From: Daphnia pulex
Lineage: Eukaryota; Arthropoda; Branchiopoda; Diplostraca; Daphniidae
Direction: 5' to 3'
Assembly (NCBI RefSeq): GCF_021134715.1
Contig: NC_060025.1
Span: 2,728,001 to 2,792,000, forward strand
Length of the DNA stretch: 64,000 nucleotides
This document shows, one piece after another, positions 1-64,000 of the stretch. Each line of letters starts with the position of its first letter. Within the stretch, counting starts at the first letter, position 1. The position numbers and the translations under genes are program-made. A model generated the notes under the pieces. The model did no database searches. It was not told the DNA's origin and saw only the letters and a program-made list of their open reading frames with translations.

Positions 1-362
1 TAGGCGGGAGATTATGACGCTCGACGACCTGAGAATGAACTAATAAAAAAACGGTTTTATTTATCAGACGGAAGGTATCCTTGACCAAGATATCTTCGTG
101 CACCGTCAGCGAACAACGCGCGACCTTGAATCGGAGAAAGCATAGAAAGGAAGTTGAAGAACTACTTATTTCCTTGTCGCAGTGGAAAATTAGAGAGGGG
201 ATGTTAGAGAGAAATATATCGTTTCATGTTACCCGTTTTTACGAGGTTCCCCAATTTCTCGGTGAACATTCAAACATAAAATAAGAAAAATTGTTTTCTT
301 AAAATGATATTGCAGTTAACCACTGATAGCTTCAAAAGTATAATTCTTTCTCCATATATACA
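1..362. other. Left edge, no gene recognised
   Basis: AT-rich sequence with short open frames only; none has a recognisable motif or splice structure. The right part probably contains the 3' UTR of the GMC gene that ends at 363. Confidence 0.5.
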
Positions 363-2819
363 TTACAGCCAAGTTTGTTTAATCAAGTCAGACGCCTTTT
401 CTCCCACCATAATCTAAGAAAAAAAATCGGTTGTCATGTATGAAAAAAGAGAAAATAACTTGTTGTAATTACCGTTGGTGCATTTGTATTGCCACTAGGC
501 ACAATCGGCATGATGGATGTGTCAGCAACGCGCAAGTTCTTTATACCTCTGAATCTCAACTGAGGATCGACAACGGCTGCAGGGTCGGAGTCGGGACCCA
601 TTTTACAAGTACCTACCGTATGTGCCAAAGTGAAACTGGATCTCTTGATCCAGCATTTCCAATAATCATCCGTCCACAGTGGTTGATCTTCGCATCCTGG
701 GAAAGGTTTGTCGTACAACTTGGAATTAAATTTCTGCAACGCTTCCGTTTTACTGAGAGCTAAACAGAATTTGACCGCTTCGACAGTCACTTCCAAATCA
801 CGAGCATCTGAGAAGTAGTTCGGGTTGATGAGGGGTTTGTCGTAGGGATCGTTCGAATTCAGTCGAATATTTCCTCGCGATTTTGGATGTAAAAACAAAG
901 GGAAGACGGACCAACTATCCCTGTTGACTATTGGTTTGTAGTACTCATTCCACAATTCATCGGAAAAGCCATGAGCGAATCGGACGGCAGTACCGTCGTC
1001 AGATATTTCACTGCCGGAACCAAAGTGCAATTGAATATCCGGCGAGTCATCTGCAGCATCAGCAAATTTCGATTTGATAAAACCAAGTCCTTCCACCCCG
1101 CCTAACAGAGACATGGTGGTTCCTCCGAAGAGAGTATAATTGAGAATTACTGGTAAATTCATAACTCTGGTAGTCGAAATAACAGAATACGGCTTATCTA
1201 TTATTAAAGAAAACCAAAATTTACAATGGAAATATATTCAATTAACTACTTCAATTTCAAACGTACCGATAAGGAAAACCATTCCGATGATTCCAACGTG
1301 ATCGTGCAAGTTTTCTCCAACGAAGGGTTGATCCAATATTGGAGTAATGCCTTTCTCTTTCAAATGATCCGCTGGACCAACTCCGCTCAACATGAGAATT
1401 TGCGGAGAAGCAATACTTCCGGCAGATAACACAACTTCTTTATTGGCCTTGACAACATACTTCCTTCCACGCTTTTCAAATTGAACTCCCGTCGCTGTTT
1501 TCGTATCAGGATCGATGATAATTTTCAAGACGTGCGAATTTTTAGAAATGTGAAGATTCGGTCGATTGCGGACTGGCCGTAGAAAAGCTTTCGAAGTTGA
1601 ACAACGCCTTCCACGACGCACAGTTCCCTGGGGAAACATAAAACCTGTAAACAATAGATTTTTAACTTGGGAAAAATTTTGGTTGTTTCACTTATCAGTA
1701 TTGGTTAACCTGTTTGGAATTCGCCATTACAGTCCCGATTTTGGTATCCCATTTCCACCCCGCCTTGAATGAATGCGGCACCTAACGGTGAACGAAAAGC
1801 AGCTTCACCAACCGTCAAATACCCGCCTTTGCCGTGGTATTTCGTTCCGGCGAGAAAAGGATTTTGATTATCTTCTGATTTAAGGAAATATGGTAAAACA
1901 TCGTCGTATCCCCAACCAACATTTCCGTCATCTCTCCACTTGTCGTAGTCTCGCTTGTTTCCTCGAACGTACAACATGTAATTGAGAGAGGAGCTTCCAC
2001 CTAACATCTTACCCCGAGGCCAGTTGCACCTAATATTAAACAGTGATTCTTCATTTTCCCTGAACTTTTAAAATGAATTAGCATACTACATACTTGCGAT
2101 TAGCATATCCTTGGCAACCGTTGTCCTGAGGGACTGTTTTGTACTGCCAGTCCAAATTCGTCAATTGTAAGCTACCAGCGAACAGTGGTATTTGTCCAGT
2201 TATACTTTCATCATCTCCAGCCTCCAGCAACAACACGCTCCAACCCTCCACTTCAGTTAGACGATTAGCGATAACAGCGCCGGCTGATCCAGCTCCGATT
2301 ATAATAAAATCATATTCACTCCGAATAGTCTGTAAAAAAAGAAAGAGGCTTCAATTTGTGTTCAAGAAAGCGGTTTCTACTCTTCAATTTATTACACCAA
2401 TAAATTCAGGTAATAATAGCTATAAATTATTGTTATATACATTGCGGTTTACAACTACGTCTCTACTATTATCCCAAGACTAACTATAAACCGCTTTTAC
2501 AAAATAATATAGTAATAAACAAATTTCTTATGCGATAACTGCCACAATAAAAATAATTGCATGACATTGTCATAGAAAGTTGCAATATAATGTTATAGAA
2601 GAGGTGAAATCACTTTCTTTTTAAAATGGGATTTGTCAAATGGTAATTTCATCTCTTTAAAATTGCAAGTTAAAATAAAATAAAATTTAATGAAAAAGTG
2701 AGTAAATGGCTTACCGACACGTCGCGGACGAATCCTTCGGGATCGCTGGAACTGTCACCAAACAGCAACCAAGAAAGCAGAGACGTTAGAGCCAATCCAA
2801 ACTCCCTTCCCGGCAGCAT
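363..2819 (-). CDS. GMC oxidoreductase, glucose dehydrogenase-like, copy 1
   Basis: FAD-dependent glucose-methanol-choline family oxidase/dehydrogenase, the family of insect glucose dehydrogenase; likely secreted. Six exons read on the minus strand: 2715-2819, 2094-2329, 1710-2029, 1267-1644, 473-1197 and 363-413. They sum to 1815 nt, about 604 residues, the normal family length. The start gives a hydrophobic leader ([12 protein letters not shown]). Exon 2 carries the FAD-binding GAGSAGA after a beta-strand (DFIIIG) and the acid LLLEAG that binds the ribose. Exon 3 has the GMC signature [11 protein letters not shown]; exon 4 has the second signature region ([16 protein letters not shown]). 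The C-terminal catalytic region reads HTVGTCKMG and SGNTNAPT. The physiological substrate cannot be told from sequence. Its downstream-facing neighbour at 3574-5973 is a close paralogue with the same exon phases. Confidence 0.93.
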
Positions 2820-3573
2820 TTTCTTCGGTTCGACTGCACTCGACGGATGCTTGTGTTCTTTTGCTATTGCTTACAGTAAAACAAGATAGCACGAATGACA
2901 AAAAGGGAAGAGCAATGGCCTAAGTTCCCCCAAGAGAGTAGACGGCCTGAGGGATTGACTGCTGAAAATATCCAGCGGTGGCTCCATGCATTTCTTCATA
3001 CGATGCAAATGGGAAAAATTAAACAGGTTTCAAATTCGACTAAGGTCAGTTTGACCTTTTCAAAAGCTTACGTCATTGGAAAAGGTGCAAGATGCGGTTT
3101 ACGGAAACAATGCGAAGGTGTAAATCAGCCGTGAACGAAGCAAAAAACGCAAATATTTGAATTGCGTCGTCATCAAAAGCCTCAACGTACAAACCTGAAG
3201 GTGACGATCGTCCCGTTATTTTGCCTTAAAAATCTGTGCACAATTGTGATCAAAGTGTTACTAATGAGAACATAAGAGGGTTTCGGGGGATGGCATCCAG
3301 AATATGTAAACATTGTCCAAGGTTCAAGTTTAATATGTTGAAGACGTTACCGCATGAAGTGCTGAGAGAATAATAATCTACGATTTAAATGTTAAAATCA
3401 ACGTTATTGCTCACCTGAATTTTTCTTTCAACATTAGGAAGATTAAAATTGAAATCAATGTAAATTAATAAAATTCTTAAGGTAAACTGAAAAAAAAAAT
3501 GCCTTACTTAAAATTGTATTAAAATTATTAAGACGACTCCATGAATAAATAAATGTCAATAAGTTATGTGGCT
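2820..3573. other. Spacer between GMC paralogues
   Basis: About 750 bp holding the upstream region of copy 1 and the 3' UTR of copy 2. No convincing ORF, repeat or RNA gene seen. Confidence 0.5.
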
Positions 3574-5973
3574 TTAGGTCTGTAGCCAAGTATTTTTGAT
3601 CAAGTCTGACGCCTTTTCACCAACCATAATCTGAGAAAGAGAAAGTTATTTATTGGTGAGATATTAAAAAGAGTAAACATGTAGTTACAGTTGGTGCATT
3701 TGTATTGCCACTGGGCAAGAACGGCATTATTGATGTGTCGGCAACGCGCAAGTTTTTTATTCCTCGGAATTTCAAGTCTGGTGTGACTACGGCCGTCGGA
3801 TCAGAGTCAGGACCCATTTTACAAGTGCTGACTGTGTGCCCAAAAGTGAAAGTGGCACTCTTGATCCAGCATTTCCAATAATCATCCGTCCACAGTGGTT
3901 GGTCCTCGCATCCAGGGAAAGGTTTGTCGTACAACCTGGAACCCATTTCTTGAAAGGCTTCGGTTTTGTCGAGTGCTAAAATAAACTTGACGGCCTCGAC
4001 AGTGACGTCCAAATCGTAAGTATCGCTATAATAATTTGGATTGAAGAGGGGTTTGTCGTAAGGATCGTTGGAATTCAGTCGGATGTATCCACGAGATTTT
4101 GGCCGCAAATACGTAGGGAATATCGTCCAACTATCCCGGTTGAGTATTGGCTTGTAGTACTCATTCCAAATTTCATCAGTATAACCATGCGCACGCCGAA
4201 ATGTGATTCCGTCGTCAGCTATGTCACTAGCGGGTCCAAAATGTAACTGAATATCTGGCCAATCATCACTAGGATTAGCAAATTTTGAATTGACGAATGC
4301 AATTCCATCAATGCCACTAATCATGGAAAAAGGTGTGCCTCTAAAAATGGTGTAATTTAATAGTGTCGGGAGATTCACAAATCTGGTTGTGAGAAGTGAA
4401 TAAGGCTTGTCTAAAAAACACATTCAATTTTAATCAATAATAGCACACAAGATCAAGTAGATATATTGCAACTTGCCAATAAGGAATACCATTCCGATAA
4501 GTCCAACGTGATCTTGTAAATTTTCGCCAACATAGGGTTGATCCAATATTGGGGTGATGCCTTTCTCTATCAAATGATCCGCTGGACCAACTCCACTCAA
4601 CATGAGAATTTGCGGTGATGCAATCGCACCAGCGGAAAGAATAACTTCTTTAGTCGCATCAACAACGTAAATTTTCCCTTGTTTTTCGAATTGAACCCCT
4701 GTCGCTGTTTTCGTATCAGGATTGTTGATAATTTTCAAGACGTGCGAATTTTTAGAAATGTGAAGATTCGGTCGATGGCGGACTGGCCGGAGAAAAGCTT
4801 TCGAAGTCGAACAACGACTTCCATGGCGGACAGTACCCTGGGGAATCATGAAACCTGCAAACATAGATTCAGATTTACTGACATTTGTCAAATTGTAGGC
4901 AAAAATTGTCACCTGTCTGAAATTCGCCATTGTAATCGCGATTCTCGTATCCCATCTCAACTCCGCCTTGGATGAATGCAGCACCTAATGGTGTATGGTA
5001 GCCAGATTCACCAACCGTCAAATAACCGCCTTTGCCGTGGTATTTGGTTCCGGCCAGGTAAGGATTTTGATTATCTTCTGATTTAAGGAAATATGGCAAA
5101 ATATCGTCGTACCCCCAGCCAACATTTCCATCATCCCTCCATTTGTCGTAGTCCCGTTTGTTTCCGCGGACGTATAACATCGAGTTGATAGAGGAACTAC
5201 CACCCAGCATTTTACCCCTAGGAATGTTGCACCTAGTTATAAAGCAGAAACTTGTTAATTGTCTTCCTTATTAATAATATCTTTGTTTACTGTCGATTTA
5301 AAGCACTTTGGCAAGCATTGGCTTGAGGTTGCGTCTTGTACTGCCAGTCTACATTCGTCAAGTGCATGCCAAACGCGTTAGCTGGAATTTGTCCAGATAT
5401 ACTCTCGTCACCTCCCGCTTCTAGCAATAAAATATTCCAATCGGCCACTTCTGAAAGTCGATTGGCAATCACGGCTCCAGCGGAACCCGCTCCGATGATA
5501 ATAAAATCGTAAGAGCTTCGAATCGTCTACAGCAAGTCAGCAACACACAAGTAAATCATTAAACAGTGGCAAACTAATTACCTGAAGTTAAGAATATATA
5601 GCATTTCAGCATGAAACGATACAATCACTCGGCTTGCTTCTGTTACGATTTCTTTGAATCTCATATCATTAAGTAAATGCCGGATAGAAATAACAAACAC
5701 GCTGAAAGACATGCAGCGACAACGAGGGTTGTATAACAGTGGGGGTTTGATTTTATGCTCTTTCGACCACTTTTGATTACCAGAAATAACAACTAACATA
5801 TTTATGGGAATTATTTTTAAACAAAAAAGTTAATAGCAGAAAAGTATTGCATTAGATGGACTACTTGCCGATGGGTCACGGACATATCCTTCTGGATCGC
5901 TTGGTGTATCGCTGAAAAGAAGCCAAGATAACAAAGAAGCCAGAGCAAGACCAAGTTCTTTTGCTTGTGACAT
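3574..5973 (-). CDS. GMC oxidoreductase, glucose dehydrogenase-like, copy 2
   Basis: Tandem paralogue of the gene at 363-2819, same family and predicted activity. Six exons: 5869-5973, 5291-5526, 4913-5232, 4477-4854, 3689-4410 and 3574-3630, summing to 1818 nt, about 605 residues. The first four exons have exactly the same lengths as in copy 1 (105, 236, 320, 378). FAD motif GAGSAGA, GMC signature [11 protein letters not shown] and C-terminal SGNTNAPT are present; the catalytic histidine segment reads HTVSTCKMG, with Ser where copy 1 has Gly. Introns 1 and 4 appear to use GC rather than GT donors (both GCAAGT), where copy 1 has GTAAGC and GTACGT. The frame is open across all exons, so the gene looks functional. 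Confidence 0.92.
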
Positions 5974-7365
5974 CTTCTAGCAGGAACAACCGACTCACTA
6001 TACGGTAACTTCAAAAACACAGTCAAAGTGAGAAAAATTGTTTATACATATCGAAATAACGGAAAACCATTGCTCCGAGTCGTTTCGAAAAAGGTCAGTA
6101 ATTTCAAATGAGGATACTAACCAGACGCGCTCGTACAGACTCACTAAAACCAGTAAAACCTGCCGTTCTGAAGGGGAATTAAAGAACTGCAAAAGGGGGA
6201 CTTATAAGAATAAACAGAGTAGAAGATAAGGAATGGATTGTTGGGGCAAGGAAACATGAAGAAAAACAAGTACGTATTCTTCATTTGGGCAACTAGAAAA
6301 AATAAATAAATAAAAAGAAAACCAAGACTATTGCATTTGTTTTAATCTTACCAAGTTATTCGCCGAACTGCTGTGCACATTTCAGAGCTGCACGCTTTTC
6401 TTGCTACTTCAGGGAATTTGAACAGTACAAATAAAAAAAGATTGTGATTAGGTAAGCATAAATTACCTTGGGCAGATTCTATATTGCGATACTGTAGACT
6501 TTACTAGACGGCAATTGCAGATCACGAGTGTGAGTGTATTCACCCAGGCAGAAAAAGCACAACGCAGACAAAGAAGATTTTAAGGATGTTTTGGCCAATT
6601 AATAAAAATCATTTCTTTTTTTGATGAGTTACAATCTCCTCTTTTTAATGCTTCAATCTCTATTTTGCTTTGCTTCATTGATTTTTGCATTCAAAAAAAA
6701 AAAGAATATTTTCAGGATCACCACAACCCTCCCAAATTGAAGCACACAGGGACAAGAAATCAATCAAAATTAAGAAAATAAATTCAGTTGTTTTACAGCA
6801 ACTTGTGAAAATCAAACTCTACAATCCAATCCCAGCGGAAAGAATTTCAACGTTAAAAAGGAAGAAATTTGGGAGGTTATTTCCTATTTTTTTTTTTACA
6901 CGGGATGGACAAAATATAAACCACGATACTAACTAATAATCTGTTTCTTTCCGTTTGCTTTCGCTAGCCGATTCAACTCTTGAAATAGCAGTGAATCTAT
7001 TTTTAAAAATTCTCTATACCAAAGTCTGTTTAAACCTTTTCTCCTTTCCAACTCACCAAGGGCATTTCCTTTAGAGCAGCGTATACTGTACGTGAAAGCG
7101 CTTGAAACCGAAAAGAAAAAGAGATTAGGGGGAAAAAGTTGAAAATAAACATGATCCAGAACAAAGGTTACTGATGAAATATATAACCGTACTTATCGCA
7201 CTAAAGCATATTGCAACCAAATTGATTTTTTCTCTTCTTTTCAGAAGCGAAAAAGGAGCAAATAAGGACAAAGAGGGATATGGAGGCAGGAGACAATAGT
7301 TCCGAGAATAAAGAAAGAATTCATTGTTTTTTTAGGGTAGGTATTAAGGGGGATAGTTGTCGTTT
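5974..7365. other. Intergenic region between GMC copy 2 and OSBP
   Basis: About 1.4 kb, AT-rich. It holds the promoter side of GMC copy 2 and the 3' UTR of the OSBP gene. The open frames here have no recognisable motif. Confidence 0.5.
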
Positions 7366-10300
7366 CTAAAATATGTCCGGACAAACGGCCCAGTCCTGCT
7401 TCCGTTTACATTCCCAGTATCGTCCACCAAAGACGTGGAGCATGTTGCCGGTATATCGATCCTTCTCCTTTCGGAACCAGTTGGGCTCATAGGTAGGCAC
7501 AGGGCGACCTACAGATGCATTCATAAGTCGCCTGATAGGAATATCAACTAGATTATTTGACAGACCTTCTTGGATGGCCAATTCAGCTTCCAATTCACGT
7601 TGCCTTCGGGCGGAACGTTGCTTCTCTTCAAGACGAAGTTTTTCATCATTGGCCTCGTCCCATTTACCCTCCTCCATCAGACGCTGATCGGGTCGTTTTC
7701 GAGAGTCCGTCGGCGCCAAACCTTCTTCCATTTCATTCAGCTGACAAGCCAGTTCGGTAAAGTTGTAATATCGTTCAGCATCGGGTCTATTCAAAACATA
7801 TCAGATTACATGCTGGAATGACGCATTTCTTCAGCGAGTCGTGTTACTTACGGTGGCACCCGACGTTTCCAAAGCGTGCTCAACGGTTCCGTCTCAAATA
7901 CAGGAGTGCCCTTGTTTGTTTTCAATGTGTTGATTACTCGAGAGGCCTCAATGTGATCGTCCCATGTTCCTCCCATCACCCATTTGACAGAACCATCTCT
8001 AGTCATAACGGCACCCGTCACCTATTTTTTTTTTAAAATTAAATAACATAAATGATTAAAATGCATTTAGTAGCAGGTGACTGAAAGAATAGAAATTACC
8101 TTGCGCTGGGTCTCTCGCGAGAAATAACTGTAGGGAATGAATTTCAAATGGCACTTGTCGCCAGTTACATGATTGGTTATGTCCATCTCGCCACTCTGGT
8201 CAACCCACAACTTGCCGACAATGATGTTGTGCACCGTCGTCGTCACTTTACGCCAAGTGTAGTGGTTACCTAGAATGAAATATACCAACTAAATTACAAT
8301 CAACAAATTAAGAAAGTAACATTTCATTGACTGACCTGAACCATCGAATTCCAAATGATATTCGCCCAAGGGTATTACTTGCAAATATTTGCCACGAAAT
8401 TTCGAAGACATGGTAAACTCTTGCCAGCATCGCCAGCCACGACCCTCGCAATGTTGAGCCACCATGGGTGGATGATGCGACACTTGCTCAGAGATCACCT
8501 TTAAATAGAAACAGTTCACAGCTCAGTCAAACTTGTCAAATTTTGCAATTATTTCTCTAGACTTACTTTCCAACCCTTGTCATCTGTCCTGTCAAACTCA
8601 AAAGTCTCCCCTAATAATGGGTTAAAGGGTTTGGCGGTTCGGATGCTCGTGGTAGCGTACGAGGAAACAGTAAAAGCTGCAACGTAAGCCAGTTGTTCAC
8701 TGGCGTCACTGCATGTAGCCGCCTTGTCCAACAATTCTGAGTACTCAAAATCCTCAGACAAGCGCTGAAGCATAGACAGCGGCTCGGAGAAATTGACGGG
8801 CATGGGGATCTTGCTCAAGTCCTTACCGATGCAGTTTTTCATGACGCCCCAAAGGTTAAGCGGATAATTGGGTTTGTCAGGCACGCGAGTTCGCCTAGGC
8901 TTTCGCGATATCGTTGATCCGTTTTCATTTAAAGTAGAGACTGTCAACGAACTCAGAGTCTCAACAGTGGACGTGTTTCTTCGCGTAATTACACTAATTG
9001 TCGTGTCGTTCTCTGCATCACTTTCCGAGTCCTGTGTATTCTCGCCAGCATTCCGTCCTTCAGAAGCCTAAATGCAGTCGGGTTTGGACAGGTTAGTACA
9101 GATAACGATTGAAAGAAAGATAAACAAAATGAAAATTTTTTACCTGAGAATTTGTGCTTACTCCTGACGGAGTGCGTCGATGACCGATAGGCACCTGTAC
9201 GATGTAATCAGTTTGAATTTCATCCTCTTCGGCGTCGTAGAATTCATTTTCATCGTCCTCTTCCGAATGAATCGAATGAGCCAGGAGTTGGCCACTACCG
9301 GCAGAGAGTCCACTGGGAGTAGCTCGAGCTTGCTGCTGGGCAGCTTGCTCAAGATGAGAATGTTGTTTGGCCAGCTGTTCCACCATGTCTTCCAGACGGC
9401 GCCGTTGTTCGTGTTCGTGCGACAACATTCGCTGCCATTTGCGACCCTGTGTCTGAGCCAACTGGGCGTATTCACCGCAGGCCTAAACCACACCAACGAC
9501 ACAATCGATAAGTCGATAACAAAAGCTACGGAACCTTGAACTCTTCCCATCCCCTACTTCCCGTCTGTCGATACTTATAACTGATAATTTATAGTTATTC
9601 ACGTACATTAACCATGGCACTAGAGGTGATGCGGAACAATGTAGCTCGCTCATTCACTGCCTTCATCTTCGTCAAAACTTCCTGTGGATTGTCGGCGGCG
9701 ACGGCTTCAGCTTCGGCCAACGAACGCTGCAAGGCAGCACATTGCTTGGCAATCAGGTCGCTGCACGTCTGTAAATCCTCTAGCTTGGCACTCAGAGTCT
9801 TCAAGACGGATTGTAATTCGGCCTTGTCTCCTCCCGGGGCTGGAGATTCATCATAGTCATCTTCATCTTCTGCAAAAAATAGAAAGGAGATGAGAAAATT
9901 TGCATAAATAAGTACATGTCTGAAAACAAACAAAAATACAACCAAATAAGAACCCCTAATTGACTTACCTGTGTTACTCATGTACTCTGTAAAAAGATCA
10001 ATAAAGAAATTATAAGGATAATTGTAATCATAGACTAAAAAGCAAGAAATTACCAGAATCGCTAGCTTTGACTGCTTTGGTTTTAGCAAGTTCCAAGGCT
10101 GTCACCCAGCGCTGCCGTTCCACCTCAGTTCCAGCTCTAAGATGGAACGTGTTAGTTCCTGCATTGGAGATGACAAAGTGGCAAGTGTCCTCTGTATGAA
10201 TCATGGCGCCTTGAAGTCGAATGGATCCCCGGCAGGTGTGTGCCATCTCAGCCTGACTCCTATCAAACAGTTGCATGTCAGTTGCAGTGCAATTCATCAA

Positions 10301-10453
10301 GCAGTGACTTAAGAATAGACATTACCTGTAATATGAGAGTACTCCATTAGATAAAATAAACCATCTTTTTTGATAGCCCTTAATATAATTAGTCCACTTG
10401 TGAAGCCATCCCTTCATCTCAGGCTCGTTTACTGGCTGTTTCGTCTCCGTCAT
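7366..10453 (-). CDS. OSBP: Oxysterol-binding protein (OSBP)
   Basis: Lipid-transfer protein that exchanges sterol and PI4P between ER and Golgi. Ten exons: 10326-10453, 10054-10259, 9969-9986, 9607-9869, 9144-9482, 8567-9067, 8336-8498, 8100-8269, 7852-8021 and 7366-7786; sum 2379 nt, about 792 residues, near the usual OSBP length. An N-terminal PH domain (about 12-105) has MKGWLHKW and [14 protein letters not shown]; a coiled coil follows; a FFAT motif EFYDAEEDE near residue 285 sits in acidic surroundings and should bind ER VAP proteins. The C-terminal ORD has the family fingerprint EQVSHHPP near 490. Exon 3 is an 18-nt microexon. The start ATG is the first in a frame that gives the PH domain directly. 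It faces the CDP-DAG synthase gene across a 1.2-kb shared upstream region. Confidence 0.96.
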
Positions 10454-11689
10454 TTTGCCTTCGTTGAAACCCTAAATTAGTTTAAAACAACACACGAAGA
10501 TCCGTGTGAAGACCGAATTGGAATGCGGCCTCAGATGTTTTTTGTGCAATCAGAGAGGGCGGAATATTTGTTTCATTCCAGCCTTGTTGGCAAAAGTGGA
10601 CCTTCCCTTCCTTCTTGTCTTCCACAAAAAATGATTACTAAGGATAAGGGTGGTGGCTCTAATGCACGTTAAATACAAGTTCACAGCTGACGTTCACAGA
10701 ATTTTTGTGGGACAGAATGTGGCGACAAACAGACAGAGCTCGTCGACAGAGCAACGATTTAAAAAATAAAATTGACTGAACGACATTTACAAGCTAACGA
10801 TAAAAGGGATGACGAAACCCGGAAACGGCACAGTTTTAAAAAATATATATATTATGTACTGAAAAACACTTGTGTCGCTGGAGCTTGTGTACTGTATACA
10901 AAGTAGACGCCCCTTTATCTCTTATCACTTTATCTTCTTTGACTTGGGTTAGGGGTACCTATTTTATCCCATTCGTCCCTTTGTTCCATTATCCAACGAA
11001 AACCTTTTCTAGATTGTTAGAAAGTAAGCTACCCCCCCCCCCTCATAGATAGACTGATTATGCTGACGCGGTGACGCCTGAATGCCTCTGTGGCCTATGC
11101 ATTGCTATCTATATATATATTTTTCGCGGAACGTCATTGGAAATTCTTGTGTTTACGCCAATTTGAAAAGAAAAGGAAAAAAAAAATAAGACGAATTCTT
11201 GTCTTGATCGGATGTCGGACAAAGTCGATCCCGTTCTTTATATAGTAATTGATTTACGATTAAAACGGCAAGGTGGTTTCAGACTTTAAGTTAACATGTA
11301 CCAAGGTTTTCTTTTATACTGTTAAATAATAACAACCCACCATAAGCTATCACCTGAAAAACATAATTCCTGTTATATTTATGTTTCGGATGAAAAGAAA
11401 AACTGTAAACGCGCCGTAGTTTTTTTTTTCAAAAACTACCGTCCAATTTAAAGAAATGCCTGAGGCGCAACAACAAGAACTTGTTTAGAACTACCTTTAC
11501 GTGTCAATCGATGACTCAATTTTTTGTTAATAGGATTTGTTTTCTTGCCCGGGTCGGTGAAGTCTGTGTTGTTGGCAGTCGTTCTACGTTCTTCTTGCAG
11601 TTTTATTTATCTCTTCCTTTATCTCCTCTTGTAACAATCTATATACAACTTTCAATCTAATAATAACACGACGTTCCTTTGTGTTAACC
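10454..11689. promoter_or_regulatory. Divergent upstream region of OSBP and CDP-DAG synthase
   Basis: The two genes point away from each other, so both promoters must lie here. A run of 12-13 C occurs near 11032-11043 and short AT dinucleotide tracts near 10845 and 11110. No clear TATA box or binding site can be assigned by eye. Confidence 0.45.
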
Positions 11690-13659
11690 ATGGCGGATTT
11701 ACGCAAAAGGGTTCAAAACAAAGGTACTGATTTGGACACGGAGACAGAAAATGAAGGAGCCAATCAAGATAGCGATGCAGTATGTCGTATACGTTGTTTG
11801 ATTTTTGACATCTTATTTCATTAATAACTTTAAAAATGTTTCTCAGAATCTTGATTTGGACTCTGAGGATGACAAATCATTGGGAAAAAAGGTAGACCTT
11901 TCAAGTACTATCCCAAGTGGTACTGATAAGGCCCCCGAAATGTTGGATGCCACCTTATCTGCTTTGCCACCAAGGTAAGGAAATACAGTATGCAAAACGT
12001 CTAGTTCTACAACCAAGTGATTTGAAAATTAGATGGAGAAATTGGGTGATTCGAGGTATATTCACCTGGGTTATGATCTTTGGATTTGCTCTTATGATCT
12101 ATGCTGGACCATTGGCCCTTATGCTAGTGGTAATTTTCAATCGAATATTTCATTATCAATTCCCAAACTTGATTTAGTTGTTTTTATAGGTATTGGCAGT
12201 GCAAGTGAAATGTTTTGCTGAGATTATCAACATTGGTTATGCTGTCTACAAAATTCATGGTTTGCCATGGTTCCGCTCTCTTTCTTGGTACTTTCTGATC
12301 ACCTCCAACTACTTTTTCTATGGAGAGAGCCTGGTTGATTACTTTGGAGTGGTTGATAATCGAACAGTAAAAAACAATTAACAAATCAAATTTCACAGAA
12401 GGCATCATTATATTCCGTATTGCGCATTCTTAGGAATTTTTGCGAGCGTTGGTTAAATACCATCGCTTCATATCGTTCTCCCTTTACATAGGAGGTTTCG
12501 TGTGGTTCGTTTTGTCTTTAGTAAAACGCTACTACATGAAGCAATTTTCGCTCTTTGCCTGGACTCATGTCGCTCTTTTGATAGTTGTTACTCAAAGCTA
12601 CTTAATTATCCGCAATATTTTCCAAGGGCTAATCTGGTAGGTTACAGTCCATATATTGTTTACAAGATTTTGTCTTTAGTAACACGTCACGCACCATAAT
12701 CAGGTTCATCGTACCCGTTTCAATGATTGTCTGCAATGACGTTATGGCGTACATGTTTGGCTTCTTCTTTGGACGTACTCCGCTCATCAAACTCTCACCT
12801 AAAAAGACCTGGGAAGGTTTCATCGGAGGCGGCTTTGCTACCGTTTTATTTGGACTGATGGTGGACTAACACAAAGTTGCTTAATTTGATTATTCTTTCA
12901 TTAACAAAAACTCCTTGCATTGTTGCTCATAGATTTCGTACGTCTTGTGCCAATACCCTTTCTTTGTTTGTCCTATCGAATTCAATGAAGAAATCGGTAG
13001 AATGACTCTCGATTGTGAGCCTTCACCCCTTTACCGTCCTCAGGAATACTCAGTCCCTGCATCCTTAGCTCCTGTCGTCCGAATGGTGTGACCCCTTTAC
13101 TAATCATTTCTTCCCCCCTCCATTAAGAATTGAGTGATCTGATTTTTTTTTAAATTTTATTCTAGATCACCGGCAAGAATACCGTTATGATTATTCCATT
13201 CCTTTTCCATTCTCTATCGATGTCGGTCTTCAGTTCAGTCATCGGACCTTTTGGAGGTTTTTTCGCAAGCGGATTTAAGCGCGCCTTCAAAATCAAGGTG
13301 ATCAAAATGCCGCCTACAACTTGACTTTAACTAATGGGGGTGTATCTTTAAATTGTCAGGATTTTGGTGATATCATCCCTGGTCATGGTGGCATTATGGA
13401 CCGCTTCGATTGTCAATATCTGATGGCCACTTTTGTTAACGTTTACATTTCTTCTTTCATCCGCATGGATTCGCCACAAAAACTTTTGCAGCAGGTAAGA
13501 TTTCTAATGAAATCGCCAAACTATGTGAATTGCATCGTTAATTTATTTTTTTCTTTCTTACAGATCTATTCTTTGAAACCGGAACTGCAATTGGAGCTTT
13601 TTACTGCTTTGCGAGACTCTTTAACTGCCAGGGGCATTTTGCAATTGACGGCTCCTTAA
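11690..13659 (+). CDS. CdsA: CDP-diacylglycerol synthase (phosphatidate cytidylyltransferase)
   Basis: ER membrane enzyme that makes CDP-diacylglycerol from phosphatidate and CTP, feeding phosphatidylinositol synthesis. Ten exons: 11690-11779, 11847-11974, 12033-12129, 12190-12366, 12434-12636, 12704-12860, 12933-13085, 13166-13297, 13360-13494 and 13564-13659; sum 1368 nt, about 455 residues, as in animal orthologues. A polar acidic N-terminus is followed by several membrane segments. The family signature near the C-terminus is complete: FKRAFKIKD in one exon, then HGGIMDRFD in the next. [13 protein letters not shown] is also typical. Translation begins in AACCATGG, a good animal start context. 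Confidence 0.96.
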
Positions 13660-15018
13660 ATAAGAAAAAATTGGTTCATCGTCGTGGCTGGATTTTAACA
13701 AAACGTGGTCGGGTAAGAAGTAAACTCATTCTCAGACAATACTTTCGGCATTCTAAATCGAAAATATAACTTGAATGTTAATTATAAATTATAGTAGGCT
13801 GTTTTAGATGAAAGAAAAGGTGGTTGTGGTGGGTTTAATTGATTTATGAACAACTATTTTGGGGGGAAATGTTCTGTGTGTAGTGAAGGTTTAGCATTTT
13901 TCGTGTATTCCGTTCACCTTCTAAGGATTTGCTCCGATTTCGTTAAACTATTCTATCTTCATTGTCATGGATTTTCCCTCTAGTCATTTTCAGAGACTCA
14001 CACCGAATGTTCTTCCAATTCAATTTAATTTTTTTTTATTCCAGTAGAATTTTTTGTCGTTCTACTTACCTCTTATCCTCCCAAAACATCTTGTGTGTAA
14101 TTCTTCGTTTTTGATGTTTATATATGATACAACTCTATTGTACTGTCTAGTTCTCTGACTCTCGTATTTTCATGCGAGTTCAATAAAAGGGCAACAAGTG
14201 GCAACAGGCGAATATGGACATCATTTGTTAGCTTTCCATTTATTTCGATTAATTGATTTGCTTGAATGTTAAAAATGACATAGAAATCCCTTTTAGCCGC
14301 GATAACAATAAAATTGCGGACAGTGCAACGTCAGCCATGGGTAATGTAAGGCAGTGTGTCTGTCCTAGTTCGAATATTTGACAATTTGGCAATTTATTAG
14401 CCATATCTTTGGCCTCACTTGCTATCCTAAAATTTACACACAGGGCGAGAATGGTATGAATCAACAATCCAAGGTCTTTGGTCTTTGCCATAGTGGTGTA
14501 GCCGTTTCCTGGCATTTTTCCAACAACACGATTAAATTATCGCAGATTGACTTCGACCCTAAGATGATTACACCGGTCAACTTTGGATGAACCAGTTTGA
14601 TGTGCCCAAGACCTAGACTTATCACTCAAATACTGTTGAATCCAAGAAGAAACAAGTGGAAGTTTCTAGTAGAATTTGTCTCACACTCGGTGACCGATCT
14701 TGTTGCGTAATAGGTCAACAGTTCAATAAAGCCGGAATTTCAAGAGCTATGTCTGATGCGTAGTTGTATTGACTGCAGTATATATATAATTCAAAATACA
14801 AGAGTACATTGTTATTATAAAAAAAACTTGATATCTTAAAAAAAGTATGAAATTTGATTTAAGTATATCAAGTCTTTTTATTCGTCTTCCAATCTGACCA
14901 CTCAAAGGAATAAATTCCAAAGATCATAAAAAGTCATTGGATCATCATAAAGTACAAAAAACATAGATAAATGAGTCATATGTTATCGAATAAAGAAGAA
15001 TATAATCAGTCAATTTGC
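13660..15018. other. CDP-DAG synthase 3' UTR and intergenic spacer
   Basis: T-rich untranslated sequence follows the stop codon. AATAAA occurs at 14182-14187, and a second within TCAATAAAGC near 14722. No supported gene between there and 15019. Confidence 0.5.
14182..14187 (+). terminator. Probable polyadenylation signal of CDP-DAG synthase
   Basis: AATAAA about 520 bp after the stop codon, followed by a GT-rich stretch. Confidence 0.5.
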
Positions 15019-15360
15019 TTAGTAGCATTTGCACTGGCGAACAGTAGCACCTTCGGATCTGAGTTGGCAATTGGTCGGTTGAAGAACGCAAGCTCCGCCG
15101 ATCGACCCTGATTGACAATGATCGTGTTGTGTTACGAAAATAAGCTTAACAGAAAAAGAGAGAAAAGCGTTTTTTAGAATACCTGCCCTAACGCAATAAT
15201 CGTTACAAGACTCCATGAAAATGTTGCTAAACCAAGAGATGGCTTCGGAACATCGGTTTAATCCAGTTAAACAGCCTGCCAATGAACGATCGCTCGAGCT
15301 ACAATGACCAGTTGAAATCAAGCATGCCATGATGGCGACCAGTGCGAAAATGTATTTCAT
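15019..15360 (-). CDS. Small secreted eight-cysteine peptide, macin-like
   Basis: Two exons, 15183-15360 and 15019-15107, joined at GCAG/GTATTC and TCAG/GG, give 88 residues. A clean signal peptide (MKYIFALVAIMACLISTGHC) precedes a mature part with eight cysteines: LAGC, LNRC, MESC, NDYC, GGAC, PTNC, then RQCKCY as the last residues. The order and spacing (C-x6-C-x14-C-x3-C, then GG-x-C, x5-C, and a terminal C-x-C-Y) closely match the macin family of antimicrobial and nerve-repair peptides (hydramacin, theromacin, neuromacin), including the shared CxCY end of hydramacin and a Trp before the third Cys. The frame chosen is the only one that leaves exactly eight cysteines across the splice. It is divergent from cathepsin D. 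Family assignment rests on cysteine pattern from memory; an unrelated cysteine-rich peptide is possible. Confidence 0.75.
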   Translation of the reverse strand: MKYIFALVAIMACLISTGHCSSSDRSLAGCLTGLNRCSEAISWFSNIFMESCNDYCVRAGILKNAFLSFSVKLIFVTQHDHCQSGSIGGACVLQPTNCQLRSEGATVRQCKCY

Positions 15361-16052
15361 CTTAATCAAACACGAGTTAATTAAAATGTAGACTATAAAA
15401 ATTAAAATATAGTTGACTCACTTTGAGTGTTGGTGCGATGCGGTAAGATAGTCGCTGACGATTGACGAAGAGTTGGAACTAACGTCCGAGTTTTCTTCTG
15501 GATGCGCTAGCGCTGGTCACGCGTTTACAGAAGATTGAGAATCATGCAGTTTGTGCAATATCCCAAATAAAAAAGAAAAGATAACGACCAGCACTGGAAA
15601 TTTGAAAACATAAACAAAAACAAAGTCATTATATGAAATACGTGACGCCACGGATACATGAAAAACGGTCCCGTTAAAATAAAAAAAAGCTAAAAAAACC
15701 TAACAAGCAAAAATATTTGTTTCCGCGTTTTCGGCTGGCTGTTCTTTGCATTGCGTGGCAATGCTGTAGCTATGTTTAGTTACCATCTCGAATTTTTGTC
15801 ACAGCAGCTAGTCGTAGTGTGACTCAGTCAGTAGCCTATCGCCTGATTGAAATTTGTTAATCTTGTTAGTGTACGACTTGCAAAACGCAATAAACGTAGA
15901 AAACAGTATTCGTATTTGGGAAGTCCATTGGTAAGGTCTACTTTTTGTTTCATACATTAATATGAACTAAATTGAAGTAAAGTGTTGTTGGTAAACATGT
16001 CAAGTCATTCAAATTTTCTTTGTTTATAAATTCCCTTAACAGGAAATACTGT
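15361..16052. promoter_or_regulatory. Divergent upstream region of macin-like and cathepsin D genes
   Basis: Contains both promoters. A non-coding first exon for cathepsin D probably ends near 15931 (CATTG/GTAAGG) with the acceptor AACAG at about 16041, so the intron interrupts its 5' UTR. Confidence 0.5.
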
Positions 16053-17801
<1,749 letters not shown>

Positions 17802-18166
17802 TATTGTGATTAAAGTGTGTAGCGTTTAAGAGTTATTCGAATGAATTATCGTAATTGGATCAATACAATTATAAAATTAATAGTATTAATCATTTTAATT
17901 TCGAAATTCTATATGGTAAATAAATTACCAACCATTTTGATAAGAAACCTTGCTTCAACAGTTCAACTATTCCTGCAAGTAACTGCCCCTGCAAACAATG
18001 TGCAACTGCCCCCAAAAAATGAATTACAAAACCCAAAATTTTACCCTTCTACTAATATCCATTGACCTATTGGGATGAATAAATAAACATGCACTGAATG
18101 TGGTTGTTACCAAATGTGTATTGTTTACTTCAATACCCACAGCAACAGAAGACAGCCAAGAATCTT
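17802..18166. other. Convergent 3' ends of cathepsin D and RpS7
   Basis: About 365 bp shared by the two 3' UTRs. AATAAA-type signals for cathepsin D are at about 17920 and 18078. No gene seen. Confidence 0.5.
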
Positions 18167-18804
18167 TTACAAATAGGCTTCAGGAAATTCAAAAGTAACC
18201 TCCTTTCCAGTCAACCTCTTGTAGATAGCAGCGAATGTCTCAACTTTGTGTTCAATGTTGGTCTGCTGATTCTTGTCCAAATGGACCTTGATCAAGCGTG
18301 TAGCATCCAACCTGATGCGGATCCTCTTGCCAACAATCTCAGCAGGGAAGACCAAATCTTCAAGGATTGAATCATGCACAGATGTCAAAGTACGGCTAGA
18401 AAAATAAAACATTTAGAATCAAGAATTTAATTTGAGAATGCAAGTTAAACACACCTGAAGGGACGCTTTTGCTTGATGCGCAGCTTAGTCTTGCGAGTAG
18501 GCTTGGGCAGAATCCTCCTTTGGGCAATGAAGACAACATGTTTGCCAGAGAATTTCTTTTCCAGCTCGCGGACCAGGCGAGTTTGGATCTTCTGGAAAGA
18601 CCTAAGCTGAGGCACTGGCACGAAGATGATGACGGCTTTCTTACCGCCAACGTCCACCTCCTTGGCGGCGTTGATGTGAAGTTCACGAAGCTGAGCCTTC
18701 AGGTCGGAATTCAGCTCCAAGTCAAGAAGGGCATGAGCGATCGAGTTTTCAAACTCGTCGGCCTTCTCACCAGCTGGCTTGATGATCTTTGATGCTGACA
18801 ACAT
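18167..18804 (-). CDS. RpS7: 40S ribosomal protein S7 (eS7)
   Basis: Component of the small ribosomal subunit. Two coding exons, 18455-18804 and 18167-18395, give 192 residues, the expected length. The frame runs from [19 protein letters not shown] through [26 protein letters not shown] and [19 protein letters not shown] to a C-terminus ending FEFPEAYL, all typical of eS7. A 5' UTR intron separates the start codon (acceptor TTTTAG/ATCATG) from a short non-coding exon that ends near 19015 (CTACTC/GTAAGT). That exon has CTTTTTCC (19020-19027) and TTCTTTTC just upstream, as expected for a 5' TOP transcript under growth control. Both exons agree with known animal eS7. Confidence 0.97.
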
Positions 18805-19423
18805 GATCTAAAACGAGGCAAGGCAAAATGATATTATTGACACTTCTTCCACACCACTTTTCGAACTACAATAATTAGTAGAAAAAATATATCACTAGAA
18901 ATAAAATTGACTGTGCAAGACAGCAAATTACTCGGTTAACACACTAGTAATATTACCACAATGAAATGTAAAAAGATGTGAGCAAATAAATAAGATAAAC
19001 CGGCGAGCACTTACGAGTAGGAAAAAGATTCTTTCCGAAAAGAACTGACGACCATTCACTAGGTTGCCAATTGAGTTCGCCGTTCGAGATTGAGCCAGCC
19101 CTCGGGGGATTTTGTCTAGGATTCCCAAATGCTTTTACTTATTTAAAGAAAATGTAATATAAAGATGAGTTGGTTACTGATTTTTATTTTAAATTAAAAA
19201 AATTGACGTGATTAATGAACATATTGAAATCAAAATCATGTTTTATAAATTTATTTAACACACCGATGCATTGTTTGGGAAAAACTACATTGTCAGATTG
19301 TCTGTGTCGTCTGCAAATCCTGTTCCTCTGAAATTGTGAATTGAATTTTTGACTGTTCGTGGTTTCGTGCATGTTAGTAGATTTCTGTATGTTTCAATTA
19401 TTCTAAACTATGTAAAGTTTTTG
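18805..19423. promoter_or_regulatory. RpS7 leader intron and divergent promoter with RNase H1
   Basis: Holds the RpS7 5' UTR intron (about 18808-19014), its pyrimidine-rich TOP-like start (19020-19041) and the upstream region of RNase H1. Upstream ATGs out of frame with RNase H1 occur near 19369, 19389 and 19410. Confidence 0.55.
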
Positions 19424-20914
19424 ATGATTAGACGTATAATTCAATCTTTAGTTTCTAGCTTCAGTAAATTTTCTATTCATGAGGAAATGTCGTTTTACGC
19501 AGTAGCCAGGGGAAGGAAAGTGGGCATCTATCCGAGTTGGTATATTAACTTATCACGTAATAAGAAATTTTCAGTAAAAAGGGAAAATTTTTTTCAGGGC
19601 TGAATGTCAATCTCAAATACAAGGCTACCCTGGTGCACAGTTTAAGAAATTTTCTTCCCAACAAGAAGCTGAAGGTTTCATCCAACAACGTAACTCTGAC
19701 ACTCCAGAAATACTGCCAGTTAAACCCAGGGCCTCCCAACTTCCAGAGGCTTCTGATGATTTGAAGGAATTTGAAAGCTCATTTTCTGGAAGTGGAAATC
19801 AATCTCCAACTGCAAAAGCATCTACTTCTGGATCTCAGTCAAAGTATTATTATGCTGTAGCCATTGGGAAAAATGTTGGCATTTATTCCACTTGGTAGGA
19901 ACATTATTAAAAACATTGGGATTTGGAAATTAATTTATTAAACATTTTTTTTTTTTTCAAATTACAGGGCAGAGTGCAAGGCGCAGGTTAATGGTTGTGG
20001 ATTTACCAAATACAGAAAGTTTGGAACCCAGAAAGAAGCTGAACAGTTCATTCAGGAAAATCAAATTCAAAAGGGAGCCAGAGCCTCTGTTGATGTTTCT
20101 CAATCTAGCAAATCTCTATTGAGCAATTTTCCAGCCGTTCCCAGTGATAAAGACATTTGTGTTCGAAATTTATCGACAGTTTCTTTTGGAGACCATCCTT
20201 TCCAACGAGATGAAGATGGCTTCGTACATTGTTATACCGATGGATCTTGTGAAAAGAATGGGCAAGTTGGTGCTAAAGCTGGTGTTGGCGTCTGGTTTGG
20301 AGTGGATCATCCTTTGTAATTTAATTTAATTAACATTAAATCGAATCTTTTACACACCTAAGACTGGGTTTTGTGAATAGAAACGTAAGTGAACCAGTCG
20401 TCGGACCTCCCACAAACAACGTAGCAGAGATACAGGCTGCAACTAAAGCAATTCAAGTAGCCCAAAATTGCGGTGATTGATAACCAGATATTCACTATTG
20501 CAACTACTATAATTTTACCTTTACAACTAGGTATTTCAAAACTACAAATAAATACGGATTCTCAATTCTTGATCAAGTGCATCACGCAGTGGATGCCCAA
20601 GTGGCAAAAGAATGGCTGGAAACTTAGTACCGGAGGTGACGTAAAAAACAAGGAGCAGCTGGAGGAGCTCCATGAGATGTTGAAAAAGAGCATCAATATA
20701 AAATGGGTATGTAAAATTAAATGAACTTAAACTTTAATTCGGATATCTTACAAATACTGAACAAAATATTTTTGAATTTTTTAAACAGAATTATGTCAAA
20801 GCTCACAAAGGGATTGAGGGAAACGAATATGCTGACATGCTCGCCAAAGCAGGAGCAGCTAACTACAAAATCAAGACCAACACTAAAGATAATGTCAGAT
20901 TTAAGCCTTACTGA
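19424..20914 (+). CDS. rnh1: Ribonuclease H1, two hybrid-binding domains
   Basis: Removes RNA from RNA-DNA hybrids in nucleus and mitochondria. Six exons: 19424-19539, 19598-19894, 19968-20315, 20381-20472, 20531-20706 and 20789-20914. From 19424 it encodes 384 residues; from the second in-frame ATG at 19487, 363. The 21-residue extension (MIRRIIQSLVSSFSKF...) is basic, hydroxyl-rich and free of acids until its end, so it looks like a mitochondrial targeting sequence, and the second start gives MSFYAVARGRK, the beginning of the first hybrid-binding domain. A second such domain begins KYYYAVAIGK. The catalytic carboxylates are D in CYTDGSC, E in NNVAEIQA, D in NTDSQFL and D in GNEYADMLA. The second ATG has a better start context than the first. 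Confidence 0.94.
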
Positions 20915-22867
20915 ATGATTTAAGAGAAAGTCATTTGTTCTGATGTATAATTCTGCGCTGTTGATTTCCAATGCTGATTGAAAATATAAAATTTCGACAA
21001 CAAATTACCGTTAAATCGCAGGACATAATTTGGTGCACTTTCATTTGGTTATGCATTCATTTGTGTTTTCTATTAAACAGTAGTCCGCCACTCACAGAAA
21101 CTAAAAGCCATGGTTTAATTATAAGCAAAATTCCATGAGGGTCAGTTATGTCTAACCTTTATTGCAAATTAATATGCCGTCGTAGAGACGGATGGCAACG
21201 TCATATTCACATTGAAATGTAATAATTAATTAGAGACTCAGCAGTGACGACAAGAATAAATTGAAGCTGTTTAACGGGAAAATTTAGTGAAATAAGGAAA
21301 ATGGAAGGTTAGGTTAACAGGAGGGAAACACGGAAGTCAATCAATAGAGTTGCCGTTGCTATTAATGCGAAATTGATGGCCACCGTGTTCAAAAGACAGC
21401 TGGATAAAGTGCCGGATGATTGGATAACCGACTGCTACCCTAGTCCAACGTTTAGAGGCCGGCCTCGAACAATCGACACGGCAGCTCGTCCTCTTCTTGG
21501 CGACTTTATGAATCAGTGAACCTGGAGATGAAGGATGTCATCTTCTTCCGTCGCAACAGCGCCAATAATTGATCTGTTTTGAAGCTCTACAAAGAAGTGG
21601 CTTTGACTCCGAACGTCACTCGAGCACCACCTGCATCAACAGAGACAATAACCGGAGGTAAAGTGAATTCTGAGACGGACACAGAAACGGAAGTGAGCGC
21701 CACTAACATCGAAATAAACACTGATGTGATCAAGATGAACACTTCGCCGGAGTTCCCATCCGTTAAACAGCCTGAACCGGATGGATTTTCATGCCAGCGT
21801 GTCCTCGTGAGGCTCTGCTCTGATCGTCAAAATATAATTCAGTTAATGAATGTCGTAAAATTCTGTCATAAAGTTAAAGGTTTTTCAATAAAAATAATTC
21901 AGATTTCGATTTTGTTGGTTTTAACACTTCGTTGGCCATAGCAAGCGATAGGTACTACAATTTACAAGAAAAATAGGTTATTGCTATAACAATGAAATCG
22001 AGTAACACATAATGTACGTCTTATAGATTAAAGTGAGAAATGGTTGTTATTCTAGTCTATTTGAATGGGGAACGAAAATCACTTTCCATAATAGTGCATG
22101 AAAATTCAAATTCCTACCTGTGAGGTTTTGCTTCTAAGAAATATGTTTTCTTATTTCTCCCAGCAGCGATCTGTGGAAGAAACGTTAAGCGGCATTAAAA
22201 TTTCAAGAATAACAACGTTCAAACAAATAAAGACCATAACAAAGTACAATACGCAACAAATATAATTGTCAATCAAACGATAACAGGAAAGTGCTGGTAG
22301 CTATTTCTAAGTCTTTCAACATGCCATACTGTATCTTTATGCTAATTTGTTCTGCGAGCCAAATAAGTTACTGACGCAGAGTTGACCCACAACTTGGGTG
22401 CGTGTAAATCAAGTGGATAGTATAACCTTGAAGTGTTATTCTCTTCTCAATCTTCTCTAGCCGGAGTTAGACGTCCTTCGAACGTCGTTTGGGGCTCTGG
22501 ATTCCCACCTTGCAAGATTCCTCACGTAGTCAGCGGTTCCCAGTTAGTGACTTGCAGTTTTTTACTTGTGCAAGTGGCTTCCCAAGGTATTTCTGGATTC
22601 CATCAATTCATGGTTCGAATATAGCCTTGCACCTCTTGCACGTGTTGCTAATATTCGGGAATTCCGTCGCTTAAGGAGAAAGGAGTGTATAATCGAGGTA
22701 ATTTAACGAAAGCTGATGTTGCGGAAGGTATAAAACCTAATGGACAGCTCAAAGTGATTGTTGTAAGACATTTTCCTTGGTTCAGTCGAGGTGTGGCGTG
22801 TAAATCTATCCTCTTGAGTTTAACTTTGATAACAGTAGTTTAGTCGCAAAATAGTTCCGGTCACGAA
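20915..22867. other. Intergenic region before the haem peroxidase
   Basis: About 1.95 kb. Between 21376 and 21941 two open frames in different phases (MATVFKRQLDKVPDDWITDC... and ...NSETDTETEVSATNIEIN...) are less AT-rich than their surroundings; I do not recognise either. The rest shows nothing clear. The last 150 bp must hold the peroxidase promoter. Confidence 0.4.
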
Positions 22868-25800
22868 ATGAAGGCTTCCGTTTTAGGTCTTCTGCTTCTT
22901 TTCTCAATCGCATCTGCAATACAAACAGTATGAATTTTTCAAAAATTAAATTTCGGAATTTTAAAACTTTCACTTAATTGTTTTAGACGTTCTCGGCGTT
23001 TGGAAAAGCACCGAGCGTCGATTCACATTTTCAACACAGTAATAATTCAAGCATAATTTCGGTTGGAGTTGCTCCGAATATAAATCTTTCTCTTTTTTTT
23101 TAATTCACTTTCAGGTGACTTGCTTCAAAAAGCCGCCAAACATGGATTAGAAAAAGTTCAACATTTGATGGAATTCGAAAAGCGTCTCTTGTCCGATGGA
23201 TTAACCGCAAACGAAATTAAATGCCCAGCTCGCAGGGGCGTCCATAGAAAACGCGAGGTTAACAATCAATCACGACTGCAGTCGATAAAAGCGCTCGGAA
23301 TAGTTGAAGCTTCGAAAAAACTAAAAAAACGGCGAGTTCAAATCTTATTTGAATTAACCAAGCCGTTTGACTTCAATTTTTCTTTTAATACAGATTAAAT
23401 TTGAGCAATGACGAGGCGGGTAAAGTGTTATCACAGTTATCACTAAGAAATACGGTTCTCGAGGACACTTGCATCCAACCTGTTACCTGTGTCAATCCAA
23501 CATCCAAGTACAGATCGTTTGATGGTTCGTGCAATAATTTTGGCCATCCTACTTGGGGCCAGCAAAATACCATTTTCAAACGTTTGTTGCCAGCCCATTA
23601 TGGAAACGGTGGGTTGACAGATTTGGAAGCCAATTATTAGTAAAACATTCAACTGTAACTGAAATGAAATAGGAATCGATTCAAATCGAATGGCGAGGGA
23701 TGGAGGAGAACTGCTAAATCCCCGAAGTATTAGCCTGGAAATTATTGGAGATGACGGCCCTAACTCGACAGACGTGACCCTGTTAGTGATGTCCTTCGGC
23801 CAGTTTGTTACGCACGATATCACAATGTCACAGGATTTCACTTTTGGTATAAAATTACTACAGTTAATTATATGCTGTTTGTTATGATCTCCCAACTATT
23901 TTCTCTGTTTCTCTATCGAATAATGTTATTAGACAATGGAGCCAGCCCTGCATGTTGTGATAACCGAGGGCAGTTACTTCCACAGAGTAAAATGCATTCA
24001 CAGTGCTTACCTATTGAGATGTTTCCAGGTATCAATTATCTCCTTTAATTAAGTCACATAAAAAGTGGTCTGAACCAATTTTTCTCAATTCTCCGCAGGT
24101 GATCCTAATTTCAATGCTAGTGGCAACACTTGCATGGGCTTCACTCGTTCGAAAATGGGTTTGGGCTACGGTTGCAACTTCGGCCCAGCCGAACAAGTAA
24201 TAAGTCCTTGAGATCCACACACACTCATATAGATTTACCTATTCGTTATTTCCCTGTATAATTAGTTGAACAGCAACACCCACTATCTTGATGGATCTCT
24301 GATTTATGGCAGTGACATCATAACATCAAACGGTCTGCGTACGATGGCCGATGGACTACTAAGGACCTCTAACGTTAATGGACGGCAATTATTTCCAATT
24401 GCACCCGGATGTGAAAATCTGCTCAATCACGAGCAGTCAGTTTGTTTCCAAGCAGGTATACGAATTACCTTCTCTAATGCGTTAAATATCCGTATAACAT
24501 CGAATTTTAACCAATCAGGTGACGGTCGAGTCGAAGAGAACCCACAGCTCACTGCAATCCATTTGATATTCCTACGGGAACATAACCGGATCGCTAAAGA
24601 GCTTCAAGGACTCAATCCGCAATGGGACGATGAAACTTTGTTCCAACAGTCTCGTCGGATTGTCATCGCCCAGTTGCAACACGTGACTTACAATGAATAT
24701 CTTCCCAGTTTACTCGGTCAGTTCATTTTTATGGCAAAATTAAACTAAAAGTCTAACCCAATTTTAATAATACCAGGTTCTCAAGCCATGGTGGATTATG
24801 GATTACTGCCATCCGCTGGTTACGGCACTGGATATGATACAAATGTTGATCCTTCGATATCAAACGAATTTGCGGCGGCTGCATTCCGCGTGGCTCACTC
24901 GTCAATTCAAGGAACTGTCAAGTAATGAATTTCCACTAAATGCATATCTCCTACTGTTATTTAGTAATCTTCACCATATCTTCTCAGTCTGTTTAACGCA
25001 GCTGATCAGGAGGAAACGGAAAGAAGTTACACTTTGAGTCAATATTTTTTCGACGCCTCTCGATTAATGGACGATCCCAATTTCTTGGACTCGGCTCTCC
25101 GTGGTTTTACCAAACAATCACCCGAGACAATCGACAGGCTCTACACTGACGAGATTGCTGACAAATTATACATGTAAATTTGTTCTTAGATTAGCGTGAA
25201 AACTATTTTCTCTAATGGCATATCCATTCACAGTGGCAAGGAAAAATCGGGAGGAGATTTGGTGGCCATCACTATTCAACGGAGCAGAGAGCACGGTATC
25301 CCGAGTTACAACCAATTTCGTGAATATTGCGGAATGAAGAAAGTGCAGTCGTTCGACGAACTAATCACCGAATTTCTTCAAAAGGTTTGATGGGCTTTTT
25401 TCGTTTTGGTTGATAGTACAGTTAATCAAATGGATTTAATTTTGACTTGTAGGATATCGATATTCTTAAGAAAGCGTACAGATCCGTGGACGATATTGAC
25501 CTCTACATTGGCTGTTTGTTTGAAAAGCATTTGGGGTCCGAGTCCGGTGCTTTAATGGGACCGACAGCTATTTGCATCACAGCTAATCAGTTCCAGAGAA
25601 CCAAAAACGGCGATCGCTTCTTCTACGATATCGCAAATCAACCCAACTCGTTCACTCCAGGTAAAGAATTAATAATTTGTAAACATCGGAGCTGAATAAC
25701 ATTATTATTATTTTTTTTTTATTATTTAGACCAACTCGATCAGATCCACCGGTCGAGTTGGGCTCGACTTATTTGTAACAATAACGACGGAACTGTGACC

Positions 25801-26017
25801 ACCATGCAGCCCCTCGCCATGAGAGTTCCAACGGGAACGTGAGTTACTTACTTAGTTTTTTATTTGCTTCACGGTTAAATTTAATGCTAGTTATGTTTCC
25901 AGGAATGAGAGGATTCCCTGCAGCGCAATACCGTCGATGGACTTGACTCCCTGGAAAGTCCCCAAATTTTTCCCTGATGTTTTTCACACACCTGCTGACA
26001 CTTTCCTGTTTGTCTAA
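22868..26017 (+). CDS. Secreted animal haem peroxidase (peroxinectin/chorion peroxidase type)
   Basis: Extracellular haem peroxidase of the myeloperoxidase-peroxidasin superfamily. A signal peptide (MKASVLGLLLLFSIASA) and a propeptide with a basic HRKRE stretch precede the domain. Later exons in order supply TCIQPVTC, RSFDGSCNNFGHPTWG, the distal histidine region GQFVTHDI, the calcium-site region THYLDGSLIYG, the active-site block GDGRVEENPQLTAIH..REHNRIA, the proximal histidine FRVAHSSIQG, and QRSREHGIPSYNQFR. The last exon (about 25904-26017) ends HTPADTFLFV. Splice sites are clear for all exons from 23676 on; the exon 3 to exon 4 join (about 23240-23410) is uncertain because two solutions keep the frame. 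Substrate unknown; insect relatives act in eggshell hardening, cuticle cross-linking and immunity. Confidence 0.92.
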
Positions 26018-27241
26018 AAATCGTCGACCAGATTCATTCGAAGCTCAATGAATAAGCTTCACTGCTAGTTTTCGTGGATCTAGAAAGACAATTATGAAGC
26101 TTAAGAACAATTAGATTACGTCATTAGTGGTGACTTGTTTGGTTGTCCTTATGTTACTAATATTAACGTCAACTTCATCTATCAAGTCTAATAATGTATT
26201 GCAATACACAAGCTATACGTACATAACTTCAAATTGAAACATCTTAAAATTTTGTTCAATTGCCTTTTTCTAGGTTAGCGAATACGTCATCAGCAATAGG
26301 AATTATTGGAAGCGCAATCAAGATGATGCGGTGCCAAATTTTTGGAATAAGATTAACCTGCGCGAGATGTTGACAATATAAATAAAACATGATCATATGC
26401 TAATAATAGAGATCGCTATCGGTGTATATCAGCAAAGCAATAGATGAATTTTATCTTCCGGCTAGCTCTTTAGCAATATCCGATTTCTCCATAGACGCTG
26501 GTGTCGTCCAATAAGTAGCTCACCTTAATTAGCCTTGCCTTGACTTTGTTCATCGTCATTAGAACAGAGAAAGTTGAAACTTCTTCTTGATGTTCCCGGG
26601 GTTTTTACCGATCGTGAATGGCCATAAATATCGTTTTCTTTTAGCCATAATTTGCAATCCTTTCTTTAATTAAGGCTCTCAATCTTGTCATATTTTCTTA
26701 CCTTCTATGACACTGTCATAAATTATAACGTGATGCGTCACGATCGGGACGTCAACGTTTCGCAATGGAGTTGAGCGAACGGGAAATTATGGACAAAGAA
26801 AACCGCGGGGATTGTGCTGCCTCATTTTCAAACCCTATACACAAGCGAATCAAAGTATCTTTCTTCGTGATTAGCAGGAGAAGTTGCGCAACGTCCGCTT
26901 TCTTCACGTGCCTATACAGACCTGTTGCCAATTATAAGTCGCCCTTGATTTCCGATTGATTGCGACCACCCATAGCGTCACACAGCAGGCTCACAGCGAA
27001 ATTTTATATAGAAAGTGTTGCAAGCTGCAACAGGGTTTTCGTTGTTGTGTACCATGTCCCGGTTGTCGTGCGGGATTTCCGGGACAGCTCATTTGACTGT
27101 AGAACAACATATCCCGCCTCTTTTATTTTTTTCCTCTTGCTTCCGCTTCCACCTCTTCTCCCGGATGCTGGAGGCAAATTAGGTATATATAATAACATCT
27201 CGTTTACGTGTTCTCTATCACAATCTATTCTGTCCAGCACG
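26018..27241. other. Intergenic region
   Basis: Peroxidase 3' UTR, then AT-rich spacer and the upstream region of the small gene at 27242. Open frames at 26765-27394 have no protein-like features. Confidence 0.45.
27184..27192 (+). promoter_or_regulatory. TATA box of the small secreted-protein gene
   Basis: TATATATAA 50 bp before the start codon at 27242, in the right place for a short leader of about 25 nt. Confidence 0.55.
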
Positions 27242-27560
27242 ATGCTTAAGGTTGTCTGTCTGTGTCTTCTCGTCTTGGCCGTCTGCGGCCCCGTCATACT
27301 CGCAGGTAAACCTCACTTACCTATTTTACTTTTAATTGATTGTAAGTTTGTAACCAAAGTTTTTGATTGTAATTGTATCGCCAGGGCCCATTGAGGAACA
27401 ATTTTACCAACCGGATCTCGATCCCGAGTCGTCCAATTGGCACTACAGACGACATGTTTATCGTGCCCGTACAACCCAAAGGCCCAACGTGAACAAAGAT
27501 GGAAACCAGCGCTTCTTTGGAGGTGCTTATCGCCCTGGCTACGGAGCTTTCAAGGGCTAG
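27242..27560 (+). CDS. Small secreted protein, function unknown
   Basis: Two exons, 27242-27305 and 27385-27560, give 79 residues. The signal peptide (MLKVVCLCLLVLAVCGPVILAG) is followed by a short acidic piece (PIEEQFYQPDLDPESS) and a basic, Tyr/Arg/Gly-rich tail (HYRRHVYRARTTQRP, then GGAYRPGYGAFKG). No cysteines in the mature part. A TATA box lies 50 bp upstream and AATAAA at 27705-27710. I do not recognise a family. The leader and acid-then-basic layout recall the peptide genes at 32.8-35.6 kb, and like them it may be a processed peptide; this is inference only. Confidence 0.75.
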
Positions 27561-27704
27561 AATGAAGCTCAGAATTTTATTATTGACAATCAGAATATGT
27601 TTTACGTTATTATTTTGTGTAATCGAACTCAACAACACCTCAGCATCATCTTTAATAACAATAGTATTTAAAAAACCGCTTTTATACCAATTATTCTGAG
27701 CTGA

Positions 27705-27710
27705 AATAAA
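27705..27710 (+). terminator. Probable polyadenylation signal
   Basis: AATAAA about 145 bp after the stop codon of the 27242-27560 gene. Confidence 0.5.
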
Positions 27711-27766
27711 ATTTTTGTGTTACAAATTTGGACTGCTGAGGATGTTGTATTTTTATATTGGAGAAA

Positions 27767-28030
27767 CTATTCTTTAGTGGCGAGGGCTAGACTGGCCAGA
27801 AGCGATTCCACCTCTTCTTGCCAATTGATTTCGGTCCCGTTCGACAACAATTCGTGTCCTTCATCATCGGCCATCAAAGGGAAGTTGGTAACTGTTGGCA
27901 GGAAATTAGTGTTTGATAAGAACACAAAAATACAGAATAATCAATTGTGGTACTAACCTTTTGAGATGGCGAGACAGAAAACAGTGTAGAGAAGTGTGAA
28001 TAAGCGAACAATTGTCATCCGCTGCGACAT
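27767..28030 (-). CDS. Small secreted acidic peptide, cluster gene A
   Basis: Two exons, 27958-28030 and 27767-27891, give 65 residues. The leader MSQRMTIVRLFTLLYTVFCLAIS is a clear signal peptide, followed by an acidic segment (ADDEGHELLSNGTEINWQEEVE) and an Ala/Leu-rich end (SLLASLALATKE). The exon 1 phase and the Met-Ser-x-Arg start match the peptide genes at 33.2 and 35.5 kb. No basic C-terminal peptide is present, so it keeps only the acidic part of the plan. No known family recognised. One N-glycosylation site (NGT) is visible. Confidence 0.65.
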
Positions 28031-28523
28031 TTTCTGGCTGCTTACAGTCCCGATAAGAACTTGTTTAGAAATGTCAATCTCATTTTGACAACCACAACCA
28101 ACGCTGCCGTTATGACATGTTACAAGTTGTTTACTAGATTCAGATTAAACGGAATTATTACCGCAACCACAATAGCGAGTCGAATGCTTTTGTGGTTAAA
28201 TGGTATCGATCAAAGAACGGATGAGAATTCATGGCGTGATGGATAAGTTTCACGTTTACAAATCGAAATTCTAGAACATTTTCCGGTGGTTAACAGTATA
28301 ACACAATTACCGCAGCAGCTGGATTATTATTGGCTAGACCCTGCTGTTATTTAGCCTAATTAAAATGATTATATACCATTACCACTTCCCGTTGGTGTGG
28401 ATTGTCTTACCAGATTGACATTTCACCATCACCTCCTCACACGAATAAATTTCAATAAATACTCGAAAGTGATTACCTTTCCACGTCCATTCTCAAGTGG
28501 AGGTTATAGCAAAGCTGTCGACA
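28031..28523. promoter_or_regulatory. Divergent upstream region of peptide gene A and collagen-like gene
   Basis: Holds both promoters. No repeat or ORF of note. A short leader for the collagen-like gene is expected just before 28524. Confidence 0.45.
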
Positions 28524-29729
28524 ATGAAGGCTTGTTTGGTAAATTTAATTTCACACATTTTAGCCTTAATCAATCAATTACAAATTTTGTTTTACATCAT
28601 TTCCTTTTAATTTCATTTGCACTCGTGTGTGTTTCTAGGCATTTGCGTTAGCCCTAGTGGGAATCGCTTCCAGCTACCAGTACCCAAATAATATTGATCA
28701 GCAAACATACGAAGCTCGTAATTCTGGCGTTAAGCAATATTATTATGCCGCCACCACCCAGAAACCAAATTATCCGAGCAAAGGCGAATGGGAATCTCTA
28801 AATCCAGCCTACAGTCCCGATCCGGAGAAAATGGAGAAAATTAAAAAGCAATGGGAGAAATTTTACGAATACCTTCCATACCTTAAAGGACCTGCTGGAC
28901 CACCCGGCCGACCCGGTGCGCCAGGAAAAGATGGGAAAGACGGTTACAATGGCGCTCCCGGTCTACAAGGACCTCCTGGCAAGGAAGGCAAGTATGGAGC
29001 TCCTGGCGCTCCTAGCGTAGTTCCAGGTCCTCCTGGACCAGCAGGGCCACCTGGATACACTGGCAAAGATGGCGTTGCCGGACCTCCCGGTAGGCCTGGC
29101 AAAGATGGCTCTAATGGCAATAACGGCTCACCAGGTAATCAAAGAATTTCCAGTGATCCTAACAACTCACTTGATTGCAATTGTTTTAATTCATTTCATT
29201 TGTTACAGGCACACCAGGCTTGCCGGGCATTCGAGGCAATCCCGGTAAAGATGGTTCGCCAGGAATTCCCGGCGCTCCAGGCCCAGCTGGACCTGAAGGT
29301 AAAACCATTAGTACAATAATTAATTCAAATGAAGGAATTCAAATAAAAATTCGTTTTAATCCGTTTTAATCAATACAATTTGAAGGGAAACGCGGACAAA
29401 CGGGATATGATGGCAAGTCTGGACCTGCTGGACCACCTGGAGCGAACGGATATGAAGGTAAACCAGGCGCACCTGGCGCACCAGGTAACCCAGGCACACC
29501 AGGCACACCAGGAACACCAGGAAAGCCTGGATTGGCTGGACCACCTGGACCACCTGGACCTGAAAGGCAATATCAGCAGCAATATCCTGCACAGCCGCAA
29601 TATCCTGTACAGCAGCAGCAATATCCTGCACAGCAGCAGCAATATCAGACACAGTCGCCTCCACAGCAACAGAAATATCAGCCAGCAGCAAGCGGCGGTT
29701 ACAAGCAGGGCGGCCAGTATGATTATTAA
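28524..29729 (+). CDS. Short-chain secreted collagen-like protein
   Basis: Four exons: 28524-28538, 28639-29134, 29209-29298 and 29386-29729. Exon 1 has only MKACL and exon 2 completes the signal peptide ([12 protein letters not shown]). A non-collagenous N-terminal part has a Tyr-rich stretch ([12 protein letters not shown]) and a Lys/Glu helix before [16 protein letters not shown]. Gly-X-Y repeats then run through exons 2-4 with one visible break (PSVVPGPPG), and all internal introns fall at phase 1 within a Gly codon, as in collagen genes. The C-terminus is a Gln/Tyr-rich tail of YPAQ-type repeats with no NC1 domain. It is too short for a fibrillar or type IV collagen; a cuticle, gut-lining or silk-like role is possible but unproven. 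Confidence 0.88.
29580..29690 (+). repeat. Coding CAG/TATCCTG repeat
   Basis: Imperfect repeats of CAGCAGCAATATCCTGCA encode the Gln-Tyr-Pro-rich tail of the collagen-like protein. Confidence 0.7.
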
Positions 29730-29814
29730 ACCACAATCATGTCTGAATTGAGTAATCACGGAGCCATATTTCACTAACCTGTCCCTTGATTTCTATCGTG
29801 CTTTTCTTTGGAAT

Positions 29815-29820
29815 AATAAA
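29815..29820 (+). terminator. Probable polyadenylation signal of the collagen-like gene
   Basis: AATAAA about 85 bp after the stop codon. Confidence 0.6.
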
Positions 29821-30371
29821 CACAAGTCAAATATTAATATCTGTATATATAATATCTCGTTCAGAAAAGTCGTTCGTGTATATCTAAGTTGAGAATTGAG
29901 ATCAGCTTTTGACGTGTGAGAGTTTTGATAAGTCTTCAAATGAATTACGGGAATACGCACATCAGTGTAATATAGGCCTACTATACCAATAATTTTATCA
30001 TTCAGTTATTGGAACGAAAGATTTGATTCCATCAGCACGGTATTCCGCGAATACCCGAGGGGTTGCCGACTCTTTTTCCCCTGGTTCAGTCGATGGGAAA
30101 TCGGGGAAAATTGGGGGAAAATTTCAAAATCATTATTCGAGTTGTAGCAACTTTTTAAATCAAAATTTCATTCGCAATTGAAAAGAAATTTTTTTTGTAT
30201 TAGAACGAATACGATTAAAAACGAAAAAATGCCGTGCTTAATGCAGTAAGACTCAAATAAACAACTAATCTTTTTCAAACTAGTAGTGATAAAAAAAATC
30301 CTTTTGAAATATTCCAAATGTTTTATTAGATAAAATGTCAAAATTTATTTAGGCAAATTTAAACAATATGT

Positions 30372-30450
30372 GTGTGGGATGGATGGGCGAGTTGGATAAG
30401 TCGTCATTAGATGGTCATGAACATTTAGTACACGAGTTCGATTCCCCAAA
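30372..30450 (+). repeat. tRNA-like (Leu/Ser-type) segment, probable SINE head
   Basis: TGGGCGAGTTGGATAAGTCG resembles a Leu/Ser tRNA D-arm with A box, and CGAGTTCGATTCCCC some 45 bp on matches the T-arm B box. Arms do not pair well enough for a working tRNA. Confidence 0.45.
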
Positions 30451-30614
30451 TGGATGAAATTTTAATTCCCCAAAATCCGCCAGATGGCGAAATTCTTGTT
30501 GAGTATAACGTCTAGCGAATGAGGAATTTCGAATTACGCGTATGAAATTCCAAAATGCTTAAGGTGAAAGATTTGCTCTTTCAATAACCGGGTTGAATTA
30601 ACTATAAATCCCAT

Positions 30615-30700
30615 CGTTGGTGGTGGGTATGGAACCTTAGCTGGTTGTCGTGGGTAGTTGACGCTTCCGTATTTCCGGCGCTCTCGGGTTTAATACCCGA
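30615..30700 (+). repeat. tRNA-like segment, probable SINE head
   Basis: CTTAGCTGGTTGTCGTGGGTAG resembles a D-arm; CTCGGGTTTAATACCCGA resembles a T-arm with a perfect 5-bp stem but a changed loop. Confidence 0.4.
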
Positions 30701-31619
30701 TTGGATGTATTCGAAATTGTCTGTCATACATGGAACCAATGAAACATGGCAATCAGCGTTGAACTCTGATTTCTGAAATAAAGGTTGTTTCAATTCACGC
30801 TAGAAAGATCTACGTTTGTGGTAGAGTTATCCTCACGAAATGTTAATTATTTTAGAATAGTGAAACCATTTACTATTTTGACTGTACACTCGTGCTTCAA
30901 ACATCTCGAAAGACGAGCGGGTTAAATTAAATCCGGTCTTGTTTCATTTGTTGGTGTCGGCCAAATCCCGGTTTTAGCCAAAAAGGATTAATTTTCATCT
31001 CATTAATTCCCAAATTTCATATGGAGATGACAGATCTTTGGTCAAATTCGATGTCAGCTCAGCTGACGAGCTATCGCCCATTTCTTGCGCTCATTTCTTG
31101 AGTATACTTCCGGAATCCGGACTATCCGGTAATACAGTTAAAGAGGACTGGCCATTGTGACGCTATAGATGCACAGCCGCGTTAAACTGCTTATTTTACC
31201 GATTTCCAGTACCTACACACCCCTAACAGTTTCAGTACCCTTCAATATGGTACTGAAACGCAATTCAGTATTTTACTGTACTTGCTTAAGTACAAATTCT
31301 CTACTAACCATTCATTTGCCTACTTTTTACGTTATTCCTAGTGAAACTGTTAGTAGGCATAGTTCTGTTCAGTAGGTTGGTCCAGCAGTTTATAAAGATT
31401 TAGTTAGTAGTCTGAAAAATTCAGTATGTTCAGGTAGGGTTAGTAGTTTGATTTTAAAAAGTAATCAATAATAAAAGCAATGTAGGTTATAGCTAGTAGT
31501 TTACAAAAATTTAGTACTTTTGTTATAAGTAGTGTGAACAATTCAGTACCTTAGACTAGTAGGTTACAACTTACAAGGAATAAGTAGTATTCGTTAGGAT
31601 AGTAGCTTTTGTATATATC

Positions 31620-31690
31620 AATGTGGCGTGCCTGTAAGGCACTAGACTGCCACGCCAAAGGTCCGGGTTCAATTCCCGAATAAATCAAGT
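31620..31690 (+). repeat. tRNA-Gly-like segment, probable SINE head
   Basis: GACTGCCACGCC followed by GGTCCGGGTTCAATTCCCG copies the anticodon-to-T-arm part of a Gly(GCC) tRNA, with a good B box. The 5' half and acceptor stem do not fit a functional tRNA. Confidence 0.5.
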
Positions 31691-32149
31691 CTTCTTTCCA
31701 AGTTAAATAAAATCGAAATGGTCGGTTAGTAGGATACAATTGGTTAGTAGCTTGGTGCCGAATAATATCAGTAGGAATCTCCTACAATCAATGCCGTAAA
31801 TGAAGTGGTCAAAACTTTTTAAGTAATGGGTGGGTAGTAAAAGCAGGAAAGAATTTAAAGTGGTTTAGTTTATCCTTAGTAAGTTGAACACCGGATAGGG
31901 GTTTCTAATAAAATTAGTAAGGCGAGTAAGAAAAGGTAGAAGAATTGAGAAGTAGTTTCAATCAATTGGTTAGTAGGCTGGGTACCGAGTAGCAGTTACA
32001 TGAAAGTAGGATACCGCCACTGTGTGGTGGCTGTATATATTTTTCTAAAAAACCTGGCGAAAGGTGTGTCTTAATGTTATATCTTCTGTTTTAGAGTTGT
32101 TGTATATGTCTTCTTTACTACGTAGAAGCAATCTGTTATTTACTTGTAA

Positions 32150-32335
32150 TATAGTGGAAATGAGGTAGAATGTTATAATCTGGCAAAGGCTATAGAAAGT
32201 ATTTCTTAGTTTCACCCCTCAGTGCCGAGGTAATAATTTCATAAAACCACGAATTTCGAAATTTTCGAATCATTTTTGTTGTTGAATTCTGATCTATCTC
32301 AGCGATAAAGGGTCATGGCGAAATATAGCTCTACA
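32150..32335. repeat. Cluster flank repeat, copy 1
   Basis: Shares CTGGCAAAGGCTA, a TTTCACCCC stretch, AAAACCACGAATTTCGAA and a CGATAA(A)GGGTCATGGCGAAATA end with copies at 33447-33615 and 34655-34850. Diverged by many substitutions and small indels. Confidence 0.7.
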
Positions 32336-32344
32336 GCCATTTCG

Positions 32345-32605
32345 GTTTACTTGCGGGTCGTCAATCCAGCACCAAACAGAAACTTGAAACACAAGGCTTG
32401 TCTGTGAAATCACCTGCTGAACCAAACGATGGAACTAATAACGGCCCCATTGAATAATCATCATCGTCCATTCATTGGATACAAACACAGCAGGCACAGC
32501 AGGTGTACAAGGCAAGGCAATCCTGATGGCGAAGTTGGTTTCTCAAGAAATTACCGGTACACCTACACCTAGGACAAGCTGGACCTGAAGTTAAAACCTA
32601 GTATC
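32345..32605 (+). pseudogene. Relic of a collagen-like gene
   Basis: The stretch from about 32490 to 32600 lines up with exon 3 of the collagen-like gene (29209-29310): both have CAGGCACA..AGG, GGCAATCC..GATGG, and end GACAAGCTGGACCTGAAG or CCAGCTGGACCTGAAG followed by TAAAACC. Gly-X-Y periodicity is lost and the frame is broken, so this is a dead copy. It lies beside the peptide genes just as the intact collagen gene lies beside peptide gene A. Confidence 0.6.
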
Positions 32606-32796
32606 CAAAATCGTTAGTGGAATACGAATACTAATACGTGATCGCTAATAAAATTTGTAAGAAATATTTGCACAAGTCATTTGTTTATTATATTTTCAGA
32701 ATGTCGAACATCATGTCGTGTTCCTCAATAATAGGTCATTGGTAAACAGTTGATAGTATATAATTGTTGCATGGTAAATAACAGGTCGTCATGATT

Positions 32797-33249
32797 TTAT
32801 CCTTTTCTTTTTTTGATTGCGTTGATTATGCCTTTACCGATTTTCCAACCCCATTTGAGCTTCCAGAGGAATCGTTCTTCTCTCTCTGAGTCAGTCATTG
32901 CTGATCGTTTCTTCAAGTGCCGCTCTGATGATGTATCATTTTAATTAAAATTATATTCGTGTATAAATATAGAGACTTTTGAATAATGACAAATTTTACC
33001 AAAGATAACGCCACGGCTTTCCTCAGACAATTCTGCGGCTGGACGATCCTGTGCCGGGCTGGCATCTTGATTGATGACATAATGCGACAAATAAATTTTG
33101 TGATTATTATAGTTTAACAGTGGATGCTCGAGGATATTGCCAATTATATATAAATATAAATAATATTAGAAATGCTGACCTGTGAATACGACAAAGTAAC
33201 ATAGGACGAAGACCAGAAGACAGACGCAGGCTATCTTACGCATCGACAT
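32797..33249 (-). CDS. Cationic secreted peptide precursor, candidate antimicrobial peptide (cluster gene B)
   Basis: Three exons, 33180-33249, 33000-33065 and 32797-32924, all with clean GT-AG joins, give 87 residues. Leader: signal peptide MSMRKIACVCLLVFVLCYF. Spacer: acidic, DASPAQDRPAAELSEESRG. Exon 3 then has ERHLKKR, SAMTDSEREER and a 24-residue C-terminal segment beginning FLWKLKWGWKIGKG, with three Trp, one Phe, about eight basic and no acidic residues, ending KKRKG-stop. REER before it fits a furin-type R-x-x-R site, and the final Gly after Lys fits C-terminal amidation. Alternating hydrophobic and Lys residues suggest an amphipathic helix. This layout is that of cationic antimicrobial peptide precursors such as cecropins or piscidins, but I recognise no family. 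A TATA box lies about 41 bp before the ATG. Confidence 0.78.
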
Positions 33250-33288
33250 TTTATTGGGGAGTGACAAACCTAATTTTTTAATCCTAAT

Positions 33289-33295
33289 TTATATA
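33289..33295 (-). promoter_or_regulatory. TATA box of peptide gene B
   Basis: TATATAA on the minus strand about 41 bp upstream of the start codon. Confidence 0.55.
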
Positions 33296-33446
33296 AAGCT
33301 TTCCGAAAGCTTTCTGCGGCCAGTCGCCACTTCCTCTTTTTCCTGCTCTTCCCTTGCTAACGTTTTAAGAACATTCAGAAGGAACCGCATCAAGTAGGAA
33401 TTCAAACTGACTGATTTGATTGTGGGTTTAAATATTGAGATTATAG

Positions 33447-33615
33447 CGGGTATGAGTTAGGAATTAGGATGTCAATCTGGCAAAGGCTAGAAAATATTTG
33501 TCTCTTTCACCCCACAAATGCCGAGATAAAAATGTCATAAAACCCGAGATAAAACCACGAATTTCGAATTAATTTTTTGTAGTTTATCAGCGATAAGGCG
33601 TGATGGTGAAATAAA
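33447..33615. repeat. Cluster flank repeat, copy 2
   Basis: Upstream of peptide gene B by about 200 bp. Contains CTGGCAAAGGCTAGAA, CGAGATAAAACCACGAATTTCGAA and CAGCGATAAGGCGT, shared with copies 1 and 3. Confidence 0.7.
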
Positions 33616-33824
33616 ATAAAGAATATATCCATAGACCATAGGTTATTGCTCATTTTGCTCTTTGTTAACTCGTCTGCGTTACTAAAATTGCATCTACAAA
33701 AAATTTTACTACTGGAACTCTGTTCTAGTTTGGGAAAATGTTGTGTATTTATTAATTCAAATTTTAGAAAAAAGGTGGGAAAGGATGGTAACTATTGTTT
33801 CATGGTGAACTGGTAGCAGTGTTT

Positions 33825-34266
33825 TCAGCCACGTCTACGGTGTTGTTTGATGACGTTGACTAAGCCATGCACGGCCTTGGCTATCCAAAAGAAGAATCGT
33901 TCATCTCTCTCTGAGTCAGTCATTGCCGATCGTTTCTTCAATTGCCGCTCTAAAATGTGATTTCAATATTACAACAGTTATTCGTGTGCACATAGAAAAA
34001 TGAATAATTAACAATTTTACCAGAAAAAACGCCACGCGGCTTTCCTTAAACAATCCTGCGGCTGGGCCGGGCATGCTGGGCCGGGCTGGCATCTTGATTG
34101 ACATATGGATTATTAGTTATGTATGATTGAATTGTGATTATTAGTTAATGGGTGCTCGAGGAAATTGCCCAAGAATGATATGGAAGATACTGACCTATGA
34201 ATGCGACAAAGTAACACAGAACGAAGACCAAAAGACATACGCAGGCTACTTTTTACGCAATGACAT
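33825..34266 (-). pseudogene. Broken paralogue of the cationic peptide gene (cluster gene C)
   Basis: Three blocks align with the exons of gene B: a leader block near 34190-34266, a spacer block near 34020-34095 and the last exon at 33825-33949. The gene looks broken, with at least two interruptions in the leader and spacer. The last exon is still open and keeps ERQLKKRSAMTDSERDER in register with gene B, followed by a different peptide that begins FFFWIAKAVHGL and ends RRRG-stop. So the processing site, the aromatic start and the basic-Gly end are conserved while the core differs. Either the break is recent or the sequence has errors in short homopolymers. Not counted as a working gene. Confidence 0.65.
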
Positions 34267-34531
34267 TTTATTAAGTATAGTGACAGTGCTCGTTGTTGTA
34301 CTCGCTGTTTATTAAGTTAATTTATGTATATATATTTTTGTTGCTATTCACCGGTTTATCTTTTCCGAGGGGTGGTCCACTCTTTTGCCAAAGCGAACCT
34401 ACGGCGGAAACATTAGAAAATTGAGAAATATAATATATTATAATCATTTTTTCGGAAACTTCTGCGGATTTTCAGAAGAAATTTCAAGAGAATCTCTTAC
34501 ATTTGAACATTTCTTATTTGTCTAGATTTTC

Positions 34532-34541
34532 GGGGTTTTCC
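34532..34541 (+). promoter_or_regulatory. NF-kB-like site upstream of peptide gene C
   Basis: GGGGTTTTCC matches the GGGRNNYYCC consensus and lies about 265 bp before the gene C start. One ten-base match in AT-rich DNA is weak evidence. Confidence 0.25.
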
Positions 34542-34654
34542 AACTTTTTCGGACTAGTGTACCGGCTTAAGTTATAAATATACATTAAAAAAAGAACCGC
34601 ACCAAGAAATTCAAATCGGCGGATATTTGATTGTGGGTTTAATTATTGAGATAC

Positions 34655-34850
34655 TATGGTGGAAATGTGGTAGGATGTCAATTTGGCAAAGGCTAGAACA
34701 CATTTATCAGTTTCACCCTCAATTTCGAGATTTAAAACATTCACAAAACCACAGATAAGATTTCTAAATTTCAAATTAATTTTTTATTGTTGAATTATCG
34801 GGGATTTATTCACGATAACGCGTAATGTCGAAATAGTTCTGGGCCATTTT
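34655..34850. repeat. Cluster flank repeat, copy 3
   Basis: Upstream of peptide gene C. Shares AGGATGTCAATTTGGCAAAG, TTTCACCCTCAA, AAAACCACAGATAAGA and CGCGTAATGTCGAAATA with copies 1 and 2. Confidence 0.7.
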
Positions 34851-35204
34851 AAAGGAAACACACTTTTATCAGTTAAAACTGCGGCATTATTCTATTTTAT
34901 TTCTAAGAACATTATTCTATTAGTTGCCCCCCACAACTTTAATATCTAGTTATTTTTTTCTTATGATTATAATTCATCTTATCCCAAATTCATGGTACCT
35001 CTATTGACGAAGCCGAAAGTAATGTAATTCCAGGGTGTATTCAAAGAAAATTTGATAGATGTTTTATTGGTGTCAGAGGAAGGTGAAAAAGATGAAAAAC
35101 AACAGTTAGTAAAAACTGTGGAAGGCATGAGATAAAGGGATACAAAGTTTATATAGCCGGATTTCATCTGGGAAGAATTCAATATAAGTTGTTTGTGTCC
35201 AGCT

Positions 35205-35562
35205 CTAAAGTCGTTTGATCGTCCAGGCGATGGGATTGGCCTCTTTCCAGAGTTCCTTAATTTTTTGTTGGTTATTGGCTTGACGCTCTTCCATCAGTTC
35301 TTCTTCTTCCGCATTATCGAAGGAAAAAGCCTCGTCGTCATCGGCCAAACGTTCGTATTCTTCATTCCATTCACCTTCGACCATGTTATCCTCTTCAACG
35401 CTTGCCGACTGAACTATAGAGTGTCAATAGAAAAACGTAGAAAAAGAAATAAGGCTTCAGAGATTTCCGATTACACGAATTAAAGTATCATGTGAACTTA
35501 CCGGTCAACGTGCAAATGACTAGACAGGCGGCGAAAATGATCAAGGAGCGTATTAGAGACAT
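35205..35562 (-). CDS. Secreted acidic peptide precursor, cluster gene D
   Basis: Two exons, 35502-35562 and 35205-35413, give 89 residues. Leader MSLIRSLIIFAACLVICTLT is a signal peptide. A long acidic spacer (SVEEDNMVEGEWNEEYERLADDDE, and later AEEEELMEER) precedes a C-terminal segment of about 25 residues, QANNQQKIKELWKEANPIAW then TIKRL. The EER just before this segment sits where gene B has REER. The terminal segment is mildly basic with two Trp. The plan matches gene B, but sequence similarity is confined to the leader and EER, so it may be a diverged cluster member or a separate peptide gene. A TATATAA box is at about 35710 on the minus strand. No known family recognised. Confidence 0.7.
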
Positions 35563-37548
35563 GGTGATAATAGGATTACTGACAACGAGTTGAACCCACA
35601 CGTCTTTAATGTCACAAGTGTACAGCGTGATTGGCGTTGTCGACAGGTTTTTACAACGACATCAAGAATAGCCGAGTAATTTTCACAGCGGTTTGTGGGA
35701 ACGTTTGAGTTATATAAGGATGTAAATAACCGCACAATCTTTCTTGGATTTCCTTCAGTTTTGAGTGCTGTGGTATTTTGTGATAACTTGCCGCAATACC
35801 ACATCCATCAATCAGAGACTACGAATCTCCTGCACGAGTTTTATTGTAATCACTATTTCGACGACTCATAAGTGATGATAAATTAGCAGCATTACTCTGG
35901 AGTTCAATGGTCCTTTCCTGAACAACGAAAATGCGGGCGGTGGTTTTTCATAATTTTTACTTAACACGCGTTAATTGGAGAAATAATGAAACTTTGTAAT
36001 GACACAGATGATGGCAACAACACGTATATATTTCTTTCAAACAAAAGAGAGCCAATAGTTACCAACAGCGGAGTATCAAAACATGAAAGAATTAATGCCA
36101 ACTTTCTGCGAATCAAATAAGTTTTAATTCTATAGATCCCTCAATTTGATCTGCTGTAGGTAGTCGTAGTACGTCGTAGTAGAGCTAGTTTTTGCTTTAG
36201 CAGAAGTGTTAACTTCTTAAGTCCACTTCCTGTAATTCGTCGCCGGCGCCAACAGACCGCTCCCTTTCTTACATCATGGCCCATAATTTACAACGAGTTT
36301 TGTAATAATATAGACTGAAATCGCGCCTTATTAATGAATGATCATTTAATTGAAAAGTGAGCATATTTTGTCGCATCTTAATGAATAAGAACAAGGCATT
36401 AGAATCTTATCATAACTTATATCAATGGTGCAAGCTTGGTTCGATTAATTCCCTCAGCGCCACTGAAATTTACATCTGGTGCATCCTATAACTACACGTT
36501 GATTTCAGAGCTATTTAAGGCTGATTTAACTTCCCCTGCTGTATGCACTATGTAGCTAAGGGTTTTCTAGTAACTTTGAAATTCGGCCATTTCGGCCATT
36601 TCGGCCCCCTCATTTGCCAAGATGCCGGGCTAGCCACATCAGAAGTTACTCGTCGAACTACTTATCCAATAGATTACTATGTGGGAAGAAGTTAAAAGTT
36701 AAATTGTGTATGAAATCGAACTTTAGATATATCCACAAATCAAAGAAAAACTGAAGTGATGGAAGCATAGAAATAGAAACAGGTTTTGTTCATGTTTAAC
36801 TAGTCTTGTACGTATGCAGTGATGTGTTAATCAATACGATTTGCATGGCCCAACAAAGTTCACAAAGAGGAATTTTTTTAAAATAATAATTTCATGTTTT
36901 TTTAATGACATTTTCTTTGCCCGACCAATAATCGTCCCTATGATACCTCCTTTGCTCAGTTCTTCCTTTTGAATGTAATCAAACTTGTTGGAATTATCAA
37001 GGCACGCCCACACTCCCGCTCTCCGCCCTTTTTCACCCGGGTGATATGAAAAAAACCATCCGGACAGTACTTATGATTGTAATGATTTCTGTAATTTGAA
37101 TAACTTGTCACGCTTGTCAACTAACTCAACTTGTTTTAGAGATTTTTAACCAGGTAAACTGGCAGCCTAGGAATAGGGATTAGGGAAGCCCGGAAGGGTG
37201 AGCCGGTGAGCTTTTGATTCAATGATGGCCGCCAAAAGGGGGAGGGTCGTCATCTGTCATCAACATAACTATCAAGACAAATTGAGACAAAGCACAAACA
37301 AAGACAAAGGCAAAAATCACCTTGGAATTGGATCAAGGTGTTGCAATATGCAAAGTCCTCCGAGGTTTAATGGAATTGGAAGCTTAATGAAATAATGTGC
37401 TGAATTGTTGACTGTTGATCAGATGATAGTAACACGACTCTAGTAAAAAACAAAGTATATTTTGAAGAAGTAATGTGGATGTCTATTGGATTCGTTCATT
37501 GCCGTCACCATTCTCAATGTGATGCTACAATAGTACAGAAAAAAGAGG
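35563..37548. other. Intergenic region before the second RNase H1
   Basis: About 2 kb. A short tandem array of ATTTCGGCC (three copies) lies at 36586-36607. No protein gene supported; the open frames are short and AT-driven. Confidence 0.5.
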
Positions 37549-38868
37549 ATGGCTTTTTACGTTGTCATTAAAGGAAGAAAACGAGGTATCTTTCGTTCAT
37601 GGTAAGATTCACACTTCCTTCAGTAAATGTGCTTTATTCCTGCCAAATTCTTGTGTTACTAATAATGCTTTTTTGATCAATATTCTTGTTGGCCTGAGTG
37701 TGAGTCTCAAGTAGATGGTTATCCTGGTTGTTTCTTCAAGAAATTCACCATCAGTAACTTTGGATGTCGAGAGAAGGCTTCAGCTGCTGCTGCTCTCGAG
37801 TATAAAAAACATGCATCTAATAATAGACTCAACAACAAAGAAGGAAGAACTTATTTTGCAGTAGCAGAAGGCAAAGGCAAAGTTACTGGAATATTTTTTA
37901 AGAAGTAAAATCTGTGTTTTCACTGTCTGCCTAAAAATGTATTAATTATAAAAATTCATTGAATTGTTTTACAGGGAAGACTGTGATATGCATGTGGATT
38001 GTTCATTTCCCATATACAAGGGCTTTGAGACCCTACAAGAAGCAGCTGGATTCATAATATCTTGTTTGAAACAAAGAGCAGTGGAATTCAAAAAGCAGTG
38101 TCCAGTTCGTTCAGATAGAGTTCGTGATTTACAAAATTTACCCACTAGATTTTTCAAGTGGCCTTTCCACGTCGACAGTGAGGGATTCGTGCAAGTGTAT
38201 GTTGATGGATCCTGTTTTGAAAACGGGAAAAATGGCGCAAAAGCTGGACTTGGTGTGTTCTTCGGCAATGGTCATGCGATGTAAGCGAAAGTTTTTGAAA
38301 AAATTTCAATCAAATACCTATGTTTTATTATCTTTATGACAGGAATGTTAGCAAAGCTGTTCAATCCGATAGCACGCAATCCAACAATTCTGGGGAATTG
38401 CAGGCCGTCAAAGAAGCCCTTCGAGTAGCTAAGCAATGTGGTAAGTTCGTTTTGTTTTGTGCGGTTTTGTGCATTTATTACCCAAATTATTTTCTTTTCC
38501 TACCCGCAGGGATAAAGAAACTCAAGATTCATTCCGATTCCCAGTACGTCATTAAATGCTTCAATTATTGGGTAAAAAGTTGGCAAACTAAAGGATGGAT
38601 GACATCAGCATCGACACCTGTTAAAAACAAAAAGGTTATCGAAGAAATCTGCGACATATGGAATTCCGAAAACATTCAGATCGAATGGGTAAAGCAATGT
38701 GTTCATCATTGTTAATCTAGAATTGCAAACCTTTCTGACTGCATCAGCCTAAAAACGGAATTATTTTAGAATTTCGTTCCAGCCCATAGAGGGATCAGGG
38801 GCAACGAAGCTGCGGATAGACTTGCTAAAAACGGTGCGAAGCGTGCTGTCCGCGGTACTCCTTATTGA
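37549..38868 (+). CDS. Ribonuclease H1 paralogue
   Basis: Same domain plan as the gene at 19424: hybrid-binding domain 1 (MAFYVVIKGRKRGIF), domain 2 (TYFAVAEGKGKVTGIF) and a full RNase H domain. Exons: 37549-37601, about 37692-37904, 37975-38280, 38343-38440, 38510-38688 and 38771-38868. Catalytic carboxylates are kept: D in VYVDGSC, E in NNSGELQA, D in HSDSQYV and D in GNEAADRLA. Two oddities. An in-frame stop lies just upstream of the ATG, so there is no mitochondrial leader. The exon 1 to exon 2 boundary lacks an AG at the expected place (the sequence reads CTTGTTG/GCCTGAG), so this junction may be broken or a different first exon may be used. Convergent with the P450 at 39473. Confidence 0.8.
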
Positions 38869-39472
38869 CCTTCCACCACATGGTCCCTTATCGTTATCAG
38901 TCAAGTTTGTTAAATTAATTTTAAACTCTTAATAATTTCTTATGTATTTTCCATTAGATAACGTTTTCATTTTATTATTCCTTGTTTTACAAAGTTACTC
39001 GATCTTAAACTTAAATTTGCAATGGCTATTTTTCGATAGTATTCATCAAATCAATTTCCATTCAGCTAGTGTTCTGGTTCGATTCAGATGACAAAATAAA
39101 CTAAGAATTTTAACTAAATGTTCATAATAGATGGCGTTAACAACTAAAAACTATAACTATAAAATTCCAGCTCAGTATTTCGAAATTAATAGGTGCTGCG
39201 TCCAAGATTATTTTGATGGGAAAGATAGCCTACTAGGTAGAAGAAACCCGTTCTTCCGACGGCTACACTTCTCGGAATACGGAACTTGAAAGTGTAGAGA
39301 ATTGGAAATTTTTATCTTGAAAAGGGAAGAGCGTTTTTTCTCAGAACCGACAAGTCACGAATAAATTTTTACGGTTATTTAGTGAAGATAATTCTTATTC
39401 TATTTTTAAATACGATACATGTGTTGCCTTTTAAATATATTTCTCTTGTACTAAAAATTCTAGGTACGTAAT
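38869..39472. other. Convergent 3' spacer
   Basis: About 600 bp of 3' UTR and spacer between RNase H1 paralogue and P450. Nothing else seen. Confidence 0.5.
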
Positions 39473-41584
39473 TTACGAACGAGGGACCACTACAGCTTTA
39501 AAGCCACTGTAGCCCACAGTAAATCCATTGATGGGGTCTAAACTCGGAAGAGGCTCATTTTGTACAGGTTCAAATCGAAACTTTTTGATCAAAGCAGCCG
39601 TGAAGAGAAAATAGGTATTTTTTGCCAAGGAATCTCCCAAACACATCCTTTTCCCTGCAAATAATTTGTAATGATTAATTATTGGTTTTAATCCGCAGCA
39701 AAGAATTGTTCCGTTGATCAATACCAATGCCAAACGGATAGAAGTGATCACTTTTAATCACTTTCGTGCCATCTTCATTCAAATGGCGTTCCGGCCGGAA
39801 GACTTCCGGTTCTTTCCAGTACCCGTCATCCATGAGAACAGCATCCAGATTCAACATGACAATACTTCCCTAATCATTTTAGAAATTGGTAAGTCTGATA
39901 TTCACCTATTATTTTGAAGTACCAGAGACAAAGTATTAACTCACTTTTGGTATTGTATAGCCTTGAAGCTTGGTTTCTTTGACGGCGAAATGGGGGACAA
40001 CGAACGGCGCAATAGTGCTACACCTCTGTGCTTCCATCAAAACAGCTTCAGTGTAAGGTAGGCTAACCCGACAGAAATGTCATTGTAATTCTTTCTTAGT
40101 TAGAGCAAAACTGGTCTTTAAAGCAGACCTACCTGGATCGATGGTTAAGGGTTGGTACATATTCCCCGCACACTTGATCCAATTCCGCTTGCATTTTACG
40201 CTGCACCTCCTGATTGCGAATCAGATGAATCATGGCGAACCCTGAGTATCAATTAGAAAACTAAACATTTGAAGCGAGTTTTAAAATGGGACATTGGGGG
40301 TATACCGATAGAGCCACTTGTCGATTCAGCCCCTGCACCAAACAAATCCGTTATCGTTGCAACGAGTTGATTGTCTGTGAAAAATTTTGGATTACGTTAT
40401 TATCTGCATTTAGGCTTTTAAATCTTTTAACTCACTGGTAAAGGTCGTGAAAGGATTCTCTGCCTTTTGCTTTTTCATCTCGTTGAGGTAAAAGTCAATA
40501 AAATCTCTAGCTTCATCCACGGAACGATTAGAGAGTTGGTGATCATCGATAGTACTCTATAATTGACAATCAACTTTTAGTAGTTTTCCATGTTTAAGGA
40601 TGAAAATGAGGAAAATACTTGGATAAACTTTTTTATGGGTTCAGTCATTTCGCTTTTCACTCCAATAAATTCTCTCACTAGGCGGGAATGTTTCAATATA
40701 AATGCTGGGACCGGAATATTACCTCGGACGGGATCGCCCGCTCGGAAAACCTGCTCGTTAGCCGTTAGAAGTTCCTGGAATTTGGGATCATCGCGCCGGA
40801 AACGCTCGCCTTTTGAGAATCAAATAAGTGTTAGTCAGCAATCTAGTGATTAAAAAAAAACCTACTTATACCTGCGATAATAGCCCAAAGAATATTTACT
40901 ACAGATACTTGAAAAATGCCTTTCAGGTCAACCACTCGGTCCTTATCTGATTGACTTTTATTCTCGATATCTTTTATCAGATCCCCAACCTCACCCATCA
41001 TTTGGTCTTCAATTAAAGTTTTTCCGAATCCCAAATCTCTGAGGTGTCTCATAGTGAATCGGCGTTGCTCTTGCCAAAACTGGCCCATAATAAACATAAT
41101 CCCTGGGAGAAAGAACAGAGGTAAGAGACTGTTAAGATTAATTTTTTTTTTTTTTTTTTGTAATTAAATTACCGAGATTTTCTCCAAAATTTCGAGCCAA
41201 GGTGATAGAGGAATGCGGACGGCCATTGAGATTTTCATTGAGCATCACTTCTTTTACGGCTTCATGACTGCAAACTGAAATCATGGTGGAGGGTCCCAAA
41301 TAAAATCCCGTCACAGGTCCGTAGACTTTACTCATCTTTTGCAAGGCTCTGTGCGGATACTGCGGATCCCATGACGAAAGAAAAGGCAGATATCCAACTA
41401 GGGGCAATCCCCTGGGCCCTGTTCAGTTTAAATTAAATTAATTCGATCTAAATGACAATTCTATTGCCATTGCATTAACAGCATGATTGAAATTATGTTT
41501 ACCTGGTGGGAAATTGTGGGGACGTTTCACGGCCTTGATGATGAGACCGATGAGCAGGATCGTTAGAAAAATTTCAGAAATCAT
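39473..41584 (-). CDS. Cytochrome P450, CYP2 clan, gene 1
   Basis: Microsomal haem monooxygenase. Ten exons: 41503-41584, 41173-41418, 40872-41102, 40619-40809, 40436-40556, 40306-40374, 40133-40241, 39945-40062, 39725-39869 and 39473-39654; sum 1494 nt, 497 residues. An N-terminal anchor ([19 protein letters not shown]) and proline hinge [15 protein letters not shown] are followed by the K-helix ExxR (EAQR), FRPERH and the haem ligand loop [12 protein letters not shown]. The I-helix reads GAGAESTS, with Ser directly after the acid where Thr is usual. WxxxR-type C-helix: [17 protein letters not shown]. The phase of every shared intron matches genes 2 and 3. By overall look it belongs with the Daphnia CYP2-clan enzymes; subfamily cannot be assigned by eye. 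Confidence 0.94.
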
Positions 41585-42060
41585 ATTTGGTCGGAATGGG
41601 GTTTCATCCAATTTTACGGTTGAAATTTTAAGCTTTCACGTTCAGCATCCGCTTCGGTAGACACTGAGTGAGTGGTTGGTTACTTGTTCAAATTAGGAAG
41701 TCGTAGGTCGCAGCGTCCACTCTCTTTCAATCTTCTGCCGGGAATGTGTTGCTAAGCGGTTCTTGCTTATATAATGACATTGTTACATAACACCTGACGA
41801 GCTGCGTTCGTATGTTGTTCATTTTGTATTTACATCTCCACCCAGATTTGAGGAGCCTATTATCACAGTCTCTTGGGGCTAGTGACACATTGATAGCATT
41901 CTTACAACAATAACCCCCATACGCTAATCTTTGTTCAACAGCTAGATTTTCTTGTTGCCCTATTTGCAATCATGACTCAGCTAGAAATCTGTTTACTATT
42001 TTACATAACGGGTTCTTGTGTTACCATGCGACAACAATTTAGACTATTTTTTTTTTTATT
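41585..42060. other. P450 upstream region
   Basis: Promoter side of P450 gene 1, ending at the start of the duplicated pseudogene block. No ORF of note. Confidence 0.5.
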
Positions 42061-42312
42061 TTTCAGCGATTAGAGTTTGTAATTTACAGAAATTTACCCC
42101 CTAGATTTGTCACATGCAATTCCACATCGGTAACGAGTGTTTTGTGCAAGTGTATGTGTATGCATCCTGTTTCGAGAACAGGAAAAATTACGCAAAAGCC
42201 GGACTAGAAGAGTTGGACTTTGGTCCTTGTCACGCGAGTAAGCGAAATGAAAATGAATTGCTGACGTTTTATTGTCTTTTTTTACTTGATAGGATGAAGC
42301 TGCGCAATCGGA
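42061..42312 (+). pseudogene. Partial RNase H1 pseudogene
   Basis: Aligns with 38107-38375 of the RNase H1 paralogue, from GATTTACAAAATTTACCC to the start of exon 4, including the intron. The metal-binding VYVDGSC has become VYVYASC, so the first catalytic Asp is lost, and the following frame diverges. Upstream hybrid-binding domains and downstream catalytic exons are absent. Confidence 0.85.
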
Positions 42313-42364
42313 ATAGTTCGCAATCTGATTTAATACGACCTACTGTATTACGTGTTGGTTTGTA

Positions 42365-44165
42365 AATTAAATTTCTCTCGAGTCGGGGGACCACCACTGC
42401 TTTAATACCACGAAACGAGGGACCACCACTGCTTTTATACCACGGGTAAAACCATCACAGGGTGTAAACTCAGAAGTTCTTTTCTGCAGATTTAAATCGA
42501 AAATTTTTGATCAAAGCAGCCGTGAAGAGAAAAAAGGTATTTTCAGCTAATTGCCAAGGAATCTCCCAAACACATAATTTTCCTGCAATTAATTTGTAAT
42601 GATTTATTATTGGTTTTACTCAGCAGCAAAGAATTGTCCGATGATTAATACTAATACCAAATGGATAGAAATGATCTCTTATTTAATCACTTTTCTGCCA
42701 TCCTCATTCCAGTTTCGTGTTCTTGGCGGAATACTTCCGGTTCTTTCCAGTAGGACTCGGCATCTAGGAAGATGGCATCCCGATTTAACATGATAACACA
42801 TCCCTTATTATTGGATGAAGTGGTAAGCACCATATATACACATATTCATTTCTTTACTATTGGAGAAAACGTATTTACTCACTTTTTTTGGTATTATATA
42901 GCCATGAAGCTTTGTTTCTTTGGCGGCGTAAGGCGGCAACAAGCGGCGCAATAAAACTGTAACGTTGGACTTTCATCAAAACAGCTACAGCACAAGGTAA
43001 GCTAAACTTATAGGTTTCAAGTTTTGGTACATTTTCTCCGCAAACTTGATGCAAATCGGTCGATTCAGCCCCTGCACCGCATAAATATGCGATCGTCGCA
43101 ACGAATTGGTTGACTGCAACAATTTTAATTACGTTAAGGGTTTTAAGTATAGGGCGGTATAGGGCTTGGTAGTTTTGCTCTCAGTAAGTGAGGTCGTTTT
43201 GCTTTTTCATCTCGTTGAGTTTAAGTCAATAAAATCACTAGCTTCATCCATGGAGTGATTTGTGAGTTGATTATCATCGATATTATTCTATTGACAATTG
43301 TAACTTGTTACAATAGTTTCTGAAACTTGAGTCCTAAAATCGGGAAAATACTTACGAATGGATTTGTATGGGTTCAATCGTTTTTTTTTTGTCTAAAAAA
43401 TTCTCTCACGATGCGGGAATTTTTTAAACGCTGGGAACGGATTGTAGTTGTTACCTCGGAATTTTCTTAATCGGAACTTTTTGATAAACCTTCGAGTTTT
43501 AATTCTCTCTCTTGTTTTAATACCTGCAACAGTTGCCCGGAGAATGGGACAGATACTTGAAAAATGCGTTTTAGGTCAACCACTGCCCACCAACCACCCC
43601 TTATCTGAATGACTGCTATTATACTTATCTTTAATCAGATCCCCAACCTCCCTCATCATCTGGCCTTCAGTTTCAATTTTTAATCAATTTGAAGTTTTAC
43701 GAATCCCAAATCTCTGAGGTGTCTAGCAGTAAATCGGCGCTGCACCTGTCAAAATTGGCCTATAATTAAAATAATGCTAAGGGAAAAAAATGAATCAACT
43801 AAAATATCTTTATTCAAGAATTATCATTTTGTCTTTTTGAGTTACCTTAAATATCAAACCGAGGCTATTGAGATCCTCCGGCGCTTCTTTTACGGCTTTA
43901 TGACTACGATGAGGTTTTAAATAAAATCCCGTCACAGGTCTGTCCGTATACATGACGAAAGAAAAGGAAAATACCCAAGTAGAGTCTTCCGCTTCCCCTT
44001 AACCCTGTCCAGTTTTACTCAAATTCAATTAAATTTACAAAACAGTTGAGATTTTTTTTTACCTGGTGGAAAATCAAGGGGACGATTCACAGCTTTGTTG
44101 ATGAGATCGAAGAGCACAAATTTCAGTTATCATCTGCTGAAATGGTGTGTTTTTTTTTTCTACGA
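42365..44165 (-). pseudogene. P450 pseudogene
   Basis: Collinear with P450 gene 1: haem-loop exon near 42380-42590 (GATCAAAGCAGCCGTGAAGAGAA and CCAAGGAATCTCCCAAACACAT are shared), then blocks for FRPERH, the I-helix (GATTCAGCCCCTGCACC), the FGIR-type exon near 43690 and the N-terminal exons near 43900-44130. Exons are shortened or missing, the haem-binding Cys codon region is disturbed, and a 30-bp piece of the last exon is repeated (42378-42410 and 42411-42441). Many frameshifts; clearly dead. Confidence 0.87.
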
Positions 44166-46008
44166 TCGATTGAAACTTCCAACAATCTAAGCCTCCGATT
44201 TGGTGAACACTTCGGAAACTGACGATTGTTTTTTGCTAGCACTTTGAGGGTCCCAGCGTCCACTCTTTGGGAATTTTTTACAATGAGTTCTTGCTTGGAA
44301 AATTGAATGTTTTACACTTGCATAACTGTTTTCTAATGTCGTTGATGTGATGGCTTCAGTGGCCAACCTCCACTGATAAAACGCCTCACCAGTCCAGACT
44401 CGTGAAGTGTTTTATCAGAGCTCCGTGGTCGCTTTGGGCTACCAAGAGACATAGATAGGCTACCATTCTGACAACAATAGTTCCCTTAAACATTGATAAA
44501 ATCACTGGCACGTTTTGTAGTTGCTCTGTTTGTTGTTATCATAATTCCTCTAAAAATCTGTCCACCAGTTTGATGATTATGTCATTTTATGATGTATACT
44601 GCACTGTTGTTGAATTCATTCAACGAACTTAAATGTTTAATTAGGGAAAAACAGAGACTGGCACAATGTATAGCAAAGTGAGTGGGTTTGTGTCCGTCAA
44701 AAAGGTTTGGCATTTATTTAAATGAACCTTTCCGTTTAGCTGTGTCATGCCTGTTTGTTTAGGCTTTGGGGTTGGCTTTCCAAACAGGTCCTGCACATGC
44801 GCTGCTTGTTGATAAAAAAAAATCAGGTTTTCTAAGCCAGTTTTGAGAGCAAATCCTTTTCTTTGAACATACCGCAGGTATATCTTCCCGTTTCTTTTAA
44901 AATCGTCTTGACCATTTTTAGGAAATCAATAATCGTTGATGCTTTCTTGAATAATCTGATAAAACGGAAACGGAAAAAATTCACGGTCATATGGCTCAGA
45001 TTTCCCGCCATATCGACGCCGTCCGCTCGATAACGTAACTAATGTTCACTCACTTGACCAGCTAGGCTGCTACTGTTACCGACATTTGGTTTGTTTCTAA
45101 TATCTCGATCAGGAAGTTTTGTAACTCGTGTACCCTCCTCCCTCCCTTAACAAAATTGAAACTGTGGGAATTCATCTTTTTAACTAGGTTAGTTAAACGC
45201 AGTAGTTAATTTTTTCTGAGAAATGTGTCTTATCAACTTATTGAATTTCAAAAACAATTAGCTTAAGATTTCCGTTTCACGTTGTTTATTGTCGGTTGAT
45301 CAATTATTGTTTTCTTAGTATTTACGCTTTCTTGGAAGCTAGCTAGTGAACCGTTTTCCCTTAGTGGACCGTTTAAACATACTCTGACAACTTTGTAACT
45401 TGATTAGACGCAGTTGGCACGCATTCTCATTTTTCCCTATCCCGAAATTGAAACCTTTTTCCATGCCGTCAAAAATGCGATGTAGACATGGTTTTGTTAC
45501 CAACTTTGAACCATTATGAAACCTCTGTTTGATCAGTAAATTCGTTCCGTTTATTTCTAAACTGTCGATATGGCCACTCGAATGTTTTGGGAACCTCGGA
45601 TGTTATGTTCATCCTTGCGCTTCTTTCCGCAGAGTGCGTCCGTGTGATATAATAACCATGAGATCGGGTGTCGCTTAATCGTCTCAAATCAACAAAAGCG
45701 GATACGAGTCTTGTTTTGAGCGTATGCCCTGCAGCGCTACCACAAATCCAAGTCGGATATGCCGTACCCAAGTATCAATTTATGATATGAGAAGCGTTAC
45801 TCGAGTCCGGTTTGAAACAAAATTGAGAAAATTGTATTCTTTAGTGTCGCTTATTAAAATACGGCGTGCACGTCATTTCAAACAAACAATGAAAATATCA
45901 CCTTTCTTCTCGAAAATATTATTCACAGTAATTTTTTTTTTTTTCAGAAATGTGAATTAGTAGATAAAACCAAATAAGTGGTCCCGCACTTTGTTACACA
46001 TAATTCAG
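44166..46008. other. Intergenic region
   Basis: About 1.8 kb, AT-rich, with the choline transporter 3' UTR at the right end. Frames at 45514-45960 show no domain or splice structure. Confidence 0.45.
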
Positions 46009-49000
46009 TTAGCAATGTTTAAACATTTGTTCATTATTTTTCTTTTCAGATTCCGCTGATAAATCGGAGACTGAAGTTCGAACCGGAATGGATGGCAAGT
46101 TACTTTTGGGATTCCACATGTCTAACATGGAATCCAGGTTAGCCTCCAATCCAGGCAATTCCGCCTCTGGCAGTGGCGTAACCGACTCGAGTTTTCCATT
46201 GGTCATGAACTGGAAATGCAATTCTTCCGGCGAGGTTTCCTCCGGCTGATACGTCATCTCCAATGGACTGTGGTAGCAGTGGAGAAAGTCGAATTTCGGC
46301 GGAAGCCATCCTTTGGTGAAGCATTGCTCGGTGATGAACGAGACTCCTAGATGAAGGACGAGCGTGAGCACCATGATGATCGTGCGAAAGGGGATTTGTT
46401 GCTGGCCGTTGCTGAAAAACGGAAACTGGATGACGGTCGGCAATCCGAGTAGCTCTTCACCACCTGGCGGGAGAGCGTAACCAAAGAAACAGATTCATAT
46501 AATTGTCATTCGAGAGGGACAGTTTGTTTCAAGACGGTATTTACTGAGAATTCGCAGGACGAGACCAATCATGAATGAAGTGACGCAACCGTATTTGTTA
46601 CACCTCGACTCGGCATGGATGACCAACAGCAATTGAGGAAACAGCAATACGTAAACCATGTCTGAGCAGAGTAACCTGATTCACAATGAAAGGTACTATG
46701 AATTTTTAAAATCAAATATTAATATTAAAGTAATTGACTTACGAAAGGCCGTAAATGCTGTTTATGCTGATAGCCAATAGGGAAGCGATGGCCGCCACGG
46801 CTAGGATTGATACGCGCAAGACAATCATCAGATGAGATCCGCTAGCCTGAATCGTAAGATTTTTTTAAATTATTACAGAAATTGTTTTTCTTGACATTTG
46901 ATTTTTCTATACCGAAGGAAAAACGATGGCCTTGTAAATGTTGTGAGTGAACATAGAAGAAGCTGAGAGGATACAAGAATCTGCCGAAGACATGACGGCC
47001 GCTGAGACGGCGCCGAGTCCGAAGAAGGAAACCCACTTGAAATTGGATTCAATTAAAGGTAAGCAACTTTGGTATTATCACATTTATTTTGGCAAGATTG
47101 TGTGGGGTTTCTGATTTTTAATTTTACCTGCGGAGTTAAATAATTGAGAACTAGAGGTAGAACTTGTTTGATTTGATCGGGGGATGTTAAACTCGCCCCG
47201 TATTCGGTACCGTTGAGCCAATCTGAAAGGCAATGATTTACATATTGTAGAACCGAACATTTTTTTCAAACTTCTTGAGATAGCCTACCTGTGTTTTTAG
47301 CGATTCCTCCCAGCAGTATGGATGGAATCGACAATAAGGTGCATAGCAGAGCAGCTATGTATGAGAGCCATTGAGCTTGTCTTGAGGTTTTGGCCGATAA
47401 TACTCGTTGGAAATAAGCCTTTGAGATATCGCGAAAATGGTTAATCAAATTCTAGGGCTCGACTAGCCGATAGATGAAATTAATAATCACCTGGTAAGGA
47501 ATTCCACCGAAGATGAGCAGTAAATAGTTATCGACAAAGATTCCCGAACTTGAAGGCTCTACGTAGCCCAGCCAATCTTGATTAACTAAACCTTCTTGAT
47601 TGACAGCTGGATGCATCCAGGCGAATGGAATGCACAAAACCTAGTTCAAAGATGATTTTAATTTCTTTAATTGTTAAAAAAAAAAGTTAGGACTGTAATT
47701 TACCAATCCGAAAAGGATAAAAAAGAGTTGTATAACATCTGTCAGGGCTACGCTATACATGCCACCAAAGAAAGTGTAAATAACAGCTACGGCAGCGCTG
47801 GATAAAACGGCCAAATTGTTGTCCATATCCAGAATAACAGACAATGTCGATCCTGCCACCAGAAATTCAAAATTAGAATTGTTTGATAAGCCTATTTGTC
47901 ATTATTCACACGTACCTAGAGCAGATAGAATGGATGCAGTCCAGATCGTCTCTCCGAAAAGTGCCGGCAGGAAAAGTATTCCACCAATGTTAAGCCCGTA
48001 TTTGATCTGAAACGGATCGAGCATCGTGACGTAACCTTTCTCTCTGCGCAGTAATATGTTTGAATTAATAATTTGGGTCAATATTTGAGACTACCGGTAC
48101 TGTACCTCATAGGTTTGGCGAAGAAGAGCCCACCTAGTAATAAAAAATTAAAAACTGAAATTCTTGGTACAACAGGACCTTTTATTAATCAAACTTTCGC
48201 TTACCAAGAATCAGTGCAAGTGAGTAACCAAACGGTGTCTGGCACCAAACGATCCCATTACTAAACACAGCTTCCGCCGATCCGTTTACTTTTTTTTCAA
48301 ATATCACGTACGAAAAAAAAAAAAAATGTCGTCAGAATCGCACGTGTGATTTTATTCATTGGAAAATGTGTCAACTTACCATATCCACCTCCAACCCAAG
48401 TCGCTGTAGAAGGAAAGAAAAAAAAATAACGATGAAATTATGTAAGCGCATTCAGAGAATCTGTTTGCTTATTTCTTTGAAAATTTCCCGCCATCAAAAG
48501 CGAAACAATTGACGAACGGAAACAAGACACGTAATTTCCTTTCACTCTTATTTTTCTCAATAGTTTTCCGATGCCTTTCCAAGAACCATGGGGTGAGTGA
48601 CAATTACTTGCAACTCTAGAAGATATCACAAGAGCAGACAAATTTTTTCGGTTATCGAACCTTAACCCAGTTTTCCACACCGACACGTAGGCCTCATCGC
48701 TAGATTTCAGTTATGCACAGAAATTCTGACGACTAGCGCAAAAGATGAAAATAGAATATCTTCGTTCGAAAAAAAAAAACTGTTGCCATAGCGACCCTTC
48801 CCCCCCCAACCCCCCGCCATTTCTTGTGGTTTTTCTTTATGTCTGTTGCTTGTACAAAATACCGCACACGGCGTGAAATTCGCGTTATTTTTAATCAAAT
48901 TTTGGACGTTATCTGTTAGAAGACGAGGGTGTACGCCTGTGTCGGTAAGCTGTGCTACAGTTCTCCCGTGACAGACAGACGGAAACATTTGTAAGACAGG

Positions 49001-49244
49001 GTTTTCGGAATTCACACATTCAACAGTTAAATTATTCGATTGAATCTTTTGCGATCGACTTGCCTGTCATTGTTAGGACTCCAACGAAGAGTCCTAGATC
49101 CCTTTTTGCCAACATGATGTTTTCTTCAGGGTTGCTCGTTCCTCGTCCAGCTTTCCGTTGTTTCCAAGCGGCCAACATCCCGACGAAAAGAATCACCAAG
49201 TAAAAAACGGCCACGGCCGCGATGCCGGCTGTATTGACTACCAT
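46009..49244 (-). CDS. CHT: High-affinity choline transporter (SLC5A7/CHT1)
   Basis: Sodium- and chloride-driven choline uptake at cholinergic nerve endings, rate-limiting for acetylcholine synthesis. Thirteen exons: 49064-49244, 48380-48403, 48205-48288, 48106-48133, 47916-48043, 47704-47852, 47491-47640, 47289-47418, 47128-47222, 46913-47035, 46743-46846, 46545-46675 and 46009-46463; sum 1782 nt, 593 residues. Typical segments: [66 protein letters not shown], and [20 protein letters not shown]. The long cytoplasmic tail has acidic and Ser-rich stretches. Exons of 24 and 28 nt are notable. Intron 1 appears to use a GC donor (ACAG/GCAAGT). A single gene with intact frame. Confidence 0.95.
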
Positions 49245-49853
49245 GACTGCTGGTCGGAGTGAAACTGCCTCAAATATCTCCCCTACCATGAACAAATAGT
49301 CAGATCCTTCACGCGTTTCCTAGCAGCACAGACGAGTTGAATATGAAACGCCCCGATCGATTGCGTTGCCTCCCTTCTTCTTATTGATTCCAAGCTTCTT
49401 GGAAGCAGGCTCAAAAGCTGTTTGGACAACATTTTTCGTCCTACTAATACAGCAGGTGTATTGTTCACGTTCACTTCTTGAAAATCTTCTGAGCCGCCGG
49501 TTCGACTATAATTTCTTCACTTTCTTCAGCGGATTTTTCTACTTCTCAAAAGGTGGCGTTGGATGGGTAAACAAATTAGTGACAGACGAAACAAACATTC
49601 ATCTCGTGCGCAGTTATTCGATTCTTTTGGAGGGAAATTCCCATAATTATTAATTTGAGAGTGCACGCAATCCTAATTTTTTTTTATAAATGAGTCTATG
49701 CTGGGCTTTGTTGGATGGGTTGTCGTGGTAACATTCAACGAAACACAGAATTAATTTTAAATACCGATTGACATCTTCCCTTTGTAAAAGATTGAGTGCT
49801 GAGCAAGCAGAGGCGGAGATTGGCAGGTTATCGGCAGGAAGTGCAATGAAAGA
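49245..49853. promoter_or_regulatory. Divergent upstream region of choline transporter and P450 gene 2
   Basis: About 600 bp containing both promoters. The frame at 49366-49653 has no protein-like features. Confidence 0.45.
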
Positions 49854-51885
49854 ATGATTACTTCCATATTGATTGGTGGATGTGTCCTCTGTGTTGCTGT
49901 ATGGATTTTCTCTCGTCCCAACAAGTTTCCACCAGGTATTTGTTACCTTAAAAATGTTGTGCAACACAGATTTTTCCAGTTTTACAGAAATAAAACAATT
50001 ATTTTTTTTTTAGGTCCAAAGGGATTGCCACTATTAGGTTGTTTGCTATCAGTTTCTCAATGGCATCCTGGCTGTTCATTCATGGGACTATTGGAGTTGT
50101 ACTATCGCTATGGACCAGTGTGTGGTTTCTACATTGGGCCTCAACCTGTCATTTCTATTAGTGGCTATGAAGCATGTAAGGAAGCTTTCATGAATGAAAA
50201 CCTAAATGGAAGACCTGATAATGGGCCAGCAAGAATGAAAAGCAAAGGAAAACGAATGGGTATTGTTACTGAAAGTTCTCCATGTACTCATCTACATCAT
50301 TTACTCACACTTTTTAGTTTTTCAGGTGTCATGCTGGTGGATGGAGATTTTTTGACGATCCAAAAGCGTTTCACATTACATCACTTGCGCGATTTCGGCT
50401 ATGGTCGGCAAAACATGGAAAGTCTTGTTAGTAAAGAAGTGGCTGTCCTTTTGGCAGACATGAAACGCCAATTTCACGACGAAGGAAACGTTTTCGAGTT
50501 CAAAAACTACTTCAACATTTCACTAGTCAACGCACTCTGGGTGATGCTGGCTAGCGCTCGATTTGAGCGTGATGATCCCCGTCTAAAATCGCTCGTCGAG
50601 TTATTTGACGTTGTCTTCCGGAGTGGTGACATTGTCCGCGTAGCGTTTCCTTGCCCTGCCATTCTCATGAAACTTTTCCCTGCCGTCTTTGCCAAATTGG
50701 GGAGAATGGATCTTCTAAAAGAAGTCTGGAAGTTCATCGAAGTAAAGAAGCCCTTTTATTCATAATTTATTCAGCAAATCATGAGTGCCACGTATGACTT
50801 TATTCATATACAGGAAGCGATCGATGAACACAAGCAGACGCCATCTGTGGAACCCCGAGATTTTATTGATGTTTACCTTGGAGAAGTTGAAAAAAATAAT
50901 GACGATTCGTTTTCAGGTATTGTTTTAGAAAAATTTAAATTCTTTTTTTGTGATAGTCATAATAACTCATTTGTTATACATAAACTTTTGTAGAAGAACA
51001 GCTGTTGAATATTATTCTAGATATTCTTTCGGCAGGAGCTGATACCACAGGGAATTCAATTGGTTATTGACCTGTACACAAATTACAGAAATATTTAGAT
51101 TGATACTTTGTTTTTTCGTTTGGTAGGATTTGCTCTATTGTACCTCATTCATCATCCAGACGTCCAAACCAAAATGCAGCTCGAAATGGATCAGGTGTGT
51201 GGTGACTCATTGCCGTCGTTGCATCATAAACCACAGTACGTCTGTTATAAATGTATCATTGTACGGTTCAATTTGAAACTTGACGAGCACTTTTGATGTT
51301 TCGGCAGATTGGTCTATACTCAAGCTGTTCTTATGGAAGTGCAACGAATGAGTGGTGTTTCACCTTTGGCCATCCCTCGTCGGGCTTTAAAAAGCATTCC
51401 GTTTGAAGGCTACATCATTCCTCAGGTTTCCTCCTCCTTCATTTGCTTATATTAACATATTTTAGCTTATCACTTTGCTTTTCGTATTCATTTAGGATGC
51501 TTACGTCATTATCAATATGTATTCGGTACATATGGACGAAACCTATTGGACAGACCCAGAAGTATTTCGACCTGAGCGTCATATAGATAAATTCGGCCAC
51601 ATTATTAAAACCGATCGGCTTTTTCCTTTTGGAGCAGGTATACTTTAATCTATATTTACATATTTTATTGAGCGCATGTATAATCAAAATGTTATTATCT
51701 CAGGCAAAAGAAGCTGTTTGGGAGAATCGTTAGCCCGAACCTCCTATTTCTTATTTACGACATCAATAGTAAAGACGTTCATCTTCCGTTCGCTTCCGGA
51801 CAGCATCTCTGCTCCATCTCTAGCTCCGTTGGATGGCTTTACTTTAGGCCATCGCCCTTTCCAAGCTTTTCTAACCAAAAGATAG
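49854..51885 (+). CDS. Cytochrome P450, CYP2 clan, gene 2
   Basis: Nine exons: 49854-49935, 50014-50259, 50326-50741, 50814-50916, 50994-51062, 51127-51235, 51308-51425, 51496-51637 and 51704-51885; sum 1467 nt, 488 residues. Anchor MITSILIGGCVLCVAVWIF, hinge FPPGPKGLPLLG, I-helix SAGADTTGNS, K-helix EVQR, FRPERH and haem loop PFGAGKRSCLGE are all intact. Exon 3 covers what is two exons in gene 1 (the junction after the ...ILWAIIAG block is fused here). Followed directly by gene 3 in the same direction. Substrate unknown; clan members in arthropods handle hormones and xenobiotics. Confidence 0.94.
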
Positions 51886-52804
51886 TCATTTAACCCAGAA
51901 TTCAAGTTAGTCGCTTTATGTGTCAACCATTTTGCTCACAGAGTGTACCATTAATCAAATTTTAAGGACCGAAAGTTAGAACTTTAGATGCGCGTAGCAG
52001 CTTACCCAGTGAATCCGTCGTTGTTACAGTATGTTCAAACTTCTGTTAAATTTTAATCCAGACAGTTTTATTGTTTATTTGTCCAGGGTAGAATTATAGA
52101 ATATGGTTGTCCTGAATGTTGGGTGACGTAATGAGTTTATTATTACGCCCTATTTGCTGTTGAGAAAACGTCTCTTTCTTTTTTTTTCATCCATCAAGTG
52201 GGCTGTTTGTTCTGGTTGCCATAGTAACCAACATGACATAAGCACGTAAAGCAGAAAAGAAGTTTTGAGGACCTTTATCTGATTAAGTAAATAATTGATC
52301 TGCTGCATTTGATAAGCTTTAGACACTTGCCGTCTTGCGAACGGAAATGTCATCTCTAGTAAACTGCGATTGGAAACCCTTAACGCACTGCATTTTTTTA
52401 ATTAATAAAAAGAGCGTTCGCAATGTCATTTCGATGTTGTTTTATTTTTTTTCTAATGTAGAACCCTACTTCTATAGCCGACGGGAGCGTTCTCCTAGCT
52501 TTCTACCTACGTGATTCATGGCATGCAAATGTAAACAACTGTCGGAAACGGCTGTACTTAACAAATTAGAAAAAAAAGGGGACGAACGCTCCATCGCATG
52601 GTCCGGATTTACGACTCATCGCAACTTTTATGCAGTTGTTGCTATCCAGCATTTTTTTTTAATTCGCCCGTTCGTAAGCTACATCCAAAACGCCTTTGGC
52701 GGTTTTGCTTCGAGCCCATGGACAATCTTTTAATCACATCGCTTTCCACATAGTCAGATCTGAAAGGTGAATCGAAACAGAAGAGCCTTGCATTTGCTGT
52801 CAAC
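51886..52804. other. Spacer between P450 genes 2 and 3
   Basis: Gene 2 3' UTR and gene 3 upstream region. No gene seen; the frames at 52518-52733 look random. Confidence 0.5.
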
Positions 52805-55356
52805 ATGATTGTGGAAATCTGTTTATTGGCACTCTCCATTGCTTTAATATTCCAGTTATCGAGAAAGCCAAAAAACTTTCCCCCAGGTACGTTAAAACTT
52901 AAAAGTCAACATCTTTTTTTTTTTAAATTTGAATTCTCAGATTAACCAAAAAATAGAATCTATCTTAGTACCTTACAGTCTAGGAATTTTATTTTTAAAA
53001 TCATCTTTTGGGTTTGATTGGTTTAAATTTGGGTTTAAAGTTTTACGCTACGCCACAGTTCGTTACTTTCACACGTTGGAGGACACCGGAAATCGCGTGA
53101 AGGGTGTAAGCCTGGTGCCCTGGTGTACACGAAAAAATTTCAACAGCGATTCTTTTAACATTCAAATCTAGGATACACGCGACTTCCCTATTCGCAGTTT
53201 CTAATGAATGCTGTGCAATTATTATTTTATTATTTCAGGACCGATGGGATTGCCCCTTGTTGGATATTTACCTTTTGTGAACAAACTCGATCCTTATGTG
53301 CATAAAGCTATGCAAAAATTAGCAAAAATTCACGGCCCGGTGACTGGATTTTATTTGGGCCCAATTCAGCCTTTCATTTCGGTTTGCGGGTATGAAACCG
53401 TAAAAAAAGCGCTACATAATGAAGATCTCAATGGTCGTCCATCTAGCGGGACGATCACGGAAAGAACGTTTGGCAAAAAGCTCGGTAATACAAAGTACGA
53501 TTTGGCCTTTATTTTGGAAAATGATGACTTAATGTAAACCATCCGATTTTCCCTCAGGTATAATGTTTACAGATGGCGATTTTTTACGTGAGCAGCGGCG
53601 ATTCACGCTCCGCCATCTTCGTGATTTAGGATTTGGACGAACTTCATCGGAGAATCTCATCCACGAAGAAATCCATGAACTGATTGAAGAGATAAAAATT
53701 TCGGCCAGTTCCAATCCTGATTCCGTAGTCGATTTCAAAGCCTTGTTCAATCCTACCTTAATCAATATCCTGTGGGCATTTATTGCTGGTAAACGGTACA
53801 AGCATAATGACGAGGAACTAAATCGTTTGTTGCATATGGTCGACTTATTTGTCGCAAGCGGAAACAATGTGCGATCAAACTTGCCTATACCTGCTGTTCT
53901 GCTTCGTAACTTTCCAATTTTAAAGAAAATTATTGGCTTGCACACTGATATGTTTGTTCCTATCCAGAATTTCATTCGAGTAAGTCAGTTAGATTTTTGG
54001 TGTTTAACATTGGTTTGTTTAAAATATAGCCGCTTAATTTTCAGGCCTCCATAGATGAACATGAGGAGAACCCTTCTGAGGACGATCCTCGTGATTTTAT
54101 CGATGTTTATCTTTCTGAAGCGAAGAAACAGGAGAAAGTCAATCCTGTGTCTACATTTCACAGTATGCTAACGTGAAAGTGACCCACAAAATCGAAATTA
54201 AATTTTTACTGTTTTTTTTTAATTTCAGAGGAGCAGTTGATTAGTCTCATTTTTGATTTATTCATTGCTGGAGGGGATACCACAGGCAACTCAATCGGTC
54301 AGATCAAATACTAAAGAAACAGTTTAAACTTGTATTATTTTGCGCTGAAAATTTTTAACTAAAATATTTTATCGTTAAAAGGATTTGTATTGTTGTACCT
54401 CATACACCATCCAGATGTCCAGCGTAAGATGCAGGAAGAATTAGACAATGTATGCGGATCTTCCATGCCAACTTTAGCGCAACGTCCAAGGTTTGTTTCT
54501 TAACAACATGTAATTGTAGTCGGCTAATTATGTTTTGGAGAAATCTCCAGTTTACCCTATACGGAAGCTGTCTTGTTGGAGGCTTCACGTTTGTCCTCTA
54601 TTGTTCCGTTTTCCATTCCCCATTATGCTTTAAAGGATACCCAACTTCAAGGAAACACTATACCCAAAGTAAGTTTGTTCTCCACTATCCTCTGATATGG
54701 AATGCCAAATTGACCGAACCGATAGATTATCAATTGTTTAGTTGACAGTTTTCAATCGATAATACCATACTCCTTTTACTAAGAAGCGTAGATATTCAAA
54801 AATCAAAATCATTTAAGGACGAAGGTCACGAATAGCAGTAATAGCAGTGATATGAGCATTGAGCAGTTATCTTTTTTTTTTATTTGGCATTCCATACGTT
54901 GAAGCTAGAAAATAATAATTACTTGTTATTTACGTTTATTCAAGGGGAGTATTGTACAAATCAATCTCTATTCGGTTCATTTGGATGAAAACTATTGGAA
55001 CGATCCCGAGAAGTTTCAACCTGAACGACATCTCAGTGCTGATGGTACAACTGTTATAAAATCGGATCGGATTCTCCCGTTTGGGGCTGGTGAGTTCCAT
55101 TTTTTTCCCCTCTTTGTAGCTGGTTAAAAGACTGATTGATTTTAACGTGTGTTATTGATTTTCATGCAACCCAGGTAAACGGATGTGTTTAGGAGAATCG
55201 CTAGCCCGCAACACGCTTTACCTGTTCGTAACCAGTTTGGTCAAGTCTTTCCAGTTTCAAGCAATACCGAATGAACCTCTACCAACTCTTGATCCTCGAA
55301 TGGGATTCGTTCAGGGGTACGCCCCGTTTAAAGCTGTTATTAAATCAAGAAATTGA
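52805..55356 (+). CDS. Cytochrome P450, CYP2 clan, gene 3
   Basis: Nine exons: 52805-52886, 53239-53484, 53558-53979, 54045-54162, 54229-54297, 54382-54490, 54551-54668, 54945-55089 and 55175-55356; sum 1491 nt, 496 residues. Anchor [16 protein letters not shown], hinge [16 protein letters not shown]-helix [11 protein letters not shown]-helix EASR, FQPERH and haem loop [12 protein letters not shown] are intact. Exon 3 is fused as in gene 2. Introns 1 (about 350 bp) and 7 (about 275 bp) are unusually long for this window. Closest in overall text to gene 1 in the N-terminal half ([13 protein letters not shown] against [13 protein letters not shown]). Confidence 0.94.
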
Positions 55357-55593
55357 TCGGAGTTTTTTATGAGGTATATTAACAACTTAGCTTCTTTACA
55401 TTACTGTTACCGCTAGCCTTTTTACATTACTGTTACTGCACACAAGACATAATATCAGTACGCATAATAATAATAAACTGTTTTTCAAAAAAACATTTAA
55501 AACACTGTTTGGCAAAATCGGATGAAACATTTAAAAGGATCGCGCCACTGGTTCCTAAAGACAATGGAACGCAGGCATATTTTTTTACAGATG

Positions 55594-55626
<33 letters not shown>

Positions 55627-56509
55627 TCCGTACGTCAATTATTGATGCTGAATTCGGAGAATGCGTAACCCCATTTCTTTTCTGGGTAGGAGGCAGCAAT
55701 GTTCGTTTTTGTGGGAACAGAAATGAACATTTTCTTATTTAATTTAATCCACATCATCACATTTACTTTCTTTATCATCACCGCATCACATCAAACTGAC
55801 CCGTGTTCGATTCTTTGCCAATCCCTTTTGTGTAATACCTAGTCAGATCATAACCCGTTTATTGGCGTTCTGCTTTATGCATCAACAATTCAACATTAAA
55901 TCAGGAGCTCACGTCCCCCTGTTGCTGTAAAAACGTCTTTCACAAATATCACAACCCACATGACCCCTGTATCTCGGATATTTATTCTCACGTTCACGAA
56001 GTTGTATGTTCAGTCGTATACTGTGATCGTCTACCGTAACCGTTCACCGTTCACTCGTTAATGCAATGTGGTCATTGGGGCCCAATGTGCACAGCGCAAT
56101 TAAGTACGAGCGTGTACCCAAGTCGCAATTGGGTTACCTTACCACTCCAAACAATTTTTCCTTTAATTGTAAAACTTTTTATCTAAAACTTGTTTATTAT
56201 TTCTCTCTTTTTTCATATTTTTTTAATTTTCGAAGACACAACATTTTCGAAAGATGAACGTGATCAAGGGGAGATGTTATAATATTTAGTTGTCCAATCC
56301 AAAAATGAAAAGCCCGCCCATAATAGTTTAAAAGTATTTTCATTTTCGTCCAGTAGAGGGCTCAATCGAGCAATAGCTGACGAATTGTTTTGAAAAATTT
56401 GAATGGCTGGCAGCCAAATCAGGCCAAATCTTCATTCCACAAACAAGTCATTAGCAGGTGGCACGAGGCATGAAATTGTGTGTAGTAGTAGTCGAATATG
56501 TTGAATACT
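55357..56509. other. Intergenic region left of the LTR element
   Basis: Includes a run of roughly 28 T near 55592-55619. AT-rich with no supported gene. Confidence 0.5.
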
Positions 56510-56514
56510 AAAAA

Positions 56515-56713
56515 TGTTGAGTATAAAAGATAAACAAACTGGACAGTGCGGCAACGCAGGATAGCCAGGAAAGAAGAGAGGGGGAGAAGGACCTACCCAG
56601 ACAAAGGAATAAGAGAGGGGGACTCAGTGCTGTTGACGATTGTGGCTAGGCGAGTAGCAATACAAAGCGTTCTTTGCAGCAAACAGGTTCACGTGTTAAT
56701 TTCTATATCAACA
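56515..56713 (+). repeat. 5' LTR of the Copia-type element
   Basis: 199 bp, TGTTGA...TCAACA. Same length and apparently same sequence as the 3' LTR. Confidence 0.95.
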
Positions 56714-56727
56714 GGTTATGGGCCCAG
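56714..56727 (+). other. Primer-binding site, initiator Met tRNA half-molecule
   Basis: GGTTATGGGCCCAG starts immediately after the 5' LTR and is complementary to the anticodon stem-loop of tRNA-iMet (CTGGGCCCATAACC). Confidence 0.85.
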
Positions 56728-57270
56728 CTGTACGCACAGCTAACAGCTACTCTGTCTGAACAATTATTTTTTTTTGTGTGTGTCCCCGGCTAACTGTTCC
56801 CAAGAAATTAGAAATTCTTTTCTGGAGTGATGGAGAAAGATGGCCGCCGCCATGTTGTATGGTGTCTGAATGGGAAAAACTACGCGTCTTGGAAATTTGG
56901 AATGAAGCTGGCGTTACAAAGTGTTGAGCTTTGGGAAGTCGTGAACGGGACTCAACGGCAACCTGCTGAAGTAAGTTTATTGATGATTTATTGTTTTCTT
57001 TATGTGTGTGATCCGTGCCTGACAACAACGCGATATGAGATGCCTATCTGTGGCGTGGTACCAACTATTAAATTGACAAACTTAGATCCCGGCGTGAGTG
57101 CTTAATCTCTGCCACTTGATTTTGTTTTTTGTGTGTTTGTGTTTGCTGGACATTTCTCTTTTTTTGTGTTTCTTTCTCAATCTGTTTGGTCACTCTGGCT
57201 AAATTCCATCATATGATGGTGGACAAGTGTGTGCTAGAGTTGCAAGCATCTAGGAGACAGCTGAGTGTTT

Positions 57271-57427
57271 TTCCACATCGAGATGATGTGAGGGAGATTC
57301 CACATTGAGATAATGTGAGAGGTATTCCACATCGAGATGATGTGAGGGAGATTCCACATTGAGATAATGTGAGAGGTATTCCACATCGAGATGATGTGAG
57401 GGAGATTCCACATTGAGATAATGTGAG
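57271..57427 (+). repeat. 27-bp minisatellite with hairpin units inside the LTR element
   Basis: About six 27-bp units alternate between two versions, one with CACATCGAGATGATGTG and one with CACATTGAGATAATGTG. Each unit is an inverted repeat with a GAGAT loop. Confidence 0.9.
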
Positions 57428-58477
57428 GCTGCCATGGATATCACAAACCTAACCATCTTCTCGTTTTGTTACCACAATCAGAGACGCAATGCTGACCAGG
57501 TGATTGAAAATGCAGCTGATATAACCAACTGGAACAAGAGAAATACCACGGCAATGCAGAACATATTTGGCGCCATCAAAGAAGACCAATCAAGGATCCT
57601 GATGTCTTGTAGCACAGCCCAAGAGATGTGGATGAAATTGGAGACTGAGTATGAAGAAGATGCCGCAGACAATGCACCTCTATTGTGGACAAAGTTCTAT
57701 GGATGCACATTTCGACCAAGCCAAAGTGTATCAAGCTTCCTGACTGAGTTGGAACAGATAGCATTCCGTCTGAAGAGCCTCAACATAGCTATTGATGATA
57801 ATCAAATAATGGCAAAGATACTCATGTCGCTTCCTCCAGAGTTCCGTGTTTTTGCCTTTGCATGGGACAGCACGCCTGTTGCAGAGAAAACTCTCAAGAA
57901 ACTGACTACTCGCCTTATAGCATTGGACAAGAGCCTGCGCAACGACGAAGAAGCAAAATCGACATCTGATACTGCCTATCTCAGTAAGCCGAACAGAGAT
58001 GAATCACAGCACAAAGAGCAAGCACTTCCTGCCCAGTACGGTCAGAACAAAGGAAAAAGCCACCCTTCCAGTCAACATGCTGGTATACCGAGAACATGCT
58101 GGGAGTGCAACTCCACTACGCATGTTAGAGCTCAATGCCGTCAATACAAACGCCGGCGTGAGAGAGAAGGAGAAGAAGCGGACAGAAAAAGGAAGCGTTA
58201 CGATCGACATGACAGAAGAGATGATAAACTATGTAAGCTCCCAGGAGCAACTGGCCGATGCACTCACGAAACCCCTGGCTGCTCCACGCTTCAAGTATCT
58301 CCGTGACAAGATTGGCGTTCGGGGTGTAGGGGAGGTGTAACTGAAGAGTTAAAGGAGGCTGATATTTCTTTTCTTATTATTTGTCTTGTGACACTGAACC
58401 TAGTATTTATGTCTGATTCAAATATGCTGTGTATTCTGTGCTCATGTTTATTTTTGGGGGTCCAGTTTGAGGGGAGG

Positions 58478-58676
58478 TGTTGAGTATAAAAGATAAACAA
58501 ACTGGACAGTGCGGCAACGCAGGATAGCCAGGAAAGAAGAGAGGGGGAGAAGGACCTACCCAGACAAAGGAATAAGAGAGGGGGACTCAGTGCTGTTGAC
58601 GATTGTGGCTAGGCGAGTAGCAATACAAAGCGTTCTTTGCAGCAAACAGGTTCACGTGTTAATTTCTATATCAACA
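58478..58676 (+). repeat. 3' LTR of the Copia-type element
   Basis: 199 bp, preceded by the purine tract GAGGGGAGG. Confidence 0.95.
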
Positions 58677-58810
58677 AAAAAGTGGTTCTAATTTCTAAGA
58701 AATCAACGAATTCCTTCCCTTACGAATATACCCTACTAGGCTACTAGGCCTATACTTCTATACCAATCTCGCCAGTCTAAACCTTGTTGAGTGAAAAGAA
58801 AGAGAACAAA

Positions 58811-61800
58811 ATGAAGAGGCACAATGATGAAAATCCAACTGCACCCAGCACAAAAAAGTATAAAAGTAGATGGGATGTGGGACCTAATGATGTTGAAAAT
58901 GAGGTGTTATGTCTTGGAGTCTACCCAAAGAGTGATATTGTAAGGAAAAAAATCCAGCCCAACAGTGATATTGAACGGAAAAGAATCCAACCCAAAACTG
59001 ATATTGAAAGGAAAATAACCCAGCCAGCAGCAAAAATCCAGCCCAACAGTGATATTGAAAAGAAAAGAATCCAACCCAAAAGTGACATTGAAAGGAAAAT
59101 AACCGAGCCCAAAACTGATATTGAAAAGAAAAAGATTCAGCCTAAGAATGATGCCCAGCAAAAACACAAAGACCACTGTGGACAAGTAAATATCTTACTT
59201 TTCTTTCCTAATGCCATGTTAACACCACACTTCTATGTTTAATATTTCTTTTTTGCTGCATATAGGCCACATGGGAAATTCACGAAGTATTGGCTGATTC
59301 TTATGGAGTTCCTTTGTCCGCTTGTAAAAAATTCACATCACTAATCAAAGAAGACTGTACTTTGCCATTCATTGCTCGATACAGGAAAGAAATGGTAGGC
59401 AATCTGGATATAGAAGTTCTGAGAAAAATGAAGTCATCTCTGGAAGATTTACAGTAAATCATTTTATGCTTGCAAAACATACTTAATCAATGAATTTTAA
59501 TCAAATGTTGTTCTAGGAAAGTGCAAGGAAAGATTGCCTCAGTTGTTAAAACCTTGGAAAAACAACAAGTTCTTACTCCTTCACTGAATGAGACAATTTG
59601 TAACATCAAAGATCTTGATGAACTAGAATTTTGTGTATGTATTGTAAAGATTGTCAAAACAAGACAAGATAATTAACTGTTATTCTGAATTGCAGTATGC
59701 CCCATTTAAAGATACAAAGAAGAAGACCCTAGCTGCCAAAGCATTAGAACTGGGCCTGGAAGCACCTGCTTTAGCTTTGCTTGAAGGAGTGAAACATGTT
59801 TCCATCGAGACCCTTTTGAATGTGGATGTAGAAGGTCTTGATTCTATGAAGAGTGTTGAACTCGGAATCCAACATGTGATAGCTGATGTCATTGGGAAAA
59901 ATAAAGAAAATGTGGACAAACTGAGTCAACTGTAAGAAAATGTCGATCAAGATTTATTAAAGTGTAAATTAATTAATCATTTAAAACTTAGAATTACAAG
60001 AGCAGATGTCCGCCTTTGTATCACAAAATCACGGAGCGCAGACAAACAGAATCCTAGTGATCTTTCCAAATTTGAGTCATACATAGACAAAACATTTAGT
60101 GTAGGAAGCCCAGATAATCCTATCAAACCTCATTTGGTAAGAACATTTTTTTTTTAATTTTATTTTAACCAAAGAAATTTGTTATCAGGTTTTTTTGGTT
60201 GTTTCACAGTTTTTGGCCATTAGCAGAGGTGAGGACTTGAAAATACTGTCTCTGAAAATAGTTTTCCCTGAACACGTGGAATCTGATTGGATCAAGTTCT
60301 GTGAAAACAAGTACGGTAAACAAGACAGTAAACGTAGTGATTTCCGCAAGATAATTATTACCAAGAGTATCAAGGACGCTTACACGCGAATAGGTAAAAC
60401 TATACATCATTTGTTTAGTTGGTTCAAATTTATATGTTCTTCGATTCAATTTCATAGTGGAACCTCTCATAAAGCGACGAATTAAAGCACGGCTAACTGA
60501 AAAATCTCACCATGCATCTGTCGATGTCTTCGCAAAAAATTTAAAGAGTTTGCTGCTATCACCCCCTCTACCAAATACCACAGTTCTTGGCCTCGATCCT
60601 GGTAAATACGTAAAAATTCTTAAATCTCTTTTGTGTTGATTTTAACCATTTGGTTGAAATGATCAGGATTCAAGCATGGTTGCAAGTGCGCCGCGGTTTC
60701 TCCAAATGGTGTCGTACTCCACACAGAAACTATTTACATTCGATTTGGCGATCGAGATCTGGTGCGACAACCTGCTGCCACGTCTCTCAAAAATATGGTA
60801 CAGAAATACGGGTAAGAAAGAATTCTATTTTATCAGTTCAATTTCAAATCAAGTTCCCCGTTTGGTTATAGATGTTCAACAGTTGCTATCGGGAATGGAA
60901 CAGCTTGTCGCGAAACGGAAGATTTTCTGAGCCAACTGATTGAGAAAGGGGTTTTTAAACCAATCGATGTGAGGTTTACCATTATTAATGAATGTGGAGC
61001 GTCCATTTATTCATGCTCTCCCGAAGCTAAAGAAGAATTCCCTCAACTAGAACCGAATGTGATAAGCGCTAGTAAGAACCACTAAATATAATATATCGAG
61101 CTTATGAGATTGTTAACACTGGGCTTGGATTTTTCAGTTTCAATTGCTCGTCGGCTCCAGGACCCTTTAACGGAGTATGTTCGCATTTCACCGCGTCACA
61201 TTGGTATTGGAATGTACCAGCACGACATTTCGATCAAACAGCTGGAGGTGGCTTTGGACGATATTGTCAGGTAAGGTGTTTTACCTATAAAAATTTGGCT
61301 TTGAAACCTTGGATCTTATGATAGAAATCTTTTGTGTCGTTAGCGAGTGTGTTTCTTTCGTTGGCGTTGACATCAACAGTTGTCCACCTCATGTACTCAG
61401 GTAAATCAATTATTCTGCTTATGTTTTAAGTTGGATAACTAGTTTTTTTCTTTTTTTAGTAAAGTGGCCGGTTTGAGTTGCAACAAAGCAAAGAAGATTA
61501 TCGACTATCGCACAAAACATGGGCAGTTTACTAACCGTCAACAAATTCTTGACGTACCAACACTTGGCCCTGTAACTTTTCAGCAATGTGCTGGCTTTTT
61601 AACCATTCCGGAAACATCATCAGCAAGCTCCTGGTAGTGTACACAATTAAAACGAATCGGATTCAATTAATATTTTCTTCTCTTTACAGCGATAGCAGTG
61701 ATCAAAAGCCGACTAAACCAAGTAAAGGCTCCCGCGGGAAAAAAGCTGTTTGCCTTTCGACTAATCCCTTAGATCGTACGTGCGTTCATCCAGAATCTTA

Positions 61801-62443
61801 TGATTTGGCAAAAACGTAATAACCCACACTTAATTGTTCATTTATTTATTATTTAAACTTTTTTTAAATTGCAGAATAATTGACTTGTTTGGAGGAAATC
61901 TTGAGGAAATTGGTCATGAGTCATTCATCCGAAAGCTGCAAGTGTTTCTCGCTACTAAATGTACGATTTTGGCTTAGTCATTTTAGTTTTACAGGCATCT
62001 GTTAACAACCATTTTATGCTTTTTATATTAGCGTCAGGCCAAATCGCCCTTCAACTGGAAGAAACAGAAGGCAAGATTGAGCAAATACTACAAAGCTTAT
62101 CGCAACCGCTCCGATATGACTTGCGTACCAAATTCGACAAGCCTTTGTTCAAAAGAAGCGTAACTTCATTGGCTGACATCAAAGTTGGACAAGAACTCAG
62201 AGGTTTATAATTACATTTTTCAAAGCTGTATCAATTTTTAATCAATTGCGATATTGATTAGGTCGAATCAACAATGTTACGGATTTTGGGGCTTTTGTAG
62301 ACATTGGAGTAGGAAAAGACGCATTGTTGCATTCAAGCCGTATGAAAGGGAAAAAGGAGAGTCTTTCAGTTACCAATCAAATTTACGTGAAAGTTCTCAG
62401 TATCGATGTGTCGCAACAGCGAATATCATTGGAACTAATTTAA
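58811..62443 (+). CDS. SRBD1: S1 RNA-binding domain protein 1 (SRBD1), Tex/Spt6-like
   Basis: Eukaryotic relative of bacterial Tex, a nucleic-acid-binding protein with Tex N-domain, YqgF-like fold, helix-hairpin-helix and C-terminal S1 domain. About fifteen exons from 58811-59185 through 62263-62443. Order of landmarks: LPFIARYRKEMVGNLD, YAPFKDTKKKTLAAKALELGL, the YqgF core GLDPGFKHGCKCA and [58 protein letters not shown], the HhH region HVLSKVAGLSCNKAKKII, and the S1 domain INNVTDFGAFVDIGVGKDALLH ending QQRISLELI. The first exon is lineage-specific: a basic leader, then several copies of an IQPxxDIExK-type repeat. Splice junctions are all canonical. The LTR element inserted about 130 bp upstream of the start codon, within or next to its promoter. 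Confidence 0.94.
58930..59150 (+). repeat. Coding tandem repeat in SRBD1 exon 1
   Basis: About eight imperfect units, each encoding a version of (K/R)(I/T)QPxxDIE(R/K)K. DNA units are mostly 33-36 bp (ATCCAGCCCAACAGTGATAT and variants). Length keeps the frame. Confidence 0.88.
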
Positions 62444-62805
62444 ATTTATGATATGATGAAATTGATTCCAATATGTTGAATGAAATGTTTTTTTCTCTGC
62501 TTTAAATTACTGGTTAATTTCTTTGAATTATGAATTATCTCCTACGGTTTTTGAAATCTCAATTGAACAGTTGATGCGTTGAACACCAAATGTATTTTGT
62601 GTCCATCTTGTGAGAGAAATTAGAGTTGGTTATTAGCGCCATTGAGTCATGTCTTCCCGTGTTGTTGTGTTGTCTGTATTTTAGTCTCCTCTGTACTTAT
62701 CCGATATTCGAGAGAAGCATTGATTTTAAAGTTATTTAAAAAAGGATTCAAAAGTACTTTAAGCTTAAGAATTTTAAGGGTTTCCAGAAAATCAAGTATT
62801 TCATT
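62444..62805. promoter_or_regulatory. Spacer between SRBD1 and MGRN1
   Basis: About 360 bp: SRBD1 3' UTR and MGRN1 upstream and leader sequence. Nothing else visible. Confidence 0.5.
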
Positions 62806-64000
62806 ATGGGAATATTTGCAAGCCGAAATGGTGTTGTCACTGAGGACGTGACAGATCAGTCTTCAAACATAAATCCATTAATGTATCGTTATCCTCCTAA
62901 ACAAGGAAATTATTTTTCGAATTATTTCATCATGGGAGGTGAGAGGTTTGATGTGCAACAGCCAGAAGCTTATCTGTTTGGGGACAACTCAGATCTCAAT
63001 TTCCTTGGGAATCGGCCTGTTCCTGTATGTTACCTATTTCACTTTTACATATTCATCTTAAGATATATTCAACATTAATATTTGTTTCTTTTAGTTTCCA
63101 TATTCAGCACCACAAACCAATGAACCAACAAAGACCCTTAGAGCCCTGGTGAATGTAAGGAAAGAATCTGTACGTTTTTTACGCACAGCACCTGCCTCAG
63201 ATAGGGGAGAGGAACCGTCTTACACTGTGGAATTTGTGTTCGATTCAGATGTTTCTTGTTCAGTTACCATATACTTTGGCTGTGCAGAGGAAGTCTTGGC
63301 ACGAGGAGTTCGGTAATTTAGCTTCCATAAAATCTTGTATCAATATTTAAATATATATTTTTTCCCTTTTCAGTTATGTATCTAGAAGTGGCTCTCCACC
63401 AGAAACATTCCATTATAAACCTGGGGCAGGACAAGTTTTTAGTCAGCCTACAGTAACCTGGAGCCCATGTAATATCCAGCAACCTCAAATTCAAGTCCAA
63501 ACAAGTATTAACACATCTGGCCAGTGGACAACACGGATAGCAGATAATTCTCCAGGAACAGAGGGAGACATAATCCCTGTAGTCATAGTGTGTGAAGCTG
63601 AAGAAGGGGATGGTATGTCTAAAAATATTCCATTATATTTCCACATAACTTGAAATTAAAATTATGACTTGTTTATTTCCAGATCCCAAACAACATCAAG
63701 CTACTTATTGTCTTATAGAACACTCCTCAGATGCATCATATGTGCTTAAAGCTTTAAAACAGAAGCTGTATGTAGATAATTTAGCTTATCTACTTCAGGA
63801 CATTTATGGAATAGAAAACAAACTTGTACACCACAGGGTAACAAATGTTCTAACTTATGTTTCAGGCAATTTAATTACTTAAATTTTACATAGGAATCGG
63901 AAGAGCCAGAAGCTGAGGCTGATGAAGATGATACTGGGTCAGTATTGGAAGACTGCGATCCAGAAGACGACGATGAAGGTGGTGGGGAATGCGTTATTTG
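62806..64000 (+). CDS. MGRN1: E3 ubiquitin ligase MGRN1/RNF157 (mahogunin), N-terminal part
   Basis: RING-type ubiquitin ligase acting in endosomal sorting and receptor turnover. Exons seen: 62806-63024, 63095-63312, 63374-63612, 63683-63837 and 63894 to the window edge. MGIFASRNG has Gly at position 2 and a Ser at 6, fitting N-myristoylation. Family landmarks follow: YRYPPKQGNYFSNYFIMGGE, PEAYLFGDNSDLNFLG, FPYSAPQTNEPTKTLRALVNVRKES, YTVEFVFDSD, and the conserved LKQKLYVDNLAYLLQDIYGIENK. The last exon begins with a strongly acidic stretch (EPEAEADEDDTGS) and runs into ECVIC, the start of the C-terminal RING, where the window ends. The order and content match vertebrate MGRN1 closely. The gene is incomplete only because of the window. 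Confidence 0.94.

What the first reader, a model, noticed from the sequence alone, without database searches (positions are those of the whole stretch)
32797..33249. Candidate new cationic, Trp-rich antimicrobial peptide gene
Seen directly: three exons with clean splice sites encode signal peptide, acidic spacer, an R-x-x-R site (REER) and a 24-residue C-terminal segment starting FLWKLKWGWKIGKG, with about eight basic residues, three Trp, no acids, and a final Gly before the stop. Known: cecropin- and piscidin-type precursors use a signal, an acidic pro-part, a basic amphipathic peptide and often a Gly that is converted to an amide. Inference: this is an undescribed host-defence peptide of Daphnia, released by furin-type cleavage and amidated.
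Basis: partly seen in the sequence, partly recalled or inferred. Interest (0 to 1): 0.88.

Follow-up and report, generated by a model that had tools for sequence, protein, structure and literature searches.

The report
Candidate arthropod antimicrobial peptide gene pair
A small, probably real arthropod gene encodes a secreted precursor ending in a positively charged, tryptophan-rich peptide that looks like a germ-killing peptide, and a damaged, fast-diverged neighbouring copy supports this, although no activity has been shown.

Summary
On the minus strand, 32797-33249 encodes the described 87-residue precursor in three GT-AG exons. It ends in FLWKLKWGWKIGKGIINAIKKRKG: +8, three Trp, no acids, last residue Gly. 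The 'acidic spacer' is only weakly acidic (net -2 over 40 residues).

Between copies, coding parts outside the mature peptide differ at 22 of 189 aligned bases, introns at 67 of 172 (P=2e-9); the mature peptide differs at 28 of 63, like introns. Yet copy B's peptide stays cationic, acid-free and Gly-ended behind an R-x-E-R site. Conserved signal and pro part with a fast-changing cationic peptide is typical of antimicrobial peptide families (recalled) and unlike neuropeptides. Copy B looks like a young pseudogene.

Best reading: a new, so far orphan, linear helical antimicrobial peptide gene. Expression, cleavage, amidation and killing are inferred. Hydrophobic moments are not clearly above shuffles. 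No relative turned up in Pfam, PDB, viral or prokaryotic contigs, but no animal sequence collection could be searched. 'Daphnia' is unconfirmed.

The parts
33180..33249 (-). Copy A exon 1: start codon and hydrophobic signal peptide (MSMRKIACVCLLVFVLCYFVVFT..)
   Evidence: 61 of 70 aligned bases identical to copy B
33066..33179 (-). Copy A intron 1 (114 nt, GT..AG)
   Evidence: 62 of 101 aligned bases identical to copy B
33000..33065 (-). Copy A exon 2: first half of the pro part (DASPAQDRPAAELSEESRGVIF)
   Evidence: 56 of 66 aligned bases identical, but copy B is out of frame over part of it
32925..32999 (-). Copy A intron 2 (75 nt, GT..AG)
   Evidence: 43 of 71 aligned bases identical to copy B
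32872..32924 (-). Copy A exon 3, end of pro part (..ERHLKKRSAMTDSEREER) with KKR and REER cleavage sites
   Evidence: 50 of 53 bases identical to copy B; R at -1 and Glu at -2 to -4 as in the spider processing quadruplet motif (definition seen in a passage of PMC7889660)
32800..32871 (-). Copy A mature peptide FLWKLKWGWKIGKGIINAIKKRKG, last Gly a possible amide donor; stop codon at 32797-32799
   Evidence: modelled as one helix together with the end of the pro part
34195..34266 (-). Copy B exon 1 (paralogue); two bases longer than copy A in an A-run, so the frame ends after the first six codons
34021..34092 (-). Copy B exon 2; length changes of +4 and +2 against copy A, in-frame stop with the homologous acceptor (a later AG, exon from 34044, would stay open)
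33825..33949 (-). Copy B exon 3: RDER site and peptide FFFWIAKAVHGLVNVIKQHRRRG (33828-33896), stop at 33825-33827
   Evidence: 9-nt and 6-nt length differences, both frame-preserving
33379..33584 (-). Upstream element of copy A, repeated upstream of copy B (34591-34791) and a third time at 32147-32325
   Evidence: blastn 73% over 213 nt between A and B blocks; alignment
33288..33295 (-). TATA-like box upstream of copy A (46 nt before the ATG)
   Evidence: consensus match only

Best explanation
Copy A is a functional gene for a secreted host-defence peptide. The signal peptide sends the precursor into the secretory pathway. The pro part, whose last stretch is a short acidic R...R spacer, keeps the basic helix quiet. 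A protease cuts after R-x-E-R (REER), possibly after an earlier cut at KKR. The freed 24-residue peptide loses its Gly to become a 23-residue C-terminal amide, folds into a cationic helix with Trp at the membrane interface, and disrupts microbial membranes. The locus is a small tandem array in which the mature peptide diversifies while signal and pro part stay fixed. Copy B is a recently broken paralogue, and a third unit keeps only its upstream element. Shown: sequence, paralogue, conservation pattern, open frame. Inferred: expression, cleavage, amidation, killing.
For: Three-exon open frame with signal, R-x-x-R and a basic acid-free Gly-ended tail. Tandem paralogue. Exonic parts outside the mature segment change far less than introns (22/189 against 67/172, P=2.1e-9), and the mature part changes like introns (28/63; P=0.46 against introns, 1.9e-7 against other exonic parts). 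dN is 0.63 in the mature part against 0.058 in exon 1 plus pro part of exon 3. Copy B's exons are still 85-94% identical outside the mature part although its frame is broken, so I infer that the break is young and that the divergence of the mature part is mostly older. Simulated neutral drift of copy A's mature segment to the same divergence keeps no stop, no acid, charge of at least +5 and a last Gly in 0.5% of 20,000 runs, and both length differences keep frame. AlphaFold2 model of exon 3: helix over residues 12-41, mean pLDDT 79.9.
Against: No transcript, protein or activity data. Hydrophobic moment not clearly above shuffles: best 18 residues, copy A P=0.07 (Eisenberg) and 0.22 (Fauchere-Pliska), copy B 0.09 and 0.04; over the whole copy A peptide P=0.25. 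Mature dN/dS is 0.63/0.91, so positive selection is not shown. The modelled helix runs straight through the presumed cleavage site and rests on two sequences. The pro part is only weakly acidic. No kB-like site lies in the 581 nt upstream of copy A. Only two sequences exist for all evolutionary arguments, and the simulated features were chosen after seeing the data. No orthologue could be sought in animals.
Confidence: 0.6

Rival explanations
1. It is a neuropeptide or peptide hormone precursor: the C-terminal or the spacer peptide is released by prohormone convertase and acts on a receptor.
For: Signal peptide, basic cleavage sites (KKR, R-x-x-R) and a C-terminal Gly are shared with neuropeptide precursors (sequence; general knowledge).
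Against: Between the two copies the would-be C-terminal ligand is the most variable coding part and the flanks the most conserved, the reverse of what I recall for neuropeptide precursors. The Gly sits before a stop after KKRK and is not followed by a basic site. Three Trp and +8 would be unusual for a ligand (recalled). No Pfam family above its cut-off.
Confidence: 0.09
2. It is a short secreted protein whose function lies in the conserved part (signal, SAMTDSER-type spacer), the C-terminus being a loosely constrained tail.
For: The 18 residues ER.LKKRSAMTDSER.ER differ at two positions between copies while the tail differs like an intron.
Against: A free tail would be expected to pick up acids or stops; the neutral simulation keeps copy B's tail properties in 0.5% of runs, and both length differences are in frame.
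Confidence: 0.14
3. Both copies are relics: an old gene family decaying here, copy A merely not yet broken, or not expressed.
For: Copy B is broken in exon 1 and, with the homologous acceptor, in exon 2; a third unit has its upstream element but no recognisable gene body in 30500-32150; no expression data.
Against: Copy A is intact over all 87 codons with a TATA-like box, initiator-like site and poly(A) signal; exonic parts outside the mature segment are conserved far above introns.
Confidence: 0.12
4. It is an antimicrobial-type linear peptide used outside classic immunity, for instance to shape gut bacteria or as a secreted deterrent.
For: Nothing in the sequence ties it to infection: no kB-like site in 581 nt upstream of copy A, one 275 nt upstream of copy B (1000 nt scanned) at a window rate of 0.2 per kb.
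Against: No evidence for any such role either.
Confidence: 0.05

Closest known systems
Spider linear cationic peptides (latarcins, cupiennins)
   Same: Signal, pro part, then a linear cationic peptide, often helical; cut after an Arg with Glu at -2 to -4 (PQM; REER and RDER fit); spacers of about 11-13 residues that begin and end with Arg (here RSAMTDSEREER, 12); C-terminal Gly used for the amide; great diversity of the peptides (12 of 28 matching places of PMC7889660 seen).
   Different: No sequence homology tested or found; cupiennin pro parts are more than one third Glu/Asp, here 10 of 40 residues; one peptide per precursor; the animal does not look like a spider (short introns, closely packed genes; inference).
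Frog dermaseptin-type and fish piscidin-type precursors (recalled)
   Same: Conserved prepro part with a hypervariable cationic amphipathic peptide; often Gly-derived amide.
   Different: Recalled only; phmmer of both mature peptides against PDB chains gave no such match, Pfam none.
Crustacean antimicrobial families (crustins, ALFs)
   Same: Secreted crustacean defence peptides.
   Different: Those have conserved Cys (WAP domain; two-Cys LPS-binding motif; passages of PMC5437397); this mature peptide has no Cys. D. [quoted passage not shown]
Cecropins
   Same: Linear cationic helix, amidated, Trp near the N-terminus (recalled).
   Different: No cecropin match in Pfam at E up to 10.

Membership tests
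Linear alpha-helical antimicrobial peptide (functional class) | Secretory signal plus cleavable pro part | tested here: inconclusive
   Hydrophobic N-terminus, KKR and R-x-x-R sites are in the sequence, but no signal predictor was run and cleavage was not tested
Linear alpha-helical antimicrobial peptide (functional class) | Cationic, Cys-free mature segment | tested here: met
   +8 in copy A, +5 in copy B; no acid, no Cys in the sequences
Linear alpha-helical antimicrobial peptide (functional class) | Amphipathic helix | tested here: inconclusive
   Helix modelled, but moments against shuffles give P 0.04-0.25
Linear alpha-helical antimicrobial peptide (functional class) | Kills or inhibits microbes | not testable with these tools
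   Needs synthetic peptide
Linear alpha-helical antimicrobial peptide (functional class) | Conserved prepro, diversified mature peptide among paralogues | tested here: met
   22/189 against 28/63 differing bases, P=1.9e-7; two copies only
Spider latarcin/cupiennin family | Processing quadruplet motif before the mature peptide | tested here: met
   REER, RDER against the definition
Spider latarcin/cupiennin family | Sequence homology of signal, pro part or peptide | not tested
   No spider sequence collection on hand; resemblance of layout only
Spider latarcin/cupiennin family | Strongly anionic pro part (over one third Glu/Asp in cupiennins) | tested here: not met
   10 acids in 40 residues (counted by eye), net -2
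Cecropin | Match to the curated family model | tested here: not met
   No cecropin model listed; only Orf78 at 16.7 bits against a cut-off of 29.4, on residues 2-29
Crustin / ALF | Conserved cysteines | tested here: not met
   No Cys in the pro or mature part

The most novel reading that the evidence does not exclude
Probability: 0.3. Interest if true: 0.68.

Novelty: new member of a known kind. Interest (0 to 1): 0.5.

Why it matters
If the animal is a Daphnia, this bears on a standing puzzle: a survey of the D. pulex genome could not recover antimicrobial peptides (PMC2685406), and ALFs and crustins are reported absent (PMC5437397). A Cys-free, fast-changing family would be missed by homology searches. 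The locus gives a concrete, cheap-to-test candidate, and the same window holds a macin-type gene.

Tried and rejected
Homology: Pfam with the precursor, the mature peptide and copy B's exon 3, PDB chains with the precursor and both mature peptides, viral contigs twice (9 and 12 pattern matches, none confirmed) and prokaryotic genome contigs once (81 pattern matches, none confirmed) gave no relative. The Orf78 (baculovirus) hit, E=0.0093 and 16.7 bits, is below its cut-off of 29.4 and covers only residues 2-29, so it was rejected. PDB gave one hit for the precursor (a glyoxalase/dioxygenase chain, E=1.6), three for copy A's peptide (Cake4, Cake5, Cake6; E 0.32-3, ten residues) and none for copy B's; all rejected as chance. 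Four peptide strings are in no paper of the library. Other paper searches named no such Daphnia peptide in the titles and abstract starts shown (7 of 7 papers, 25 of 72, 2 of 2, 15 of 176, 7 of 7, 12 of 24, 8 of 8, 10 of 1,139).

Immune promoter: kB-like sites are not enriched upstream, so no claim of induction is made. A third gene copy below the third upstream element (30500-32150) was not found: each of six local alignments scored below the best of its 60 shuffles. Alternative splice models: one scores marginally higher on conservation but its first donor is not GT in copy B. Positive selection was considered and not claimed (mature dN/dS 0.63/0.91).

Full report
What is there. The gene is on the minus strand. 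From ATG at 33249 to the stop at 32797-32799 it reads, in three exons (33249-33180, 33065-33000, 32924-32797), an 87-residue precursor: MSMRKIACVCLLVFVLCYFVVFT DASPAQDRPAAELSEESRGVIFERHLKKRSAMTDSEREER FLWKLKWGWKIGKGIINAIKKRKG. It is one of 29 GT-AG combinations in the ranges tested that stay open. Ranked by how much better exon than intron positions match the paralogue (mature part left out), it is 2nd of 29, a virtual tie with the 1st, whose first donor reads GC in copy B. A TATA-like box 46 nt and a TCACTC site 15 nt before the ATG, and AATAAA 107 nt after the stop, fit a short transcription unit; these are matches to recalled consensus motifs only.

Chance. The C-terminal 24 residues have net charge +8, no acids, three Trp and a last Gly. 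Of 1260 six-frame open frames of 30 or more residues in the window, 9 tails have charge of at least +8, 13 have three or more Trp and 61 end in Gly. Three combine charge of at least +5, no acid and a last Gly: this gene, its paralogue and one other (the printed label says 6 but the script used 5). The 'acidic spacer' is weaker than described: the 40 residues between the presumed signal end and the mature peptide have a net charge of -2.

The paralogue. Directly upstream, on the same strand, lies copy B (start codon 34266, stop 33825-33827). Its exon 3 reads, with the shared first codon, ERQLKKRSAMTDSERDER FFFWIAKAVHGLVNVIKQHRRRG. Identity by segment: exon 1 61/70, intron 1 62/101, exon 2 56/66, intron 2 43/71, pro part of exon 3 50/53, mature part 35/66 as aligned there (codon alignment: 28 of 63 differ), 60 nt upstream 24/60 without gaps, 100 nt downstream 49/96. 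Exonic parts outside the mature peptide differ at 22 of 189 bases, introns at 67 of 172 (Fisher P=2.1e-9). The mature part does not differ from introns (P=0.46) but does from the other exonic parts (P=1.9e-7). NG86 dN/dS is 0.058/0.32 for exon 1 plus pro part and 0.63/0.91 for the mature part. The latter ratio is below 1 on 21 codons, so positive selection is not shown; the finding is a rate like neutral DNA.

Copy B is damaged: exon 1 is two bases longer in an A-run, which ends the frame after MSLRKK, and exon 2 differs by +4 and +2 bases, with an in-frame stop when the homologous acceptor is used; a later AG would leave a 24-nt exon 2 that stays open into exon 3, so the exon 2 break depends on the acceptor, the exon 1 break does not. 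An assembly error cannot be excluded for the A-run. Because its exons are otherwise still 85-94% identical while introns are at about 61%, I infer that the damage is recent and that the mature peptides diverged while both copies worked. In spite of that divergence, copy B's segment keeps an open frame with frame-preserving length differences (9 and 6 nt), charge +5, no acid, Trp, the GxxNxIK core and the last Gly. Neutral drift of copy A's segment to the same divergence keeps no stop, no acid, +5 and the last Gly in 0.5% of 20,000 simulations. This assumes a simple substitution model and uses features picked after seeing the data.

Tandem array. A block 130-335 nt upstream of copy A recurs 325-525 nt upstream of copy B (73% over 213 nt) and a third time at 32147-32325 (71-74%). 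Below the third block no gene body was found in 30500-32150; each of six local alignments scored below the best of its 60 shuffles. So the array probably had at least three units, or the block is a separate repeat.

Mechanism. Shown: precursor layout and conservation pattern. From established knowledge (recalled): R-x-x-R can be cut by furin-type enzymes. An Arg with Glu at -2 to -4 is the processing quadruplet motif of spider linear peptides (definition seen in passages of PMC7889660). In cupiennins a C-terminal Gly is used for amidation (same paper, same call). The resemblance to the spider R...R linkers is of layout, not tested homology. Inferred: release of a 23-residue amide that forms a basic helix at membranes. 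AlphaFold2 on exon 3 with two sequences gives one helix over residues 12-41 (mean pLDDT 79.9), which is weak evidence since it runs through the cleavage site. Hydrophobic moments are moderate: best 18-residue window 0.555 (copy A, P=0.07) and 0.560 (copy B, P=0.09) on the Eisenberg scale; P=0.22 and 0.04 on the Fauchere-Pliska scale; over the whole peptide P=0.25 (A) and 0.08 (B) on the Eisenberg scale. This part of the AMP case is therefore not strong.

Why not a neuropeptide: ligands are normally the conserved part of their precursors (recalled); here the order is reversed. Why not chance: the paralogue. Why not simply a relic: copy A is intact. What cannot be excluded: that the conserved pro part carries the function, or that copy A is silent.

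Known or new. No match above cut-off in Pfam, none better than E=0.3 in PDB chains, none confirmed in viral contigs or prokaryotic contigs; four peptide strings occur in no paper of the library. No animal database was available, so an annotated orthologue may well exist as an uncharacterised protein. Of ten window proteins scanned, nine matched Pfam (GMC oxidoreductase, oxysterol-binding protein twice, haem peroxidase, collagen, P450, macin, copia gag, and RNase H below its cut-off) and one did not; this fits an arthropod but does not name it. [quoted passage not shown] pulex genome; PMC5437397 (12 of 14 places) says that D. pulex lacks ALFs and crustins; in PMC4551569 (12 of 17 places), a Daphnia magna infection transcriptome, the single mention of 'antimicrobial peptide' concerns a moth; PMC5116183 notes uncharacterised CS-alpha-beta sequences in D. 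pulex, so 'no antimicrobial peptides in Daphnia' was already softened.

Verdict. A real gene (about 0.85, my judgement from the paralogue) and most likely a host-defence peptide precursor (0.6). It is a new member of a known kind, of medium interest until expression and activity are shown.

Noticed in passing
15019-15360 (minus strand): Two-exon gene for a secreted macin-type antimicrobial protein (Pfam Macin PF14865, E=1.8e-17, 64.1 bits against a cut-off of 27, on the unspliced frame); the spliced protein has 10 Cys, 8 of them after the presumed signal by eye. Macins are described mostly from annelids, Hydra and molluscs (passages of PMC5116183).
   Followed up: partly
27242-27562 (plus strand): Two-exon gene for a small secreted peptide, MLKVVCLCLLVLAVCGPVILAG..NVNKDGNQRFFGGAYRPGYGAFKG, with a basic, Gly/aromatic-rich end that also finishes in Gly before the stop; its signal exon weakly resembles that of the finding (E=1.5e-4 within the window).
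   Followed up: partly
27780-28030 (minus strand): Another short signal-like exon (MSQRMTIVRLFTLLYTVFCLAIS.., read by eye) with a possible small second exon; my splice attempt used the wrong frame.
   Followed up: no
32147-32325, 33379-33584, 34591-34791: Three copies of an upstream block at about 1.2-1.3 kb spacing; the third has no recognisable gene below it.
   Followed up: partly
31620-31690 (plus strand): tRNA-like stretch with a GGTTCAATTCCC B-box-like motif, perhaps a tRNA-derived repeat (by eye); ARAGORN finds no tRNA in the window.
   Followed up: partly
434-2067 and 3650-5267 (minus strand): Two neighbouring GMC oxidoreductase genes, apparently a tandem duplicate (only 434-1237 was scanned, the second is by eye).
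   Followed up: no
19942-20319 and 37952-38715 (plus strand): Two RNase H1-like genes in one window (by eye); Pfam RNase_H on 37952-38284 is below cut-off (16 against 25.8 bits).
   Followed up: no
57422-58306 (plus strand): Copia-type gag reading frame of a retrotransposon (Pfam PF14223, E=1.3e-25).
   Followed up: no
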